Origin: Terriglobia bacterium
Lineage (GTDB): Bacteria > Acidobacteriota > Terriglobia > Acidiferrales > UBA7541
Assembly (NCBI GenBank): GCA_023512135.1
Contig: JAIMAG010000006.1
Span: 62,001 to 126,000 of the forward strand
Length of the DNA: 64,000 nucleotides
Direction of reading: 5' to 3'
The translations under genes and the position numbers were made by a program. This document shows, piece after piece, positions 1-64,000 of this stretch. Position 1 is the first letter of the stretch; every line of letters begins with the position of its first letter. The notes under the pieces were generated by a model. The model did no database searches and was not told where the DNA came from. It saw only the letters and a program-made list of their open reading frames with translations.

Positions 1-443
1 GGCAGCACGCCCAGGTTCACTTCCGGCAGGCCGATCTTGCCGCCTTCCTTGCGCGCCAGACGGATATCGCAAGCCAGCGCAATCTCCAGCCCGCCGCCGA
101 CCGTGTGTCCGTTCAGCGCCGCAATCACCAGCTTGGGCGTCTGCTCGAGCCGGCACAGCGTTTCATTGGCGTGCAGGCAGAAGTAGTACTTGAACTGCGG
201 ATCGGCCTTGGCCAGCATGGCGATGTTAGCTCCGGCGGAGAAAAACTTTTCACCGGCGCCGCGCAGCACCAGCACGTACACGCTTTCATCCATCCGGGCG
301 CGGAGGATGGCCGCGTCGAGCTGCTGCATCATTTCGTAGGTGTAGGTGTTGGCCGGTGGATCGTTCATTTCCAGGATGGCCACACCGTCTTCCACCCGGT
401 AACTGACTAGCTCCTTTTGCTCGATGGCTTGGGTTGTCGCCAT
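1..443 (-). CDS. Enoyl-CoA hydratase/isomerase family protein (partial, C-terminus cut off)
   Basis: This is a crotonase-fold enzyme, probably hydrating enoyl-CoA esters in fatty-acid or related acyl-CoA breakdown in the cytosol. About 147 residues are visible from ATG at 443; the rest lies beyond base 1. The oxyanion-hole segment GEKFFSAGANIAML and the second conserved block GHTVGGGLEIALACD, with its catalytic-type Glu, are both present, followed by LPEVNLGVLP. It lies 51 bases downstream of a TetR-family gene on the same strand, so the two may form an operon. The exact substrate cannot be assigned, and isomerase or lyase members share the fold. Confidence 0.85.
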   Translation of the reverse strand, partial: MATTQAIEQKELVSYRVEDGVAILEMNDPPANTYTYEMMQQLDAAILRARMDESVYVLVLRGAGEKFFSAGANIAMLAKADPQFKYYFCLHANETLCRLEQTPKLVIAALNGHTVGGGLEIALACDIRLARKEGGKIGLPEVNLGVL

Positions 444-494
444 GAAATGCCTCCGGTTCGGATTCGATATAACTGTTGCGTAAACTGCTGTCGT

Positions 495-1268
495 TCAACC
501 GGCCAGCCGGCCCGCCGCCTGCGCGTTGCCGCGGCTGGATTCACGCCAGCCGATGCGGTGGCCGTGGCCGTTGCATACTCCTTGGAGAAAAATTCCGGTC
601 ATGATCTCGGCCAGCCGGTCGGCGCTGGGGTCTACCCGGGGGTTGTACCAGGTGTAGATCCAGTTCATCATGCCGAACAGACTGAGCACTGCGATGCGCG
701 GCTGAATGCCGCGAATCCCTTCGCTGCGACGCAGTTCTTCGAAGATTTCTCGTGCCAGTGTGTAGTAGCGGCGCTTGATTTCCGCCACCTCACGGCGCAG
801 CGGTTCCGTCAGAGCTTTTTCCTCGTGCGTGAGGACCTTCATCTCGACGGGATGGCTGAGGAAATACTCCAGGTGATTCTGCACGAACACGCGGAGCCGT
901 TCGACCGGCTCAGCCACACCGGCCAGACGCTGCTCGAGCCGCTCCAAGATACTGCGGAAGGCACAGATCTGGATCAAATAAAGCAGTTTCTGCTTGCTTT
1001 CGCAGTAGTAGTACAGCCCCGCCAGCGGGACGCCGCTCGAACGGCTGATATCGCGCATGGAGGCGCCGGCGTACCCTTTCTCGGAGAAGACGCGCGCGGC
1101 ATGACGCAGGATGTGGCCGAGCTTTTCCGCGCTGGCCTGCCGCTCCGGCGATGAGTTGGCCGGCGGGCGGGAAAGTGGAGTGCTGTGCCGGTGGACTCGG
1201 GCACTGCTCGCGGAGAGTACCGCAGGCGATTGGCCCGCGGGCCGGTTCCGACTTTGCGGTCGCGCCAT
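495..1268 (-). CDS. TetR/AcrR family transcriptional regulator
   Basis: This 257-residue protein has a TetR-type helix-turn-helix at about residues 50-95, with the typical sequence MRDISRSSGVPLAGLYYYCESK. The C-terminal ligand domain is all helical. The frame stays open upstream to 1481, but ATG at 1268 is preferred because the upstream part is Arg/Gly-rich and reads like non-coding sequence. Even so, the protein keeps about 45 low-complexity residues before the HTH. The enoyl-CoA hydratase gene follows on the same strand, so a role in acyl-CoA metabolism is likely by analogy with FadR/PsrA-type TetR proteins. The ligand is unknown. Confidence 0.8.
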   Translation of the reverse strand: MARPQSRNRPAGQSPAVLSASSARVHRHSTPLSRPPANSSPERQASAEKLGHILRHAARVFSEKGYAGASMRDISRSSGVPLAGLYYYCESKQKLLYLIQICAFRSILERLEQRLAGVAEPVERLRVFVQNHLEYFLSHPVEMKVLTHEEKALTEPLRREVAEIKRRYYTLAREIFEELRRSEGIRGIQPRIAVLSLFGMMNWIYTWYNPRVDPSADRLAEIMTGIFLQGVCNGHGHRIGWRESSRGNAQAAGRLAG

Positions 1269-1304
1269 GCGTTTGGAGAAGTACGCCCGAAAACCTTGCT
1301 GAGT

Positions 1305-1314
1305 CGAACGTTCG
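1305..1314. promoter_or_regulatory. Palindromic candidate operator upstream of the TetR gene
   Basis: CGAACGTTCG is a perfect 10-bp palindrome 36 bases upstream of the TetR start. Its position suits autoregulation by a TetR dimer. The half-site resembles GAAC/GTTC-type sites of fatty-acid TetR regulators, but that is inference. Confidence 0.35.
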
Positions 1315-1483
1315 TTCCAACGATACCCGCACTCCCCTGCCCTGTCAAGCACTTCGCTTGCCGGCCACCGGTGCCTCGCACAAGCCTGCTGGCCGTACTG
1401 CGGCGCCGAAACTGCCGGTATTTCCGTGCTATGCTGGGGTGCGCCAGCGGTGATTCGGGCGCGGTTTCGCATTGACTTCACCC

Positions 1484-2134
1484 ATGAGCAGCCTCAAACC
1501 GAAACCGGTTCCAGAACGCACGCCCGTAGGGGGCGCCGACGAGCATGTGTTCGTCGAGCGAGCCCGTCGGGGAGACCTGGCGGCATTCGAAGAGCTGGTC
1601 AATCGCTACGAACGAAAAATCTTCCGCCTAGCACTGAACATTACCGGCAACCGGGAAGACGCCGAAGAGGTTCTGCAGGAAGCCTTTCTGAAGGCTTACA
1701 CAAATCTGGATCGCTTCCAGGGCGATTCCCGCTTCTACACCTGGTTGGTTCGCATCGCGGTGAACGAAGGCCTGATGAAACTGCGCAGGCGCCGTCCCAA
1801 CGTGGTTTCGCTCGACCAGGAGCTGGAAGCCGAAGACGATCTGTTGCCGCGCCAGGTGGAAGACTGGGGACCGAATCCGGAACAGCGTTTTGCGCAGATC
1901 GAGCTGCAGCGCATTCTGGACGAAGCGATCGCAGGTCTAGAGCCCGACTACCGCGTCGTCTTCGTGCTGCGCGACATCGAGCAGCTCTCCTCGGAAGAAA
2001 CCGCGCAGGCGCTGGACATCTCGGTGCCGGCGGTCAAGTCGCGTCTGCTGCGTGCGCGCCTGAAACTGCGCGAGCGCCTGAATCCCTATTTCCGGCCCGG
2101 CGAATCGCCGCTGCCCGCCCGACCGGAACGGTAG
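1484..2134 (+). CDS. RNA polymerase sigma factor, ECF (sigma-70) subfamily
   Basis: This 216-residue ECF sigma factor carries region 2 at about residues 20-90 (DLAAFEELVNRYERKIFRLA, then NREDAEEVLQEAFLKAY) and a region 4 HTH at about 150-200 (LSSEETAQALDISVPAVKSR). It directs RNA polymerase to a dedicated set of promoters. ATG at 1484 was chosen; an in-frame TTG lies at 1472, and neither has a clear Shine-Dalgarno sequence. The gene ends 10 bases before a zinc-finger anti-sigma gene, so the pair is probably co-transcribed. The regulon cannot be read from this window. Confidence 0.92.
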   Translation: MSSLKPKPVPERTPVGGADEHVFVERARRGDLAAFEELVNRYERKIFRLALNITGNREDAEEVLQEAFLKAYTNLDRFQGDSRFYTWLVRIAVNEGLMKLRRRRPNVVSLDQELEAEDDLLPRQVEDWGPNPEQRFAQIELQRILDEAIAGLEPDYRVVFVLRDIEQLSSEETAQALDISVPAVKSRLLRARLKLRERLNPYFRPGESPLPARPER

Positions 2135-2144
2135 GAGTCGCACC

Positions 2145-2384
2145 ATGGATTGCCGAGCTGTGATTCGCGAACTTTCCGAATACCTGGATGGCGAACTCGA
2201 CCGCACCCTGTTCGAAGAAGTCGAACGTCATCTGGCTCACTGCCAGGACTGCCGTCTGGTGGTGAACACGACGAAGAAGACCATCGAGTTCTACTGCAAC
2301 TCCGCGCCGCTGCCGCTGCCCGAAGACGTCCGCAACCGGCTCCATGCCGCCCTGGCCACGCGCCTGAAGCGCCCGTCTCCCTGA
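2145..2384 (+). CDS. Zinc-finger (ZAS) anti-sigma factor
   Basis: This 79-residue protein begins MDCRAVIRELSEYLDGELD and carries the ZAS zinc motif HLAHCQDC at residues 29-36, matching zf-HC2 anti-sigma proteins. It should bind and hold the ECF sigma factor encoded just upstream. It has no transmembrane segment, so it is a soluble cytoplasmic anti-sigma that may sense redox state or a metal through its His/Cys cluster rather than an envelope signal. The start follows GGTAGGAG with good spacing. Confidence 0.85.
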   Translation: MDCRAVIRELSEYLDGELDRTLFEEVERHLAHCQDCRLVVNTTKKTIEFYCNSAPLPLPEDVRNRLHAALATRLKRPSP

Positions 2385-2411
2385 TCCGCCGCTTTCCGGT
2401 CGCGCCCGCGC

Positions 2412-2428
2412 GCGGGAAATGTTCCCGC
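2412..2428 (+). terminator. Hairpin after the sigma/anti-sigma pair, possible weak terminator
   Basis: GCGGGAA and TTCCCGC form a 7-bp stem with a 3-base loop, 28 bases after the anti-sigma stop codon. No T-run follows directly; the nearest is about 30 bases on (2457-2463). It may be a terminator or only a stabilising hairpin. Confidence 0.3.
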
Positions 2429-2586
2429 ATCGGTACCGGCTCTTTCCGCGCAACTATTTTTTTCGAGATGGAAATCGCGGCCACGTTCGTGCGCGAAGGC
2501 AAATCCGATGCGGCGGTGGCAATGGAGCAGCGCATCGAGCGAAAAATGCACGCAGGCATTCCGGGGCGCGGTCGCGCTGAACGATC

Positions 2587-3561
2587 TCAGCCGCAGTGTT
2601 CGAACAGCGGCAGCCGCGTGCCGAGGCCGCGCTCCTGCGCCAGCTCGACGACGCGCGCAGCCACGGCAACGTCTTCCACCGCCACCCCGTTCGATTTGAA
2701 CAGCGTCACCTGCCGTGCGTCGGTTCGGCCCGGCACACGCCCGGCGACGATATCGGCGAGCTCCCGCACAACCATCCACGCGCTCGCTTCCAGGCCCCCG
2801 AACGCGGCGAGCAAGTCGCCCGATTCCAGCATGGCCTGCTCGCGCGAATCCACGGCGATGATGCCGGCACGCCGCACGGCTTCCTCATCGAGCTCGCGTT
2901 TCTGGGGAAAATTCGCACCGATGGCATTGACGTGCGTGCCCGGCGCCAGCCAGCGGCCCAGCAACACGGGCGTGGAGGAGTTCGTAGCGGTGACGACAAT
3001 CTCGGCCTCCCGAACCGCTTCTTCGGCTGAGCCCGCCGGATAGACAGGCAGTTGCAGCCGCTCGGTCATCTCGCGCGCGAACTGCGCACGCCGCTCCGGG
3101 TTACGGCTGTAGGCGCGCACGCTGGAAAGCTGGCGCACAGCGGCGATGGCTTCGAGCTGCGTCCGCGCCTGCAGGCCGGTGCCGATGATGCCCGCCGTGG
3201 TCGCATCCGCGCGAGCCATATACTTCGTGGCGATGCCGCTGGCGGCGCCGGTGCGCATCTGTCCCAGGTAATCGGCTTCGAGCAATGCCACGAGTTCACC
3301 CGTGCGGGTCCGGTACAGCGGAACCAGAAAGCGCACACTGCCGCGCGCACTCGTGTAAATTTTCAGCCCCGCGTAGCCGGTTTCCGTGTCGGCTGCCGCC
3401 ATGTAGTGCAGGAAAACCTTCTCGGGCAGGGCGAAGCGGCGGCGGGGATGCAGCAGTGCTGTTCCATCCGCCAAATGGCGGAAGGCCTGCTCGACGGCGT
3501 CGAGCGCCACGGGCATGGTCAGCACCGCGCGAACGTCAGCTTCACTGAGCAACAGGGCCAT
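2587..3561 (-). CDS. Ornithine cyclodeaminase / mu-crystallin family NAD(P)-binding protein
   Basis: This 324-residue protein has the usual length of the family. A dinucleotide-binding motif GIIGTGLQARTQLEAI begins near residue 124. The conserved family segments include FLVPLYRTRTGELVALLEAD and GADYLGQMRTGAASGIA-like sequence at about residues 95-112. Members act as ornithine cyclodeaminase, alanine dehydrogenase or ketimine reductase, and the sequence alone does not decide between these. It converges on the sigma/anti-sigma pair, with about 200 bases between, and lies 30 bases downstream of a small winged-helix gene on the same strand. Confidence 0.85.
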   Translation of the reverse strand: MALLLSEADVRAVLTMPVALDAVEQAFRHLADGTALLHPRRRFALPEKVFLHYMAAADTETGYAGLKIYTSARGSVRFLVPLYRTRTGELVALLEADYLGQMRTGAASGIATKYMARADATTAGIIGTGLQARTQLEAIAAVRQLSSVRAYSRNPERRAQFAREMTERLQLPVYPAGSAEEAVREAEIVVTATNSSTPVLLGRWLAPGTHVNAIGANFPQKRELDEEAVRRAGIIAVDSREQAMLESGDLLAAFGGLEASAWMVVRELADIVAGRVPGRTDARQVTLFKSNGVAVEDVAVAARVVELAQERGLGTRLPLFEHCG

Positions 3562-3591
3562 GTTCTCTGCCGGAAGGGAAGGGGTGTCGTT

Positions 3592-3792
3592 CTACTTCAA
3601 CCGTACCACGAACGTCCGACCCTGAGGTTTGACTTCCAGCTTGTCTTCCCGCGCCAGCCAGCCCAGCGCCATGTAGACAATCGGTTCCGGCACATCCACC
3701 TGTCTTTTCAGGGTCGAGACACGAAGCTCGCCTTCCTCGTCGAGGGTGTGCCAGATGCGCCCTGCCGTTTCGCCAATTTGTTGAATCACCAT
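3592..3792 (-). CDS. Small winged-helix domain protein (DUF2582-like)
   Basis: This 66-residue protein starts MVIQQIGETAGRIWHTLDEE and continues with predicted recognition-helix sequence (LRVSTLKRQVDVPEPIVYMA) and a C-terminal wing. This layout is that of the small stand-alone winged-helix family found in many anaerobes and Acidobacteriota. GAGGGA precedes the ATG at suitable spacing. The cyclodeaminase-like gene follows 30 bases downstream. Its role is unknown; DNA binding or protein interaction is likely from the fold. Confidence 0.75.
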   Translation of the reverse strand: MVIQQIGETAGRIWHTLDEEGELRVSTLKRQVDVPEPIVYMALGWLAREDKLEVKPQGRTFVVRLK

Positions 3793-4135
3793 CGCGTTCC
3801 CTCAAGCAAAATGCTGCCGACAAAATGTTTTCACAGGCGAGGTGGGTTTGCAATCCGGGAAGCCGCAGGAACCCGGAATTGCAACCCGCGGCGGCCGGGT
3901 GGATTGCCGGCGTAACTGACCGAACCCTGAAAGAAACCCCGGCCGAGCAGTGCCCATCTGTGCCGGGATCAGCAGGCAATTGCCCTGTGCAACGGGTTCT
4001 TGCGCAACAGCCAGTCGGGTGGGACAGGTTCGGGTGCGGGTGGGCCTGGCCATCAGCTTTGGAAACGGGGAGATTGGCAGGGGAACTCGCTGCCAGGCCC
4101 GGGCGGTCGCTGCAACGCCCACAGGAAGTCGCAAT
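3793..4135. other. Intergenic region without a convincing gene
   Basis: This 343-base stretch separates two minus-strand genes. Open frames across it have no family resemblance and no ribosome-binding site. It must hold the promoter of the winged-helix gene. I could not pick a convincing -35/-10 pair. Confidence 0.5.
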
Positions 4136-4474
4136 TTATGGATTCGACTGTGGGGCCGGCTGCGAGGCCTGCACGTCCTGCGGCAGAGGCTGTGGGGCTT
4201 CGGGCATAACCAGCCAGGCGATGAGATAGACGATGACGCCCGGAAAGATGCCGGTGAAAACCACCACCAGCACCCAGATCAGACGCACGAGCGTTGAATC
4301 CACCTCGAAGTACTCGCCCAGTCCACCGCAGATGCCGGCCAGTTTTTTGTCGGTGGCCGAACGCATCAGGCGCCGGGCGCTCCGGGCCGTCTGCGCAGTG
4401 TGCTGTCGCGCTCCGCAGAAGTAGCAAAAATTGGAGTGATCGGCAATTTCCCGCTGGCAGTGTCTGCAAATCAT
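4136..4474 (-). CDS. PspC-domain membrane protein with N-terminal zinc ribbon
   Basis: This 112-residue protein has a zinc ribbon at residues 1-22 (CRHC and CYFCG) and a PspC domain from about residue 40 ([18 protein letters not shown]). A hydrophobic pair of membrane segments follows ([20 protein letters not shown]), with a short Pro/Gln-rich tail. PspC proteins act in envelope stress sensing at the inner membrane. ATG at 4474 follows AGGGGGAGAA; an upstream in-frame ATG at 4528 lacks such a site. It lies next to an RDD protein with a similar zinc ribbon. Confidence 0.85.
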
Positions 4475-4564
4475 TTCTCCCCCTCGAGCGACGGCTGTTT
4501 CTATCTTACGATACGCAGCCAGCAGCAAAAAGTTCCGTTGAACCGGCTGTGAACGCGGACCGCT

Positions 4565-5335
4565 TCAACGGCGGCGAAGCACCAAGGTATCGGCCAGCAG
4601 GTCGTGCAGCGCCTGTTTTTTCTCCGTCAGGCCGGCCAGTGCCAGCGCGAGCAGCCCGAGCAGGACCAGCAAAGCAATCAGCGCATAGTGCATCGGCTGG
4701 CGGGCATAAGGCGAAAGCCAGACGAAGCTGGCCAGAAACTGCAGCGCAAAAAATTTTCCCAGGTGGCGTCCGGTGGCACGCCAGAACGAGATGCGACGAC
4801 CGGCCAAATCCGTGACCACCAGCCCGATCAGCCGCTTGCCGAGCGTGGCCTGCCGCGGAGAACTTTCCAACAGCGCAAAATAGAGCCAGACGAGCACGGC
4901 ATGGACAATTTCGAGCGGCAGCGCAATGGCCTCGATCTGCTGTTCCAGAAAGGCGGGATCTGGCTGCAGTGTCTGTCCGGTACTCAGTGTCCGCACGAGC
5001 AGAAGAAACACCGCCAGGAAAACGGCCACCACGAACAACAGGATGCCGTCCACGAAATATGCTGCAAAGCGGCGCCAGAAGCCGGCGTAGCGCATCGCGA
5101 CCACGCCGGGCTGCGGTGCCACAGCCGGCGCGGCTGTATCCGCGCCGGCTTGCTCGCCTGCAGGGCTGCGCGGAGCGAGCACCGAAGGGTCTACGCGGAC
5201 TTCGGGCGGAGAGGATGGCTGGGCTGCCGGTGTGATCGATTCCGGGCGCTGCGCAGGGACCGGCCGACCACACGAGGCGCAGGAGTCGAGTGTTTCGGAA
5301 AGTTCCGCGCCGCAGAAGGGACAGAAAGCGGGCAT
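4565..5335 (-). CDS. RDD-family membrane protein with N-terminal zinc ribbon
   Basis: This 256-residue protein has a zinc ribbon at residues 5-23 (CPFCG, CASCG), a Pro/Ala-rich linker to about residue 80, and then an RDD domain. The domain has the family pattern YAGFWRRFAAYFVDGILL, a second segment with ATLGKRLIGLVV, and three or more membrane helices. RDD proteins are inner-membrane proteins, some linked to sodium/proton exchange, but most have no known function. Both this gene and its neighbour fuse a zinc ribbon to a membrane domain, which suggests a shared role. Confidence 0.85.
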   Translation of the reverse strand: MPAFCPFCGAELSETLDSCASCGRPVPAQRPESITPAAQPSSPPEVRVDPSVLAPRSPAGEQAGADTAAPAVAPQPGVVAMRYAGFWRRFAAYFVDGILLFVVAVFLAVFLLLVRTLSTGQTLQPDPAFLEQQIEAIALPLEIVHAVLVWLYFALLESSPRQATLGKRLIGLVVTDLAGRRISFWRATGRHLGKFFALQFLASFVWLSPYARQPMHYALIALLVLLGLLALALAGLTEKKQALHDLLADTLVLRRR

Positions 5336-5428
5336 CGCGACCGTCCAAGCGGGTGCATCCTAGCAGACTGCCGCAACGCAGAGCAAGTTATCAGTGGCTG
5401 CGTTGCCGGCCGGGTAGGCGCCGGGAGA

Positions 5429-7585
5429 TTAGAACGCCACCAGGTCTTGAACCGCACGGAAGATGTCTTCGCTCTGCGGCAGGATGACATCTTCCAGTTT
5501 GGGCTGGTACGCGCAGAAGGTATCTTCCGCAGCCACGCGGCGGACCGGCGCATCGAGTTCTTCGAACAGCTCATCGGCGATGCGCGCGGCAATTTCCGCG
5601 CCGTACCCCCACGAGAGGGAATCTTCATAGGCCACGAGCACGCGGCTGGTCTTGCGGACGCTGGTGGCGATGGCTTCCCAGTCATAGGGATTGAGCGTGC
5701 GCAGGTCCAGAATTTCTACCGAGATGCCCTGCCGTTCCAGGTCGGCGGCCGCCACTTCCGCACGGTGCACCACCGCACCGTAGGTGATGATGGTGGCATC
5801 GGTGCCGGCACGCACCAGACGCGCGCGGCCGAAGGGAATGGTGAACTCTGCGCCCGGGTACGGCGCACGGTTGTAGGGCTGGCGGTACAGATGCTTGTGT
5901 TCGAGGAACAGCACGGGATCATCGCAGCGGATGGCCGTGCGCAGCAGTCCGCACAGGTCGAGTGCCGTCGAAGGCATGACCACGCGCAATCCCGGGCAGT
6001 GGGTGAAGATCACCTCGCCACACTGGCTGTGATAGATCGCCCCGCCGGTCAGGTAGCCGCCGATCGCCACGCGGACCACCGCCGGCGCCTTGAATTTCCC
6101 CGACGAGCGCCACCGCATCAGCGCCAGTTCGTTCCGCAGTTGCATCATCGCGGGCCAGATGTAGTCGAAGAACTGAATCTCCACCACCGGCTTCAGGCCG
6201 CGGGTGGCCATGCCGATGGCGCGGCCGACAATGTTCGCTTCGGCGAGCGGGGAATTGAAGACACGCGCCGAGCCATAGCGCCGCTGCAGGCCGGCAGTGG
6301 CTTTGAACACTCCGCCCTTCCCCTTGACCTGTTCGAGATACTCCTCGCGGCTGCAGTCGGCCACATCTTCGCCAAAGACCACGATGCGTTCATCCCGCGC
6401 CATTTCGTCGAGCAGCGTGCGCGCGACCATCTCGACCATGGTCAGCGGCGGTCCGTCGGGAGCCGGCTCGGCTTCGAAATCCTTCGCCGTGGGGTCCACA
6501 TCCGGCGAGTACACCCAGAGCCGGACCGAATCTTCCGCCGGCAGCTCCGCGGCCAGTGCGCGGTCGGTGGCCTGGCGGATTTCCTCGTCCACTTCGGCTT
6601 CCAGCGCTTCCAGGGCTTTCTCATCCAGGATGTTTTCCCGCACCAGGAACAGGGCAAATTTCGGCAGGGGATCGCGGCGCGCTTCCGCTTCGCGCTCGGC
6701 ATCGGGTTTATAGAGTTTTTCGTCGTCGGAAAGCGAATGGGAATACGGCCGGATCACATGGGCGTGCACCAGCGCCGGCCCGCGGCGTGCGCGGCAGTAC
6801 TCGACAGCGCGCTTGCAGGCCACGTAGCTTTCCAGCGGCTCGGTTCCATCGCACTCTTCGATGAGCAGATCCGGGAAATTGCGCAGCAACCGGGAGACAT
6901 TGCCGCCGGCGGTTTGCACTTCGACGGGAACGCTGATGGCATAGCCGTTGTCTTCGACCATGAACAGCACCGGCAGCTTGCGGATGCAGGCGGTGTTCAG
7001 GGCCTCCCAGAACTCACCCTCGCTGGTGGTTCCGTCGCCGCCGGAAACATAGACAATCTCATCGGGATGATGCCGCACCGCATGGCCGAGCGGGGCCTGC
7101 TGGGCCTGTTCGAGTGCCCTGGGGAATTTTTCGTAGTAAAGCGTGGCCTCGGCGGCGCCGACCGCCTGCAACCACTGCGTGCCGGTCGGCGAAGACTGGC
7201 TGACAATGTTCAGGTCCTGGTGGCCCCAGTGCGAGGGCATCTGGCGTCCGCCGGAGTTGGGATCGTCTTTCGCGCCGACGGCTTCGAGCAGCATTTCATA
7301 CGGCGTCATTCCCAGCGCCAGGCACAATGCGCGATCCCGGTAGTAGGGGTAGAACCAGTCATAGGCGGGCCGCAGGTTCAGTGCCGCCGCCACCAACACC
7401 GCTTCGTGGCCGGCCCCGCTGATCTGAAAATAGATTTTGTTCTGCCGCTTCAACTGGATTTCACGGTCATCCAGCCGTCGGGAAAGATACATCGTGCGGT
7501 AGATGCGGATCAGCGTGTCGCGATCCAGGCCGTGGTACTTGGCGGCGTCGAACCGGGCCGTCCTGACGCGATTCTGTACAGGCAT
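5429..7585 (-). CDS. 2-oxoacid dehydrogenase E1, fused alpha and beta subunits
   Basis: This 718-residue thiamine-diphosphate enzyme joins the E1 alpha part (about residues 1-345) and the E1 beta part (about 375-718) in one chain. The alpha part has the cofactor motif [12 protein letters not shown] ending in VEDN; the beta part begins at [19 protein letters not shown]. Family comparison points to branched-chain 2-oxoacid (2-oxoisovalerate) dehydrogenase, which feeds acyl groups to a lipoyl E2. Pyruvate or acetoin substrates cannot be excluded. ATG at 7585 follows GAGGAG, and upstream codons in the frame look non-coding. No E2 or E3 gene is nearby. Confidence 0.88.
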
Positions 7586-7707
7586 GCAGCGCTCCTCGTT
7601 GGATTCCGCGCGTCGTGCAGCAGGAGTATTATAGACCAGCCCTCGGACCAACACAGAATCCGAATCTGCCAATGCGTCATGCCCGCAGGGAACCAACACC
7701 GGCACAC

Positions 7708-7737
7708 AAAAAACAGGGGCCGCATGCGGCCCCTGTT
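7708..7737 (-). terminator. Rho-independent terminator
   Basis: Bases 7712-7737 form a perfect 26-nt palindrome (stem AACAGGGGCCGC). On the minus strand it is followed directly by a T-run (7708-7713). It lies 28 bases after the stop of the DUF5667-like gene and ends that transcript before the E1 gene. Confidence 0.85.
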
Positions 7738-7765
7738 CCACTGATTGGGAAATGCCGGTGGAGAC

Positions 7766-8704
7766 TCAGCGCGGGGGCCGACCCGCACCCGGCGGACGAC
7801 CGGCTCCAGCCGGCGGACCGGCCGGCACGCCGGATGGCGGACCCGCTGGACCGCCCCCCACGGCTGGCGGCACGCCGGACGGACGACCCGCCGCAACACC
7901 AGCAGCCGGCCTGGCCGCAATCGCCTGGGTGGCCGTCTGGTGGCCGCGCTGCGAGCTGGCGATGGCCCGTTCGAGTGCCGGGCGTGCCTGCTCGGGCACC
8001 TGACCCAGCAGGCGTTCGAGCACGCTCAGGTGACGCTGCGTGTTGGTCCGCACGCGCTCCAGCACCGTGCCCGCATCGCCCGGCTCCAGCCAGTCACGTT
8101 CGAGCGCATCGTTGATGCGTCCCATGTTCGCTGCATAGCGCTCGATGCTTTCTCGCTCGGTGGCGGCATCGCCGCGCCGGCGGGAGCGCTCCGCCAACCG
8201 CACCAGGTATTCGTTGCGGCGCATGGCTTCGCGCGCGGTACGGTCATCGAGCCGGCCCTGCCACTCCACCGCACCGCGGGAAAGGATGGCCTGGGTGGCC
8301 GTTTGATGGCCGCGACGGGAAACCTCCAAGGCATGCTCGATGGCGGGACGCGCCTCGGCGGGCACCTTGTTGAGCACGCGCGTCAGCACGGGAATGTGCT
8401 TCAGCGTGGCTTCGTCCACACGATCGGCCACATCCAGCACATCCGATTCGCGCACCGCACGCTGGGCCAGGGCTTGCTCTGCGCGCTCCAGATGTTGCGC
8501 ATACGCTCGGGCGTGCGCCGTCGCCTCCGCCATGTTGTTTTTCTGCTGAGCCGATTCGAGTTTCTTCAGTGCCTTCTCGCTGGCGCGCAGGTGGCTGTTG
8601 ACCTGGCCCTTGTCCAGCCTACCTGTGTCCGCCACGGCGGACAGCCCAGCCAAAGCCAGGGCCAGCAAAAACATCGAGGCACCCGAAACGATTCGCCTTC
8701 GCAT
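7766..8704 (-). CDS. Exported DUF5667-like protein with an internal duplication and Pro/Gly-rich tail
   Basis: This 312-residue protein has a signal peptide (SMFLLALALAGLSAVAD) and a helical body. Two copies of a helical module occur at about residues 100-142 and 226-267: both contain VP-x-AR-P-A-IE/LE followed by RGHQTATQAI. The module resembles DUF5667. The last 45 residues are Pro, Gly and Ala. AGGAGG precedes the ATG, and a strong terminator follows. Its function is unknown; the fold suggests an extracytoplasmic helical protein, possibly a binding or structural component. Confidence 0.75.
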   Translation of the reverse strand: MRRRIVSGASMFLLALALAGLSAVADTGRLDKGQVNSHLRASEKALKKLESAQQKNNMAEATAHARAYAQHLERAEQALAQRAVRESDVLDVADRVDEATLKHIPVLTRVLNKVPAEARPAIEHALEVSRRGHQTATQAILSRGAVEWQGRLDDRTAREAMRRNEYLVRLAERSRRRGDAATERESIERYAANMGRINDALERDWLEPGDAGTVLERVRTNTQRHLSVLERLLGQVPEQARPALERAIASSQRGHQTATQAIAARPAAGVAAGRPSGVPPAVGGGPAGPPSGVPAGPPAGAGRPPGAGRPPR

Positions 8705-8842
8705 TGACGACCTCCTGTCTCTATCGGTCTGCAGGGCTCTGGGCGCTTCACACGGTTGGATGAGTATTTTCCCAGGCGGGGTTATCCGGCTCGAGTAGTA
8801 CTCTCGTACCAGAGAGCGAAACGATTACCCGGCCCGCTCACC

Positions 8843-9172
8843 CTAGGGCAGCGCATCAAACCGTGCGGCTGCGCTTTCCCATGCGGTGTCGCCCGTGCGC
8901 ACAATCTCGAGTTTTGCCGTCCGGAACGGCGCTTCCGTTGGCAATCGCTCGAGCCAGCGCTGGTGGGAGAGCCGCTCGTGCTCAGAAAAATCCAGCCGCA
9001 CGAGCAGCCGGATCTGTTGCGGGCCGTCCTGAGCTGCCGAGGAGCGCTCGAACTTCCAGCGCATTTTTTCGCCGAGCCGGAACGCCTGCCGCCACGCTTC
9101 GATCCGGTGGCGCGCCTGCTGGGCGGCCTGCTCGTCCGCGCCGAAATCAAAAATCAGATAGGATTGCGGCAT
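8843..9172 (-). CDS. Conserved hypothetical protein
   Basis: This 109-residue protein begins MPQSYLIFDFGADEQAAQQA and alternates strands and helices. Features include RWKFERSSAAQDGPQQIRLL and RLDFSEHERLSHQRWLERLP. It has no signal peptide, membrane segment or Cys cluster, and I do not recognise a named domain. It is the last gene before the divergent TonB-receptor promoter. The composition and codon pattern look genuine. Confidence 0.6.
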   Translation of the reverse strand: MPQSYLIFDFGADEQAAQQARHRIEAWRQAFRLGEKMRWKFERSSAAQDGPQQIRLLVRLDFSEHERLSHQRWLERLPTEAPFRTAKLEIVRTGDTAWESAAARFDALP

Positions 9173-9306
9173 CCCAGATGCATTAAGCCGCCCGCGGCCG
9201 GGAATGTCAAGCGCGGCCGCATCGAGCGAAACTCGTGCCGCTTGCGAAAAACTCAGACCGATTGTCCGAATTGCAAAGTCGATGCAACAGAAAATTTCTG
9301 CGCTTC

Positions 9307-9335
9307 TTGACTGGAGGGCAGTGCGGTGCTATAGA
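9307..9335 (+). promoter_or_regulatory. Sigma-70 promoter of the first TonB-receptor operon
   Basis: TTGACT (9307-9312) and TATAGA (9330-9335) are separated by exactly 17 bases. Transcription would begin near 9342, just in front of the tandem palindrome at 9345-9369. The arrangement is that of a strong promoter blocked by a repressor. Confidence 0.7.
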
Positions 9336-9344
9336 AGAGTTTCA

Positions 9345-9369
9345 CTAGTTGCAACTTAGTTGCAACTAG
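9345..9369. promoter_or_regulatory. Tandem palindromic operator (AGTTGCAACT twice)
   Basis: CTAGTTGCAAC and GTTGCAACTAG form an 11-bp inverted repeat around 3 bases. Each half contains the palindrome AGTTGCAACT, so the site is also two palindromes side by side, 11 bases apart. It starts about 3 bases after the predicted transcription start. A repressor, perhaps of the MarR or metal-sensing type, is the likely ligand; its identity is not known from this window. Confidence 0.65.
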
Positions 9370-9436
9370 CGCAGCTCAAAATGGGCTTTCGCCGCAGCCA
9401 CGGCGAAAGCCCGAACGCAGTTCCATCGAGGTGCCT

Positions 9437-11833
9437 ATGCCACGATACAACCGCGTCTGCTCTTTGATAACAGATTTCCCCCTCTGCCGCAACCTCTTCT
9501 TGTTTGCCACCCTGTTGCTGTGCCTGCCCGCCGCCGCCGACAACCAGCGGCAGCTTACCGGCCGCGTGCGCGACCCGCACGGGCTGCCCATCCCGGGTGC
9601 CGAAGTGCGTCTGCTGGCTGCTCGCAGACAGGTGGTGGTGCGCCAAACGCAGACCGGAACGGAGGGCCGCTTCGCGTTCACGAATCTCGACGCGGAGTCG
9701 TATCAGCTCGTCATTGTCGCTCCGGGATTTCGTCGCTATCAGCAGCCGGTCACAGTTACACCAGGGGCGGCGCCGCTGGAAATCGTGCTGGAGCTCGCCG
9801 GGCTGCACGAAGGGGTTCTGGTCACAGCCGAACGCAACGAAACGGAAACCTTCTCGGCACCCCTGCCCGCGGCCATCGTCGCAGACAACCTGCTGGCGCG
9901 GCAGCTTCCCGTCAACCTGGCGCAGGTGCTCGAAGAAATTCCAGGCGTACAGTGGCGCAACGCAGGAGCTTTTCGCTCGCGTCCGGTGATTCGCGGCCTC
10001 GACAGCAACCGCATCCTGGTTCTGGTGGATGGGGAGCGGTTGAACAATGGCCGCACCTCGACCGAAGACGCGGGCATAGAAACTTCGCTGGTGGACCTGG
10101 GGCAGATCGAACAGGTCGAAGTCGTGCGCGGGCCGGGCTCGGTGCTGTACGGCAGCGACGCGTTCGGTGGCGTGGTCAACATTCTGACACGCGCGGCGCG
10201 ACCGGCCGACCCCCTGCAGTTCGGCATGTGCGCGGGCGGCGATTTCACCCCGAATGCCGACGGGCGCCGGGGACATCTGGAGCTCTGGGCCGCCAGTCGC
10301 CACTGGTCGGCCCGGGCGCAGGGCGGAGTCGGGAACTTCGAAAACTACCGATCTCCCGCGGGAACCGTGTTCGGCAGCGGTGTGCGGGAGAACAGCGGGC
10401 TGGCCGAGGTGCACTGGTTCCCGCGTCCGCTCCAATCGCTCCACTTCAAATTCCTCTATCGGGGTGGCTACGATTTCGGACTGCCGACGCTGGAGCCGAA
10501 TCCGTCCTTCCTGGCCTTGTTTCCCTTCAGCAAGCTGCGCAAGTGGAGCTGGGGCTATGCCGGCAGCTTCGCGAGCGGCGCGCTTTCCGCACTGCAAGCG
10601 CGATTTTATTCCCAAGAGCAGACCCGGGATTTCTTCAACCAGGTTCGCACAGGCCCCTCGCTCATCCAGAGCGAAACCATCACCGACGTATCGACATTCG
10701 GATACGACATTCAGCTCAGCAGCATTCTGAATTCACGCGTCGCTCTGACCTACGGTTCGAGTTTTTTCCACGACCGCAACCGGGATTTCCGCGAACAGAT
10801 CCTGAATCCCGGCCGTCCGACCGAACTGCTCCTGAGTGCAGCCCCGAGTGTACCCGATTCGACATTTTCCGGGCTGGGATTCTTCCTGCACGTGCAGGCG
10901 GAAGCGGCTCCGCGGCTGCGCCTGGTGGGCGGTGTGCGCGCGGACCGATTCCGGCTGGAGGCTGAGCCGACGAAGAATTTCAGCCCGGATGCATTCGCTA
11001 CGATCCGCGACCGCACCGACCATGCGGTCAGTGGCAACGTCGGTGCCACAGTCACGCTCCGGGAAGGCTGGGTGTTCACAGGTAACCTCGCCCGCGCGTT
11101 TCGCGAGCCCAATTTGTTTGAGCGTTTTTTCTTCGGACGCGGCTCTGTGGGTGGATTTGTGGTTCCGAATCCGGATCTGAAGCCAGAAACTTCGATCCAG
11201 CTCGACCTGGGCACACGCATCCAGCGAGGACCGGTGCGGCTGTCGTTCAATTACTTCCTGAACAGCCTGACCGATCTGATCTCCCGCGCCCCGACGACAT
11301 TCAACGGGCAGAGCGTGATTGCCGGCCAACCGGTGAGCCAGAACGTCAACCTGGAAAAAGCACGGATACAAGGGCTCGAATCCAGCGCCGAGGTCTTCCT
11401 GCGCGGGCTGGGGGCCCAGTGGAATCCGTACTTTTCGCTGGCCTGGCAGCGGGGCACGAACCGCACAGACGGCGAGCCGCTGCCGTTGATCGCGCCGTTC
11501 ACCGCACAAGGTGGTCTGCGGTGGCAACCCCTGCGGCTGCGACTGTGGAGCGAGCTGCGTGCGCGCCTGGTCACCTCCAGCCGACGCGTCCCCGTGGGGC
11601 AACCCCCGATCGCCGCGTTCACCGTATTTGGCTGGCGTGCCGGTTACGAGCTGCTGCGCGAGGAGATGCTCGCGTCGTTCCTGCTCCCGCCCGGATTCCG
11701 CTCGGTCCGGTTTCAGTTCGCTGTCGAAAACCTGGGCGACCGGCTCTACACGAATTTGTTCGAGACCGTACCGGAACCCGGCCGCAGTTTCCGTTTCGGC
11801 GTCCATTTCGAGCTGGGCACGGAGGCACGATAG
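9437..11833 (+). CDS. TonB-dependent outer-membrane receptor with carboxypeptidase-regulatory domain
   Basis: This 798-residue receptor has a signal peptide ending near PAAADNQ. A carboxypeptidase-regulatory-like beta-sandwich follows (LTGRVRDPHGLPIPGAEV, about residues 38-120). The plug domain contains LAQVLEEIPGVQ, RGLDSNRILVLVDGERLN and VEVVRGPGSVLYGSDAFGG. A beta-barrel ends in an aromatic-rich C-terminus. It imports a ligand across the outer membrane using TonB energy. ATG at 9437 follows GAGGTG. It heads an operon with a small protein and an exported CbiX-like protein, so a metal or tetrapyrrole ligand is inferred. The operator in its promoter suggests tight, ligand-dependent control. 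Confidence 0.9.
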   Translation: MPRYNRVCSLITDFPLCRNLFLFATLLLCLPAAADNQRQLTGRVRDPHGLPIPGAEVRLLAARRQVVVRQTQTGTEGRFAFTNLDAESYQLVIVAPGFRRYQQPVTVTPGAAPLEIVLELAGLHEGVLVTAERNETETFSAPLPAAIVADNLLARQLPVNLAQVLEEIPGVQWRNAGAFRSRPVIRGLDSNRILVLVDGERLNNGRTSTEDAGIETSLVDLGQIEQVEVVRGPGSVLYGSDAFGGVVNILTRAARPADPLQFGMCAGGDFTPNADGRRGHLELWAASRHWSARAQGGVGNFENYRSPAGTVFGSGVRENSGLAEVHWFPRPLQSLHFKFLYRGGYDFGLPTLEPNPSFLALFPFSKLRKWSWGYAGSFASGALSALQARFYSQEQTRDFFNQVRTGPSLIQSETITDVSTFGYDIQLSSILNSRVALTYGSSFFHDRNRDFREQILNPGRPTELLLSAAPSVPDSTFSGLGFFLHVQAEAAPRLRLVGGVRADRFRLEAEPTKNFSPDAFATIRDRTDHAVSGNVGATVTLREGWVFTGNLARAFREPNLFERFFFGRGSVGGFVVPNPDLKPETSIQLDLGTRIQRGPVRLSFNYFLNSLTDLISRAPTTFNGQSVIAGQPVSQNVNLEKARIQGLESSAEVFLRGLGAQWNPYFSLAWQRGTNRTDGEPLPLIAPFTAQGGLRWQPLRLRLWSELRARLVTSSRRVPVGQPPIAAFTVFGWRAGYELLREEMLASFLLPPGFRSVRFQFAVENLGDRLYTNLFETVPEPGRSFRFGVHFELGTEAR

Positions 11834-11844
11834 GCGGAGGACCC

Positions 11845-12210
11845 ATGGACCGACCTGATTCCACAAGGGGAGCCGTGCGCGGTGGATTCCAGTTGTTCCG
11901 CTGCCGCGCTGGCTGCTTGCATCTCAGTTGCTCGAATCAGGTGACCTTCCACCTGAACCGTGCGCAGTTGCTGGCGCTGCACGAAGCTCTTGAGCGGCTC
12001 CTGCGCACTCGGGAAGGTGAGTTGTGTCTGCCGAGTGCGTCTGCGCAAGAAATATCGTGCCAGCCCAGCTTCTGGTTGCGTCCGTCCGAGACGGTGGCCC
12101 TGCGCCTGCACCGCGACGAAGCCGTTGCCCTTTGCGAACTCCTCCGCCGCGGCCGCGCAGTGCTGGAAGAAGTTCCGGAACCCGAGTGGCACAGTCGCTA
12201 CATCATGTAA
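11845..12210 (+). CDS. Small protein of the TonB operon, weakly DUF6686-like
   Basis: This 121-residue protein begins 11 bases after the receptor stop, with CGGAGG before its ATG. Residues 17-50 (LFRCRAGCLHLSCSNQVTFH, then LNRAQLLALHEALERL) follow the pattern of a Cys pair, a short strand and a helix. That pattern resembles a small family found beside TonB receptors in Bacteroidota (DUF6686). The second half repeats it loosely: FWLRPSETVALRLHRDEAVA aligns with the first strand-helix unit, so the protein may be an internal duplication. It is probably cytosolic, without a signal peptide. Function is unknown. Confidence 0.6.
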   Translation: MDRPDSTRGAVRGGFQLFRCRAGCLHLSCSNQVTFHLNRAQLLALHEALERLLRTREGELCLPSASAQEISCQPSFWLRPSETVALRLHRDEAVALCELLRRGRAVLEEVPEPEWHSRYIM

Positions 12211-12224
12211 CCCAGGAGACAAAC

Positions 12225-13088
12225 ATGCAGCGAAAACTTTTGCAGGCCATGCTGTTCTGGATCGGATTCAGTGGGACCGCGGCAGCCGGCCCACAGGATG
12301 CGCTGCTCATCGTGGCGCATGGGGCGCGGCAGCCGGAGTGGAATCAGCGCATCTTCCGACTGGCGGAACAGGTGCAGTGGCCCGGGCCGGTGGGTGTTGC
12401 CTTTCTGATGGAAGCGGCGCCGGAGCACCGCCTGGACACGGTGGCGGCGCGATTGGATGCTGCCGGAATCGAGCGAATCATTGTGCTGCCCTTGCTGGTG
12501 TCTTCCCACAGCGGGCATTACGAGGAACTGCGCTACTACGTGGGGCAGCGCACCGAGCCTCCGCATCATGCGCACTACCAGCCACTGCGCACCCGCGCCA
12601 GACTGGTGCTGGCCCCGGCGATGGACGACCACCCCATCGTCACGCGCATCCTGGCCGATCAGGTGCGTGCGGTTTCCACCGGCCCTGCCGGCGAAACGCT
12701 CGTGCTGGTGGCTCACGGCCCCAATGAAGACGAGGAGAACCGCATCTGGCTCGAACACCTGAGACGACACGCCGAGCGGCTCCAGCAGCAATTCCGCTTC
12801 CGCCGCATCGAAGTGACCACGCTGCGCGACGATGCGCCGGCACCGATTCGCGATGCGGCGACCGAGCAGCTCCGCAAGGTCGTCCGCCGCGCTGCCGGAG
12901 ATTCTCGTGTGCTCGTCGTGCCGGTGCTCATCTCCGTCGGCCAGATCCAAAAGCAAATCCAGGAACGGTTGAAGGGGCTCGTCTACACCATGATGGAAAC
13001 GGGGCTGGCTGAACATCCCTTGGCTGCGGAATGGATCGAGCAGCAGGCTTCGGCGCTGCAAAGCGCTGCGGCCGTCCGCACGCGATGA
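12225..13088 (+). CDS. Exported CbiX/SirB-like chelatase homologue
   Basis: This 287-residue protein has two class II chelatase (CbiX) half domains, each with a conserved His: LLIVAHGARQPEWN near residue 27 and LVLVAHGPNEDEEN near residue 161. Class II chelatases insert cobalt, nickel or iron into sirohydrochlorin-type tetrapyrroles, normally in the cytosol. Here the chain starts with a signal peptide (KLLQAMLFWIGFSGTAAAG), so it should act in the periplasm. AGGAG precedes the ATG, 14 bases after the previous gene. Placement in a TonB operon suggests it handles a metal or tetrapyrrole brought in by the receptor. Activity is not proven. Confidence 0.8.
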   Translation: MQRKLLQAMLFWIGFSGTAAAGPQDALLIVAHGARQPEWNQRIFRLAEQVQWPGPVGVAFLMEAAPEHRLDTVAARLDAAGIERIIVLPLLVSSHSGHYEELRYYVGQRTEPPHHAHYQPLRTRARLVLAPAMDDHPIVTRILADQVRAVSTGPAGETLVLVAHGPNEDEENRIWLEHLRRHAERLQQQFRFRRIEVTTLRDDAPAPIRDAATEQLRKVVRRAAGDSRVLVVPVLISVGQIQKQIQERLKGLVYTMMETGLAEHPLAAEWIEQQASALQSAAAVRTR

Positions 13089-13123
13089 ACGCAGCGGCCC
13101 GGCGGGCTGCCCGGATTCCGTGC

Positions 13124-13152
13124 TTGACATCGAGGGCACACTAAACTATGAA
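13124..13152 (+). promoter_or_regulatory. Near-consensus sigma-70 promoter of the second TonB-receptor operon
   Basis: TTGACA (13124-13129) and TATGAA (13147-13152) are 17 bases apart. Transcription would start near 13159, which rules out any start codon upstream of that point for the next gene. Confidence 0.75.
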
Positions 13153-13227
13153 ATTCACCAATTCCCGGGCGTTATGCTTTTTCAGTCAGAATCCAGGAGA
13201 AGCCTTCGAGCATCCCATCGTGTCAGG

Positions 13228-13650
13228 ATGTGGCGGAGCAACATCGCGCTTCTCTGGCTGACGATCTGGACCTGTGGAACCGTGGCGGCTTCCTTGGGTC
13301 CCACCCTGCACGGCCTGGGCCACGACTGCGCGTGCCGTGAGTGGATCTGTTTCTGCCCGCACGACAAAGCCGCCCACCCGCAGCCCGCGGAGCAGCAGCA
13401 CGACGGAGAAACATCCGGGCCATCCTGCCACAAAAACAAATCAGCCGAGGAGCAGCCCTGTACGCTCTCCTCGTGCGGCAAGCAGCAAGACGACGAGGGA
13501 TTGTTGACTTCGCCGCCCGCGATTCTTGCTGGCTTGCAGACGCTGCACGCGCCGACTCGGGCGAGCGCGTTGTCTGCACCGGCCGAGCCCCACCCGGCCG
13601 TGACGGATCTGCAAAAGGATTCTCCTCCCCCGCGGCTGCGCTTCCTCTGA
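13228..13650 (+). CDS. Exported Cys/His-rich small protein
   Basis: This 140-residue protein starts with a compact signal peptide (MWRSNIALLWLTIWTCGTVA). A Cys/His-rich part follows: GLGHDCACREWICFCPHDK, then PSCHKNK, QPCTLSSCGK. An Ala/Pro-rich C-terminus ends it. Such clustered Cys and His residues suggest metal binding in the periplasm or at the surface. An alternative in-frame ATG at 13174 would add 18 basic residues; neither start has a clear ribosome-binding site. It is the first gene after the strong promoter and lies 91 bases before the second receptor gene. I do not recognise a named family; it recalls DUF2946-type copper-linked proteins. Confidence 0.65.
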   Translation: MWRSNIALLWLTIWTCGTVAASLGPTLHGLGHDCACREWICFCPHDKAAHPQPAEQQHDGETSGPSCHKNKSAEEQPCTLSSCGKQQDDEGLLTSPPAILAGLQTLHAPTRASALSAPAEPHPAVTDLQKDSPPPRLRFL

Positions 13651-13741
13651 ATCCGGAACTGATCAACGCTGCCCGAAAAGTCCGGGCCGCCGTGTCTCCG
13701 ACTGACTGAAACCCACTTCAGCGGAATCAGAGGAGGAATCT

Positions 13742-16090
13742 ATGCAGCCGCGCATTGCTGTTTTGTTCAGACATGGTCTGCTGTTTTTCCTGTTGCTGTT
13801 CTGTGTTCTGTATCCGGCCGTTGCCAGTGCTCCGGACGAGCCAGCGACGCTGAGCGGTACCGTGCGCGACCCGGCCGGAGCCGTAGTGCCAAACGCTTCG
13901 GTGGTCGCTACGTCCACACGCACCGGTCAGGCCTTCCAAACCAGCTCCGACAGCCAGGGGCGTTACGAGTTCGCCGGGCTGCCGCCCGGACAGTATCGCA
14001 TTCAGGCGACGGCTCCGGGATTCGGTGAACGAATCGAAACGGTGCTGCTCCGAGCCGGCCAGTCGGCACAGCTCGAGCTGAGTCTGCCGATGTCGCCGAT
14101 GATGCAGGTGGTGACCGTGAGCGAAATTCCGGGCGAAATCGCAGCCGAATTCCACAAGGTACCGGGGAGCATCGCTCTGGTCGGCAAGGTAGAGCTGGAA
14201 CAATCGCGCGCGGCCACACTGAAAGACGCGCTCGCGTTCACCCCGGGCGTGCTGGTGCAGTCGCGCTTTGGCGCCGATGAAAGCCAGATTTCTATCCGCG
14301 GCTCCGGTCTGCGGAACAATTTTCATCTGCGCGGCGTCAACCTGCTGGTCAATGGCCTGCCCTACCAGGATGCCGACAGATTCAGCGATTTCGAATCCCT
14401 GGAGCTGATGGCCACCGAACGTGTGGAGGTCTGGAAAGGTGCAAACGCGCTCCGCTACGGTGGCAACACGATGGGCGGGGCGATCAACTTTGTCACCAAG
14501 ACCGGCGAGACGGCACCACCGCTCGAACTGCGCGTGGTGGGCGGCGCCTTCGGCTTCTACAAAGCGCACCTGGCCACCGGCGGCGAGGCCGGCCCGTTCG
14601 GCTACTATGCCAGCTACACGGCCGGCGAGATGGACGGCTACCGCGAGCACAGCCAGCAGGGCCGGCACCGGCTGTTCGCCAACCTCGGCTGGCGCCTCGG
14701 TCCCAAAACCCGTCTGGTTGTGGACATTCTCTATGCCAACGTGGCCGAAAAATTGCCCGGCGCGCTGACCCGCAGCGAATTCCTGAGCAACCCGCGCCAG
14801 GCCCAAGCCAGCAACGTGACCGGTGACTGGGGACGTTTCTACAACTACGTTCGCGTCGGCACCCACGTCCGGCATGAGTTCAACCGCACGCACACGCTCT
14901 CGTTGAATGTTCACGGCCAGTACCGCAGCCTGGACCACCCCATCTTCCAGGTGCTCGACCAGGACAGCCGCAACTTCGGTGGAGAAATCCACTACGCGTT
15001 CCAGGGCACACTGGGCAGCCGGCGCAACCGGTTCTTCCTCGGATTTGCTCCGCAGCACGGCACCACCGGTGAACGCCGCTTCGTCAATCTGGGCGCGGGG
15101 CAGCCCTTGGGCCAGCGCGGCTCGCTGACCGCCCTGTTCGGCACCGAGGCCACAAACTACGGCCTCTATTTCGAAAATCAGCTCGACCTGACCGCAGCAG
15201 CCACGCTCATCGCCGGCGGGCGTGCGGACTGGGCCCGGCGCGAATTCAAGGACCGATTCCTTGCCGACGGCGACCGTTCCGACCGGCGCACGTTTTCCGC
15301 GTTTTCGCCAAAGCTCGGCCTGGTCTGGCGGATAGCGGAAGAGGCGCAACTGTTCGGCAACGTCAGTCGCAGCTACGAGCCTCCGCTGCTGCTCGAGCTG
15401 ACCAGCTTCGGCGCGCCGGGCTTTCTCCCGCTCGAAGCGCAGGACACGTGGCAGTACGAGGTCGGCACCCGGGGGCGACTGGGCAGTCGGCTCGAATGGG
15501 ACCTCGCGTTTTTCGACGCCGAGATCGACAACGAAATCATCAATCGGAACGTGCGGCCGTTTCCCGGTGCGCCCTTTACTATTCCCAGTTTCCGGAATGC
15601 TCCCCAGACCCGGCACCTGGGAATCGAGCTCGGCACCGGCGCATTGCTGGGCGAAGGTCTGGCCTCGGCAGGCGACCGGCTCACCTGGCGGCTGGTCTAC
15701 ACCTGGTCGCGGTTCCGGTTCGTCGACGACCCGGACTTCGGCGACAACGCCCTGCCGGGCGCGCCGCGTCATCTGTTGCGCAGCGAACTGCGCTACACAC
15801 ACCCGCGCGGCTTCTGGGTGGCGCCGAATCTGGACTGGTCGCCGGCACGCTATTTTGTGGACAGCGCCAACACCGCAGTCAACACGAGCTACGCGGTACT
15901 GAACCTGAAAGCCGGCTACGACTGGGCAGCGGGCAGAAACATGCGCGCCAGCATCTACTTCGAAGCCGCGAACCTCACCGACCGCAACTATTCCGGCGCG
16001 GTGCAGGTGGACAACGACCTGGGCCGCTTCTTCGAACCTTCGGACGGTCGCGCCATCTATGCCGGGCTGAGCTGGCGCTTCGGGAGGTAA
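13742..16090 (+). CDS. TonB-dependent outer-membrane receptor with carboxypeptidase-regulatory domain
   Basis: This 782-residue receptor has a signal peptide (LLFFLLLFCVLYPAVASA), a carboxypeptidase-regulatory domain (LSGTVRDPAGAVVPNASVVA, about residues 37-120), a plug, and a barrel ending in GLSWRFGR. The plug includes TLKDALAFTPGVLVQ, ISIRGSGLRNNFHLRGVNLL and VEVWKGANALRYGGNTMGGA. AGGAGG precedes its ATG. The Cys/His-rich exported protein lies upstream and the Asp-box lipoprotein immediately downstream, so the three probably form one uptake unit, perhaps for a metal complex. It is not closely similar to the first receptor outside the shared domain layout. Confidence 0.9.
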   Translation: MQPRIAVLFRHGLLFFLLLFCVLYPAVASAPDEPATLSGTVRDPAGAVVPNASVVATSTRTGQAFQTSSDSQGRYEFAGLPPGQYRIQATAPGFGERIETVLLRAGQSAQLELSLPMSPMMQVVTVSEIPGEIAAEFHKVPGSIALVGKVELEQSRAATLKDALAFTPGVLVQSRFGADESQISIRGSGLRNNFHLRGVNLLVNGLPYQDADRFSDFESLELMATERVEVWKGANALRYGGNTMGGAINFVTKTGETAPPLELRVVGGAFGFYKAHLATGGEAGPFGYYASYTAGEMDGYREHSQQGRHRLFANLGWRLGPKTRLVVDILYANVAEKLPGALTRSEFLSNPRQAQASNVTGDWGRFYNYVRVGTHVRHEFNRTHTLSLNVHGQYRSLDHPIFQVLDQDSRNFGGEIHYAFQGTLGSRRNRFFLGFAPQHGTTGERRFVNLGAGQPLGQRGSLTALFGTEATNYGLYFENQLDLTAAATLIAGGRADWARREFKDRFLADGDRSDRRTFSAFSPKLGLVWRIAEEAQLFGNVSRSYEPPLLLELTSFGAPGFLPLEAQDTWQYEVGTRGRLGSRLEWDLAFFDAEIDNEIINRNVRPFPGAPFTIPSFRNAPQTRHLGIELGTGALLGEGLASAGDRLTWRLVYTWSRFRFVDDPDFGDNALPGAPRHLLRSELRYTHPRGFWVAPNLDWSPARYFVDSANTAVNTSYAVLNLKAGYDWAAGRNMRASIYFEAANLTDRNYSGAVQVDNDLGRFFEPSDGRAIYAGLSWRFGR

Positions 16091-16092
16091 CT

Positions 16093-17355
16093 GTGTTGCT
16101 TCGCTGCCGTTCGCAGCTTGCCGGGATCAGCCTGCTCGCAGTGCTCGGTGCGGCGGGCGCCTGCCGGAACTCCGCGCCGGCGCCCGCCGTGCAATTCGAA
16201 CCACAGCCACACACCTTGCCCGCGGGCCAGACAGCCGGTTCGGCGCGCTGGCCGAAGGTGAGCGTCACTGCCTCGGGCGCACTCTATCTGCTTGCACTCG
16301 AGCCGACTCCGACCGGTGAGCGGCTGGCGCTGCGCCTCTCGCACAACCACGGCGATTCGTTCGACCCGCCCGTCTGGGTCAGTCCGGCCGGAGCCCCCAT
16401 CAGCGCGCATGGCGAAAACAGTCCCGTGCTCGCACTGACGCCCACGGAAATTTACGTGCTCTGGGAGCAGCGACGCGAAGACGGCTACGCCGACATTCTG
16501 GTCGCGCGTTCGTTGAACTTCGGTCGCAGCTTCGAGCCGCCCGTCCCTGTCGTGCGCAAAGCCCGCCCATCGTTCCACGGCTTTGCCCATCTGGCAGTGG
16601 CCCCGAACGGCGACGTCTACGTCGCCTGGCTGGATGCCCGCGACCCGCCCGAGCGGCCGGGCACCTTTTCCGTGTACCTGGCGCGCTCAACCGACCGCGG
16701 CGCTTCGTTCGGAGAAAATGTTCGCGTGGCGGGCTCGGCCTGTCCCTGCTGTCGGGTCGCTGTGCTGGCCGGAGCCGGCGGACGAGTGTGGATTGCCTGG
16801 CGCAAAGTGTTCGAGGGCGACGTGCGCGATATCGCAGTTTCCACGTCCAGCGACGGCGGCCGCACCTTTGCTCCGGCTGTGCGGGTCGCTGCGGACAACT
16901 GGCGCATCGCCGGCTGTCCTCATTCCGGCCCGGCCCTCGCTGCACAGGATCAGCGCCTGTTCGTGGCGTGGATGACCGAAGCGCGGGGACGCAGCGTGGT
17001 GCAAGTGGCCTGGTCGGATGATTCCGGACAAACCTTCCAGCCCGCACTGCAAGTCTCCGGCAATATTCTCGACGCCAACCATCCGACGCTCTCCCGATCT
17101 CCGGACGGGCGCCTGCTTCTGAGTTTCGAGGGGCGGGCACCCAGCGAACAACAATGGTCTCCCGTGCGGGCTTACGTGGTCAGTCTGCGCTCTTCCGGAC
17201 AACCCACCGCACCGGTTTCCGTTCCCGCCGGGGAACGCTCGGTGGCCTACCCCACGATTGCCGCGGGAACGGCGGGGCGCTTGTTCGTGGCCTGGACCGA
17301 ACCCGGCCATCCGGAGTCCCGTGCCCGGCTCGGCCGCGGCCGACTGCAGGACTGA
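16093..17355 (+). CDS. Asp-box (BNR) beta-propeller lipoprotein
   Basis: This 420-residue protein starts at GTG 16093, two bases after the receptor stop and behind GGGAGG. A lipoprotein-type signal ends at Cys24. Five or more Asp-box-like turns occur along the chain (SHNHGDSFDPP, SLNFGRSFEPP, STDRGASFGEN, SSDGGRTFAPA, SDDSGQTFQPA), which indicates a six-bladed sialidase-like propeller. It also has a CPCC motif and a GCPHSGP segment. Sialidase activity is not implied, because catalytic Arg-triad evidence is lacking. Translational coupling to the receptor suggests a surface ligand-binding partner. Confidence 0.8.
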   Translation: MLLRCRSQLAGISLLAVLGAAGACRNSAPAPAVQFEPQPHTLPAGQTAGSARWPKVSVTASGALYLLALEPTPTGERLALRLSHNHGDSFDPPVWVSPAGAPISAHGENSPVLALTPTEIYVLWEQRREDGYADILVARSLNFGRSFEPPVPVVRKARPSFHGFAHLAVAPNGDVYVAWLDARDPPERPGTFSVYLARSTDRGASFGENVRVAGSACPCCRVAVLAGAGGRVWIAWRKVFEGDVRDIAVSTSSDGGRTFAPAVRVAADNWRIAGCPHSGPALAAQDQRLFVAWMTEARGRSVVQVAWSDDSGQTFQPALQVSGNILDANHPTLSRSPDGRLLLSFEGRAPSEQQWSPVRAYVVSLRSSGQPTAPVSVPAGERSVAYPTIAAGTAGRLFVAWTEPGHPESRARLGRGRLQD

Positions 17356-17426
17356 GCCGCAGTCCACGCCGAGCCGCAGACGTCGGCAAAGAGTTCGGCG
17401 CTGCGAACAACCCGTCCGGTTGACCG

Positions 17427-17455
17427 TTGCCTTCGCCGGCCAACCGTGCTAGTTT
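17427..17455 (+). promoter_or_regulatory. Candidate promoter of the mrfA-mrfB operon
   Basis: TTGCCT (17427-17432) and TAGTTT (17450-17455) are 17 bases apart, with the start codon at 17483 behind AAGGAGGAG. Confidence 0.45.
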
Positions 17456-17482
17456 GAGCGAACAAAAAGCGAAGGAGGAGCC

Positions 17483-19990
17483 ATGTCGGAATCCCTCGCG
17501 GTGCGCAGTGCTGCGGTGCCCGCCGTGTCCGGACGCAGCGGAGCGCTCTATGAAGCGCTGCAGGCCCTGGCGGACCACGCCGAACGATTGTCCCGCACCC
17601 AGCCGGACGGCGAAGCTGTGCTGACCGCCGTGCGGCATCTGCCGGCGCAGTCGGCGCGCTATGCCCCGATGCCGGCGTGGGTGCGGCCGGAGCTGGCCGC
17701 CGTGTATCGCAGCAAAGGCATCGAGCAGCTCTACAGCCATCAGGCCGCGGCCATCGAGGCGGTGCGTGCCGGCCGCCATGTGGTGGTCGTCACCCCGACG
17801 GCTTCCGGTAAGACCATCTGCTACAACCTGCCGATCCTGAATGCCGTGCTGGAGAGTCCCGATGCGCGGGCCCTGTACCTGTTCCCGACCAAGGCGCTGG
17901 CGCAAGATCAGTTGGCGGAGCTGGAGGATTTGAGCCAGCGGCTCGAGCACGCCTTCGGCGTGTACACCTACGACGGCGATACGCCCGCCGATGCGCGTCG
18001 CGCCATCCGGGAAAAAAGCCACCTGGTGCTGACCAACCCGGACATGCTCCACACGGGCATCCTGCCGCACCACACCCGCTGGACTCGCCTGTTCGAAAAT
18101 CTGCGGTTTGTTGTGCTCGACGAACTGCACACCTATCGCGGCGTTTTCGGCAGCCATCTGTGCAACGTGCTGCGGCGGCTGCGGCGGATCGCGCGTTTCT
18201 ATGGCTCGGAGCCGCAATTCATCTGTTCCTCGGCGACCATCGCCAATCCGGCCGAGCTGGCCACGCGACTCCTGGAAGCCCCCGTCGAAGTGATCGAAGA
18301 AAACGGCGCACCCAGCGCTGAAAAATTCTTTCTCTTCTACAACCCGCCGGTGGTGAACCGTCGCCTGGGCATCCGGCGCAGCTACATCCACGAATCGGCA
18401 CGGGTGGCGCGGGAATTCCTTCGTCGCGATCTGCAAACGATTCTGTTTGCGAACAGCCGGCTGCACACCGAGCTGCTGCTCACCTACCTGCAGCAGGCGC
18501 ATCCAGCGCCCCCCGGCGCACCCGAGCCGGTGCGCGGATACCGGGGCGGCTATCTGCCCGGCGAGCGTCGCGAAATCGAACGCGGCCTGCGCGAAGGGCG
18601 CGTGCGCGGAGTCGTCGCCACCAACGCCCTGGAGCTGGGCATTGACATCGGCTCGCTCGACGCCGCGGTGCTGGCGGGTTATCCGGGCACGATCGCGTCC
18701 ACCTGGCAGCGCGCCGGACGCGCCGGACGCCGCCAAGGCGCTTCGTGTGTCGTGCTGGTGGCCTCGTCGGCTCCGCTCGACCAGTTCATCATCCGCAACC
18801 CGGACTATTTCTTCGGCCGTTCGCCCGAGCACGCCTGCATCCAACCCGACAATCTCGAAATCCTGGTGAACCACCTGAAATGTGCCGCGTTCGAGCTGCC
18901 GCTCTCTCCGCAGGAAACTTTCGGCCGCGCCGACCTGAGTGAACTCTGCGCGCGGCTGGCGGAAGCCGGCTTTCTGCATTTTTCCGGCGGCCACTGGCAC
19001 TGGATCCAGGAAGCCTATCCGGCCGATGCGATCAGTTTGCGCGCGGTGACTTCGGACAACTTCGTCATCGTGGACATCACCGGAGAACCGGAAGTGATCG
19101 GCGAGGTGGATTTCCCCAGCGCGTTCACGACTGTGCATCCGAAGGCGATCTACCTGCACGGGGCCGAGCAATATCATGTCGAGCGGCTCGACGTGGCCGA
19201 ACGCAAGGCGTTCGTCCGCCGTGTGGACGCCGACTACTACACCGATGCCATCCGCTATACCGAAGTCCGCGTGCTCGATCCCGCCGCCGAGGCTCGCCTC
19301 AGCCAGCCGGCACGCAACGGCAATGCAGCACCGCCGGCCGCGCTGCCGGCACTGCGCGCCTGGGGTGACGTGATGGTGCGCTCGCAGGTGGTCGGCTTCA
19401 AGAAAATCAAGTTTTTCACCCATGAAACCGTAGGGGCAGGCAAGCTGGAACTGCCCGAAAACGAAATGCACACGACCGCCTTCTGGTTCACGCTCGAGCG
19501 CCCACTGCTGACTGCACTTCCCTTTGCTGTCTCGGCGCGCCAGGCGGGACTCTACGGCCTGCTCTACGCACTCGAGTCAGTAGCCACGCTGCTGCTGATG
19601 TGCGACCGGCGCGACATCGCCACCGCTATCGGCGAGCGTCCGCCCACCCCGGCCAATCCTGGGGTCACGCTGGCGAGCTCGGACCGCGGGGCCGCACACC
19701 GCCTGCTTCCACAAACCGCCCGTGACGATGTGTCGACATCGCTCGAAGAGCACCAAACTGTGCAGGAATTCTTCGAGCCGAACCTGTACCTCTACGACGC
19801 GTATCCCGGCGGCATCGGCTTCAGCGAGCCGCTCTACCAGCACTGGGAAGAACTGCTGCGGCAGACGCGCCAGTTGATCGCCGCTTGCCCGTGCACATCC
19901 GGCTGTCCTTCCTGCATCGGCCCGGTCGGTGAAGGCCAGCCGCACGCCCGACAGGCCGCGCTGACCATTCTCGACCGGCTGCTCGGCTGA
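17483..19990 (+). CDS. mrfA: MrfA-type DEAD/DEAH-box helicase with DUF1998 zinc region
   Basis: This 835-residue superfamily 2 helicase matches the YprA/MrfA family. It has Walker A TPTASGK at residues 104-110, motif II DELH, motif III SSATIANP, and motifs V/VI (ATNALELGIDIGSLD, QRAGRAGRR). The C-terminal DUF1998 part contains the four-Cys element CPCTSGCPSC at about residues 802-811. In Bacillus subtilis MrfA works with the exonuclease MrfB in repair of mitomycin-type DNA damage independently of UvrABC. The gene for an MrfB homologue follows 26 bases downstream, which supports the assignment. Start ATG is behind AAGGAGGAG. Confidence 0.88.
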   Translation: MSESLAVRSAAVPAVSGRSGALYEALQALADHAERLSRTQPDGEAVLTAVRHLPAQSARYAPMPAWVRPELAAVYRSKGIEQLYSHQAAAIEAVRAGRHVVVVTPTASGKTICYNLPILNAVLESPDARALYLFPTKALAQDQLAELEDLSQRLEHAFGVYTYDGDTPADARRAIREKSHLVLTNPDMLHTGILPHHTRWTRLFENLRFVVLDELHTYRGVFGSHLCNVLRRLRRIARFYGSEPQFICSSATIANPAELATRLLEAPVEVIEENGAPSAEKFFLFYNPPVVNRRLGIRRSYIHESARVAREFLRRDLQTILFANSRLHTELLLTYLQQAHPAPPGAPEPVRGYRGGYLPGERREIERGLREGRVRGVVATNALELGIDIGSLDAAVLAGYPGTIASTWQRAGRAGRRQGASCVVLVASSAPLDQFIIRNPDYFFGRSPEHACIQPDNLEILVNHLKCAAFELPLSPQETFGRADLSELCARLAEAGFLHFSGGHWHWIQEAYPADAISLRAVTSDNFVIVDITGEPEVIGEVDFPSAFTTVHPKAIYLHGAEQYHVERLDVAERKAFVRRVDADYYTDAIRYTEVRVLDPAAEARLSQPARNGNAAPPAALPALRAWGDVMVRSQVVGFKKIKFFTHETVGAGKLELPENEMHTTAFWFTLERPLLTALPFAVSARQAGLYGLLYALESVATLLLMCDRRDIATAIGERPPTPANPGVTLASSDRGAAHRLLPQTARDDVSTSLEEHQTVQEFFEPNLYLYDAYPGGIGFSEPLYQHWEELLRQTRQLIAACPCTSGCPSCIGPVGEGQPHARQAALTILDRLLG

Positions 19991-20016
19991 GCAGGCCACA
20001 GAAGCGAGCGCCACCG

Positions 20017-21414
20017 ATGCGTCGCCACGACGACAGGTTTTCCCGGCTGGCAGCGCTGAAACCCGCGCCCCGCGCCGGCCCCTTGCCTGCGACGCCGGCC
20101 GCACCGTCGACTCCGGCAGCGACCCACGGCGAACCGCTCCAGCAGCTCCTCGGGGCCGAAATCGTGTGCAACCGCTTCGGCGCTTGCCTGCGGATTCGCG
20201 GCTGGTTTCCTGTTCCCGAACTGCCGGTCGTTGCCCCACATGCTCTCCGCGTGGTCGCGCCGGACGCACCGGAATCTGCCGCGTGCCCGGACGACTGGCT
20301 GTTTCTGGACACGGAGACCACCGGCCTGGCCGGCGGCACGGGCACCTATGCGTTTCTGGTGGGCGTGGCCTGGTGGGACGGCCCCGGGCTGGCCGTCGAA
20401 CAGTACCTGATGCGCGAGTTCACCGAAGAGCATGCGCTGCTGGCCGCGCTGGCGCAGCAGCTCGAACGCCGTCCGGTGCTGGTCAGCTTCAACGGCAAAT
20501 CGTTCGACTGGCCCCTGCTGGAGACGCGCTTTCGTCTGACCCGTGTGCTGATGCCACCATCGCTGCGGGCGCATCTCGACCTGCTGCATCCGGCACGCCA
20601 GCTCTGGTCGCACTACGCAGGCGGGCTGGCCTCGGTGCGGTTGATCGAACTGGAACGCCACGTCCTCGGCTTCGAGAACCTCGGCTACGACCGCCGCGAC
20701 GATTTTCCTTCCGCACTGATCCCGCAGGCCTACTTCGACTATCTGCGCGGCGGGCCGGCAGCGCCGCTGGCGGCGATTGTCCGTCACAACCAGCGCGACC
20801 TGCGCGGGCTGGCGGCCCTGGCGGCCAGGATTTTTGTTCTCGCGGCGGCACCGGAAACTGCGGTGCGCGATCCGCGGGAATGGTTCGGCCTGTCGCGGCT
20901 GTTCCACCGCCGCCGTGAGCACCGCCGTGCCCGCGAGTTCTACGAACGCGCCCTGGCGGCCGGGCTGCCCGGCATGCTGGAACGCGCGGCCCAGCACGAA
21001 CTGGCCCGGCTGGCCAAGCGGGAGCGCGACTATGGCCGCGCCCGCGAACTCTGGCAGCAACTGCTCGCCGCCTGCGGGCACAATGCTCCAGCACTGCCGC
21101 TGCGTCCGCGGGAAACTCACCGCAGCGCCGACCACGCAGCCGCCCCCGTCGAAGCTCCGAACCGTGCGAGTTCGCCGGCCGATCCGCGGGCCCTGGAGGC
21201 CTTCGAGCAGCTCGCCATCTATTACGAGCACCGGGCACGCGACCCGCAGCAGGCCGCCGCGCTCACCCGCGCCGCACTGCAGGCCCTGCGCACCGGATTG
21301 CGTTCGGGCACGATCGAGCCTTCTCGCTTCCGCAAATACAAGGCCCGGCTCGAACACCGCCTGGCTCGCCTGGAGGTGAAATCTCGCAGACTGGCTGTAC
21401 TCCTGCAATCGTGA
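20017..21414 (+). CDS. mrfB: MrfB/YprB-type DnaQ-fold 3'-5' exonuclease with C-terminal TPR-like helices
   Basis: This 465-residue protein carries a ribonuclease-H-like (DnaQ-type) exonuclease domain. The DxE metal motif is WLFLDTETTGLAGGTGTYAF at residues 94-113 (Asp98, Glu100). Further acidic motifs are FNGKSFDWPLLETRF and the HNQRDLRGLAAL region. The C-terminal third is helical and TPR-like (HRRAREFYERAL, RDYGRARELWQQ). MrfB is the nuclease partner of MrfA. The first 90 residues are Pro/Ala-rich and poorly conserved in appearance, so the true start could lie further in. Co-transcription with mrfA is likely. Confidence 0.85.
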   Translation: MRRHDDRFSRLAALKPAPRAGPLPATPAAPSTPAATHGEPLQQLLGAEIVCNRFGACLRIRGWFPVPELPVVAPHALRVVAPDAPESAACPDDWLFLDTETTGLAGGTGTYAFLVGVAWWDGPGLAVEQYLMREFTEEHALLAALAQQLERRPVLVSFNGKSFDWPLLETRFRLTRVLMPPSLRAHLDLLHPARQLWSHYAGGLASVRLIELERHVLGFENLGYDRRDDFPSALIPQAYFDYLRGGPAAPLAAIVRHNQRDLRGLAALAARIFVLAAAPETAVRDPREWFGLSRLFHRRREHRRAREFYERALAAGLPGMLERAAQHELARLAKRERDYGRARELWQQLLAACGHNAPALPLRPRETHRSADHAAAPVEAPNRASSPADPRALEAFEQLAIYYEHRARDPQQAAALTRAALQALRTGLRSGTIEPSRFRKYKARLEHRLARLEVKSRRLAVLLQS

Positions 21415-21504
21415 CCAAAGGCGGTGTCAGCGTTTTGCAGGCGGCGCGCTTTTCTGCTCCGATTCAAGTAAGATTCCTGCTTTGCGCGTGCAAAGGAGAA
21501 CGCC

Positions 21505-22491
21505 ATGGCCACACCGGAAATCCATTTCCTGCGCGAGCAACTGCTCGACCGAAGGCACCGGCTGCAAACAGCCCTGCAGACCACGCCGGACAATTCCGCC
21601 CTCACCGAGTTGCTTGCGGAAGTGGACAACGCGCTGGCGCGCATGGAACAGGGCCGCTACGGACGGTGCGAAATCTGCCAGGAGCCGATCGAGCAGGAGC
21701 GTCTGCTCAGTGACCCTCTGCTCCGCTACTGCCTGGATCACCTGACCCCCTCCGAGCGGCAGGCGCTGGAACGCGACCTGGAACTGGCCGCGCAGATCCA
21801 GAGCCAGTTGCTCCCGCCGCGAGAATCGCCACTGGAAGGCTGGGAGGTGGCCTACAACTATCAGCCGATGGGCCTGGTCAGCGGCGACTACTGCGACCTG
21901 ATGGCGGATCCCCGGCAACCCGACCGGATGTTTTTCGTGCTGGGAGACGTGGCCGGCAAGGGAGTGGCTTCGTCCATGCTGATGACCCACCTGCACGCCA
22001 TCTTCCGCAGCCTGGTCAGTTTCCATCTGCCGCTTGACGAAATGGTGGCCATGGCCAACCGCATCTTCTGCGAAAGCGCTCTCGCCGGCCAGTACGCCAC
22101 ACTGGTCTGCGGCCGCGCCACGCGCTCCGGCGAAATCGAACTGCACAATGCCGGCCATTGGCCCGCGCTGGTCGTGCGCCGCGGTCAGGTCGAACGGGTG
22201 GATTCCACCAACGTTCCGCTGGGGATGTTCCCCAGCGTTCAGTTTGTGGTCCGGAGAATTCAGTTGCAGGCCGGAGAGAGCCTGTTCCTGTACAGCGACG
22301 GGCTGGTGGAGACGCGGAATCCTGCGGGAGAAGAGTTCGGGTTGGAGCGGCTGATGAACACGCTCGCAGGCCGGGCCGGGACCTCGGCCGGAAACCTGCT
22401 GGACGGCTGCCTGCGTGCGCTCGCGGATTTTCGCCAGGACGCCCGCCGTCCCGACGATCTGACCCTGCTGGTGCTGCGCCGCGCAGAATAG
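21505..22491 (+). CDS. DksA/TraR-type zinc finger fused to SpoIIE/RsbU-type PP2C phosphatase
   Basis: This 328-residue protein joins two units. Residues 1-85 look like DksA/TraR: helices, then CEICQEPIEQERLLSDP and YCLDHL, a Cys-x2-Cys-x17-Cys-x2-His finger in which the fourth ligand is His. Residues 90-328 form a PP2C-like phosphatase with GDYCDLM, LGDVAGKGVASSMLMTHLHA and LYSDGLVETRN, which hold the metal-binding Asp residues. Such phosphatases control anti-sigma-factor antagonists. AAAGGAGAA precedes the ATG. The zinc-finger half may tie the switch to RNA polymerase or to redox or zinc state; that is inference. Confidence 0.88.
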   Translation: MATPEIHFLREQLLDRRHRLQTALQTTPDNSALTELLAEVDNALARMEQGRYGRCEICQEPIEQERLLSDPLLRYCLDHLTPSERQALERDLELAAQIQSQLLPPRESPLEGWEVAYNYQPMGLVSGDYCDLMADPRQPDRMFFVLGDVAGKGVASSMLMTHLHAIFRSLVSFHLPLDEMVAMANRIFCESALAGQYATLVCGRATRSGEIELHNAGHWPALVVRRGQVERVDSTNVPLGMFPSVQFVVRRIQLQAGESLFLYSDGLVETRNPAGEEFGLERLMNTLAGRAGTSAGNLLDGCLRALADFRQDARRPDDLTLLVLRRAE

Positions 22492-22510
22492 TTCGGAATC
22501 GCCGCCGAGT

Positions 22511-23914
22511 TCAGCAACCCGCCGGCATCGCTTCGCAGCGCAAGCTGGCGGCCGCGGGCAGCGGGGGCCTGCGCCACTGCCGCTGCGACGTCTCCGCCGG
22601 CACCGCCGGCCATCCAAAAGCGTGGACGATACGATCGAAGGTCGTGCGGTCCGTGCCTTCCACGCTCAGGCATTCGTTTGCGATGCAGTAGAGAAACACA
22701 CTGCCCTCTTCGCCGGCGTCGAAAGCCAGAAAGTTCGTGCTGCGCCACTCGTTCTGGCGCGTGGCATACCGGCGCTGCAACAGCTCGGCGTACTGGCGGA
22801 AGAATTCTTTCGCTTCTTCCCCGGACAACCGCACGCGAAACACCAGCAGGATCTGGCGCGTGGAGGCGTGCTCGGCAATCGCGTAGCGGTCACCATCCCA
22901 GGCGGGCGCCAGTCGACGGGCAGTCGGTTCTCCCAGGTGCTGCTTGAGCAGGCTCAGCAGGCCGAACTCACCGAGCACATTTTCGTCCAGCAGCTTCCAC
23001 CCCTCCGGCAACTGCTGCGCCAGCTTCGGCAGGGCGACAGGCGCAGGCACATAGCCGGCAAAATATCGTTCCGGGTGGAGGATCTGCTGTGAAGACGCCG
23101 GTGGATTTACAAACACGCGAGAAAATTCGCTCCACCCCGCCGTGCGCAGCACGGCCTGCGAGAAAATCAGGCCCTGGCGGTAGGGAAAAATCAGCGCATC
23201 GGCGATGAAGGGCGGTGCACTCGCCAGCAGGGGAAAGTTCTGATCGCTCAGATTGAGCTGGTCGAGAAAGGGCGAGAGATCCGGCAATGCCTGCAGGGAA
23301 ACTCCCATCTCGCGGAAAGCGAAGTCCAACATCGCGGCCATGGCCGAACCTTCCACGACAGCAGCGCGCGCCAGATGCGCGTCGTCGTTCGGCTTCGCCG
23401 CTTCCACCCATGGCTCCAGTTGGAAATGCTGATCCTGCAGCGCGTGGGTCAACTCATGCACGACGACCGACTCCACGTCTCCCGACGGAACCCAGTCCGC
23501 CACAATGAACTCGTGGGCCTTGGGGTCATAGATTCCGATCACCTGCTCGGTCAACAGATCCAGCAGAAACTGTTCCAGCGGGAAACCTTTCGGAATCAAA
23601 CCCCACTTTTCGAGCAGACGAATGTCGGCATAGCGTTTGGCCGGCTCTTTGTCTTCCTGAAATTCTTTCACCAGATAGGAGCGGATCTCTTCCCGCGAAC
23701 GGATGCTTTTCTGGAGCGGCCGCTTCACCTCCAGCGCAATTAACCGGCTGACCTCGGCCAGCAGTCGGTCGGCCTGCGCCAGAATCTCCTGCGCAGAAAC
23801 AGCCGGGGCGGGCGCTGCAGCCGCCGACTCGGGTGCAGGCTGCTGCGCTATCGCACTGCCCAGCAGCGATAGAAGGAAACCAACAACGAGAAATTGCCTG
23901 AGCGTTCGGTTCAT
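22511..23914 (-). CDS. Secreted HExxH-type putative metallopeptidase
   Basis: This 467-residue protein has a signal peptide (FLVVGFLLSLLGSAIAQQ). A zinc-protease-like motif VVHELTHALQDQHF lies near residue 153, with a downstream acidic segment (AAVVEGSAMAAML) that could supply the third ligand, as in gluzincin-type enzymes. The preceding GIYDPKAHEFIV is typical of this acidobacterial hypothetical family. The C-terminal part has no clear domain. It converges on the phosphatase gene with 19 bases between stops. Peptidase activity is inferred from the motif only. Confidence 0.75.
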   Translation of the reverse strand: MNRTLRQFLVVGFLLSLLGSAIAQQPAPESAAAAPAPAVSAQEILAQADRLLAEVSRLIALEVKRPLQKSIRSREEIRSYLVKEFQEDKEPAKRYADIRLLEKWGLIPKGFPLEQFLLDLLTEQVIGIYDPKAHEFIVADWVPSGDVESVVVHELTHALQDQHFQLEPWVEAAKPNDDAHLARAAVVEGSAMAAMLDFAFREMGVSLQALPDLSPFLDQLNLSDQNFPLLASAPPFIADALIFPYRQGLIFSQAVLRTAGWSEFSRVFVNPPASSQQILHPERYFAGYVPAPVALPKLAQQLPEGWKLLDENVLGEFGLLSLLKQHLGEPTARRLAPAWDGDRYAIAEHASTRQILLVFRVRLSGEEAKEFFRQYAELLQRRYATRQNEWRSTNFLAFDAGEEGSVFLYCIANECLSVEGTDRTTFDRIVHAFGWPAVPAETSQRQWRRPPLPAAASLRCEAMPAGC

Positions 23915-23963
23915 TGAGGTATCTCCCGGATGCGCCCGCTGTGCATACCCTGATTGGACGCAT

Positions 23964-24644
23964 TCAACCGGCCGGCGGTTTGACCGCGCGTGCGAACCAG
24001 ACCATGCCGCCCAGCCGAAGCTCTTGCTGCACCTCGAGCAGGCCGGCCGCGACGAACAGGCTTCGCAGCGCGGCCGCGGAGAACCGCTTTCCGATGCGTT
24101 CCGCCGCCAACGCCCAAAGCACCAGCTTGCGCGTATCGCGTGCGTTCAGCCGTTCGGCGGAAGACCAGGCGCGCATCGCTCGTACCTGCATCGCGTCGGA
24201 AGGATCGAGGGAGGCGACCGTGCCTCCGGCGCGTGTCACGCGCGCCATTTCTCGCAACAGGCCCTCCGGTTGCGGCACCAGATACACCACTGCGGTGGCC
24301 AGGCTCAGGTCGAAGCTGCCGTCGGGGAACGGCAGCCGCTCTGCCGCTGTGCGCACGAACAGCACCGGCGTCCGGTCCGCCGCAGCCAGTCGCCGCGCAA
24401 TCTGCAGCAGGCGGCGGCTGCGGTCGGTCGCAATCACGCGGCAGCCACGCTGCGCTAGCAGGCGCGCCAGATGACCGGGCCCGCAGCCCACGTCGAGCAC
24501 CCGCGCGCCCGCCGACGGCCCCAGCCAGTCGACAAACTCACGGCGCAACTCCGCTTCCGGGCCGCTGGCCAGCTTCCGCGCATACCAGCCTGCGCCCAGC
24601 TCGAAAAAGATCGACTTCAGCCAGTCGTGGCGAAAAAAATTCAC
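23964..24644 (-). CDS. Class I SAM-dependent methyltransferase
   Basis: This 226-residue protein has the SAM-binding motif VLDVGCGPGHLARLL near residue 48, followed by ATDRSRRLLQIA and LPFPDGSFDLSLATAVVYLV. This is the usual Methyltransf_11 layout, and the substrate is unknown. GTG at 24644 was chosen because it lies just after the CBS-gene stop; the longer frame to 24743 would overlap that gene by about 80 bases. The gene follows the CBS-domain gene by 19 bases and is probably co-transcribed with it. Confidence 0.82.
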   Translation of the reverse strand: MNFFRHDWLKSIFFELGAGWYARKLASGPEAELRREFVDWLGPSAGARVLDVGCGPGHLARLLAQRGCRVIATDRSRRLLQIARRLAAADRTPVLFVRTAAERLPFPDGSFDLSLATAVVYLVPQPEGLLREMARVTRAGGTVASLDPSDAMQVRAMRAWSSAERLNARDTRKLVLWALAAERIGKRFSAAALRSLFVAAGLLEVQQELRLGGMVWFARAVKPPAG

Positions 24645-24663
24645 GCAGTTCCGAGTTGGCCGG

Positions 24664-25113
24664 TCAAGGGAGGCGCTCGACCGAGAGCGTGCCGAGCAGT
24701 TGCAGCAGTGCTCCCAGCATGTCTGTGACTGTGATGATTCCAACCAGACGGTCGCCTTCCACCACCGGCAAACAGCCGAATTTTTTCTCCTGCAGGATGG
24801 CTGCCGCTACCCGCACCGGCGTCTCCGGAGTCACGCTGACGGGATCACGCGTCATCACCTTTTCCAGGGGCGTATTTTCGAAAATCGCGTTGTACTCATC
24901 CGGAGAAATTTTCATCAACAAAGAGGGCGAGAACCGGAGCATATCCCGTTCGGTGAAGATGCCCACCAGCCGCTCGCCTTCGACGACCGGCAGGTGACGA
25001 ATCCCGTTGCGCCGCAGCAGCAGAACGGCGTCCAGCAGACTCGAATCCACCGGGATGCTCAGCACCGGCGTGGTCATGAAATCACGGACCCGATACTCCT
25101 CGGCCATCTCCAT
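24664..25113 (-). CDS. CBS-domain pair protein
   Basis: This 149-residue protein consists of two CBS motifs and little else: VRDFMTTPVLSIPVDSSLLD with GIRHLPVVEGERLVGIFTER, and VMTRDPVSVTPETPVRVAAA with GCLPVVEGDRLVGIITVTDM. Such pairs bind adenine nucleotides or S-adenosyl compounds and act as energy or metabolite sensors. Starts at 25113 or 25107 are both possible. It shares the upstream intergenic region with the divergent XRE regulator gene. Confidence 0.85.
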   Translation of the reverse strand: MEMAEEYRVRDFMTTPVLSIPVDSSLLDAVLLLRRNGIRHLPVVEGERLVGIFTERDMLRFSPSLLMKISPDEYNAIFENTPLEKVMTRDPVSVTPETPVRVAAAILQEKKFGCLPVVEGDRLVGIITVTDMLGALLQLLGTLSVERLP

Positions 25114-25431
25114 TCCTGTGCATGCTGAGAGCTGGAATGCAGAACGTAACTATGCTGGCAACTCCCCGGGTAAAGGTCAAGCCGACACCACCTACCCTGT
25201 GTGCAAAAAACACCTTTAAGGTACCGCTCCCGTTTGCCCTGCACGAAAGCACTTGGCGCGCGGGGTGTCTTCCGGCGTGTTCGCGGCCTAACCGTTCTAG
25301 CGACCCACCGGACCCGGCAGGCCGACACGGTTCCCCACCGGGGGTCATAGAAAATCATTTTGTTCTGTATTCGTAACAGATTAGTAATCTGCTACACTAT
25401 TCCTGCCGCTACCTCTGGGGATGAGGTTGCC
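25114..25431. other. Divergent intergenic region between CBS and XRE genes
   Basis: This 318-base region contains no convincing gene. Its right end is AT-rich and holds the palindrome at 25377-25391 and a possible -10 (TACACT, 25393-25398) for the XRE gene. On the minus strand, TTGACC lies upstream of the CBS gene, but no good -10 partner is evident. Confidence 0.5.
25377..25391. promoter_or_regulatory. Palindromic candidate operator of the XRE gene
   Basis: CAGATTA and TAATCTG form a perfect 7-bp inverted repeat around one base, immediately upstream of a TACACT -10-like element and 41 bases before the XRE start. This position fits autoregulation. Confidence 0.5.
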
Positions 25432-26172
25432 ATGGATCCCGGAGCGCAGCTCCGCCGGGTGCGCGAGCGTCTGGGTTTGACCTTCCGCGACGTCGAACGG
25501 GCCAGCTACGAGCTGGCCAGTCAGCGGGGACAAATGGAATTCGTGGTGCGCATCAGCCGGCTGGCGGACATCGAAAACCGCGGCGTCGTTCCCAGCTTGC
25601 ACAAGCTGTACAGTCTGTGCGCCATCTATCATCTCGATCCGCGGCAGGTGTGCCGCTGGTACAACATTCCGCTCGACGACTCCTTCCACGACGGTGCCCA
25701 GGTGACCGCCCCGCGCACGCATCTGGCGGCGCCGCCGATGCTCCTGAAGCTGCCTTTGCGGTTCGCCCCGACGTTCGATCCGAACCGCACCGCCCTGCTC
25801 AGCCGCCTGGTCGAACGCTGGGGCCAGTTGGAGGCCACACTGTTCAATGGCCATCCGCACTACACCTACGGCTACATTGGCCTGTCCGATCGCTGGATGG
25901 AGCCGCTGATCCGTCCGGGCGGGCTCGTGCTGGTGGATACGCGGCTGCGCCAGGTGCACAACTCCGGCTGGCAGAACGAATACGAGCGTCCGATCTACTT
26001 CGTGGAACTGCGCAAAGAATACCGCTGCAGCTGGTGTCGCAAAGAAGAGGGCCGGCTGATTCTGGAATCTCATCCGCTCTCACCCTGCACGCCGCAGGTC
26101 TGGAAGTCCCCCGAAGAAGCGGAGATAGTCGGTCAGGTAGTCGGCATCGCTATGCGGTTGGTGGCCCGGTAG
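25432..26172 (+). CDS. XRE-family regulator with degenerate S24/LexA-like C-terminus
   Basis: This 246-residue protein has an XRE-type HTH at about residues 5-75 (LRRVRERLGLTFRDVERASY, then ISRLADIENRGVVPSLHKLY). The C-terminal half resembles an S24 peptidase fold (YIGLSDRWMEPLIRPGGLVL, GQVVGIAMRLV). In active S24 proteins this segment reads GDSMEP with a catalytic Ser; here the equivalent position is Trp, so self-cleavage is unlikely. A CxxC and a later Cys (RCSWCRKEEGR, PLSPCTP) are inserted in the fold. It is probably a repressor that senses a ligand. GAGG precedes the ATG. Its 3' end overlaps the convergent gene by 23 bases. Confidence 0.8.
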   Translation: MDPGAQLRRVRERLGLTFRDVERASYELASQRGQMEFVVRISRLADIENRGVVPSLHKLYSLCAIYHLDPRQVCRWYNIPLDDSFHDGAQVTAPRTHLAAPPMLLKLPLRFAPTFDPNRTALLSRLVERWGQLEATLFNGHPHYTYGYIGLSDRWMEPLIRPGGLVLVDTRLRQVHNSGWQNEYERPIYFVELRKEYRCSWCRKEEGRLILESHPLSPCTPQVWKSPEEAEIVGQVVGIAMRLVAR

Positions 26173-26599
26173 TCCGCTCAGCCGTGAGCACACGCAGCAG
26201 CACGCGCAGGTTCGAAGCGAACAGCTCGCGCAGGTAGTCGGGCATGCCGTCAGGAACCGCCGCACAGAATGGTTCCTGCGTTTGCCACCATTTCGCAACC
26301 TCCTCGAAGTCTTCCGCCACGCTCGCCAGATAGCGGCGCAATTCGCGCTCGAGCTGTTCGAGCGGCATCTCCAGAATGCGCAGGAAAAGCTGCTCATGGC
26401 AGAACGCCAGTGCCTGCTGCACGGCTTCGTCCCCGTACCGAACCGACAAGCCGGCGTGCTTGTAACGACCACTGCTCAGGTCGCGCAAAGAAGCCACATG
26501 CAGCAGCCGGGCCAGGTCTCCGGGAAGCGCGGCCAGCGTCTGCTCGGTGAAGTCTTCGATCAGCCGCTGGGTTTGCCGGAAACGTTCGAGCGATTCCAT
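26150..26599 (-). CDS. Conserved hypothetical helical protein
   Basis: This 149-residue, mostly helical protein has no signal peptide (MESLERFRQTQRLIEDFTEQ, SGRYKHAGLSVRYGDEAVQQ). It overlaps the end of the XRE gene and shares the palindrome at 26608-26627 with the divergent small-peptide gene. A TACAAA -10-like element lies on the minus strand at 26627-26632. I do not recognise the family. Conservation between the XRE gene and the peptide gene would suggest a functional link. Confidence 0.55.
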   Translation of the reverse strand: MESLERFRQTQRLIEDFTEQTLAALPGDLARLLHVASLRDLSSGRYKHAGLSVRYGDEAVQQALAFCHEQLFLRILEMPLEQLERELRRYLASVAEDFEEVAKWWQTQEPFCAAVPDGMPDYLRELFASNLRVLLRVLTAERTTGPPTA

Positions 26600-26607
26600 G
26601 ATTTTTG

Positions 26608-26627
26608 ACGTTCCGAATTCAGAACGT
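26608..26627. promoter_or_regulatory. Palindromic candidate operator between divergent genes
   Basis: ACGTTC and GAACGT flank a central GAATTC, giving a 20-base inverted repeat with one internal mismatch pair. It overlaps the likely promoters of the 149-aa gene (minus) and the small-peptide gene (plus; TTGACG at 26605-26610), so one regulator could control both. Confidence 0.5.
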
Positions 26628-26647
26628 TTGTACGCATTCTCAGCCCA

Positions 26648-26688
26648 GGTGACCCCTCCGCCGCAGACTGCCGGGCGAGGAGGTCACC
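26648..26688 (+). promoter_or_regulatory. Leader hairpin that hides the ribosome-binding site of the small-peptide gene
   Basis: GGTGACC-CCTC (26648-26658) can pair with GAGG-A-GGTCACC (26677-26688), giving 11 base pairs with one bulged A and an 18-base loop. The 3' arm contains the Shine-Dalgarno sequence GAGGAGG (26677-26683) and touches the ATG at 26689. This looks like a translational on/off element, such as a thermometer, a ligand-responsive leader or an sRNA target. Confidence 0.5.
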
Positions 26689-26892
26689 ATGCGCAAACGC
26701 AGCCTGTGCATCCTGTTCGTGTGCCTTGCGATGCTACTCCCAGTGCTGTCGGGGGTCAATGCAGGTTCTTTCGAGGAGACCACACTGACCGATGGTGTGC
26801 GGCCGACTCCGCCAGCCCCGCCCAAAGGCGGCGGGATCGAGCTGGCCGATGGCGTACGGCCCACGCCCCCGGCACCACCGCGCATTGCCTGA
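26689..26892 (+). CDS. Small secreted peptide with two DGVRPTPPAPP repeats
   Basis: This 67-residue product has a signal peptide (RKRSLCILFVCLAMLLPVLS, then cleavage near NAG), leaving a mature peptide of about 42 residues. It contains TDGVRPTPPAPP (34-45) and ADGVRPTPPAPP (53-64). Most codons of the two copies differ at the third base while the amino acids are the same, which shows that the protein sequence is what selection keeps. GAGGAGG precedes the ATG but lies inside a hairpin. A role as a secreted signal, an antimicrobial or a surface-binding peptide is possible; none is proven. It lies next to an XRE regulator and upstream of a signalling region. Confidence 0.75.
   Translation: MRKRSLCILFVCLAMLLPVLSGVNAGSFEETTLTDGVRPTPPAPPKGGGIELADGVRPTPPAPPRIA
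26788..26880 (+). repeat. Two diverged copies of a 36-base coding repeat
   Basis: Copy 1 spans 26788-26823 and copy 2 spans 26845-26880. They encode (T/A)DGVRPTPPAPP. The codons differ at most third positions (for example GGT/GGC, GTG/GTA, ACT/ACG), so the repeat is kept at protein level. Confidence 0.8.
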
Positions 26893-26978
26893 GCCGCCCA
26901 CGCAGGCCACTCGGGCTTCGGCACGCCTCCTGTACCGTTGCCCGGAAAAAGGGTGGGTGTGTCTCTTCTCCCCTGCTG

Positions 26979-27007
26979 TTGTACAGGTGGTTAAGTAATG
27001 CTAGAAT
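26979..27007 (+). promoter_or_regulatory. Sigma-70 promoter producing a nearly leaderless transcript
   Basis: TTGTAC (26979-26984) and TAGAAT (27002-27007) are 17 bases apart. Transcription should begin near 27013-27015, only 5-7 bases before the ATG at 27020, and no ribosome-binding site fits in that space. Confidence 0.55.
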
Positions 27008-27019
27008 TTTCCCGCATCG

Positions 27020-27799
27020 ATGGATTTGCGTCCGCTCGACTACGGATTCTGGGCTGCCGGTACGATTCTGGAGCTGCTTTGCTTGATCTGGATCCGGCGC
27101 CGCGGTTTGCACCGGCAACTTCCCTGGTTCACCGTCTATCTCGGGCTGGTGCTGACGGCGGACCTAGCGGCGTGGTGGCTCTGGCATCGAGTTGGCTACA
27201 CCGACCCGCTGACTTTTTACCTCCACTGGAGCTTCGAAGCGCTTCTGCTGGTTGCACGAGCCCTGGTGATTGCAGAGCTTTGCCGGGACACATTGGCCGC
27301 CTACGCCGGCATCTGGAAACTTTCTCGACTGTTCCTGCTGGCGACGGCCACCGTACTCGTTCTGATCGCAGTGGGCAACGCCTGGGGTGCCCGCGACGCA
27401 TTGCCGACATTCATCTACACGGCGCAACATGGTCTGGAGATGGCCGCCGTGGGGATCATTCTGGTGCTGCTGGCCGTCTGCCACTACTACCGCGTGCCCG
27501 TGCGTCCGGTGACGCTCTGGATTGCCTATGGCATCGGCTTCTATGCCAGTGTGCAGATTGCCCTGCTCACCGCCCTGCAAGTCTGGGGCAATGAATCCAT
27601 CCCTGCTTTCAGTTCGATCCGCGCAGCCAGCTATCTGCTTGCGCTGGGCACCTGGCTGGCTGCCGTGGTCCGCGCCCGCGTAGAACACGTCCCCGGGCCC
27701 GTACTGTTGCCCGCCGGCATCTATGAACAGACGACTCCGCAGGTGAACGAGCAACTGCAGAAGCTGAATGCACGCCTTCTGGAGATTCTGCGCGGATGA
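27020..27799 (+). CDS. Seven-helix membrane protein of unknown function
   Basis: This 259-residue protein has about seven hydrophobic helices, starting with YGFWAAGTILELLCLIWI and including WFTVYLGLVLTADLAAWWLW. It ends in a cytosolic coiled-coil-like tail (TPQVNEQLQKLNARLLEILR). The layout resembles acidobacterial membrane proteins that lack a named function. It overlaps the next gene by four bases (ATGA), so the two are translationally coupled. The predicted transcript has almost no leader. Its place between the small secreted peptide and a hybrid kinase would suit a sensor or transporter, but this is speculation. Confidence 0.7.
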   Translation: MDLRPLDYGFWAAGTILELLCLIWIRRRGLHRQLPWFTVYLGLVLTADLAAWWLWHRVGYTDPLTFYLHWSFEALLLVARALVIAELCRDTLAAYAGIWKLSRLFLLATATVLVLIAVGNAWGARDALPTFIYTAQHGLEMAAVGIILVLLAVCHYYRVPVRPVTLWIAYGIGFYASVQIALLTALQVWGNESIPAFSSIRAASYLLALGTWLAAVVRARVEHVPGPVLLPAGIYEQTTPQVNEQLQKLNARLLEILRG

Positions 27800-28341
27800 G
27801 CGAAGCGCTCCTCTATGGTCTGCTTGCCGCCGCGCTGCTGGCGTTGCTGACGGGGTTGCTGCGCGCGCTGGCGGTGCCGGCCGCGACCGCACCGGCCCCG
27901 ATCGAACGACTGCTGCCACGCCACCCGCAGTACTTTCCCGCGCTGCGCCCGTCCCTGCAGACAGCCGACGGGGAATTTCTCCGCGGCCGGTTGCCCCGTG
28001 AGGAGTTCCTGCGCTGGCGCGCGGAACGCCGCCGGATCCTGCGGGGGTTTCTGGCCGGACTCAATCAGGACTGCCGGCACCTGACACAGTTGGCCCGCAC
28101 GGTGGCGCGACTTTCGCCGCGAGTGAGCCGGCGTTCGGAACTCCAACTGTTGCAGTTGCAGGTTTCCTTTCGGCTGCTTTATGGGCTGGCCTGGCTGCGG
28201 GTCAGTCTGAACGTCGCCGCGTTGCGCAATGTTTCCGAACTGACCTATCGCGTGGGGCGTCTGGCCGCACAGGTGGAAGCGGCCATGCTCGCGCTGGAAT
28301 CCAGCAGCCGGTTGCGCCCGGATCCGCGCCTCAACGGGTGA
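27796..28341 (+). CDS. Single-pass membrane protein of unknown function
   Basis: This 181-residue protein has one N-terminal hydrophobic segment (LLYGLLAAALLALLTGLLRA). A mostly helical, Arg/Leu-rich cytosolic part follows, with RLLPRHPQYFPALRPSLQTA and REEFLRWRAERRRILRGFLA. It overlaps the upstream seven-helix gene by four bases and the convergent histidine kinase gene by 11 bases. I do not recognise a family; it is probably a partner of the upstream membrane protein. Confidence 0.65.
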   Translation: MSEALLYGLLAAALLALLTGLLRALAVPAATAPAPIERLLPRHPQYFPALRPSLQTADGEFLRGRLPREEFLRWRAERRRILRGFLAGLNQDCRHLTQLARTVARLSPRVSRRSELQLLQLQVSFRLLYGLAWLRVSLNVAALRNVSELTYRVGRLAAQVEAAMLALESSSRLRPDPRLNG

Positions 28342-31300
28342 TCGGGCTCGGCTGCTGCGCCGGTTGGGTCAGTACCTGCCGCACCAGTCCGAGGAACTCT
28401 TCCATCTTGAACGGCTTCTGAACAAAGGAGCAGCGAGTTCGCTCCAGAAATGCGCGCACGTCTGGCGTACCGGCATCGGAAACAGTGAAGATCAGCCTCG
28501 ACAACAGTTCAGGCCGTTCCCGCTCGATCCAGGCATAGATTTCGCGGCCGGTGATCTCTCCCGGCATTTTCAGGTCGGTCACCACCACATCCACCGGTTC
28601 TCGTGCCAGCAGCTCCAATGCGTCGCGGCCGGAGCGCACGGCATGTACAGCGGTGAAATGGCCGCGCAGGATTTCCTGCTCGAGGTCCAGCACCGCTTCT
28701 TCATCGTCCACGAGCAAGATGATCCCTGCCGTGACCTGGTGCCGCGGCGGTTCGGGCAGTCTGATTTTCTGTTCTCCGGCCGAAAGCACGGGAAGGGAAA
28801 CAGTGAAGGTGGCTCCCCGGGGCGGCGAGTTCCGCGCGCGAATTTCGCCCCCGTGTTCCTTGACGATGCCGTAGCAGATGCTCAGCCCCAAGCCCGTGCC
28901 CTTGCCCACTGCCTTGGTTGTGTAGAACGGATCGAAGATGCGCAGCGGGTCGGTCACACCCGGACCGCTATCGGTGATTTCGACCACGAGCATGCCGTTT
29001 TCGGCACGCGTCTCGACCCAGATTTCTCCCAGCTGTGCCCGCTCCAGAATTGCGTCCACGGCATTGTTCAAGATGTTCAGAAACACCTGCTGGAGCTGAT
29101 GCGCGTCACCGGAGGTGAGCGGGAGAGCGGGGTCCAGGTTGCGGTGCACGCGAATGTTGTTCAGCTTCAGATCGTATTCGCGCAGCATCAGCGTGTCTTC
29201 CAGGATCTGGTTGATTTTCACCGGAAGCCGTTCCGGCTTGTGCTGACGGGCAAAGCTGAGCAGGTTCTGCACGATGCGATGCGTGCGCTGCGCCTGCCGG
29301 TAGAGTTTTTCTACGTACTGGCTGCCCCGTTCGGTTACTTCCCCGCTGCCGGCCAGCAACTGGCTGTAGCCCAGGATGGCCGTGAGCGGGTTGTTCAGTT
29401 CGTGCGCCACGCCCGAGATGAGCTGTCCGACCGCGGCCATTTTTTCGCTTTGCAGCAGTTGCTCCTGAGTGCGCCGCAGGTCCTCGTAGGCGCGTCGTGT
29501 CTCTTCGTACAGCAGCGAACGCTCCACCGTGCTCGCCACCAGGCTGCCAACAGCACTGAGCAGGTTCAGTTCGGCAGCAGAAAATTCGCGTGCCGAGCGG
29601 CTGGCGACCACCAGTCCGCCCAGGATGCGATCCTTCGACCACAGCACAATCAGGTAGGAGACCTGAATCCCTTCCTTTTGCTGGAGGTCGCGGAACACTT
29701 CCGGCAGGGGCAGATTCATGGCCGGCACCACGGTGGCGCGGGTGCGCCGCAGGTGACGGATAAATTGCGCACTCACCGGCGTGGGCGGGAACTTCGTCGC
29801 ATACTCGGAGCGGAATCCCACCGCCGCATGGCGCTGGACGACCAAGGTTTTTTCGTCGAGCAGATAGATGGCACCGAGGTCCACACCGAACAGCTCGACG
29901 AGTTGTGAGAGCGCGCGGGAAAGCAGCTCGTCCAGGCCGAGGGACTGACTCAAGGTCATGGCGATGGAATTCAGCACCATCAGCTCGCGGTTGCGCCGGC
30001 GGATTTCCTGCTCGGCCTGCTTGCGGGCGGTGATGTCCAGCACGAAACCCTGGTAGGCCACCACGCGGCCCTGCGCGTCCCGGGTGGCGATGCTCGATTC
30101 GCTGACGTCGATGATTTCCCCGTCGCGCCGGCGGAGCTGATACTCATAGTTGCTCACCGAGCCGTGCTCGAACAGCAGTTGTTTCAACCGTTCTCGATCG
30201 GCCGGGCGCACGTAGAGCGTCGAGGCGATGTCGGTGTTCATCAACTCGTCGCGATCCTCATAGCCGAGGATGCGCATGAACGCGTCGTTGAAATCTACGA
30301 AGCGGCCCTCCGGGGTGGAGATGAAGACGCCTTCGCGGACGTTTTCGAACAGGCTGCGGTACATCTGCTCGGCGCGGTACAACGCCGTCACGTCTTTCAG
30401 GACATGGATGGTGCCCGCACGCTGACCGGTGCCATCGCGAACCTCGGCGTTGGAGACGAGCAGATAGCCACCAAAGAAGGGATCCAGCGTGTCCCCCTTG
30501 CCCGCGGCGTGCTCACAATAGGGACACATTCGCCAGAACCGCTCGCCGCGACGCAGGATGCTGGTCATGGGCTGTCCGGCCAGTGTGCCGGGGTCCACCC
30601 CGAGCCGGTCGCCGACGGCGCGGTTGACGCGCAGCACGCGATAGGCATTGTCGTGCACCAGAATCGGGTCGGTGATGGAATCGAATGTGTTCGCCCACTG
30701 CCGTTGCGCCTCGGAGACATGCTGGAACAGCCAGACGTTCTGCACGGTCAACCCGAGCAGGTTGGCCACGTTGACGAGGAAACTCAGCTCATCGTCGCGA
30801 AACACGCGGGGCGTGTGGCAACCAATGCCCAGCAAGCCGATCGTGCGGTCCTGACCGGGCAGGCGAACCAGCGCCAGCACGCAGAGCCGCTCTGCAGTCA
30901 TCCACTGGCGCACTTCCCGGTCCGGAGTATCCGGGCGTGCAATGATCGGCGTGCTGCTTTCCAGCACGCGTCGGGCCCAGGGTTCGGAGGCACGCACGCG
31001 GCGTCGCTGCTCGAGAAAATCCGGGCTGCAGCCTGTGGCGGCCCGCAGCACCAGTTCGGGCTCCTGGTCTCCTCCTTCGAGCAATCGCACCTGGCCGTGC
31101 GTCGCGTTCAGGCTCGCAACCAGATGCTGGAGAACTTCGTTCAGCACTTTTTCGATCTGCAGCGTCTGCATGCCAGACGTGGTGATCAGCGTGAGCTGGC
31201 GGAGCTTGGCATTCAGGTCTTCTGCACGCGCACGAGTGTCTTCCAGTACCACGACCACCATGGCGACCCCGATGGCGACTTCGAACAGTCCGTCGAGTGC

Positions 31301-31843
31301 CAGCCGCACCGGATACAGCGGATGACTCATCCAGAGCGATTGATCGATCCAGTGCAGTCCGCGAAGCAAAAAGGCTGCGCTCAGAAGAACGGGTCCGAAG
31401 CTGCTTCGAGACCTTACATGTCGCCAAAGAATCCATCCGGTGGTCAAAAACAAGCTACTCTGCACTGCGGTCCGAATCCATGGGAGTGCTCCCTCTGACT
31501 GCTGCCAGAGGGACGGCAGAGCAACCATCAGCCCGCCCACCAGCGCCAGGCCGCCCAGGGTGCGCAAACGAAGTGGATGGCCCGTGTATTCCAACACGGC
31601 AGCCAGGAACAACAAGGAGGCCAGGAAAAGCAGCTCTGCGGTGGCCAAATGTTCCAGTCTGTGGTGGTATACGCAGCAGAGCGAACGACCTGCCCCAAAC
31701 CCGGCATACAGCACCCACCCGACCACCCACATCCGGAAAAATCGCTCGGGGAAATTGCGGTACAGCAACAGGTACAAAATCAGGAGAATCAGGATGGCCG
31801 AGGCTTCCAAGATGACAATTCCCAGGTTGCCTTGGTCGGGCAT
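28331..31843 (-). CDS. Hybrid sensor histidine kinase (membrane, GAF-PAS-PAS-GAF-HisKA-HATPase-REC)
   Basis: This 1,170-residue kinase begins with about seven membrane helices (residues 1-200). GAF (about 215-380), two PAS (about 385-625) and a second GAF (about 640-785) follow. The HisKA box AVGQLISGVAHELNNPLT has its phospho-His near residue 814. The HATPase has ILNNAVDAI, DSGPGV and GTGLGLSICYGIVKEHGG. The C-terminal receiver domain has its Asp in VVTDLKMPG near residue 1089. ATG at 31843 follows GGAGG; the longer frame to 31924 is less likely. It is divergent from the HD-GYP response regulator, a probable partner. The PAS1 region has CPYCEH, which might bind a metal or cofactor. Confidence 0.92.
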   Translation of the reverse strand: MPDQGNLGIVILEASAILILLILYLLLYRNFPERFFRMWVVGWVLYAGFGAGRSLCCVYHHRLEHLATAELLFLASLLFLAAVLEYTGHPLRLRTLGGLALVGGLMVALPSLWQQSEGALPWIRTAVQSSLFLTTGWILWRHVRSRSSFGPVLLSAAFLLRGLHWIDQSLWMSHPLYPVRLALDGLFEVAIGVAMVVVVLEDTRARAEDLNAKLRQLTLITTSGMQTLQIEKVLNEVLQHLVASLNATHGQVRLLEGGDQEPELVLRAATGCSPDFLEQRRRVRASEPWARRVLESSTPIIARPDTPDREVRQWMTAERLCVLALVRLPGQDRTIGLLGIGCHTPRVFRDDELSFLVNVANLLGLTVQNVWLFQHVSEAQRQWANTFDSITDPILVHDNAYRVLRVNRAVGDRLGVDPGTLAGQPMTSILRRGERFWRMCPYCEHAAGKGDTLDPFFGGYLLVSNAEVRDGTGQRAGTIHVLKDVTALYRAEQMYRSLFENVREGVFISTPEGRFVDFNDAFMRILGYEDRDELMNTDIASTLYVRPADRERLKQLLFEHGSVSNYEYQLRRRDGEIIDVSESSIATRDAQGRVVAYQGFVLDITARKQAEQEIRRRNRELMVLNSIAMTLSQSLGLDELLSRALSQLVELFGVDLGAIYLLDEKTLVVQRHAAVGFRSEYATKFPPTPVSAQFIRHLRRTRATVVPAMNLPLPEVFRDLQQKEGIQVSYLIVLWSKDRILGGLVVASRSAREFSAAELNLLSAVGSLVASTVERSLLYEETRRAYEDLRRTQEQLLQSEKMAAVGQLISGVAHELNNPLTAILGYSQLLAGSGEVTERGSQYVEKLYRQAQRTHRIVQNLLSFARQHKPERLPVKINQILEDTLMLREYDLKLNNIRVHRNLDPALPLTSGDAHQLQQVFLNILNNAVDAILERAQLGEIWVETRAENGMLVVEITDSGPGVTDPLRIFDPFYTTKAVGKGTGLGLSICYGIVKEHGGEIRARNSPPRGATFTVSLPVLSAGEQKIRLPEPPRHQVTAGIILLVDDEEAVLDLEQEILRGHFTAVHAVRSGRDALELLAREPVDVVVTDLKMPGEITGREIYAWIERERPELLSRLIFTVSDAGTPDVRAFLERTRCSFVQKPFKMEEFLGLVRQVLTQPAQQPSPITR

Positions 31844-31927
31844 CAGGACTGCCTCCGAGACTTGCGAATGTGCCTTTTCCCGCGCTGTTCTGGCGGGGCC
31901 AACACCCAAGGGAACTGCTTTCAAGGC

Positions 31928-31957
31928 ACGCTAGCATGTGGTTTTCTGATTGGGCAA
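31928..31957 (-). promoter_or_regulatory. Candidate promoter of the hybrid kinase gene
   Basis: On the minus strand, TTGCCC (31952-31957) and TAGCGT (31928-31933) are 18 bases apart, with TG one base before the -10 (extended -10). Confidence 0.35.
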
Positions 31958-31986
31958 GACAACACCGGTGAGGATGTGCTTTCTTT

Positions 31987-31992
31987 TATAAT
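31987..31992 (+). promoter_or_regulatory. -10 element of the HD-GYP response regulator gene
   Basis: TATAAT is a perfect -10 hexamer. Transcription would start near 31999, just before CGGAGG (32001-32006) and the TTG start at 32013. No good -35 lies 16-18 bases upstream, so an activator may be needed. Confidence 0.45.
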
Positions 31993-32012
31993 GACTTTGT
32001 CGGAGGCGTACC

Positions 32013-33101
32013 TTGCGTGCCGACCCAGCGGCGAAAATCCTGGTCGTCGACGATGAAGAAGCCATTCGCGAGGTTGTCGCGACCCTGCTCGAGGCCCGCG
32101 GATATCAGTGCACGGTAGTTTCCAACGGGCGGCTGGCCCTGGAAAAATTCCTGTGCGACTCGCACGACCTGGTAATCAGCGATATCGTGATGCCCGAGAT
32201 GGACGGCCTGAAGCTGCTCGAGCGCGTTCGCGCACAAACCCAGGACGTGCCGGTCATCATGGTCACCGCGCTGCACGATATTTCCACCGCACTCGATGCG
32301 GTTCGTCGCGGCGCCTACGACTACATCCTGAAGCCTTTTGAAAAGGAACAGCTCTATCTGAGTGTCCAGCGCGCGCTCGAACACCGCCGGCTGGTGATCG
32401 AAAACCGTCAGTACCAGCGCAATTTGGAGCGGCTCATCGAAGAACGCACGCAGCAGCTTCGCGAGGCGCTCCGCGAGCTGGAAAACTCCTATGACTACAC
32501 CCTGGAGGCACTGGGCAGTGCGCTGGATTTGAAGGACGCCGAAACCGAAGGCCACTGCCAGCGCGTCACCGCCTTCACAATTTCCATTGCCAAGGCGATG
32601 GGCGTGGATGAGGTCCAGCTACGGCACATTGCCCGTGGCGCCTTCCTGCACGACATCGGCAAGATGGGCATCCCCGACAGCATCCTGCGCAAGCCCGGCC
32701 CGCTCACCGAAGAAGAGCGCGCCATCATGCGTCAGCACTGCGAAATCGGCTACCAGATGCTGCAGCGCATCCCGTTCCTGAAAGAAGCCGCGCAGATCGT
32801 GCTCGCACACCAGGAACGCTACGACGGGCAAGGCTATCCGCGCGGGTTGAAAGGGGAAGAAATTCCGCTGGGAGCACGCATTTTCGCGGTCGCCGATACG
32901 CTCGATGCCATGATCAGCGACCGACCCTACCGCAAAGCGCTGCCGCTCGAAGTCGCCAAGGAAGAAATCCGCACCCACGCCGGTACGCAGTTCGATCCCA
33001 AGGTCGTCGAGGTATTCCTCTCCATGCCGGATGCACACTGGCAGGAGCTGCGCGAGAAAGTCACCAATCCCTTCCGCCTCTCCGACCTGAAAGATCTCTG
33101 A
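32013..33101 (+). CDS. Response regulator with HD-GYP c-di-GMP phosphodiesterase output
   Basis: This 362-residue protein has a receiver domain at 1-125 (ILVVDDEEAIREVV, phospho-Asp in DLVISDIVMPEMDG, Lys in ILKPFE). A short coiled-coil linker leads to an HD-GYP domain with FLHDIGKMGIPD and HQERYDGQGYPRGLKG. Such enzymes degrade cyclic di-GMP when activated by phosphorylation. The only usable start is TTG at 32013, with CGGAGG six bases upstream. The hybrid kinase is divergently transcribed next door and probably controls it. Confidence 0.9.
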   Translation: MRADPAAKILVVDDEEAIREVVATLLEARGYQCTVVSNGRLALEKFLCDSHDLVISDIVMPEMDGLKLLERVRAQTQDVPVIMVTALHDISTALDAVRRGAYDYILKPFEKEQLYLSVQRALEHRRLVIENRQYQRNLERLIEERTQQLREALRELENSYDYTLEALGSALDLKDAETEGHCQRVTAFTISIAKAMGVDEVQLRHIARGAFLHDIGKMGIPDSILRKPGPLTEEERAIMRQHCEIGYQMLQRIPFLKEAAQIVLAHQERYDGQGYPRGLKGEEIPLGARIFAVADTLDAMISDRPYRKALPLEVAKEEIRTHAGTQFDPKVVEVFLSMPDAHWQELREKVTNPFRLSDLKDL

Positions 33102-33181
33102 ATCCGGCTCCGCGCGATATCCCGGCCGGTTATCGCGGGACGCCGATCAGACCCTGAAACGTCGTGGAACGTGTGTGGAGC

Positions 33182-33223
33182 AAAAAAAACTCCGGGCTCT
33201 GGAGTGGACTCCAGAGCCCGGAG
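33182..33223 (-). terminator. Strong rho-independent terminator of the Oar-like receptor gene
   Basis: CTCCGGGCTCTGGAGT and its exact complement (33190-33223) form a 16-bp stem around two bases. On the minus strand it is followed by an eight-base T-run (33182-33189). It lies 22 bases after the receptor stop codon. Confidence 0.9.
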
Positions 33224-33244
33224 AAAAGCGAACGAACGCTTCGG

Positions 33245-36200
33245 TCAGCGGCCCCAGCGCAGATGGAGCGACATCTGGATGACCCGTGCTCCCACTGCGG
33301 TGTCGGTGATCCGTCCGAAGTTTGTGCTGTTGATGTTTTCATCGCCGGCAAAGAAGACCGGGTGGTTCAAGAAGTTGAAGAACTCCGCCCGGTAATCCAG
33401 CGACAGACGTTCCGTGATCGGAGTCTCCTTCAGAACGCTGGCATTCCAGCCGAACAGCACTGGTCCATTGAACGCCAGCCGACCCAGGTTGCCGATCGTA
33501 CCCGGTTCCGGGTTGCAGAAGAGTTGACCCGGGAACTGGGGCGTGCAACCAATGGCATCGTCACCGGTTCCGCGACCACTCGGGGCGATGGCGCTGGGGT
33601 TGATCTGGAAGACGCCGTTCGGGGTCTTGAACACTCCGATCAAGTTCCGAATTTCTTCCACGCTGACCAGGCTGAAGGCCGTGTTCTTTCCGTCCGAACG
33701 GGCCGCGCGGTTCAGCGTGCCGCGGTTGGACAGGATAGACCACGGGTTGCCGCTCTGCAGCGTGAAAATCGAGCCGACGCTCCAGCCCGAAACCACCCGG
33801 TTCAGGATGCTGTTTTCCGGTGCCCAGCGGCGGCCGCGGCCGAACGGCAGCTCATAGACAAAGTTGGCCTTGAACGCATGGGTCAGGTCGAACGGTGCAC
33901 GGGATTTTTCCAGTTGTGGGCGGGCGATGTCCAGGAAAGGATCGAATCGCGTCTGTCCCGTCCCGTCGGTGTCAGACAGTGCCTTGCTCCAGGTGTAATT
34001 GGCCTGGAAGCCGAGCCCCTGCCGGAAGCGCCGACGGATTTCGACCACCCCGGCGTGATAAGTGGAGTTGGAAATGGAAGCGAGCTCGTCCGCCACGCTG
34101 GCCAGCGGGTTGAGCACAAATTGGACGCTCCCGGACAGGTTGTTGAAGTGATAGACTGCCGCCAGCTCACCCGGCTGCCCTTGCTGAATCAGGGCCCGCA
34201 CAGTGGAATTGGTCAGCAGACCACCTCCCGCTATCAGCGGGAAGACCGTCAGTGGCTCGCATCCCGAGAAGTTGCAACGGGGATCGAACACGCCGGTGAC
34301 GCTCAGGTTCCGGAAGCCATTCCGACGTGCACGCAGGAAGTCTTCCAGGAACCCGTTTTCGAAGATAATCACTTGGTTGTAGTCGATGCCGCGGTACAGC
34401 TTGGTGCCCTTGTTGCCCAGGTAGCGCACGTCCAGGATCATGTTCCAGGGCAGCTCCCGCTGAATGCTCAGGCTCCACTGCTGCACGTACGGCGTTGCCA
34501 GGTTGGGATTCACCGTAAACAGCGTGCTCGGCAGGTTGCTGATGGCGAAGTTGTCCTGCGCGGTGCGTGGCACCTGGAACGTCGGCGGGGTCAGCGTCGG
34601 CAGCCCCTGGCTGATGCGGATGGCGAGGTTGGCCAGCGTTCGGGTGGCCTGCAAACCGGCGTTGGCTGAGGTCGCGTTGTCCGGAGCGCGGATGGCTTCA
34701 TCGTTGACGAAGTGCACGCTGTAGCCCATCCGCAGTGCGGTGCGACCGTCGCCGAACAGGTCAATCGCCAGACCGAAATTGGGGCCGAAGTTGTTCAGGT
34801 CCCGTTCGTACACCGGCCGACCCGTGTCGCCACCAGCGAAATCAAGCGTGGCGTTCGACAGCAGGGTTTCCCGGACCGTAGAGCCGACCGGGATAATCGG
34901 GATCAGCATCAGCCCGTCTCGTTCGTCGAAGCGTCCGATGTACTCCCAGCGGACGCCGTAGTTGAACGTGACCCGCCGATGCATGCGCCACTGATCGCCG
35001 AAGTACCAGGCATAACTGTTCAGACTGAAATGCCGGCGGTTTTCCGCTCCCGGAACGAACCCCGAAGTCCGGCTGGTGATGTTGAACGTCTGGCTCGCGC
35101 TGCTGATAAATCCAGCCAGCGTCGCCAGCAGAGCATTCGCCCGGGAGAGGTCCGCAGAAGAGATTCCGCCCGGGAAGTCGGAAGCCCGCAGACCGTTCGG
35201 GTTTGCCGTGCTGATGCCGATGGTGTACGTCGGCACCGTACCGGCGAAGTTGAACGGCTCGGTGCGAATGTGCTGGGTGAAGAAGCCGAAAGTGAAGAAA
35301 TGGCTTCCGTAACTCAGGCTCGCATTGTCCTGCAATGTGTAGGTGTCGGTGAAGCGGCCTTGATCCCGGAAGGTCACGATCGGGTTCGTAAACAGGTACC
35401 CGGTGACCAGGAAATCCGGACGTGTGCCTTCATCCACCAAGAAGGTGGCCGGAGCCAGGTTGAATCCGCCGCGAACTTCGTTCGTGAAGTTCGAAGTGGG
35501 CGCCCAGCGCCAGGTAGCCGAGAGCAGTTTTTTGTTGTCGTCATTGAACACAATCGGCGCCCGGGTGAAGGTGCCGTCCAGGTCGTTGCGGTCCACAACA
35601 TCGCGGTTCCAAGCCCAGGTACCGTAGATAGCATGCTTGGTGTTGGGGATGTAGTCCACCCGGAAGCCGTAGTTGTCCCGCGTCCGGTTGGCCCGTTTAT
35701 TGAAAAGAAAGCCGGCGGTGTTGAACAGTTGCGAGGCATTGCTATCGCCGGTGAGGAAGTTGTTGATATCGGTCGGCACCATGGAAAGGATGTCGGCAAT
35801 GAACGGGTCGATGCCAAGGTTGATGCCGCGCGCCGCCAGGGCTGTGAAAATATTCTGCTGCAGGACCTGCCCGGGGGTGATCCCCGCCGGACAGGCAGTC
35901 GTGCAGGTCGCCCGGTACGTGAAAATTCCCTGACGCGCCGGCTCCGTCAGCACCACGTGGTTCTGCGCACCCTGCTGCCGCTGGCGGAAGAATTCATAGT
36001 AGCCGTAAATCAGCAGCTTGTTGTGCAGGAGGGGGCCACCACCGTTCACTCCGCCCTGGTTGAAGATCAGATTCGGTTTCTCGATCCCGGTGGCATTGTT
36101 GAACCACGAGTTCGCCGCCAGAGCATTGTTGCGATGGAACCAGAAACCCTCAAACTGCCAGCTGCTGCCGCCGCTGGGCGTCACCATGCTGACCTGCGAG

Positions 36201-36886
36201 GCGCCGAAGCCCTGTGCGACGGACTGATTGCTGGTGGTCACGGTGAATTCAGCTACCTGACTCAGCAAGGGCAGGTTGGGCAGGAAGTTCAGCGAGTTGG
36301 CACGAATGAAGTTGTCCTGGACGTTGACACCGTCCATCGTCACATTGCTCAGCGAGGGCCGCTGGCCGGCAATCACCGTCACCGTGCGAGCATTCGAATT
36401 CACAGTGGCTTGCAGGCCCAGCAGAACCAACGGGTTGCGATTGCCGAGCGGGAGAACTTTTATTTGTTGGGGTTCGACGACATCGGTCACCTGAGCATCT
36501 GTGGTGCGAACTCCGACGGCTCCGGCTTCGACCGTCACCGTCTCGGTAACATCACCCAGCTCGAGCCGCACCGGGGGAAGTGTGTACTCGGTGCCTGCGT
36601 CGAGTTTGATGTCGCTGAATTCATAGACCTTAAAACCCGCAAACGTGATGCGAATCCGATAGACACCCGCGGGGAGGCTGCCGAATCGGAAAGCACCGGT
36701 TTCGCTGGTCGTCGTCTTGTACTCGGCAGTGGTGCCTTGCCGAACCAGAGTGACCTCGGCTTGGTGAATTGCCAGACCGTTGGGGTCCAACACGGTGCCG
36801 ACAATCGCACCCGTTGGCACCTGAGCCAACGTTACCAAACTGACCAGCAGGAACGTAAGGATGGAAAACATGAAATGCTTTCTCAT
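33245..36886 (-). CDS. Oar-like TonB-dependent receptor with carboxypeptidase-regulatory domain
   Basis: This protein of about 1,213 residues has a signal peptide (FMFSILTFLLVSLVTLAQ), a carboxypeptidase-regulatory domain (GAIVGTVLDPNGLAIHQAEV, about residues 25-105), a plug-like region (GQRPSLSNVTMDGVNVQDNF) and a large beta-barrel ending in VIQMSLHLRWGR. Length and layout match the Oar-like outer-membrane receptors common in Acidobacteriota; ligands are probably peptides or sugars but are unknown. ATG codons at 36889 and 36886 both follow GGGAGGG; the second has better spacing. An AT-rich region of about 400 bases lies upstream and a strong terminator follows, so the gene is a single unit. 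Confidence 0.9.
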   Translation of the reverse strand: MRKHFMFSILTFLLVSLVTLAQVPTGAIVGTVLDPNGLAIHQAEVTLVRQGTTAEYKTTTSETGAFRFGSLPAGVYRIRITFAGFKVYEFSDIKLDAGTEYTLPPVRLELGDVTETVTVEAGAVGVRTTDAQVTDVVEPQQIKVLPLGNRNPLVLLGLQATVNSNARTVTVIAGQRPSLSNVTMDGVNVQDNFIRANSLNFLPNLPLLSQVAEFTVTTSNQSVAQGFGASQVSMVTPSGGSSWQFEGFWFHRNNALAANSWFNNATGIEKPNLIFNQGGVNGGGPLLHNKLLIYGYYEFFRQRQQGAQNHVVLTEPARQGIFTYRATCTTACPAGITPGQVLQQNIFTALAARGINLGIDPFIADILSMVPTDINNFLTGDSNASQLFNTAGFLFNKRANRTRDNYGFRVDYIPNTKHAIYGTWAWNRDVVDRNDLDGTFTRAPIVFNDDNKKLLSATWRWAPTSNFTNEVRGGFNLAPATFLVDEGTRPDFLVTGYLFTNPIVTFRDQGRFTDTYTLQDNASLSYGSHFFTFGFFTQHIRTEPFNFAGTVPTYTIGISTANPNGLRASDFPGGISSADLSRANALLATLAGFISSASQTFNITSRTSGFVPGAENRRHFSLNSYAWYFGDQWRMHRRVTFNYGVRWEYIGRFDERDGLMLIPIIPVGSTVRETLLSNATLDFAGGDTGRPVYERDLNNFGPNFGLAIDLFGDGRTALRMGYSVHFVNDEAIRAPDNATSANAGLQATRTLANLAIRISQGLPTLTPPTFQVPRTAQDNFAISNLPSTLFTVNPNLATPYVQQWSLSIQRELPWNMILDVRYLGNKGTKLYRGIDYNQVIIFENGFLEDFLRARRNGFRNLSVTGVFDPRCNFSGCEPLTVFPLIAGGGLLTNSTVRALIQQGQPGELAAVYHFNNLSGSVQFVLNPLASVADELASISNSTYHAGVVEIRRRFRQGLGFQANYTWSKALSDTDGTGQTRFDPFLDIARPQLEKSRAPFDLTHAFKANFVYELPFGRGRRWAPENSILNRVVSGWSVGSIFTLQSGNPWSILSNRGTLNRAARSDGKNTAFSLVSVEEIRNLIGVFKTPNGVFQINPSAIAPSGRGTGDDAIGCTPQFPGQLFCNPEPGTIGNLGRLAFNGPVLFGWNASVLKETPITERLSLDYRAEFFNFLNHPVFFAGDENINSTNFGRITDTAVGARVIQMSLHLRWGR

Positions 36887-36889
36887 CAT

Positions 36890-37304
36890 CCCTCCCGGTG
36901 GTTGGGAATTTTGAGGGGCTCGACGCCCGACGAGCCTGTTGGAGCAAAGCAAACTTAGCGCACGAGAGAAGACAACTCCGATTCTCCCCGGCACACCGTA
37001 AGGCCGACCCCCTTCTGTTTACTCTTTAGCACCTCAATTGCCAATCTTTTCAAAAAATTTGGTTATGTAACTCATTTTATTTCATAAAATTAATGTGTAT
37101 ATCCTTTTGCATCTATATTTCCAAGCAATTAAAATACAAAAGATTGTAGCCGAACCCTCTTGTTTATGTGATTTTTCATAGTCGCTGAATCCCGAGCACG
37201 AAAGTGTGCTTTCTTGCCCGCCAACTTGCAAACTGACCGCACCTCGCCTATAAAACCATAGGGTAATTAGGTTAGAACTCACAGCAACTTAGCGGGAGGC
37301 AGCG
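36890..37304. other. AT-rich divergent intergenic island
   Basis: Bases about 37010-37210 are much richer in A and T than the rest of the window. They include a 7-bp hairpin ATTTTAT-ttc-ATAAAAT (37074-37090). The region must hold the promoter of the Oar-like receptor (minus) and contains that of the Cys-rich protein (plus). No convincing gene is present. Low GC here could mark a regulator-binding region or DNA bound by a silencing protein. Confidence 0.6.
37226..37254 (+). promoter_or_regulatory. Sigma-70 promoter of the small Cys-rich protein gene
   Basis: TTGCAA (37226-37231) and TATAAA (37249-37254) are 17 bases apart; transcription would start near 37261, 44 bases before the ATG. Confidence 0.6.
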
Positions 37305-37562
37305 ATGGCACTGGTGGTGATAAAAACTTCGACGGCGATTGGCTATTGCGAGTGCATCTGCGGGTGTTACGAGCTGGCCAGTCTCCGCGACGAAGATTCC
37401 GGAAAAGGCTACTGCCAGCGCTGCGCCAAAGAGCACCTGGAGTGGAATCGCGGTCTCGGCCTGCCGCGCATCCCACCGGCAAAACGTGAATCCACCGACC
37501 ACTTGCCGGTTGTCCCGGCGCAGATCCCGGCGCCGGCAGACCCGCCGGGCCGCCTGCGCTGA
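37305..37562 (+). CDS. Small Cys-rich (zinc-ribbon-like) protein
   Basis: This 85-residue protein has five Cys residues in CECICGCYELASL and YCQRCAKEH, suggesting a small zinc-binding ribbon. A Pro-rich C-terminus follows. It has no signal peptide. GGGAGG precedes the ATG, and a good promoter lies upstream. Related small proteins of unknown role are common in this lineage. It converges on the DegT-type aminotransferase gene; the 156 bases between them show no clear terminator. Confidence 0.65.
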   Translation: MALVVIKTSTAIGYCECICGCYELASLRDEDSGKGYCQRCAKEHLEWNRGLGLPRIPPAKRESTDHLPVVPAQIPAPADPPGRLR

Positions 37563-37718
37563 GACAGCACCGCTTTCAACAGAGATGCTGCACTCGCTGG
37601 CACGCAGTTTCTTCGATGCACTCAAATTTTCGCAGACTTGTATTGAGAACGGCTGCGCAGCGTGCTTCCCCGGGATGCCGGTTCGTTCCGCCTGCAACCA
37701 CTGGCAGCAATCCGACCG

Positions 37719-38855
37719 CTAGTTTCCCCGAGTTTCGCGGTGAAGCCTTCGCAAAACTTTTACAGTCTGTGTGATTTCCCAATTGCTCATCCGGGGATGC
37801 AATTCCAGGAACACCAGATGCCGCGCGAACCAGGCAACCGCTTCTGAGTGTTGTGCGGGCTCAAGAAGCTGGTACGCCGGCCAGCACAGCCGCAGCGTGA
37901 CACCAGCCGCGGCGGCCTGCTCGCGCCAGCACACCGCGTCAGGTACACACAAAAGCAAGAAGGCCGCGGAATCCTCTCCTCCCTTCCACTCGACCGGAGG
38001 CCAGAGGAGATCGGCGGCTTCGGCCAGCTCCGCTCGAAGCTGCGCCCGCAGCGCGTGCCGTCGCCGGGTCACTGCGTCCAAACGCAACAGCAGAGCCAGC
38101 GCACGCCGCGCCGCAATGCTGCTCATGACGACATCGCACCGCCCGGCATCGAAAAAATTTTCCGATTCGGGAAACCAGCGTCGCTCGAGCCATCGTCCCA
38201 GGCTCTCCGCGAATCGTGCATAGCGCGGCCGATTCCCCAGCCAGTCCAGCCGGCGCAGGACACCGTAGGAAAAGCAGAGACGGTCGTTGCGGTGCAGCCG
38301 GGCCACCGAGTTTTGCAGTCGGGGCAGCAGCTCGGCTGAGCCCGTGGCGATCAGCCCGCCTCCGTAGCACCAGTCGCTTTTCGTCAGCGAAAAAACTGCA
38401 ACATCGGCAAATCTGCCCGCAGGCAGCCGGTCGCAGCGGGCGCCCAACGCCATCGCGCAGTCTTCAATCACGGGCACACCGCGCTGCCGACACAGGGCCG
38501 CCAGCGTCGCCACGTCGGGCTGCACGCGACCAAAGTAGTGCGCAACCACGGCGGCCCGCACGGACCCGTCGAGTGCGGCGCGAAAGGCATCTACATCCAC
38601 GGTCAGGTCGCGCCGAATCGGGAAAAACGTCGGAGTGGCGCCAGCCTGCCGCACCGCCTCCAGCACCTGAGAACAGATAAAATCGGGCACCAGCACCCGT
38701 TCCCCGCGCAGGTCGGGCGCCACGGCGCGCAGCGCCACCGCCAGCGCCGCACGACCAAACCCAGCCGCCACCGTGCCGGCAAATCCGAATCGACGGGCAA
38801 ACTCAGCTTCCAGTCGCGCGATGGCGTTCGTCCCTTTGTTGCGTTTTCTCCACAA
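37719..38855 (-). CDS. DegT/DnrJ/EryC1/StrS-family aminotransferase
   Basis: This fold-type I PLP enzyme of about 378 residues has the family features VLVPDFICSQVLEAV, PVIEDCAMALGARCD and the PLP-Lys segment SLTKSDWCYGGG. Members transfer amino groups to sugar nucleotides for surface polysaccharides or antibiotics. The frame is open to 39008, but the upstream part overlaps the divergent peroxiredoxin gene. TTG at 38855 is the likely start, just downstream of a TATACT-type -10 on the minus strand. It is only distantly similar to the second DegT-type enzyme at 39551. Confidence 0.8.
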   Translation of the reverse strand: MWRKRNKGTNAIARLEAEFARRFGFAGTVAAGFGRAALAVALRAVAPDLRGERVLVPDFICSQVLEAVRQAGATPTFFPIRRDLTVDVDAFRAALDGSVRAAVVAHYFGRVQPDVATLAALCRQRGVPVIEDCAMALGARCDRLPAGRFADVAVFSLTKSDWCYGGGLIATGSAELLPRLQNSVARLHRNDRLCFSYGVLRRLDWLGNRPRYARFAESLGRWLERRWFPESENFFDAGRCDVVMSSIAARRALALLLRLDAVTRRRHALRAQLRAELAEAADLLWPPVEWKGGEDSAAFLLLCVPDAVCWREQAAAAGVTLRLCWPAYQLLEPAQHSEAVAWFARHLVFLELHPRMSNWEITQTVKVLRRLHRETRGN

Positions 38856-38885
38856 TCGGTGGTTTCGCTCCGCAGCCGGCCGCAG

Positions 38886-38891
38886 TATAAT
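38886..38891 (+). promoter_or_regulatory. -10 element of the selenoprotein-like peroxiredoxin gene
   Basis: TATAAT is a perfect -10 hexamer, 39 bases before the ATG at 38930. The overlapping complement (38884-38889) reads TATACT on the minus strand, so the two divergent genes may share a bidirectional core promoter. No strong -35 was found. Confidence 0.5.
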
Positions 38892-38929
38892 GCGCAATCG
38901 CCAGAAAGAACCACCAAGGAGCAATCCCG

Positions 38930-39493
38930 ATGCGCCCGATGAGGAGTGTCCGATGGAGTTTGGCGCTGACCGTATTGCTGGCCAGCGCGGCCCTGACCCA
39001 GCAACCACAGCCGGCGATCAAGCGCACGCACCTGAAGGTGGGCGACGTCGCACCTGATTTCACTCTGATCGACACCAAGCGCCAGCCGGTCACGTTGAGC
39101 AGTTTCCGCGGCAAGAAAAACGTCGTGCTGGCGTTTTATGTGCTGGCATTCACCGGCGGTTGAACGCGCGAAATGAAGGCGTACCAGGCTGGTATCGCCG
39201 AAGGGAAACTGGACCCGAACGATACGCAGGTGCTCGGCATCAGCGTGGATAGCTTTGCCGCGAATGCCAAATTTGCAGAAGAAAACGGCCTGACCTTCCC
39301 GCTGCTGAGCGATTTCAAGCGCGAGGTCAGCAAACTCTACGGCGTCTTGAACGAAGAGTATCAGTTTGCGATGCGGACTACGTTCGTGATCGACAAAAAT
39401 GGAATCATCCAGTACATCGAAGAAGGCAATTCCGCCGTAGACCCGAGCGGCGCCATTGCCATCTGCACGCGACTGAAGCAAGAACCCCGATAG
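38930..39493 (+). CDS. Exported peroxiredoxin, probable selenoprotein (in-frame TGA at 39161 = Sec78)
   Basis: The 187-codon frame is interrupted only by TGA at codon 78. Residues 1-28 are a signal peptide. [20 protein letters not shown] and [19 protein letters not shown] form the thioredoxin-fold start. The TGA falls exactly where AhpE/BCP-type peroxiredoxins have their peroxidatic Cys (FTGG-x-TREM), and the second part ([37 protein letters not shown]) completes the fold. A hairpin of the bacterial SECIS type begins 14 bases after the TGA. Reading TGA as selenocysteine would give a periplasmic peroxidase; the only other non-leader Cys is Cys179. AAGGAG precedes the ATG. A sequencing error or a true nonsense mutation is the alternative. 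Confidence 0.82.
39178..39199 (+). promoter_or_regulatory. SECIS-like hairpin after the in-frame TGA
   Basis: GGCGTACCA (39178-39186) pairs with TGGTA-T-CGCC (39190-39199) in nine base pairs with a single bulged U. The apical loop is GGC. The loop starts 23 bases after the TGA, inside the spacing expected for a bacterial selenocysteine insertion element, and has G in its first positions as known elements do. Confidence 0.65.
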
Positions 39494-39550
39494 GCTGACA
39501 CCGGGCGTGGCCTTGCGGGCGCATCGTGGGATGCGCGGCCCGAACACAAC

Positions 39551-40684
39551 ATGACTGAGCTGTCTCGATCTCCTGTTCCTCTGCTCGACCTGCGTGCGCA
39601 GTATGCCGCCCTCCGCGACGAAATTCGACTTGCGCTCGACGAAGTGCTCGAAACGCAGAAGTTCATCCTCGGCCCGCAGCTTGCTGAACTTGAGCAAGAA
39701 ATCGCTCGCCGCTGTGGCGTGCGGTTCGGCGTCGGGGTCGCCTCTGGCACCGACGCGCTTGCGCTCACGCTGCGCGCGCTGGGCATCGGTCAGGGCCATG
39801 AGGTCATTGTGCCGGCGTTCAGTTTCATCGCCACGGCGTCGGCCGTGGTTCTGGCCGGCGCGCGGCCGGTGTTTGCCGATATCGAGCCGCTCTACTTCAC
39901 TCTGGACCCCGCGTCGGTCGAAGCCCGGGTCACGCCGAAGACACGCGCGATCATCGCTGTCCATCTCTACGGCCATCCGGCACCGATCGAGATGCTGCAG
40001 GAAATCGCCCGGCACCACCACCTGTTCCTGATCGAAGACAGCGCCCAGGCTCTCGGGGCGACCTGGCGCGGGCGACCGACCGGGTCGTTCGGCATCGCCG
40101 GGTGTCTGAGTTTCTATCCCACGAAAAACCTCGGCGCGTACGGCGACGGCGGCATGGTCGTGACCGATTCGGAAGAGCTGGCCCGCCGCCTTCGCATTCT
40201 GCGCAATCACGGACAGACGGAAAAGTACGTGAGCACGGAACTCGGCTGGAACAGCCGACTCGACGAGCTGCAAGCTGCCGTGCTGCGCGTGAAACTGCGC
40301 CATCTGGACGGCTGGACGCTGCGCCGTCAGGCCGTCGCCGCGCGGTACACCGAGCTGCTGGCCCCCCTCGAGCCGGTTCGCGTGCCGCGGATTGCGCCGC
40401 TGGCCACGCACGTCTTCCATCAGTACACGATTCGCATAGCCAGCCGCGACGCCATCGCCGAGCGCCTCGCTGAACAGGGCATCGGCACGGCCGTGCACTA
40501 TCCGGTGCCCTTGCACCTGCAACCTGTCTTTGCTCATTTCGAAGGCCGCCGTGGCGATTGCCCGGAAGCCGAACGCGCGGCCGCAGAAGTGCTCTCCCTG
40601 CCCATCTATCCGGAGCTGACCGAGGCGCAGATCGCCTGCGTGGCTTCTGCCGTAGCCGATGCCGTTTCCGCCGTGCGCGCATAA
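39551..40684 (+). CDS. DegT/DnrJ/EryC1/StrS-family sugar aminotransferase
   Basis: This 377-residue PLP enzyme has typical DegT features: VPLLDLRAQYAALRDEI, FGVGVASGTDALALTLRALG, FLIEDSAQALGATWRGR, the PLP-Lys in SFYPTKNLGAYGDGG, and WNSRLDELQAAVLRVKLRHL. It probably aminates a 3-keto or 4-keto nucleotide sugar used for cell-surface polysaccharide. No clear ribosome-binding site precedes the ATG. It lies 57 bases after the peroxiredoxin gene, but a functional link is not obvious. No nucleotide-sugar genes are adjacent. Confidence 0.9.
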   Translation: MTELSRSPVPLLDLRAQYAALRDEIRLALDEVLETQKFILGPQLAELEQEIARRCGVRFGVGVASGTDALALTLRALGIGQGHEVIVPAFSFIATASAVVLAGARPVFADIEPLYFTLDPASVEARVTPKTRAIIAVHLYGHPAPIEMLQEIARHHHLFLIEDSAQALGATWRGRPTGSFGIAGCLSFYPTKNLGAYGDGGMVVTDSEELARRLRILRNHGQTEKYVSTELGWNSRLDELQAAVLRVKLRHLDGWTLRRQAVAARYTELLAPLEPVRVPRIAPLATHVFHQYTIRIASRDAIAERLAEQGIGTAVHYPVPLHLQPVFAHFEGRRGDCPEAERAAAEVLSLPIYPELTEAQIACVASAVADAVSAVRA

Positions 40685-40779
40685 CTCGGTGCGATCTCGA
40701 AAGAGTGCACTGGCGCGGGGACGCTGCGCACAACACGCGGCTCGGAATTTACAACGCTTACGAGAGAACGGCTGGGGAG

Positions 40780-41040
40780 TTACAGACCACTGTGGCGGGA
40801 GTGGTTGCTGCGGTGGAGCAGGAAGAAGACGCCGCCGAACAGCAGCAGCGTCGGTGCGAGCAGAATCAGGATGCCGGTGTTGAGTGCTTTGCGACCGGCC
40901 TCACCGGCCGCGGCGGCGTTTTTCACACACATCGAGCAGCCCTGCGCCAACGCTTCCGGCGTCAGCACCGCAGCGAGCCCCACCGCCAGCAGAACGGTTC
41001 CCACTCCGAGTCGTTTCATCATCGGCAGCGCCGAATACAT
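40780..41040 (-). CDS. Small membrane protein at the end of the cytochrome oxidase cluster
   Basis: This 86-residue protein has a signal-like first helix (LGVGTVLLAVGLAAVLTPEA), a periplasmic QGCSMCVKNAAAAGEAG segment with a CxxC pair, and a second helix (TGILILLAPTLLLFGGVFFL). ATG at 41040 follows GGAGAG. It lies 111 bases after the subunit IV gene in the same direction. The CxxC next to an oxidase operon could reflect copper or redox work in oxidase assembly, but that is inference. Confidence 0.7.
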   Translation of the reverse strand: MYSALPMMKRLGVGTVLLAVGLAAVLTPEALAQGCSMCVKNAAAAGEAGRKALNTGILILLAPTLLLFGGVFFLLHRSNHSRHSGL

Positions 41041-41151
41041 TGAACTGCACTCTCCGAGACCGCAAGCGCTATCCCGAACCAGCCTCGGAAGGCGCTCTGC
41101 GGGGAAGCAAAATCCAGAGCGCCCGCAACGCACTGCATTCCCGGCAACCGA

Positions 41152-41472
41152 CTAACGTGCTCCCAGTTCCAGAACACGGAAGCTGTCCGGGAAGATCAAG
41201 GTCATCAGCCCAATGCAGATCAGCAGCGCCGGCACCAACGCAAGCACCAAGCTGAACTTTTCAAACTTCAGGTGCATGAAGTAAGCCATGATCAAACCGG
41301 CCTTGATCACCGAGAGTCCGATCAGCAGCAACAGGGTGGTGATGACCGCCAGATGGATGTAGGCCAGATAGACTTCGACCAGGGTCAGCGCGACCAGCCA
41401 GCCCCAGACGATGGCGAACTGCCGGGCGGTGCCGGCAAATTCGTGTGATCCGTGCGAGGAATGTCCGCTCAT
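41152..41472 (-). CDS. Cytochrome c oxidase subunit IV (CoxIV/CtaF-like)
   Basis: This 106-residue inner-membrane protein has three hydrophobic helices (FAIVWGWLVALTLVEVYLAY, LLLLIGLSVIKAGLIMAYFM, LALVPALLICIGLMTLIF). The typical subunit IV signature YFMHLKFE follows helix 2. It starts three bases after the subunit III stop and belongs to the oxidase operon. It is a small accessory subunit of the aa3-type oxidase. Confidence 0.85.
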   Translation of the reverse strand: MSGHSSHGSHEFAGTARQFAIVWGWLVALTLVEVYLAYIHLAVITTLLLLIGLSVIKAGLIMAYFMHLKFEKFSLVLALVPALLICIGLMTLIFPDSFRVLELGAR

Positions 41473-41475
41473 CCG

Positions 41476-42144
41476 CTACCTCCCCAGCAGCATCCCGACG
41501 GCGCCTGCTGCGGGCTCATACTGGACCGACATCAGGTACACCATCGGGAAGATAAACATCCAGACCAGGTCCACGAAGTGCCAGTACAGTCCGCTGACCT
41601 CGACGTCTTCGGCGCTCCATTTCCCGCGGCCGAAGCCGAAGGCGATGATGCCCAGATAAATCACGCCGACGGCGACGTGGGTCATGTGCAGCCCGGTCAG
41701 CCCGAAGAACGTAGCGCCAAACAGCGGTGCGCCCCACGGATTGGAGAACGGCCGCACCCCTTCTTCGATCAGGTGCAGCCATTCGTACATGTGCAACCCG
41801 ATGAAGCCCAATCCACCCAGCATCGTGAATACAATCCAGCGCGCCGCAGCGCTGCGGTTGCCCTTGTGAGCCTGGGCGACAGCCATGACCATCGTGAAGC
41901 TGCTGAACAGCAGCACGACGGTCATCAGCGTGGAAAACACCACCGCCGGATAGATGGGGAACGGCTTCGGCCAGTCCGGGTTGGCGACACGCGAATAGGT
42001 GTAGGCCATCAGCAGTGCGGAAAAGGTGAGCGCGTCCGAGATAATGAACAACCACATGCCCAGTTTTTTCGATCCGATGGCAAACGGCGACCGACCGCCT
42101 GCCCACGGCGATTCGAGCGCCACTTCCCTGACCTGTTCACTCAC
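41476..42144 (-). CDS. ctaE: Cytochrome c oxidase subunit III
   Basis: This 222-residue protein has five to seven membrane helices with the subunit III features KLGMWLFIISDALTFSALLM, GFIGLHMYEWLHLIEEGV and FFGLTGLHMTHVAVGVIYL, ending VSGLYWHFVDLVWMFIFPMV. It supports the catalytic core of the oxidase in the inner membrane. Genes for a second subunit III-like protein and subunit I precede it with three-base gaps, so they form one tight operon. Confidence 0.9.
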   Translation of the reverse strand: MSEQVREVALESPWAGGRSPFAIGSKKLGMWLFIISDALTFSALLMAYTYSRVANPDWPKPFPIYPAVVFSTLMTVVLLFSSFTMVMAVAQAHKGNRSAAARWIVFTMLGGLGFIGLHMYEWLHLIEEGVRPFSNPWGAPLFGATFFGLTGLHMTHVAVGVIYLGIIAFGFGRGKWSAEDVEVSGLYWHFVDLVWMFIFPMVYLMSVQYEPAAGAVGMLLGR

Positions 42145-42147
42145 GGT

Positions 42148-42804
42148 TCACCGCCCAAAAGTTAGCAGTAAGAGCAGGCCGACCCACAGCACGCCCAGAA
42201 AATGCCAGTACCCTGCCGTCAGGTCGGCGGAAAGATTGCCGGTGCTCTGTTGATGCGCCGCACCCCGCGCGGCCACGTAGCCGAGCGCCGCCAGGCCGCC
42301 CAGCACGTGCACGCCGTGGGCTGCGGTGAAGACGTAGAAAAAGCTGCTTGCCGGATTCGTCGCCAGGAAGATGCCCTGCGCTGCCAGTTGCCGCCAGGCA
42401 GCGACCTGTCCGACGAGAAACGCGATTCCGAGCAGCGAGCCGGTGCTCCACCAGGCTCCGAAGCGCGCGGCGGGCTGAGTGCGCAGCAGGCGCCGGGCCC
42501 GTTCGACCACCAGGCTGCTCGCCAACAACACGACGGTGTTCACCCACAACAGCCCGGGCAGCTCAAACGAACGCCAGTCGCCGCCCAGGCCTTTGCGCAC
42601 CACAAACGCGCTGGCCAGCGCGATGAAGAACATGAAAATCGCAGCCAGCCCGAGCACCAAACCGGTGAAGTAGGCGCTGCGCGGCGTCGGCGGTTTCGCG
42701 CGGCGGCGTGCGTCATCGCCGTCGCCGCCGTCGCGGCGGGCCGGTCCGCGGCCGCCCGTACCGACGGCAGCGCGTTCCAGTTCTTCTATGACGGTCGCAG
42801 GCAC
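42148..42804 (-). CDS. Cytochrome c oxidase subunit III-like protein (paralogue)
   Basis: This 218-residue protein has a charged N-terminal extension (about 40 residues, RDGGDGDDARRRAKP) followed by five membrane helices. It keeps the subunit III pattern FFYVFTAAHGVHVLGGLAAL and GYWHFLGVLWVGLLLLL. The operon therefore has two consecutive subunit III-family genes; this one is the shorter and more divergent. It may replace the usual subunit III helices 1-2 or form a second accessory subunit. Confidence 0.82.
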   Translation of the reverse strand: MPATVIEELERAAVGTGGRGPARRDGGDGDDARRRAKPPTPRSAYFTGLVLGLAAIFMFFIALASAFVVRKGLGGDWRSFELPGLLWVNTVVLLASSLVVERARRLLRTQPAARFGAWWSTGSLLGIAFLVGQVAAWRQLAAQGIFLATNPASSFFYVFTAAHGVHVLGGLAALGYVAARGAAHQQSTGNLSADLTAGYWHFLGVLWVGLLLLLTFGR

Positions 42805-42807
42805 GCC

Positions 42808-44571
42808 TCAATCTCCTGTGGCCGGGGCTGGCCGCGGCGGCGCGTCCTGCGGGATGAAGTCTTCCGGCTCGCCAGGCACGCTGTATTCATACGGGCCGTG
42901 GTGCACGACCGGCTGACGCCCGCCGAAATTGTCGTGCGGGGGTGGCGAAGGAATGGTCCACTCCAGCGACGTGGAACGCCAGGGATTGATGGCTTCGGCC
43001 TTGCGCCCCCACTTCAGGCTCCACAGAAAATTGAACAGAAAGATCAACTGCGCCAGGCCAGTCACCAACGCTGCGATGGTGACAAACTGCTGCGGGCCTT
43101 CCATCGCGCTCAGAAATTGCACCGCAGTGCCCTCGGCATATCGCCGCGGCTGACCGAAGAAGCCCATCAGATGCATGGGCACGAAAATCAGATAGACCCC
43201 GGCGAAGGTGATCCAGAAATGCAGTTTGCCCAGGCCTTCGTTCAGGAATCGGCCGAACATCTTCGGGAACCAGTAGTAGGTGGCCCCGAAAATACCAAAA
43301 ATCGCGGCGACCCCCATGATCAAATGGAAGTGCGCGACAACAAAATACGTATCGTGCAGCGGCTGATCCACCGGCGGCTGCGCCAGGAACAGCCCGGAAA
43401 GCCCGCCAGTCACGAACAGCGAAACAAAGCCGATGGCAAACAGCATCGCCGTCGTGAAGCGGATCTGCCCGCCCCACAGGGTGCCAATCCAGTTGAAGGT
43501 CTTGATCGCCGAGGGCACGCCAATGGACATCGTCAGCACGGAAAAGGCCATCGCCGAATACGGACTCATCCCGCTGGCGAACATGTGGTGGCCCCAGACG
43601 CAGAAGCCCAGGAAACCGATGGCCCCCATGGCGTAGACCATCGCGCGGTAACCGAAGATCGGCTTGCGGGAAAACGTGGACAGCAGGTGCGAGGCCATGC
43701 CCATGCTCGGCAGGATGGCGATATACACCTCCGGGTGTCCGAAGAACCAGAACAGGTGCTGCCACAGCAGCGGCGAGCCGCCCTGATGGGGCACGGGCTT
43801 GTCAGTGAACACCAGTCCGCCCGGAACAAAGAAGCTCGTGCCGGCGATGCGATCCAGCAGCAGAAGGAGTCCCGCCGCCAGCAGCACCCCGAACGCCAGC
43901 AGCGCGAGGATGGCGGTGATGAACCAGGCCCACACGGTCAGCGGCATGCGCATCAGCGAGAGTCCGCGTGCGCGCAGGTCGATCGTCGTGGCGATGAAGT
44001 TCAATGCTCCCATCAGCGAGGCCGCGCAGAAAATGGCGATGCTGACGATCCACAACGTCTGGCCCAGGCCCTGTCCCGGCCCCGCAATTTCGCCCACGGC
44101 GCTCAGCGGCGCATAGCCCGTCCAACCGCTGATCGGCGCCCCGCCCGCAACAAAGAACGCGGCCACCATGACGAGGAAGGAGACGAACGTCGTCCAGAAC
44201 GACAGCATGTTGATGACCGGAAAGGCCATATCGGCCGCGCCGATTTGAATGGGCAGGAAATAGTTGCCGAACCCGCTCTGGGGGGCCGTGGTGAGCACGA
44301 AAAACACCATGATGGTGCCGTGCATGGTGACCAGGGCCAGATACTGCTCCGGCAGCATCGGGCCGTCACCGAACCAGGGCACGGGATCGTTGGGCCAGGC
44401 CAGCTTCCACCGCATCAGCAACGAGAGCACCAGCCCGACAAACACGGCCACCAGCGCCAGCAGATAGTACTGAATGCCGATGACTTTGTGATCGGTGCTG
44501 AAGATATACTTGCGCAGAAATCCTTGGGGCGGGGCGTGCACGTGAGCCGCCACATGCGAGGGTGTGCTCAT
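42808..44571 (-). CDS. ctaD: Cytochrome c oxidase subunit I
   Basis: This 587-residue catalytic subunit has about 12 membrane helices and the heme-copper centre residues: the heme a His in LVTMHGTIMVFF, the CuB/Tyr segment WFFGHPEVYI, WGHHMFASG, and the double heme ligand VVAHFHLIMG. A D-channel Asp is present (GAADMAFPVINML) as is the K-channel Lys (SAIKTFNW), so this is an A-type oxidase that reduces O2 to water and pumps protons. It follows the subunit II gene by 16 bases. Confidence 0.95.
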   Translation of the reverse strand: MSTPSHVAAHVHAPPQGFLRKYIFSTDHKVIGIQYYLLALVAVFVGLVLSLLMRWKLAWPNDPVPWFGDGPMLPEQYLALVTMHGTIMVFFVLTTAPQSGFGNYFLPIQIGAADMAFPVINMLSFWTTFVSFLVMVAAFFVAGGAPISGWTGYAPLSAVGEIAGPGQGLGQTLWIVSIAIFCAASLMGALNFIATTIDLRARGLSLMRMPLTVWAWFITAILALLAFGVLLAAGLLLLLDRIAGTSFFVPGGLVFTDKPVPHQGGSPLLWQHLFWFFGHPEVYIAILPSMGMASHLLSTFSRKPIFGYRAMVYAMGAIGFLGFCVWGHHMFASGMSPYSAMAFSVLTMSIGVPSAIKTFNWIGTLWGGQIRFTTAMLFAIGFVSLFVTGGLSGLFLAQPPVDQPLHDTYFVVAHFHLIMGVAAIFGIFGATYYWFPKMFGRFLNEGLGKLHFWITFAGVYLIFVPMHLMGFFGQPRRYAEGTAVQFLSAMEGPQQFVTIAALVTGLAQLIFLFNFLWSLKWGRKAEAINPWRSTSLEWTIPSPPPHDNFGGRQPVVHHGPYEYSVPGEPEDFIPQDAPPRPAPATGD

Positions 44572-44587
44572 GGGTGTCTCTCCTGCT

Positions 44588-45427
44588 TCACGGGTTGGAC
44601 TGGAGCAACGCCAGTTCGTCCCGCAACCACTGCTCGTACTCGGCTGCGGTTTTCACCGAGAACGGTGCGCGCATCCGCTGGTGGCCCATGCCGCACAGTT
44701 CGGTGCAAACCAGCTCAAAATCGCCGGTGCGTTCGGCCACGAACCGCAGCGGAATTTCCAGGCCCGGCACCGCATCCTGTTTCAACCGGAGCTCGCGCAC
44801 GAAGAAGCTGTGAATCACGTCCTTCGCGCGCAGCCGCAGCTCGATGGGCCGATTCACCGGAACATTCAGGATCGGTACGACGATGTCATCGGCCGCAGCC
44901 GGATCGCTGCGGTCAATCCCGAATGGATTCCCGGCGCCGGAGTTGATCAGCTCGGTGCGCGTGCGGCCGAATTTCCCGTCCGGGCCCGGGTAGCGGAAGT
45001 TCCAGGCGAACTGTTCTCCCAGCACTTCGATGACCACCGCGTCCGGCTCCGGCTCGGCGAGATGGATCTTCGCCCAGGTGAACTGGGCCAGCACGCCCAG
45101 GCCGATGAACGCCAGCGCCGTGGCCAGCGTCCAGAGAACCTCCAGCGTGTTGTTGCCGTGCGAGTAGCGTGCGCGCTCGCCGCGATTCCGGTAGCGCCAC
45201 ACGACCCAGGCCAGTCCCAGTTGCGAAAGCACAAAGACGATGCCGGTCAGCCAAAGCGTACGCTGGGTTTGAACATCAATTTCGTGGCCGATGGGGGTAA
45301 TGGTCTCGGGGAACCACCAGGTCTTCGAAACAAACAGGTAGACCGTGACCAGAGTGAAGACAACGAGGAAGAACGCCAGGATGAAAGCAGTCGTCGTCGA
45401 ACCTGCACAACGGTTTTTCGTCTGCAT
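44588..45427 (-). CDS. ctaC: Cytochrome c oxidase subunit II
   Basis: This 279-residue protein has two N-terminal membrane helices (TTTAFILAFFLVVFTLVTVY, LTGIVFVLSQLGLAWVVW) and a periplasmic cupredoxin domain. The CuA site is complete: CTELCGMGHQRM with an upstream His in DVIHSFFVREL. It takes electrons from cytochrome c; no cytochrome c domain is fused to it. ATG at 45427 follows GGAGGAG. It is the first gene of the operon and has a near-consensus promoter upstream. Confidence 0.93.
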   Translation of the reverse strand: MQTKNRCAGSTTTAFILAFFLVVFTLVTVYLFVSKTWWFPETITPIGHEIDVQTQRTLWLTGIVFVLSQLGLAWVVWRYRNRGERARYSHGNNTLEVLWTLATALAFIGLGVLAQFTWAKIHLAEPEPDAVVIEVLGEQFAWNFRYPGPDGKFGRTRTELINSGAGNPFGIDRSDPAAADDIVVPILNVPVNRPIELRLRAKDVIHSFFVRELRLKQDAVPGLEIPLRFVAERTGDFELVCTELCGMGHQRMRAPFSVKTAAEYEQWLRDELALLQSNP

Positions 45428-45482
45428 CTCCTCCGCTCCGGGGATATGCAAAACACCGATGACCCAGACCGGCCACCGGATT

Positions 45483-45499
45483 CACAACTTCCAGTTGTG
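45483..45499. promoter_or_regulatory. Inverted repeat just downstream of the oxidase promoter
   Basis: CACAACT and AGTTGTG form a perfect 7-bp inverted repeat around TCC. It lies about 9-25 bases after the predicted start of the oxidase transcript, so it could be a repressor operator or a leader hairpin. Confidence 0.45.
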
Positions 45500-45514
45500 G
45501 ATGACAAGCGGAGC

Positions 45515-45543
45515 ATCATACCCGCGCTGCTGCAGCGATGCAA
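45515..45543 (-). promoter_or_regulatory. Promoter of the cytochrome oxidase operon
   Basis: On the minus strand, TTGCAT (45538-45543) and TATGAT (45515-45520) are 17 bases apart. The start would be near 45508, about 80 bases before the subunit II ATG. Confidence 0.65.
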
Positions 45544-45670
45544 GACCGTTTCCGTGAAAACGGAACCTGCGGCCGCCGATGCCCTGCCGCGCTCCGTGCC
45601 CGGGGAAGCCAGCTTCCCCGCCTACCCGCACGACAACAGCAGCATTCCGGGAAGGAAACCTGGAAAGGCT

Positions 45671-45755
45671 TGGTGCGGAAGGTGGGACTCGAACCCACAC
45701 GCCTTGCGGCGCCACCCCCTCAAGATGGTGCGTCTGCCAGTTCCGCCACTTCCGC
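45671..45755 (-). tRNA. tRNA-Leu (GAG)
   Basis: The 85-base cloverleaf has acceptor GCGGAAG/CTTCCGC, discriminator A and an encoded CCA. The anticodon stem CCATC/GGTGG holds the loop TTGAGGG, anticodon GAG. It has the long variable arm of a class II tRNA and the T-loop GTTCGAGTC. It lies directly after secG on the same strand, as leuU does in Escherichia coli. Confidence 0.95.
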
Positions 45756-45770
45756 ACTGGGGCAAGAAAA

Positions 45771-45799
45771 ATTGTAACCGCCGCGGCACCGCCGAGCAA
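45771..45799 (-). promoter_or_regulatory. Promoter of tRNA-Leu
   Basis: On the minus strand, TTGCTC (45794-45799) and TACAAT (45771-45776) are 17 bases apart, just upstream of the tRNA, so the tRNA can be transcribed apart from secG. Confidence 0.6.
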
Positions 45800-45806
45800 G
45801 CCCGGC

Positions 45807-46271
45807 TTACGGCTGTGGTGGCGCCGGGTTCTGTGCCGGTGGCGATTGCGGTTGCGGCTGCGACGGAGACGGGGACTGCGGCTGCGGCACTGGTGTCTCG
45901 GCCGGTGCGGGCTGCTCCGCGGCCGGAGTTTCTTCGAACAAAGAGGACTCGCTGCCCGCAGGGCGGCGCGGTCCGGCGCTTTCCTGCAGAACCAGCGAGA
46001 TCGAGGTCAGCATGAACATCACGGCACACCAGGTAGTGGCTTTGGAGAGGAACGTCGCAGCCCCGCGCGGCCCGAACGCGGTCTGGCTTCCCGCCCCGCC
46101 GAACGCTCCGGCCAGGTCAGCCGCCTTGCCGCTCTGCAGCAGCACGACCAGAATCAGGGTCAGGCTGATCAGCACGTGCAGCGTCACCAGCACAAACCGC
46201 ACCTGCCAGCCCAGCAGCACCAGCAGCAAACCCACAGCGAATGCGATGGCCCATTTCATCGAGGAGGGCAT
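45807..46271 (-). CDS. secG: Preprotein translocase subunit SecG
   Basis: This 154-residue protein has two membrane helices joined by the SecG loop LLQSGKAADLAGAFGGAGSQ. A third short hydrophobic stretch precedes them at the N-terminus. The C-terminal 50 residues are Pro, Gln and Ser-rich, longer than in most SecG proteins. SecG assists SecYE in protein export across the inner membrane. GAGG precedes the ATG. It follows tpiA by 11 bases and precedes tRNA-Leu, an arrangement seen in many bacteria. Confidence 0.9.
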   Translation of the reverse strand: MPSSMKWAIAFAVGLLLVLLGWQVRFVLVTLHVLISLTLILVVLLQSGKAADLAGAFGGAGSQTAFGPRGAATFLSKATTWCAVMFMLTSISLVLQESAGPRRPAGSESSLFEETPAAEQPAPAETPVPQPQSPSPSQPQPQSPPAQNPAPPQP

Positions 46272-46282
46272 ACGGTTTTTCC

Positions 46283-47032
46283 TCAGAAATTCACGATGGC
46301 TGCAAACGATTCTGCATCCAGGCTCGCCCCGCCCACCAGGGCACCGTCGATTTCCGGCTGCGCCATCAATCCGCCGATATTATCCGGCTTCACGCTGCCT
46401 CCGTAGAGGATGCGGAGTGCACTGGCCGCCGCGCGGCCGAATTTCTCAGCGGCTCGCTCGCGCAGGAAGCGATGGGCTTCGGCAGCCAGTTCCGGCGTCG
46501 CCGTGCGGCCGGTGCCGATGGCCCAGACGGGCTCGTACGCCAAGATGATACGGGAGAATTCCTCCGCCGTCAAAGCCGCCAGCCCGAGCCGGAACTGGCG
46601 CTCGAGCACGGCTTCTGTCTGACCGGTTTCCCGCTGGGGCAGCGTCTCGCCGACGCAGACGATCGGCAGCAGACCGGCGGCCAGTGCCGCGCGTGTTTTG
46701 CGGAAGACCCACTCGTCGGTTTCGCCGAAGTACTGGCGCCGCTCGGAATGTCCGACAATCACGTAGCGGCAGCCCGCTTCCACCAGCATGGCGGCGGAAA
46801 CTTCGCCGGTAAACGCTCCCTGGCTTTCCCAGTGCACATCCTGCGCGCCGATGGCGATGGCGGTGCCGCGCGAGCTTTCGACCGCCGCCGACAGAGAAGT
46901 GAACGTCGGCGCAATGACGATTTCGCAGTGTTGCACACCGGCGACCAGCGGCCGAAATCGGTCAAAAAATGCGCGGGTTTCGGCCTGGGTCTTATGCATT
47001 TTCCAGTTGCCCGCGATCACTGCGCGCCGCAT
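46283..47032 (-). CDS. tpiA: Triosephosphate isomerase
   Basis: This 249-residue TIM-barrel enzyme interconverts dihydroxyacetone phosphate and glyceraldehyde 3-phosphate in the cytosol. All key motifs are present: GNWKMHKT near residue 9 (Lys), IVGHSERRQYFGE (catalytic His), ILAYEPVWAIGTG (catalytic Glu) and LYGGSVKPDNI for phosphate binding. It lies 29 bases after pgk and 11 before secG in a glycolytic operon. Confidence 0.97.
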   Translation of the reverse strand: MRRAVIAGNWKMHKTQAETRAFFDRFRPLVAGVQHCEIVIAPTFTSLSAAVESSRGTAIAIGAQDVHWESQGAFTGEVSAAMLVEAGCRYVIVGHSERRQYFGETDEWVFRKTRAALAAGLLPIVCVGETLPQRETGQTEAVLERQFRLGLAALTAEEFSRIILAYEPVWAIGTGRTATPELAAEAHRFLRERAAEKFGRAAASALRILYGGSVKPDNIGGLMAQPEIDGALVGGASLDAESFAAIVNF

Positions 47033-47061
47033 CGGTGGATGTCCTCAGCCGCCCGGACCCG

Positions 47062-48258
47062 TTATCGGTTCGAGAGCGCTTCGACTCCCGGCAGCTTCCG
47101 CCCGGCGAGAAACTCCAGCGAAGCGCCGCCGCCCGTCGAAATGTGCGAGATTTCCGAAGCGACCCCGGCCTGCTGCACCGCCGCCACGGAATCGCCGCCG
47201 CCGACAATCGAAGTCGCACCGGCGCGGGTCGCTTCGGCGACCGCGCGGGCCAGCGCCAGTGTGCCCCGGGCAAACGGTTCGAGCTCGAACACCCCCATCG
47301 GCCCATTCCAAACAATGGTGCGCGCCCCGCGCAACGCGGCAGTGAACTGCTCCAGGGTGGCCGGGCCGATGTCCAGTCCCATCCACGAATCCGGATCTTC
47401 GCCGACAGCCGCGATGCGCGTTTCGGTGTCCGCGCGCAGCTCCCGGCCGAGCACATGGTCCACCGGCAGCAACAACCGAAAGTTCTGCTCGGCCGCGCGC
47501 GCGAGCAAGGCCCGCGCCAGCTCCAGCTTGTCGTCCTCGACCAGGGAACGGCCGACCGGATGTCCCTGCGCTTTCAGGAACGTGTAGGCCATGGCCCCGC
47601 CGATCAGCATGGTGTCGGCCAGGCCCATCAGGTGTTCGATCACTTCGATTTTGTCGGACACCTTGGCGCCACCCAGGATCGCCACGTAGGGACGATCCGG
47701 CTGGTGGATCGCTTTGCTCAGATAGGTCAGCTCTTTTTCCATCAACAGGCCGGCGGCAGCCTTTTCCACGTAGCGGGTGATGCCGACCACGGAAGCATGA
47801 GCGCGGTGCGCCGAGCCGAACGCATCGCACACGTACAGCCCGTCACACAGGGCTGCCAGTTGCAGGGCAAAGCCCGGATCGTTGGCCTCTTCTTCCGGAT
47901 GGAAGCGCACGTTTTCGAGCAGCAGGACACCGCCGGGGCCGAGCATGCGGCTTTTCGCTTCCGCCTGCGGGCCGATGCAGTCTTCGCTGAATTCCACGGG
48001 CCGGCCCAGCAGTCCCGCCAGGTGCTTGCCCACCGGGCCGAGGCTGAATTTCGGATCCATCTTTCCCTTCGGACGGCCCAGATGGGAAGCCAGGATCAGC
48101 CGTGCGCCGCGGTCGAGCGCGAACTGCAGCGTGGGCAGGGTTTCGCGGATGCGCGTGTCGTCGCCGACTCGACCGTGTTCGATCGGCACGTTGAAATCCA
48201 CGCGCACGAACACGCGCCTGCCATCCAGTTCCAGGTCGCGAATCGAAAGCTTGTTCAT
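47062..48258 (-). CDS. pgk: Phosphoglycerate kinase
   Basis: This 398-residue enzyme makes ATP and 3-phosphoglycerate from 1,3-bisphosphoglycerate. The N-domain has [11 protein letters not shown] and [12 protein letters not shown] for substrate binding. The C-domain has [13 protein letters not shown] and the nucleotide-binding [14 protein letters not shown]. Length is typical of bacterial enzymes. It lies 60 bases after gap and 29 before tpiA. Confidence 0.97.
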
Positions 48259-48318
48259 TCTGCCATCCCGTGCAACGTTTTTTCGAAGACGGTGAGGGCG
48301 CAGTGTTGCGGCGGCCGA

Positions 48319-49353
<1,035 letters not shown>

Positions 49354-49397
49354 TCAGGGCTGCGGCACTCCACCACGGCGCAGCGTGGAAACAGGGG

Positions 49398-49426
49398 ATG
49401 CTACCGGCCTCGCCGGAAAAATGCAA
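49398..49426 (-). promoter_or_regulatory. Promoter of the gap-pgk-tpiA-secG operon
   Basis: On the minus strand, TTGCAT (49421-49426) and TAGCAT (49398-49403) are 17 bases apart, about 75 bases before the gap start codon. Confidence 0.55.
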
Positions 49427-49448
49427 TCACCGGCCCGGGGGAGACGAG

Positions 49449-50342
49449 CTAGCGGGGGAATTGTCGGACTTCGACGACCTTGTCGCCGACAAATGTGACA
49501 AAAATGGTCTCACCGGGCGGCTGCCCGTAGATCCAGTCTTCCGTTTCCACTCCGTCGGTCGGACGCCGCTCGCGGACCTTGCGTGTCGGCTTGCCCAGCG
49601 CGGCCAGCACCATATCCCGATCCATGCCCACCACTGCGCGCCGCTCCCGGATGGCCACCTGAAACTCCTCGGGCAGGGTCTCCACCCAAAGCACTGCCGC
49701 GGACTGTCGCGTGGTGAACTCGAGGAATTCACCGAGCAGGGCCTTCAGTTCATCGACGGTCATATCCGGCAACGGCCGGCCAAAATCGAGGATGAGCGTG
49801 GCCCCCACGCCCTGGAAGCCAGCCGCCTGATTCTGCGTGGTGGTCGAGACCCGGGGCAATCCGCCGACACTGATCTGCAAGCGGTCGCGCCAGCTCCGGC
49901 GTTGCCGACCACCACCGTTGATGTCAATGACGATCTCCCTGTCTTTGAACTCAATCTGCGTGATCTGCACCATGTCCCCGGGATGGCCGGCGGCGCCGTG
50001 ATTGGCGGCCAGTTGCTGGAGCTGCCGCTCATCCACCGGAGCATCCACTTTCCAGCGAAATCCTTTTTTACCGCCAGGCAGCACGCGTTTGGCGCGGGCA
50101 AATTCTCCGGAAACATAGCGCACAATTTCCAGGCGGGAGACGGGCTGCAGCCGTTCCGCCCGCGGGGTCTGTCCATCCTGGTTTTCTTTAGTCTGCTGGC
50201 CGATTTCCGGCAGCACCGGAAGATTCAGGTTGGCGGGCAACCGCTCGGGCGGGTGCGCCGGCCCACGCCAGGAGTTCACGTAGTTGCCCTCCCCCATCGT
50301 GAGCAGCGCTGTGGCGGCAACCAGTGTGAATAGGCGGAACAT
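49449..50342 (-). CDS. Secreted hypothetical protein with BamE/SmpA-like C-terminal motif
   Basis: This 297-residue protein has a short signal peptide (FRLFTLVAATALLTMGEG). A central region holds FRWKVDAPVDERQLQQLA and VQITQIEFKDREIVIDINGG. A C-terminal stretch, MDRDMVLAALGKPTRKVRE with DWIYGQPPGETIFVTFVGDK, resembles the fold of BamE/SmpA-type domains. It occurs in Acidobacteriota as an unnamed family. It lies 19 bases after the CPBP protease gene and may be co-transcribed with it. Function is unknown. Confidence 0.7.
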   Translation of the reverse strand: MFRLFTLVAATALLTMGEGNYVNSWRGPAHPPERLPANLNLPVLPEIGQQTKENQDGQTPRAERLQPVSRLEIVRYVSGEFARAKRVLPGGKKGFRWKVDAPVDERQLQQLAANHGAAGHPGDMVQITQIEFKDREIVIDINGGGRQRRSWRDRLQISVGGLPRVSTTTQNQAAGFQGVGATLILDFGRPLPDMTVDELKALLGEFLEFTTRQSAAVLWVETLPEEFQVAIRERRAVVGMDRDMVLAALGKPTRKVRERRPTDGVETEDWIYGQPPGETIFVTFVGDKVVEVRQFPR

Positions 50343-50360
50343 GGTGCCCCACTCTCCAGT

Positions 50361-51284
50361 TTATTGTAAAACTTCCTGCCTGTCCGGGGAAGGGTAAATC
50401 GCGCGCGTCCGCATCAGCCACACGGTTCCGGCTACGGCGGCCGCGGTCAGCACCACGCTGCCTTCGGGGCCGTAGTCGCCCCCGCTGAGCCACACGGGCC
50501 CGGACACTTCGGCGGCCAGCAGCCGGGCCGGCATCCGGATTCCGCTCACGGGAAAGCCCAGCACCGGTCCCATCACCCAGTTCCAGGCAAAGTGAATCCC
50601 GATGGGTAACCACAGCGCCCGGGTCTTCAGATAGGCCACGGCCAGCAGGACTCCGGCCAGAACTGTGTTGGCAGTGGACAGAGCAGTCGCAGCCGGATTC
50701 GGGATGTGCACCGCGCCGAACAGTGCCGCCAGCAGTACGACGGCCCACAGAGCTCCCACCGATTCGACCAGGCGCTGGAACGGGTAGCCGCGAAAGATGA
50801 TTTCCTCCCAGGCCGCCGCCAGCAACAGCACCACTCCGAGGGAAAAAAATTCGGCAAAAGTAAATTCGTCCGGCGCGACACGCAACCGCACGACACCGCT
50901 GACCGCCGTCGCCCCGACCACCGCCGCAATCAACGCTGCGCCCAAAGAAAAGCCCAGCAGCCATTCGCGCCACCAATTCCGGTCGAAAGAAATTCCCAGC
51001 GTGCGGAAGCTCCGATGGTCGAACACTTCGAGCATCCACCAGGCGGCCGCCAGAGCCGCGACGATCGTCAACGCATAGAGCGGAATGGCGAATCGGGGCG
51101 GCATCAGCACCATGGTGTCAGCCGCCAACTTTGTCTCCGGTGCTACCACTTCGACGACCAAAACAGCGACCGTCTGGGCTACCAGGGTCAGTCCCCCGCA
51201 CAGCGGCACATAGAGAACTGCACGCCAGATCGCCCGCAGGCGTCCATCGGCCGCGTGAAAAATCCTGCCCTGCAAGAAACGCAT
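50361..51284 (-). CDS. CPBP-family intramembrane metalloprotease
   Basis: This 307-residue membrane protein has about eight helices. The CPBP/CAAX-protease motifs are in order: AAWEEIIFRGYPFQRL (the EExxxR motif), LAALFGAVHIPNP (FxxxH) and GIHFAWNWVMG (HxxxN/B-like). The active site lies within the membrane. Members process prenylated or signal-type peptides or give bacteriocin immunity; the substrate is unknown. ATG at 51284 follows GGGAGG; an upstream ATG at 51299 is less well placed. Confidence 0.88.
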   Translation of the reverse strand: MRFLQGRIFHAADGRLRAIWRAVLYVPLCGGLTLVAQTVAVLVVEVVAPETKLAADTMVLMPPRFAIPLYALTIVAALAAAWWMLEVFDHRSFRTLGISFDRNWWREWLLGFSLGAALIAAVVGATAVSGVVRLRVAPDEFTFAEFFSLGVVLLLAAAWEEIIFRGYPFQRLVESVGALWAVVLLAALFGAVHIPNPAATALSTANTVLAGVLLAVAYLKTRALWLPIGIHFAWNWVMGPVLGFPVSGIRMPARLLAAEVSGPVWLSGGDYGPEGSVVLTAAAVAGTVWLMRTRAIYPSPDRQEVLQ

Positions 51285-51323
51285 GGCCCTCCCGTCCATT
51301 CTGCTGCGCGTCCAGCGGAGCAA

Positions 51324-52328
51324 CTACCGCAGCCGCACGCCCCGCCGGTCAATCCGCACCGGCAGGACCGTACCGCCAGCCTGCGTCACCGCGGACTCCA
51401 CGCCGGCGCGGGCTTCCGGTTCGATCAGCAGGACCAGGCAGCCACCGCCGCCGGCTCCGCAGACTTTGCCGGCCAGCGCGCCCTGCCGGCGCGCAGCCGC
51501 CAGGATGCGCTCCATGGCCGGCGTGGCAATCGTGGGCAGATTGCGCCGCCGGAACTCCCACTCGATGCGCATCAGCCGAGCCACTTCCTGCCAGTCGTGT
51601 CGTTCCAGGGCCGGTTTCATCGCGCGGGCCACCTGCGCGATCTGTTCCAGGTTGCGCCAGACGCGCCGGTCCCCTTCGATGTGCGCTCGAGTCACTTCCC
51701 AGTTATTGATCCCTGAGCGTCGCGGTCGGCCCGTGTAGCAGAGCACCAACCGCTGCTCGAGCGCACGGACATCGGTGCGCAGCCGCTCGCGCCGCTCGCC
51801 ACCGGTCTCCAGATGAATCGCAGCGACGCCGCCGAAGGCCGCCGGGTAGTGGTCCTGCGTTCCGGTCGGCACGCCGAGGACCTTGCATTCGACGTCGCGG
51901 CTGATGTGGATCCACGCGATGCGGGTGCCGCCGGCACCGGTAAATCGATCGAGCGCCGCGCACAGCGCCACCGCCATCGCGCTGGAGCCGCCGATGCCCG
52001 CCCCGGCAGGGGCCTGCGAATCGGTGGTCAGCGTGAAGCTGCCGCGGGGCTGGAAATGCTTGACCAGCTCAGCGAGCAGCGGGAGACGATAACGGCGCTG
52101 CGCCTGCAAGGCCGCCAGGCTGACAAAATGTTCGCTGCGGGCGGTGTCGTGCGAGCGCAGCCAGATGCCGCGCCCTCCCGCGGTCAACACGCAGCGGGCA
52201 TACAGCCCGATCGCCACGTTCAGCGTGAGGGCGCCTTCGTGAAACAGGTAGAGCGGCCAGATGTCGAGCGTTCCGCCGGCCAGATCGATTCGCGTCGGGG
52301 CAATTGCTTCGATGCGCACGCTGCTCAT
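51324..52328 (-). CDS. GHMP-family sugar kinase
   Basis: This 334-residue kinase has the GHMP ATP-binding loop APAGAGIGGSSAMAVAL at about residues 105-121, the N-terminal RIDLAGGTLDIWPLYLF and the C-terminal GKVCGAGGGGCLVLLI. This pattern is closest to D-glycero-D-manno-heptose 7-phosphate kinase (HddA) and related sugar kinases that feed nucleotide-sugar synthesis. The N-terminal DLAGGTLD motif supports a sugar rather than a homoserine or mevalonate substrate. ATG at 52328 was chosen over 52352. It lies 39 bases before the CPBP protease gene. Confidence 0.82.
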   Translation of the reverse strand: MSSVRIEAIAPTRIDLAGGTLDIWPLYLFHEGALTLNVAIGLYARCVLTAGGRGIWLRSHDTARSEHFVSLAALQAQRRYRLPLLAELVKHFQPRGSFTLTTDSQAPAGAGIGGSSAMAVALCAALDRFTGAGGTRIAWIHISRDVECKVLGVPTGTQDHYPAAFGGVAAIHLETGGERRERLRTDVRALEQRLVLCYTGRPRRSGINNWEVTRAHIEGDRRVWRNLEQIAQVARAMKPALERHDWQEVARLMRIEWEFRRRNLPTIATPAMERILAAARRQGALAGKVCGAGGGGCLVLLIEPEARAGVESAVTQAGGTVLPVRIDRRGVRLR

Positions 52329-52421
52329 TCGGCGCCCAGCCAGCGGCATCATACGCGAACCAGCGCGACTGGGAAAAGCCAGCTCGAAGAGTTTCGCGAC
52401 ACTGTGGAAGGGGCAACCCGA

Positions 52422-53060
52422 TCAATCCGGCGAGCCGGCGGCATGCGCCTTGCGCGGGTTCTGCGCCGGAGACTTGTGTGGCGTATCGGCTTGCGCGCGC
52501 GCCAGTTGGGGTTCGAAGCAGCGTCGGCAGCGCGCCTCGTACTTGTCTGCGGCGCCGACGACAATCAGCTCGTCCGAAGCCACCAGCCGCTGCGTGTGCA
52601 CGGCCGGATTCCCGCACCGCACACAGATGGCCAGCAGCTTGGTGATCTCTTCGGCGATGGCCAGCAGGCGGGGCATCGGCTCGAAGGGCCGACCGAGGTA
52701 GTCCGTGTCGAGCCCGGCGACGATGACTCGCTTGCCCCAGTCGGCCAGTTTCTGGGCGACATCAGGTAGCTCGGCACCCAGGAATTGGGCTTCGTCGATG
52801 CCCACGACTTCCGTGCGCGGCTCGACGCGCTCGAGCACTTCGGCGGCGGTGCGCACCAGTTCCGAGCGGATTCCGAGACCGGAATGGGACACGATTTCGT
52901 TCTCGGCATAGCGGTTGTCGATCAGCGGCTTGAAAATCTGGACTCGCTGCTGAGCAATCTCGGCGCGGCGCAGCCGCCGGATCAACTCTTCGCTTTTGCC
53001 GGAAAACATCGGGCCGGTGATCACCTCGATCCAGCCCATGTTGCCTTTGACGATGTCCAC
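52422..53060 (-). CDS. tdk: Thymidine kinase
   Basis: This 212-residue type II thymidine kinase phosphorylates thymidine for dTMP salvage. It has the P-loop [12 protein letters not shown] near residue 15, the DEAQ box [10 protein letters not shown], and a zinc site made by [13 protein letters not shown] and CRRCFEP. The C-terminal tail of about 25 residues is Ala/Pro/Lys-rich. A second in-frame ATG at 53039 (MGWIEVITG) may be the real start. It heads a group of three nucleotide-related genes. Confidence 0.93.
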
Positions 53061-53127
53061 GGCATGGCCTCCGCGAAACTAGCCTAGCACAGAAACCGCA
53101 CGGGAGGCCGGCCCGGTCGCCGGCAGT

Positions 53128-53733
53128 TCAGCCGGTCGCCGCCCCGGAGTCGGTGCTGTAGGCAGCCGGGTTGTAGAACGGGGCGAAGGCATTGATGACG
53201 GCTGTGCGGAAAGCGTCCTGGCGGGTGATCAAATTTGCAGTGAGCACGCCCCAGGCGCCCTGCGCATCGCGGACGCCCTGCTGCCGGGCGAAGGCATCGA
53301 TCGCATCGGCCAGTTCAACACCCTCGTCCACCACGTGCACGGCCAGCGGCTCGGGCAGCAGGATGGCTCCCGATTGGCCGTAGGCGCAGCGGCCGGAAGT
53401 GTTCAGCACGCAGGCCCAGTTTTCAAGGAACACCAGCCGCCGACCCTGTTCTTCGACCACGTCGAGTCCGCCCTCCAGGCCGACAAAATAGCACCAGGAA
53501 GTTTCCTGGCGTTCGCGAGCGAGCCGGGCGACGGCTTCGGCGCGCCGCCGTGCGCCGGCCATCAGTTCGTTGCGCCGGAGTGGTGTGTGGCGCACTCCGC
53601 TTTCGACTTCGACACCGACGACGTCAAACTGCGCGTTGGGATCGAGCAGGGGACCAAAGACAGTCAACGCCTCCCAGACCGCGTTCAGCTTCGGCCGGCG
53701 CGTCGAACCGACCGCGACAACGATTTTTCCCAT
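53128..53733 (-). CDS. DUF84 family inosine/xanthosine triphosphatase-like protein
   Basis: This 201-residue protein begins KIVVAVGSTRRPKLNAVWEA and has WCYFVGLEGGLDVVE and GVLTANLITRQDAFRTAVIN. These are features of the DUF84/YjjX family, which hydrolyses non-canonical purine triphosphates such as ITP and XTP. It would clean the nucleotide pool of deaminated or oxidised purines. It lies between thymidine kinase and a deoxyribosyltransferase-like gene on the same strand. Confidence 0.85.
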   Translation of the reverse strand: MGKIVVAVGSTRRPKLNAVWEALTVFGPLLDPNAQFDVVGVEVESGVRHTPLRRNELMAGARRRAEAVARLARERQETSWCYFVGLEGGLDVVEEQGRRLVFLENWACVLNTSGRCAYGQSGAILLPEPLAVHVVDEGVELADAIDAFARQQGVRDAQGAWGVLTANLITRQDAFRTAVINAFAPFYNPAAYSTDSGAATG

Positions 53734-53796
53734 GCGTGCCCTGTCTCCGATGCGCTGCCGGAGCCGTGCGCTGCCGGTACGGCTGGTTCTCCGGTG

Positions 53797-54288
53797 CTAT
53801 TCCTTCCACAGCACCGTTTGCCGTTCGCGTCCGTAGCGCGCCAGCAGAAATTTCTTCAGTTCCTCGAGCGAGCCGAAGACCTGATCGGCGCACGCGAGCA
53901 TCCAGCCACTGATCTGCTCGATCGGCGCTTCGCTGACCAAATAGACCGGGATACCTTTGCGGTAGGCGACGGTCAGCTCCGCCGGCGTACCCCCGCTCGG
54001 CGTGCTGCCTTCGCCCAGATAGCAGATCACATAGTCGGCACGGTTCTCGATCTGATCGAGATCGTACTGAATGATCTTGCGCACGGTGCGGCGGAAGCGG
54101 TCGAGATCGGTCTGCTTCCAATCGCGGAAGTGCGTCATTTCCTCTTCCGTGAGATTTTTCCGCTGGTCTTCGGCAGGGTCGTAGACACGGTGACCGAGCT
54201 CATCGCGCAAGAACGGCACCAGCTTGCGGCGCCACAGCCGACCACCGTCGGAAGCGAACTCGATCGGGCCGCACAGATAGGCCAGCAT
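53797..54288 (-). CDS. Nucleoside 2-deoxyribosyltransferase-like protein
   Basis: This 163-residue protein starts MLAYLCGPIEFASDGGRLWR and continues with IENRADYVICYLGEGSTPSG and GTPAELTVAYRKGIPVYLVS. This is the Rossmann-like layout of the nucleoside 2-deoxyribosyltransferase family (GPIE start, xSxGTxAE motif). It may move or hydrolyse deoxyribose from nucleosides or nucleotides. The family also includes predicted sensor-type proteins, so the reaction is not certain. Its neighbours support nucleotide salvage or sanitation. Confidence 0.78.
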   Translation of the reverse strand: MLAYLCGPIEFASDGGRLWRRKLVPFLRDELGHRVYDPAEDQRKNLTEEEMTHFRDWKQTDLDRFRRTVRKIIQYDLDQIENRADYVICYLGEGSTPSGGTPAELTVAYRKGIPVYLVSEAPIEQISGWMLACADQVFGSLEELKKFLLARYGRERQTVLWKE

Positions 54289-54553
54289 CGCCTTCCCCGT
54301 GTCGGCACTCTAGCACGGCCGCACACAGCGCGCCAAGACGAGCGACTGTCGCACCGCGCACCGCAAATGGCAAACCTCCAGGAGTACTTTTTTTCCAGAG
54401 AAATTTGGCCTATCTCCGGGGCGAGGAGAAAACTCTTTCGCAGCCGTCCCTGAGCGAGTGGTTCGGACCGCCAGAATGATACCCTGCATTCGAAAGGACC
54501 AGGTGACAGCCGGCGTTACTCTACCACGGCAACGAGAAGGGACAGAGGGAAGC

Positions 54554-54627
54554 TGGAGCGGCCGAGGGGACTCGAACCCCCGCCTACAGCTTGGCAAGCT
54601 GTCGTACTACCCCTATACTACGGCCGC
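54554..54627 (-). tRNA. tRNA-Gly (GCC)
   Basis: The 74-base cloverleaf has acceptor GCGGCCG, anticodon stem ACAGC/GCTGT with the loop TTGCCAA (anticodon GCC), T-loop GTTCGAGTC and an encoded CCA. The left-hand flank (54289-54553) to the deoxyribosyltransferase-like gene shows no gene. Confidence 0.96.
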
Positions 54628-54644
54628 CCAACACACACAGAGCG

Positions 54645-54673
54645 TTTATACCACGCTCGCCAGATGTCGGCAA
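54645..54673 (-). promoter_or_regulatory. Promoter of tRNA-Gly
   Basis: On the minus strand, TTGCCG (54668-54673) and TATAAA (54645-54650) are 17 bases apart, about 18 bases before the tRNA 5' end. Confidence 0.65.
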
Positions 54674-54726
54674 GACACACCAAGACTTTCTGCCGATCGT
54701 CGTGAGGCAGTGTTCCCTTCCGGGAA

Positions 54727-54951
54727 TTAATTGACCTGGCGTACGCGAGTGGCGCGGACTACCGGCGACTTCTTCTGTCGCTCGGCGAATCGCATGGCCT
54801 TGGCTCGGTCAATATAGACGCGGGCAAACTTCTCACCGTCCTGGTAGTACACGGTCACCTGCCAGTGCCGGTGCTTGCGCCGTCTATCTTTGCCCAGAAC
54901 ACTCTTGCGTCTTGCGGGCTTCCTTTTTCTCTTTTTGGTTTCCGTTTTCAT
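54727..54951 (-). CDS. Small highly basic protein
   Basis: This 74-residue protein begins with a Lys/Arg-rich stretch (MKTETKKRKRKPARRKSVLG), followed by a short strand-rich part (HWQVTVYYQDGEKFARVYID). The charge suggests nucleic-acid or ribosome binding. AAAAGGG lies just before the ATG. I do not recognise a family. The gene is short, but its pattern of charged and hydrophobic residues reads as coding. Confidence 0.55.
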   Translation of the reverse strand: MKTETKKRKRKPARRKSVLGKDRRRKHRHWQVTVYYQDGEKFARVYIDRAKAMRFAERQKKSPVVRATRVRQVN

Positions 54952-55316
54952 CCCTTTTCACACTGGGGACGCGTCAATATCGCAGTCTGAAGACTTTTTT
55001 ACAAGTATGTATTCGGTAAAGAGTGCAGACTTTTGTATTTAACGGAGCAGTTTCTCCGGGGACGCATCTTGGGTCATACCCTGCCTGCTCCCGCATTCGA
55101 TTGATGCATTCCCGCGCTTACAGGTCGCCCGACCGATGATTTTTTTCGCCGAGCAATACCTTTTCGACAGCACTGCGTCTAAGCCAGTGTCTGAACAGAT
55201 GCGTCGCGCCCGGCGATTCCTTCCGGGCCCGATGGCGAGCTGCTGGACGAAGGGGAACTTCCGCACATCAGACAACGTATCGTAAGCATGGGGATGCAGA
55301 GGAAACTGGGGGAGGG
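54952..55316. other. Intergenic region upstream of the small basic protein gene
   Basis: This 365-base divergent region is AT-rich at its left end (54980-55040). On the minus strand TTGTAA and GATATT, 17 bases apart, could be the promoter of the basic-protein gene. A 5-bp inverted repeat (AGTCT/AGACT) lies between them. The right half is GC-rich without a convincing gene. Confidence 0.45.
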
Positions 55317-55571
55317 ATGGTACTCCGTCTGAAGCAAGACGTAACCGTGGAGAACATACGACACCACCCCGCCGAAGATGTAGCGGTTGTGCGCGATCTG
55401 CTCATCGCGGGCGCCGTTGTTCGACCGGACCCGCGCCGTGCCCATTTCTACGAGCTGGAAGAGGGCAACCGCGTCTTCTACATCCACATTTCGCCGGTGA
55501 CTGGCCACGTCCTGCTTCTGGCCAGTTGGTCCGCAGAGCCGGGGGCGCAACCAACCGCTGCCCGCGCTTGA
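55317..55571 (+). CDS. Small conserved hypothetical protein
   Basis: This 84-residue protein has the sequence VRPDPRRAHFYELEEGNRVF followed by YIHISPVTGHVLLLASW, predicted as alternating strands. It has no signal or membrane segment. GGGGGAGGG lies directly before the ATG. It converges on the sulfatase-like operon with 20 bases between stops. It looks like a lineage-specific family of unknown role. Confidence 0.6.
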   Translation: MVLRLKQDVTVENIRHHPAEDVAVVRDLLIAGAVVRPDPRRAHFYELEEGNRVFYIHISPVTGHVLLLASWSAEPGAQPTAARA

Positions 55572-55591
55572 ATGCGACCGCCCGGCAGGCG

Positions 55592-57151
55592 TCAGCGAGG
55601 CGGGCTCGCCGGTCCGCGCACCTTGTCGGTGACTTCGAACAGGCGGTACGGATGCCGATCCTCCTCATGCGCAAAGATGCGATCGGGCAGCAGCGGCAGA
55701 TTCGTTCCGAAGTACGCATTGAACACGACCCGGAACGAATTGACCGGCGTGATGGAAGGATAGAGCGGCACGGACTCCACCCCGGGCAGCAGGTACGCGT
55801 TCAGGATGCCGGTTTTCTCCCGCAGTTCTTCAGCGGTCGCCGCACGCCAGCGAAACCGGATCCCTTCGTGGCGAAACCGTTCGGGAGCCGGGCCCTCGTC
55901 GGCTTGAAGCAGAATCACCGGCGGTGTGGACGAATCAGCCAGCAAGCGCTCGACCAACCCGCGCAGCTTTTCGTTCGTGGCGAGCAACTGGTTCCGGTAA
56001 TTTTCCTCTTCGCTCCGCTGCCGCATTCGGTCTTCTGGAAGAAACGAACCGTCGCGGTCAAAGACATACGGCTCGTGCGGCAGAATGAAGTGGGCGAATA
56101 GAAACGTCGGCTCGGGGCGAGCTGCGATTTCGGCGATGCGTTCGAACTTGTAGGTTTCCCGCCGCCACTGCTGCCGACGCAGATCGAGCCATTCGATCCC
56201 CAGCTCCTGGCCGAGTGGCTTCAGCATCGTGAAGTCCACCAGCAGGCGCAGATTGGGCATGGGCAGTGCGGCGTTCCAGTTCACGTTTTCATCGGCAAGG
56301 CGGTTTCGCCGTGTCGCCCACCACCAGGAGCCGGCATGAATGAACGTGTACCCCTGTTGCTGCAGGAAGCGGCCGACGACGTGTTCTTCGAGCAATTGGT
56401 AGAGCGGGCTCCAGTCTTCGTTGTCTGGCCCCAGCGCAGCTGCGAGCGGGTCGAGGTAAGTCATGTTCAGCGACGCCGGCAGGGAAAACGCAGTGCGCAG
56501 ATAGTTGGAGTGGCTCTCGGGCGCCACATAGAAACCCTTCTGGCGCAAAAAGTCGTACAGGGCGCTGTTGTCGTAGCCGTAGTGCGAGGCCAGAACGCTC
56601 GGGCTACCATAGCGGTCGAAGATCAGATAGTAGATATCCGGCAGCGGATCGGGGCGCCGGGTGGCCTGGGGATCGGGTCGCTCGTTCATCACGCGGGCCA
56701 CTGCATCCGACGTGGTAACACGCGACAAGTGAAACAGCCCGAGCTTGCCCACCGGATAGAGCAGCGCACCGGCCGTCACCACATTCAGCAGCAGTGTCGC
56801 TCCTTCCAGCGGCCGGCGCAGGCGCAGGATTTGCCAGAGCACGCCGACAAACAGCAGCAGCGTCGCGGGGATGAGTACGCGATGCGAGCCCACCAGCGGC
56901 CAGCTCTCCAGCCACCCGTGCAATTTCGGGTAAAAGAACAGCAATAACAGGAACAGGAACCCAGCCAGTCCTGCTTTGCGCACCTGACGACAGACCAGCC
57001 AGAACAACACCAGCGCAGCGGCCGGAATGGCCAACCCGAGCGCAACCACAACGCCGAGTTCCGATAGGTGCGTCAGCCCGGGCCGCACCGCGTAGTCGGA
57101 AAGCACACCGGCCAGAAAAGCCAGCCAGATGTAGTACGGAAAACGTTTCAC
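55592..57151 (-). CDS. Sulfatase-fold membrane protein (LTA-synthase-like), copy 2
   Basis: This 519-residue protein has four to five N-terminal membrane helices, then a periplasmic sulfatase-like domain from about residue 165. The domain starts PLPDIYYLIFDRYGSPSVLA and carries TAFSLPASLNMTYLD, where Thr could be the nucleophile. FAHFILPHEPYVF and ILLQADEGPAP add further metal-site residues. Such enzymes move phosphoglycerol, phosphoethanolamine or similar groups on envelope polymers, or are degenerate. It is a clear paralogue of the upstream gene (57197-58810) and lies 45 bases downstream of it. Confidence 0.82.
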   Translation of the reverse strand: MKRFPYYIWLAFLAGVLSDYAVRPGLTHLSELGVVVALGLAIPAAALVLFWLVCRQVRKAGLAGFLFLLLLFFYPKLHGWLESWPLVGSHRVLIPATLLLFVGVLWQILRLRRPLEGATLLLNVVTAGALLYPVGKLGLFHLSRVTTSDAVARVMNERPDPQATRRPDPLPDIYYLIFDRYGSPSVLASHYGYDNSALYDFLRQKGFYVAPESHSNYLRTAFSLPASLNMTYLDPLAAALGPDNEDWSPLYQLLEEHVVGRFLQQQGYTFIHAGSWWWATRRNRLADENVNWNAALPMPNLRLLVDFTMLKPLGQELGIEWLDLRRQQWRRETYKFERIAEIAARPEPTFLFAHFILPHEPYVFDRDGSFLPEDRMRQRSEEENYRNQLLATNEKLRGLVERLLADSSTPPVILLQADEGPAPERFRHEGIRFRWRAATAEELREKTGILNAYLLPGVESVPLYPSITPVNSFRVVFNAYFGTNLPLLPDRIFAHEEDRHPYRLFEVTDKVRGPASPPR

Positions 57152-57196
57152 TGACGTACCCCCTGTTCCAACTGTCGTAGAATCCGCACCCGCTGC

Positions 57197-58810
57197 TTAC
57201 CGAAGATTGGGGTTTCGCGCAACGGAGTTCTGGATGGCGTGTCCTAAGGCAGGTATGGAGTTGTGAGTCGGTGGGGAATCCCAAACCCGCTGGGTGATTT
57301 CTATAAATGCCAGCGGGCGTATTTCGGTTTCGAACATGAACACGCGATCCGGCAATAAGCCGAGGCTGGTGCCGAAGTACTGGTCGAGAATAATGCGAAA
57401 CGTGTTCACCGGCGTAATCTGCTGGTAAAAGCTCTGGTAGGCTTGGTCGGGGAGATACACGGCGTACAGAATTCCGCTCTTCTCTCGCAATTCCGGAATG
57501 GTGGCATGCCGCCAGTCGCGCTTCGAGCCCGTCCAGCGATATGCCGCCGGATAAGGACCTTCGTCGGATTGCAGCACAATCACCGGTGGTGTTGCGGATT
57601 CGACCAGCACATGGTTCACCCAGCGTTCAATCAGTCGATTCAATCCCAGCACCTGAGTCCGGTAGTTTTCCTCCCTGGAATGATGCATGGTCTCGGCTGG
57701 ATCGACCGGTGTTCCGTCGGCTCGCAACACATACGGCCAGTGCGGCACCAAAAAATGTGCAAACACAAATTTCGGCCCCGGCTGACTGGCCAGTTTGTGG
57801 AGTTCTTGGAAGCCAATGTCAATCTGCTGCCAATGGAGGTAATTGAACCCGAGCACAGGAAATAAAAAGGTCTCCGCAAACGGAGCCAGCATGGTTTGCT
57901 GTAACAGATCATAGAAAGATGCAGGGAGTCGCCACGGCGCGATGTTTCGTGCTGCTTCTCTGCCCACACGGGTCGGCCACCACCAGGAACCCAGATGGAT
58001 GTAGGTGTAACCCTGTTGTCGCAGGAATGTGGCCAGCCGATTTTCACCAATGCGATCAAAGAACGGTTGCCAGTCCTGGCGGTCCCGCCCGAAGGTCCGC
58101 TCCAGGTCGTCCAAATAAGCCATGTTCAACGAAGAAGCCAGTGAAATCCCCGTATTCGGATAATTTGCCCGGCTGGCATCGGCCACAAAGAAGCCCCGCG
58201 ACAACAGAAAATCGTAGAAGGGCTGATTGTCCAGCCCATATACCCGGGCCAGAGTATCCCGTGAAGCATAGCGATCAAAAATGACGTAGTAGACGTCCGG
58301 TAGTGGTTCTGGCCGGCGCGTCGCCTGGGGAATTTCCAAGGGCGGCAGCGGTGGCGCCAGCAGCCGCGAAACATTCTGCTTCGTCAGTTGCCAGACCGGG
58401 ATACTCAAAGCACCCAGCGCGACGACATTCAGAACGATGGTCACCGGGCGCAGCGACCCGTGCAGTCGCCGCAACAGCACAGCGAGTACAGCTAACAGAA
58501 CAACCTCTGCCCCCAACAGATACCGGTATCGCCCGATCTCGACACCGCCAACCGACCAGTCCTGGAGAAACGCAATCACGTCGCGAAACGTAAAGAAGAG
58601 CAGCAGGAATGCCGAACACCACAGCGCGGCTTTGTGCTGGTTGCGAAACACCAGCAGTGACGCAGCCAAGATCGCTGCTCCTCCCAACAGAAAGGGCCAC
58701 GTCCCGGCGGTTACCTCGCTCAGCGGCGCGTACCAGGCAGAGGCGCTAAACATGGACAGAGCCGGGAAAATGGCGAACAGCACCGGGTGCCAAGCGATGA
58801 AACGTTTCAT
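57197..58810 (-). CDS. Sulfatase-fold membrane protein (LTA-synthase-like), copy 1
   Basis: This 537-residue paralogue has the same layout: five membrane helices, then a sulfatase-like domain starting PLPDVYYVIFDRYASRDTLA. NTGISLASSLNMAYLD again holds a candidate Thr nucleophile. FAHFLVPHWPYVL and IVLQSDEGPYP follow. Its ATG overlaps the stop of the methyltransferase gene by four bases. The second copy follows at once, so a duplication has given two enzymes, perhaps with different target groups. Confidence 0.82.
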   Translation of the reverse strand: MKRFIAWHPVLFAIFPALSMFSASAWYAPLSEVTAGTWPFLLGGAAILAASLLVFRNQHKAALWCSAFLLLFFTFRDVIAFLQDWSVGGVEIGRYRYLLGAEVVLLAVLAVLLRRLHGSLRPVTIVLNVVALGALSIPVWQLTKQNVSRLLAPPLPPLEIPQATRRPEPLPDVYYVIFDRYASRDTLARVYGLDNQPFYDFLLSRGFFVADASRANYPNTGISLASSLNMAYLDDLERTFGRDRQDWQPFFDRIGENRLATFLRQQGYTYIHLGSWWWPTRVGREAARNIAPWRLPASFYDLLQQTMLAPFAETFLFPVLGFNYLHWQQIDIGFQELHKLASQPGPKFVFAHFLVPHWPYVLRADGTPVDPAETMHHSREENYRTQVLGLNRLIERWVNHVLVESATPPVIVLQSDEGPYPAAYRWTGSKRDWRHATIPELREKSGILYAVYLPDQAYQSFYQQITPVNTFRIILDQYFGTSLGLLPDRVFMFETEIRPLAFIEITQRVWDSPPTHNSIPALGHAIQNSVARNPNLR

Positions 58811-60189
58811 GGTTCAGCCCGCTGCATGCAGTAGAGAATTCTCTGGCTTTCGCGGATGGGCACGGCCTGCTCGATTCGAAACCAGCGGCCAAAAGCGCGC
58901 TCAAATTCCGCTCGGGTGTAGTGGGTAAAAATATCTTCTCGTGCGGCCAGCAGTCGCTGAACCTGAGAATCTTCCTTGGGGACGAATTCGATGATCAGGG
59001 CCCGGCCCAGCCGCGCAAAATATTCGGCGATATTGGCAAGCGGCACATTGTTGCCGATGGCCAGGTGATGCACCAGCGCCAGCGCGAGCAGGGCATCGGC
59101 CGGGCCGCGTTCCGCCAGCGACATCCGTTCACGCTCGGCCCAGCCCATTGCCCCGCTCGGATTCGTCAGATCGGCAACGAGCGGCAGCAACTGTGTATCG
59201 CCGCGGGCGGCGGCTTGCCGATAGTTCTTCTCCACCGCTGCCGGATCCATATCGAACGCCACCGTGTAGATGCCTCGTTCACTGGCCAGCCGGCTGAATA
59301 CTCCGATGTTGGCCCCCAGGTCCCAGACCAGCCGCGGTCGCAGCCGCTGCAGAAATTCACTTACCAGTTGCCGTTTGTGTTCGAAAGCGGCCGGGGAATA
59401 GTTCGTGTCCTGGTAGTAATCGCTCCACACGGTGCCGCCCGGCTCCCAGCGGAGCGCGGCGACGGTTCGTTCCAGGCTGCTCAGAATTCCGAGCATGGCA
59501 TGGCGGCTCATCTGTCGGCCGGCATGCGCCTTTGGTTTGTCGCCGAAGCGCTGCTGCACGCGGGCATGGAGATGCACGTGGGCCGCCAGCCGCGGCTGCA
59601 GCCGGGTTCTCCACGGCAGCAGCCGACTGGCAAGGTCGAGCGGCACGCCATCCACGAACACGCGCAGCAACTGGTTCAGCCGAACCTCGCGGTGTGCCAT
59701 CAGCGCCAGCGGGGCCAGAAAATGCTGGCAGAATTGCCGATAGGCCACCCAGGGCTCTCCTTCGCGGTAGGTGGCGAAGGAAAGCGTGTCGATCCAAACG
59801 GGACGCCCGCCGCGGAACTGCACGTTGTAGGCGCTGGCATCTTTCAACCCCATACCATGCTCGAGGGCCAAGCGGTGAATCTGCAGCGTCAGCAGCGCGG
59901 CATCCCGCAACTGTCCGAAGCACCATTCGTATGGATAGGAGACAAAGGGAACCCGTTCCGGCCGGATGACCTTCCAGGCCAGTTCAGGCTCAGCCGGTTC
60001 GACCGCCACTTCCTCGTGCGGCACCAGCCAGCCCAGCTCCACCAGGCGGTGGTACAGGCCGGAGTCGATCAACCGTTCGTAGTCCGCCTGATAGCTCCGG
60101 TTGATCTGCCGATAGAGAATTCCACTGCGTTCAAAGAGAAACCCGCTGGGGTCCCGGAAGGAACCCGCTATCGTTTCTGCCACCAACAT
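58807..60189 (-). CDS. SAM-dependent methyltransferase with kinase-like N-terminus (NoeA-like)
   Basis: This 460-residue protein has two parts. Residues 1-230 contain GLKDASAYNVQF and, 7 residues on, VWIDTLSF. The spacing D-x4-N then D resembles the catalytic and magnesium-binding motifs of protein-kinase-fold phosphotransferases. Residues 270-460 hold a methyltransferase domain (LVWDLGANIGVFSRLA, VAFDMDPAAVEKNY, ADALLALALVHHLA). Related proteins are annotated as NoeA-type nodulation methyltransferases. It sits between a small membrane protein gene and the sulfatase-like pair in one operon, so a glycan or lipid target is likely. Confidence 0.8.
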   Translation of the reverse strand: MLVAETIAGSFRDPSGFLFERSGILYRQINRSYQADYERLIDSGLYHRLVELGWLVPHEEVAVEPAEPELAWKVIRPERVPFVSYPYEWCFGQLRDAALLTLQIHRLALEHGMGLKDASAYNVQFRGGRPVWIDTLSFATYREGEPWVAYRQFCQHFLAPLALMAHREVRLNQLLRVFVDGVPLDLASRLLPWRTRLQPRLAAHVHLHARVQQRFGDKPKAHAGRQMSRHAMLGILSSLERTVAALRWEPGGTVWSDYYQDTNYSPAAFEHKRQLVSEFLQRLRPRLVWDLGANIGVFSRLASERGIYTVAFDMDPAAVEKNYRQAAARGDTQLLPLVADLTNPSGAMGWAERERMSLAERGPADALLALALVHHLAIGNNVPLANIAEYFARLGRALIIEFVPKEDSQVQRLLAAREDIFTHYTRAEFERAFGRWFRIEQAVPIRESQRILYCMQRAEP

Positions 60190-60198
60190 GCGAGCGCT

Positions 60199-60429
60199 TC
60201 AGGGCTGCTTCGGCTTCTGCGGATCGCCCCGGCGAAAGAATGCCTTCAGCTTCTGCCAGTACATCCTCACGGCCACGACCGCTCCCAATAGCGAGCCGAT
60301 CAGAATCTGAAAGAACATGCTGGCCGAACCCGGGTCGACATACCCGAACGCCGGCACCGGAGCCATCCACAAAAGCACCACAACCCACAGGAAAGCAAAA
60401 AAAAGATGAATGTTCCGTTCTTTCTTCAT
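60199..60429 (-). CDS. Small two-helix membrane protein
   Basis: This 76-residue protein starts MKKERNIHLFFAFLWVVVLL. The first helix is signal-like, followed by YVDPGSASMFFQILIGSLLG and a basic tail. The YVDPG motif is typical of small membrane proteins found in glycan-modification clusters. ATG at 60429 was chosen because the predicted transcript starts near 60445, which excludes the in-frame TTG at 60444. It heads the operon with the methyltransferase and sulfatase-like genes. Confidence 0.7.
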   Translation of the reverse strand: MKKERNIHLFFAFLWVVVLLWMAPVPAFGYVDPGSASMFFQILIGSLLGAVVAVRMYWQKLKAFFRRGDPQKPKQP

Positions 60430-60451
60430 CGGTACGCCCCGCAACGTTGCG

Positions 60452-60481
60452 ATTATAAAAGCGGGAACCGAGGAAACTCAA
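60452..60481 (-). promoter_or_regulatory. Promoter of the envelope-modification operon
   Basis: On the minus strand, TTGAGT (60476-60481) and a perfect TATAAT (60452-60457) are 18 bases apart. Confidence 0.6.
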
Positions 60482-60505
60482 AAGGAGTTCCAGAAGGTAA
60501 ACGAG

Positions 60506-61864
60506 CTAAGGACTCGATATCAGCTCATGGGCCTGGAGGTTGAGCTGCTGAAAGAAGGTTTCCGAAAACTGGAAGACGGCCGAGTCCGCCCCGGCCCGCG
60601 CATAGACCTTGCCGTCGTGCACCGCCGAGACCACGATCCGGAGTGTGCTGCCCTCTGCACTGCCGAGAGTGATTTCCACTGCGGGCTTTTCCAGTTGCCG
60701 CGCGATGGAGGCCGGCGGGACATCCAGCACGGCATCGGCGCGAGAGAATTCCAGCGTGCTCAGGATTCGGCTGACCTGCGCCGGCTGATCCTTTTTCTCG
60801 GCCGGCTCGCGCACGAGCCACTTTTCCCCGTCGGTCGTTTCCGCCACCAGGGTCAGGTGCTGGTTGCGGAGCTCGATGCGGCGCAGTTGTGCGCGGTCAA
60901 AATGGGCGATGCGTTTCGATCGCAGGTCGGCCAGCGAACGATCCAGTTCGCGCACGAGTTCCTCGCCGATCGTGAAAACCATGCTGCGCGCGATGTCGCG
61001 GGCGTAGTAGTGCGCTGACTGCGGAGTTCCGCCGCGGCTGCGTTCGGTGCGACGACCGACCTGCAGGGTTCGCTCTTCGCCCTTTTCAGTGCGGATGCGC
61101 AGCTCGTACTGCGGCCGGTCCAATCCGTAGCGCGCCGGCTGCTCGACCGATTCGGCCGCGATGGCCGCCAGACGCGCAAAGGACACCGCGTCGAGCAGGT
61201 CGCGCACCGCGTTTTCGTCGGCCCGCAGCTCGCGCGGTGCCGTTAGAAACCAGCCGTTGCCGCGGCGTTCCAGCCGGAACCGGGCCCGGGGTGTGCGCAG
61301 CTCGACCCCGTTCACTTCCCAGGAGTTGAAGGCCAGTACGGAACGGTCGCGGAGCTCCTCGAGCGGTTTATCGGCCGAGGAGAGCACGGCGCTCGGCAGC
61401 AGCGCCACCCGGTTGTGCTGATCCACCAGCGCGTACACACTCAGGCCGGAGAAGTCGCGGGCCCCGAGCTGCAACGTGTGCTCCGCGCCGGAGGAGAGCC
61501 GCAGACGCAGCGTCACTGCCGGCGGATCCAAGCCGAATTGCTTCCGCCGCTCGGCGTCCACGTCCAGCCACCGCTGGACGCGCGCACCGGCCGCGCTGCT
61601 GACCAGTCCGGAAGCGACGGACGGATCGGCGCGGGTTTCGACCGGAGCAGTGATGACCCAGACGCCGTCGCGTTTCTCCAGGCGGACGGTGGTACCGGCG
61701 CGTTCCAGCACGATACCCGTCACATCGTCCGCAGCGAAAGAGAACGCGGCGACGGATTCGTCTTTCGCCGCGTCGCGCCCGCGGCCATGCGGCAGCTCGT
61801 AGAAATAGACGTAGGCCACCAGCGCGAGTGCGATTCCCAACACCAGCAGAGTGGTCTTTTTCAT
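60506..61864 (-). CDS. DUF4340 domain protein of a Gld-type ABC system
   Basis: This 452-residue protein has one N-terminal membrane anchor (TTLLVLGIALALVAYVYFY) and a periplasmic, strand-rich body with repeated DUF4340 modules (FGLDPPAVTLRLRL, YGLDRPQYELRIRT). Proteins of this family are encoded next to GldG-like ABC components. It follows the GldG-like gene by 75 bases on the same strand. It is probably a substrate-handling or gating subunit; the transported substance is unknown. Confidence 0.85.
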   Translation of the reverse strand: MKKTTLLVLGIALALVAYVYFYELPHGRGRDAAKDESVAAFSFAADDVTGIVLERAGTTVRLEKRDGVWVITAPVETRADPSVASGLVSSAAGARVQRWLDVDAERRKQFGLDPPAVTLRLRLSSGAEHTLQLGARDFSGLSVYALVDQHNRVALLPSAVLSSADKPLEELRDRSVLAFNSWEVNGVELRTPRARFRLERRGNGWFLTAPRELRADENAVRDLLDAVSFARLAAIAAESVEQPARYGLDRPQYELRIRTEKGEERTLQVGRRTERSRGGTPQSAHYYARDIARSMVFTIGEELVRELDRSLADLRSKRIAHFDRAQLRRIELRNQHLTLVAETTDGEKWLVREPAEKKDQPAQVSRILSTLEFSRADAVLDVPPASIARQLEKPAVEITLGSAEGSTLRIVVSAVHDGKVYARAGADSAVFQFSETFFQQLNLQAHELISSP

Positions 61865-61939
61865 CGTTCAGACAATCGGCCGCGGGGTTGCGGCGCATGA
61901 AATTCTGCGATTCGAAGGCCGCAGCAGCCGAACACTCGC

Positions 61940-63463
61940 CTAGCGGCGCTTCCACCAGACGTAAGCACCGGCAATCAGGCTCGCTCCCGGGAGCAGCACC
62001 ACCGTAAACCAGAACAGCATGGTCTGCTGCGCTGCCGTCAAATTCACCCGGCGGCTTTTCGGACTCTTCGGTCGCACCGTGATCATCTCTTCCGATTCGG
62101 CGAGCCAGGCGACGGTGTTGAAGAACAAGTCGGCGTTGGCTGCCTGGCGGATATCGGCGTTGCTGGCGAAATCGGAATCGCCGATCACCACCACCCGGGC
62201 GGTTTTGCCTTCGCCGGTTTTCTTCTCGGCGGCCACGCCGATCGAAACGGGTCCTTTGAGATCCTTCCCCTCGTTGAACTCCACGGTGCCGCCCCGACGG
62301 CTGATGTCTTTTTCCGCCCAGCTCTGCGGCGAAGTTTTCAGCAGCTCGACCGCCTGGATGTCGGAGCGACTGTTCGTGCCCAGCCGCACGCTGCGCGCTT
62401 CGGGGAACATCGTCTGCGCAGGGACTTTTTCGGTGATTCGATGCACACCGTATTCGCCCACCAGCGGCACAACCGGGCCCGTGCCCGCCAGCTGCGAAAA
62501 GAGGTTGCGCTCGATGATCAGGTCTTCGCCCACCTGAATGTTCCAGTCCGCCAGCAGTTTGTCGAGACCGTGCGTGACAAACGGGTCGACCAGCAACAAC
62601 AGTTTGCCGCCCCCGTTGACGTACTGTTCGAGCTGATCGGCTTCCTGGGGGAAAAATGCTGTCTGCGGCCCGGCCACCACGACAACGGTGCATTCAGCCG
62701 GCACGGCCTTTTCGACAGCCAGGTTGAACGAACGCACCTGGTAGCGTTCCGCGCGCAGCGTCTGTTCGACAAGTCGGTAGCCGGCGGCGTCGCTGCGCTC
62801 AAGCGACTTTTCGCCATGCCCCTCGGTAAAGCAGATGGTCCGCGCGGCCTCGCGAGTCACGCGCAGGATGGCATTCGTCAGTCCCTGTTCGGTGAATTCT
62901 TCCAGCCGCTCGGTGCGCTCGCCGGCGATGACGATGACCTCACCGGCCCGCCGAATCTCATACTGGCGGGCGAGCTCGGGCTGTTCCTGCGGGTCAATCC
63001 GTTCATAGCGAAGCTGCCGGCTCAGCAGCCGATACTCGGGAAGCAGTTGTTCGAGCTGCGGGTTGGCTTGCTTGGAAAACTCCAGGATGCGGACTTCCTG
63101 CTGCAGGTTGCGGAGGATCTGCTGGGTCTGGTCGGAAAGCGTGTACAGCTTCTGCTCGGTCAGATCGAACCGTTTGTGGTAGCGATAGCCGAGGAAATTC
63201 AGCACCGCGAGGATGGCCAGCACCGCCACAGCCAGCACGAGCGTGTTTGCCCCCAACCGGGTTGAACGTCGGCGGAAATACGCCACCAGCGCGCGATAGT
63301 TCCCCACCAGCGCCACCAGGAGCAACGCGCCGCCTACGCTCAGCAGCACCTGGGTGATCCGACGCAGTGCATCTTCGATCTGCCAGCGGATCAGTCCGGC
63401 CAGCAGCAGCGCTGCGCCCAACCAACCCATCGTCTTCAGCCATTCCTGTCGATTGATTCGCAT
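61940..63463 (-). CDS. GldG-like ABC transporter auxiliary protein
   Basis: This 507-residue protein has three N-terminal membrane helices, a periplasmic domain of the GldG/uncharacterised ABC type and a C-terminal helix (TMLFWFTVVLLPGASLIAGA). Motifs include YHKRFDLTEQKLYTLSDQT near residue 95 and VNGGGKLLLLVDPFV. In Bacteroidota GldFG supports gliding and type IX-linked functions; outside them such systems are ABC exporters of unknown cargo. The ABC permease gene lies upstream. Confidence 0.87.
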   Translation of the reverse strand: MRINRQEWLKTMGWLGAALLLAGLIRWQIEDALRRITQVLLSVGGALLLVALVGNYRALVAYFRRRSTRLGANTLVLAVAVLAILAVLNFLGYRYHKRFDLTEQKLYTLSDQTQQILRNLQQEVRILEFSKQANPQLEQLLPEYRLLSRQLRYERIDPQEQPELARQYEIRRAGEVIVIAGERTERLEEFTEQGLTNAILRVTREAARTICFTEGHGEKSLERSDAAGYRLVEQTLRAERYQVRSFNLAVEKAVPAECTVVVVAGPQTAFFPQEADQLEQYVNGGGKLLLLVDPFVTHGLDKLLADWNIQVGEDLIIERNLFSQLAGTGPVVPLVGEYGVHRITEKVPAQTMFPEARSVRLGTNSRSDIQAVELLKTSPQSWAEKDISRRGGTVEFNEGKDLKGPVSIGVAAEKKTGEGKTARVVVIGDSDFASNADIRQAANADLFFNTVAWLAESEEMITVRPKSPKSRRVNLTAAQQTMLFWFTVVLLPGASLIAGAYVWWKRR

Positions 63464-63501
63464 CGCGACCTGACTCCGATCGAATCGCGATCCGCTGCGG
63501 C

Positions 63502-64000
63502 TCAGGCCCGCCGCCAGCGCATCGAATCCAGCGAGCGCAACGTCAGAAACAACCCGAGAGCGATCCAGCTCCCGAAAAACACCAGACTCGTGGTGTCCAC
63601 CACGCCGCGGGCGAAATCCTCGTAATGCCGCAGCACAGAGAGGTACTGAAACAGCTCGCCGATGGTGGTACCGGCGCCGGGCCCGGCGATATCAATGATC
63701 CAGAGCACCAGGGCCACGCAAAACGTGACGACCGCGGCAATCAACTGGCTCTCCGTGAGCGACGAGATGAAATTCCCCAGGGCGAGAAACGCTCCCCCCA
63801 GCAGCAGCAGGCCCAGATATCCGCTCAGCATGATGCCCAGCGGCGGCCGTGGTTCGCTCTTCCAGAACAGCACGCCGTGGTAAGCCAGGGTGGGCAACAG
63901 CAGGATCAGGAACAGGCTGAACGAAGCCAGGTACTTGCCCAGCACAATTTGCCAGTCGGTCACCGGAGAGGTCATCAGCAACTCGATCGTGCCGCGGCGC
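63502..64000 (-). CDS. ABC-2 type permease (GldF-like), partial
   Basis: About 166 residues of the C-terminal part are visible; the N-terminus lies beyond base 64,000. Four membrane helices are seen (LASFSLFLILLLPTLAYHGV, IMLSGYLGLLLLGGAFLALG, LIAAVVTFCVALVLWIIDIA, VFFGSWIALGLFLTL), preceded by the conserved RRGTIELLMTSPVTDWQIVL motif typical of ABC-2 permeases. It belongs to the Gld-type system with the two genes downstream. The ATPase gene is presumably outside the window. Confidence 0.85.
   Translation of the reverse strand, partial: RRGTIELLMTSPVTDWQIVLGKYLASFSLFLILLLPTLAYHGVLFWKSEPRPPLGIMLSGYLGLLLLGGAFLALGNFISSLTESQLIAAVVTFCVALVLWIIDIAGPGAGTTIGELFQYLSVLRHYEDFARGVVDTTSLVFFGSWIALGLFLTLRSLDSMRWRRA

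Follow-up and report, generated by a model that had tools for sequence, protein, structure and literature searches.

The 64,000-nucleotide stretch of Terriglobia DNA analysed here (the window) contains an open reading frame (ORF) for only 67 amino acids whose product carries two nearly identical proline-rich repeats. This raises the questions of whether so short a frame is a gene at all and what its repeats would be for. The predicted product is MRKRSLCILFVCLAMLLPVLSGVNAGSFEETTLTDGVRPTPPAPPKGGGIELADGVRPTPPAPPRIA, and a ribosome-binding site, GAGGAGG, is located at 26677-26683, five bases upstream of the ATG. The features of the gene are the following.

26689-26892, + strand: predicted secreted repeat-peptide precursor of 67 aa, upstream of a gene for a seven-transmembrane (7-TM) protein
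26689-26763, + strand: hydrophobic export leader of the precursor, as judged from its sequence and from the alignment of Acidiferrales precursors
26788-26823, + strand: repeat 1, TDGVRPTPPAPP
26845-26880, + strand: repeat 2, ADGVRPTPPAPP

The initial annotation had claimed that the repeats are almost identical as protein and that their DNA copies diverge at the third base of most codons. This was confirmed: the repeats, of 12 residues each, use unlike codons at 10 of the 12 positions and differ by a single amino acid, nine of the base changes affecting the third base and one the first base, which is the source of the T/A difference. The probability of at most one amino-acid change given 10 random base changes in the repeat is 4e-5. 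The annotation had further proposed that the lack of a homologous small ORF in relatives, or homologues with frameshifts, would speak against the gene. Instead, an intact orthologue of the 67-aa ORF, 78% identical and with all 24 repeat residues identical, is present in a same-genus genome (G001), and recognisable relatives of the peptide were found in about ten further family-level genomes, as shorter or longer precursors with other repeats (DGWPLPPGPP x4, DGSGPVPPFPP x4, DGSRPVPPPPP x3, DGVPAPPWPxP x2). Comparison of synonymous and non-synonymous change, which had likewise been proposed, gave a dN/dS of 0.36 for the whole ORF (G000 versus G001), of 0.13 from residue 32 onwards, past the leader, and of about 1.1 for the leader, the repeats being unchanged. 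In both genomes one of the two other forward frames contains a stop codon; the second is open over the compared stretch and its translation is poorly conserved. An antisense ORF (26640-26924) was considered as the true gene and rejected, the substitution bias fitting the + frame instead.

Beyond the window, about 30 other precursors likewise have repeats that agree as protein while their DNA differs mostly at third bases, which supports the earlier claims of a genuine short gene with a repeat unit that matters. The signal peptide proposed for the product corresponds to a predicted hydrophobic export leader, which the about 30 other precursors share. Alignment shows that 'LPVxxxVN' is kept in the leaders of Acidiferrales precursors, and a signal peptidase I site after V-N-A is plausible for the 67-aa precursor. 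The view that no described family has this repeat also held: Pfam, NCBIfam, PHROGs and PADLOC contain no family covering the peptide, its score against the NCBIfam ProTailRpt proline-rich surface repeats (TIGR04307; 11.1 bits, E 0.33) lies below the curated cut-off of 40 bits, and a search of the literature on Acidobacteria peptides, bacterial GPCR-like proteins and repeat pheromones retrieved nothing relevant.

The peptide gene is part of a cassette that is conserved across the class Terriglobia (Acidobacteriota) and that otherwise comprises the following genes.

25432-26172, + strand: XRE-type helix-turn-helix (HTH) regulator whose C-terminal half is LexA/S24-like (Pfam HTH_31; alignment)
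26150-26599, - strand: 149-aa helical protein, divergent from the peptide gene
27020-27799, + strand: 7-TM protein, a candidate peptide receptor on the basis of its model, fold matches and co-variation with the peptide
27796-28341, + strand: 181-aa membrane-anchored protein, a candidate coupling partner, the start of which overlaps the 7-TM gene by four bases (ATGA)

The HTH domain is the only known domain that Pfam detected in the cassette neighbours. Profile searches of 40 loci in relatives identified the regulator in 40, the 149-aa protein in 39 and the 7-TM protein in 37, and a scan of GTDB genomes added 80 loci, nearly all of which contain the same cassette, the 149-aa protein included, where the contig is long enough; both sets were chosen by their regulator, so that these cassette frequencies are conditional on it. 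The 80 loci are mostly labelled Acidiferrales, Bryobacterales, Acidobacteriales or Terriglobia. Among 250 sampled Terriglobia genomes, the 7-TM family is present in 201 and the regulator in 137. The cassette is syntenic in many relatives of the family, and a more distant clade has the 7-TM, 181-aa and peptide genes jointly in inverted orientation. PHROGs, PADLOC and plasmid searches for a phage, plasmid or defence origin were without match. The cassette, elsewhere acidobacterial, also occurs on public MAG contigs labelled Bacillota and Betaproteobacteria (L073, JAIMBE010000018.1; L083, CAJCHZ010000042.1). These labels look wrong; the L073 regulator is 89% identical to that of the window.

The model of the 149-aa protein is all-helical (pLDDT 96) and the family conserves Y46, H48 and H68 as invariant Tyr/His residues. 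Comparison of the model with the PDB gave no convincing structural match, and DDX19B, considered as a fold match at an E of about 0.05, was discarded as looking like chance. Convergent to the cassette, positions 28331-31924 (- strand) encode a hybrid sensor histidine kinase whose N-terminus is multi-span and whose domains are GAF/PAS/HisKA/HATPase/receiver; a functional relation is possible. It was rejected as a core part of the cassette, since only about half of the closest loci have it alongside. A secreted, weakly metallopeptidase-like protein (DUF6782 / Hvo_1808-like) is encoded at 22511-23914 (- strand), lies near the cassette in many relatives, and is a possible candidate for a processing protease.

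Peptide genes are a regular occupant of the slot before the 7-TM gene. When a slot peptide was defined as a short ORF with a ribosome-binding site, a hydrophobic leader and prolines, one was found on the correct strand in 58 of the 66 cassettes whose gap upstream of the 7-TM gene is complete, against none on the opposite strand and 0.7 expected from shuffled gaps; a looser filter also detected a peptide in four of the eight negatives (L127, L132, L136 and L139). The precursors contain from one to about eight repeats, which are unlike between genomes, and the copies within most multi-copy precursors agree much better as protein than as DNA, base differences being mostly third-position. Acidiferrales peptides have D/S-G-x-P-x-P-P-x-P-P-like cores in one to six copies. 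Bryobacterales peptides end in PxPxCxPCxxR-like C-terminal tails, and repeated tails of this type occur in several cases (L131, MPIPTCYPC x3; L114, NTLPSCYPCDAST x3). Other slot repeats are FDGNPSSKYP (L137, about x8), DVPNPGPH (L068, x4) and SWPIPDPDSPNPP (L139, x2), and short single-copy forms exist as well. At two loci (L135, 7374-7693; L148, 7024-7290) a pair of tandem genes for nearly identical peptides stands in place of intragenic repeats. The slot peptides are neutral to acidic (mean net charge -0.33, with 14% at +2 or more), their Pro content is 24%, and Cys pairs are found in 23 of the 58. An Ala immediately precedes the core in about four-fifths of the repeats, mostly as hydrophobic-x-Ala (L-x-A or similar); the raw count takes in overlapping S-G matches. 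This position of Ala suggests a cut just before Asp-Gly, and processing of the precursors into separate peptides is plausible.

Within the cassette, it is the 7-TM protein with which the peptides co-vary. In 26 Acidiferrales loci, distances between peptide repeat cores correlated with 7-TM distances when controlled for the other three genes (partial Mantel r=0.52, p=0.0002), and the same was observed for 18 non-redundant loci (r=0.49, p=0.0002), although such values can be inflated by shared ancestry. The regulator, the 149-aa protein and the 181-aa protein, each controlled for the rest, displayed no significant residual correlation with the peptide in the 26 or the 18 loci; the 181-aa gene, which diverges to the same degree and follows the 7-TM gene in the operon, serves as an internal control. 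Correlation did not locate a peptide-contacting face on the 7-TM protein, the periplasmic and cytoplasmic halves of which contribute equally to the co-variation. Acidobacteriaceae-type genomes contain many 7-TM homologues without an adjacent regulator, 149-aa or 181-aa gene. Eight of 12 such orphan genes have a short secreted-type peptide directly upstream, and no other constant neighbour of the orphans was found. The persistence of these pairs without the rest of the cassette indicates that peptide and 7-TM protein are the likely minimal unit, and the co-variation makes the 7-TM protein a candidate for a peptide-binding, signalling receptor.

The AlphaFold2 model of the 7-TM protein (62 sequences; pLDDT 92) consists of seven long helices and a C-terminal helix, and the loop charges, read by the positive-inside rule, give an N-out/C-in topology. 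Model and topology thus resemble those of GPCR-type peptide receptors. Foldseek ranks class C GPCRs, Ste2 and rhodopsins first, all of them weak matches (E 0.085 or worse, TM about 0.4-0.47). With VIA-align the top 50 matches are all receptor-like 7-TM folds, one of them designed, at Z 11.6-13.8, a range in which chance matches between helical bundles can occur, and for this reason we do not claim homology to GPCRs or rhodopsins. No sequence match to the 7-TM profile was found in the PDB, and the protein has no attached output domain. The cytoplasmic halves of its helices are more conserved than the periplasmic halves (0.437 versus 0.298, p=1.5e-5), and the alignment contains few near-invariant polar residues.

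Two palindromes at the cassette are candidate operators.

26610-26625: GTTCCGAATTCAGAAC, candidate operator in the promoter region shared by the divergent peptide and 149-aa genes
25362-25377: GTTCTGTATTCGTAAC, second candidate, preceding the regulator gene

In all Acidiferrales-type loci examined, GTTC-N8-GAAC is exact and near-constant in position in the divergent promoter, and Bryobacterales divergent promoters mostly keep seven of its eight defined bases. The palindrome upstream of the regulator is exact in 47 of 80 related loci, with seven of eight defined bases in most others. Allowing up to three mismatches, the consensus TGTTCYGAATTCRGAACA has two matches in its own 2.8-Mb genome, both at the cassette, and the reversed control has none. 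The own genome thus contains no target of the consensus outside the cassette, so that no wider regulon is visible via the regulator. The conservation of the sites points to both palindromes as putative binding sites of the regulator. Pfam assigns HTH_31, HTH_19 or HTH_3 and a weak Peptidase_S24 to regulator family members (S24 in the C-terminal half, at best E 0.037 among three members) and detects no TPR repeats in them. The residue at the position of the catalytic Ser, before M-x-P, varies across 28 members (W/M/R/T/S), which makes autocleavage unlikely in most of them. A sigma-70-like promoter sequence, TGTACA-16-TAGAAT, is present at 26980-27007 (+ strand) just upstream of the 7-TM gene, which may have its own promoter.

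We propose, with a probability of roughly one half (0.52), an autoregulated circuit in which the 7-TM protein is the receptor and the peptide its pheromone-like ligand. According to this proposal, the 67-aa precursor would be exported by its N-terminal signal peptide and probably cut at each hydrophobic-x-Ala/Asp-Gly boundary to release at least one proline-rich peptide some 11 residues long. The released peptide would be sensed by the 7-TM protein encoded downstream, as suggested by the co-variation, by the variable periplasmic as opposed to conserved cytoplasmic helix halves, and by the orphan pairs. The 181-aa membrane protein, for which the indications are weak, would probably pass the signal on. 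The HTH regulator would act on the palindromes of its own gene and of the 149-aa/peptide divergent promoter, making the cassette self-controlled. Purifying selection would keep the repeats within one precursor alike, since every copy must, we propose, fit the same receptor, and repeat and receptor would drift together between lineages. In genome G034 the regulator gene occurs six times and at least four cassettes encode distinct repeat peptides (L040, L064, L066, L069, L072), as parallel signalling channels would predict.

One of the closest parallels is yeast alpha-factor/Ste2, which also combines a secreted precursor of tandem, near-identical short peptides with an N-out 7-TM partner and lineage-specific co-variation, and the Ste2 dimer 7ad3 is among the weak fold matches. 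Unlike in yeast, the cassette precursors have no visible Kex2-type dibasic sites and the peptide and receptor genes are adjacent; there is no sequence similarity, and we know of no heterotrimeric G proteins in bacteria. It is a tentative extension of our proposal that Acidobacteria possess a counterpart of this system, a multi-copy pheromone with a stand-alone GPCR/rhodopsin-like 7-TM receptor in lineage-specific pairs, with several parallel channels per cell. RRNPP systems (Rgg/SHP, PlcR/PapR, ComRS) resemble the cassette in that a gene for a small secreted peptide lies close to that of an HTH regulator, with likely autoregulation. RRNPP regulators combine the HTH with TPR peptide-binding repeats, and the peptide binds the cytosolic regulator. 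The cassette regulator instead has a LexA/S24-like half and no TPR, and the constant companion of the peptide, which does not co-vary with the regulator, is the 7-TM gene. As in Agr-type systems (AgrBDCA), a peptide precursor adjoins a multi-span membrane protein, but the cassette encodes its peptides as tandem repeats that follow an export leader, and there is no AgrB-like protein or histidine-kinase receptor in the cassette. The regulator resembles LexA/CI-like HTH-S24 repressors such as DdrO (PDB 6rmq, a weak match) in its N-terminal HTH, S24-like C-terminal region and palindromic operators, but differs from them in lacking a conserved catalytic Ser before Met-x-Pro. No described system in the databases and literature searched matches the cassette, which we therefore rate as new in kind, its function being the part that we infer.

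The main rival, itself improbable, is that the peptides are narrow-range bacteriocins against kin, with the 7-TM protein (together with the 181-aa protein) as immunity protein and a damage- or stress-responsive repressor. A small secreted peptide gene followed by one for a co-varying multi-span membrane protein is the usual bacteriocin/immunity layout, with which the gene order here is compatible; diversification of the peptides between lineages and the LexA/CI-like regulator point the same way. Apidaecin-type antimicrobial peptides are also proline-rich and sometimes made as multi-copy precursors, but the cassette peptides, at a mean charge of -0.33, are not cationic as most proline-rich antibacterial peptides are, have no Arg-rich motif, and have a co-varying 7-TM partner. 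The cassette is moreover a syntenic locus in many family relatives rather than a mobile island, has no plasmid, PADLOC or PHROGs match and no dedicated exporter, and the 7-TM protein, with its conserved cytoplasmic helix halves, looks more like a signalling protein.

Slightly harder still to favour is the idea of the 7-TM protein as a transporter or intramembrane protease by which the peptide is exported, imported or processed, the sensor lying elsewhere, for example in the HTH regulator, which would bind re-imported peptide in the manner of RRNPP systems. A substrate relation would also be expected to cause co-variation, and a cytosolic regulator does belong to the cassette. The precursors already have an export leader, however, the scarcity of near-invariant polar residues suggests that the 7-TM protein has no catalytic site, and a role of the regulator as sensor is opposed by its lack of significant residual co-variation and of TPR repeats and by the orphan pairs that do without it.

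We consider it unlikelier again that the peptides are structural or ligand-binding parts in the periplasm or outside the cell, anchored by the 7-TM protein; examples would be metal binding by the PxCxPC forms of Bryobacterales or proline-rich spacers of cell wall or outer membrane. The Pro content and the Cys pairs agree with such roles, but generic structural peptides would not be expected to combine tandem, near-identical copies within each precursor with change between lineages, or to co-vary with a 7-TM protein, and there are also short forms with a single copy. That the ORF is no gene, its frame kept open by a DNA repeat in high-GC sequence, as the open antisense frame overlapping it might suggest, is refuted by the synonymous-biased change, the ribosome-binding site and same-slot homologues in dozens of genomes.

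Acidobacteria rank with the most common bacteria of soils, and the literature searched describes no peptide signalling for them. Even if the peptides were bacteriocins, the cassette would expose a very large uncharacterised family of short genes, many of them easily missed by gene finders. If instead the pheromone-receptor proposal is true, the candidate 7-TM receptors would often have the sequence of their ligand in the adjacent gene, and ligand/receptor specificity would be directly testable with synthetic 11-residue peptides. The cassette would then provide a bacterial stand-alone 7-TM peptide receptor, bearing on where such receptors arose.
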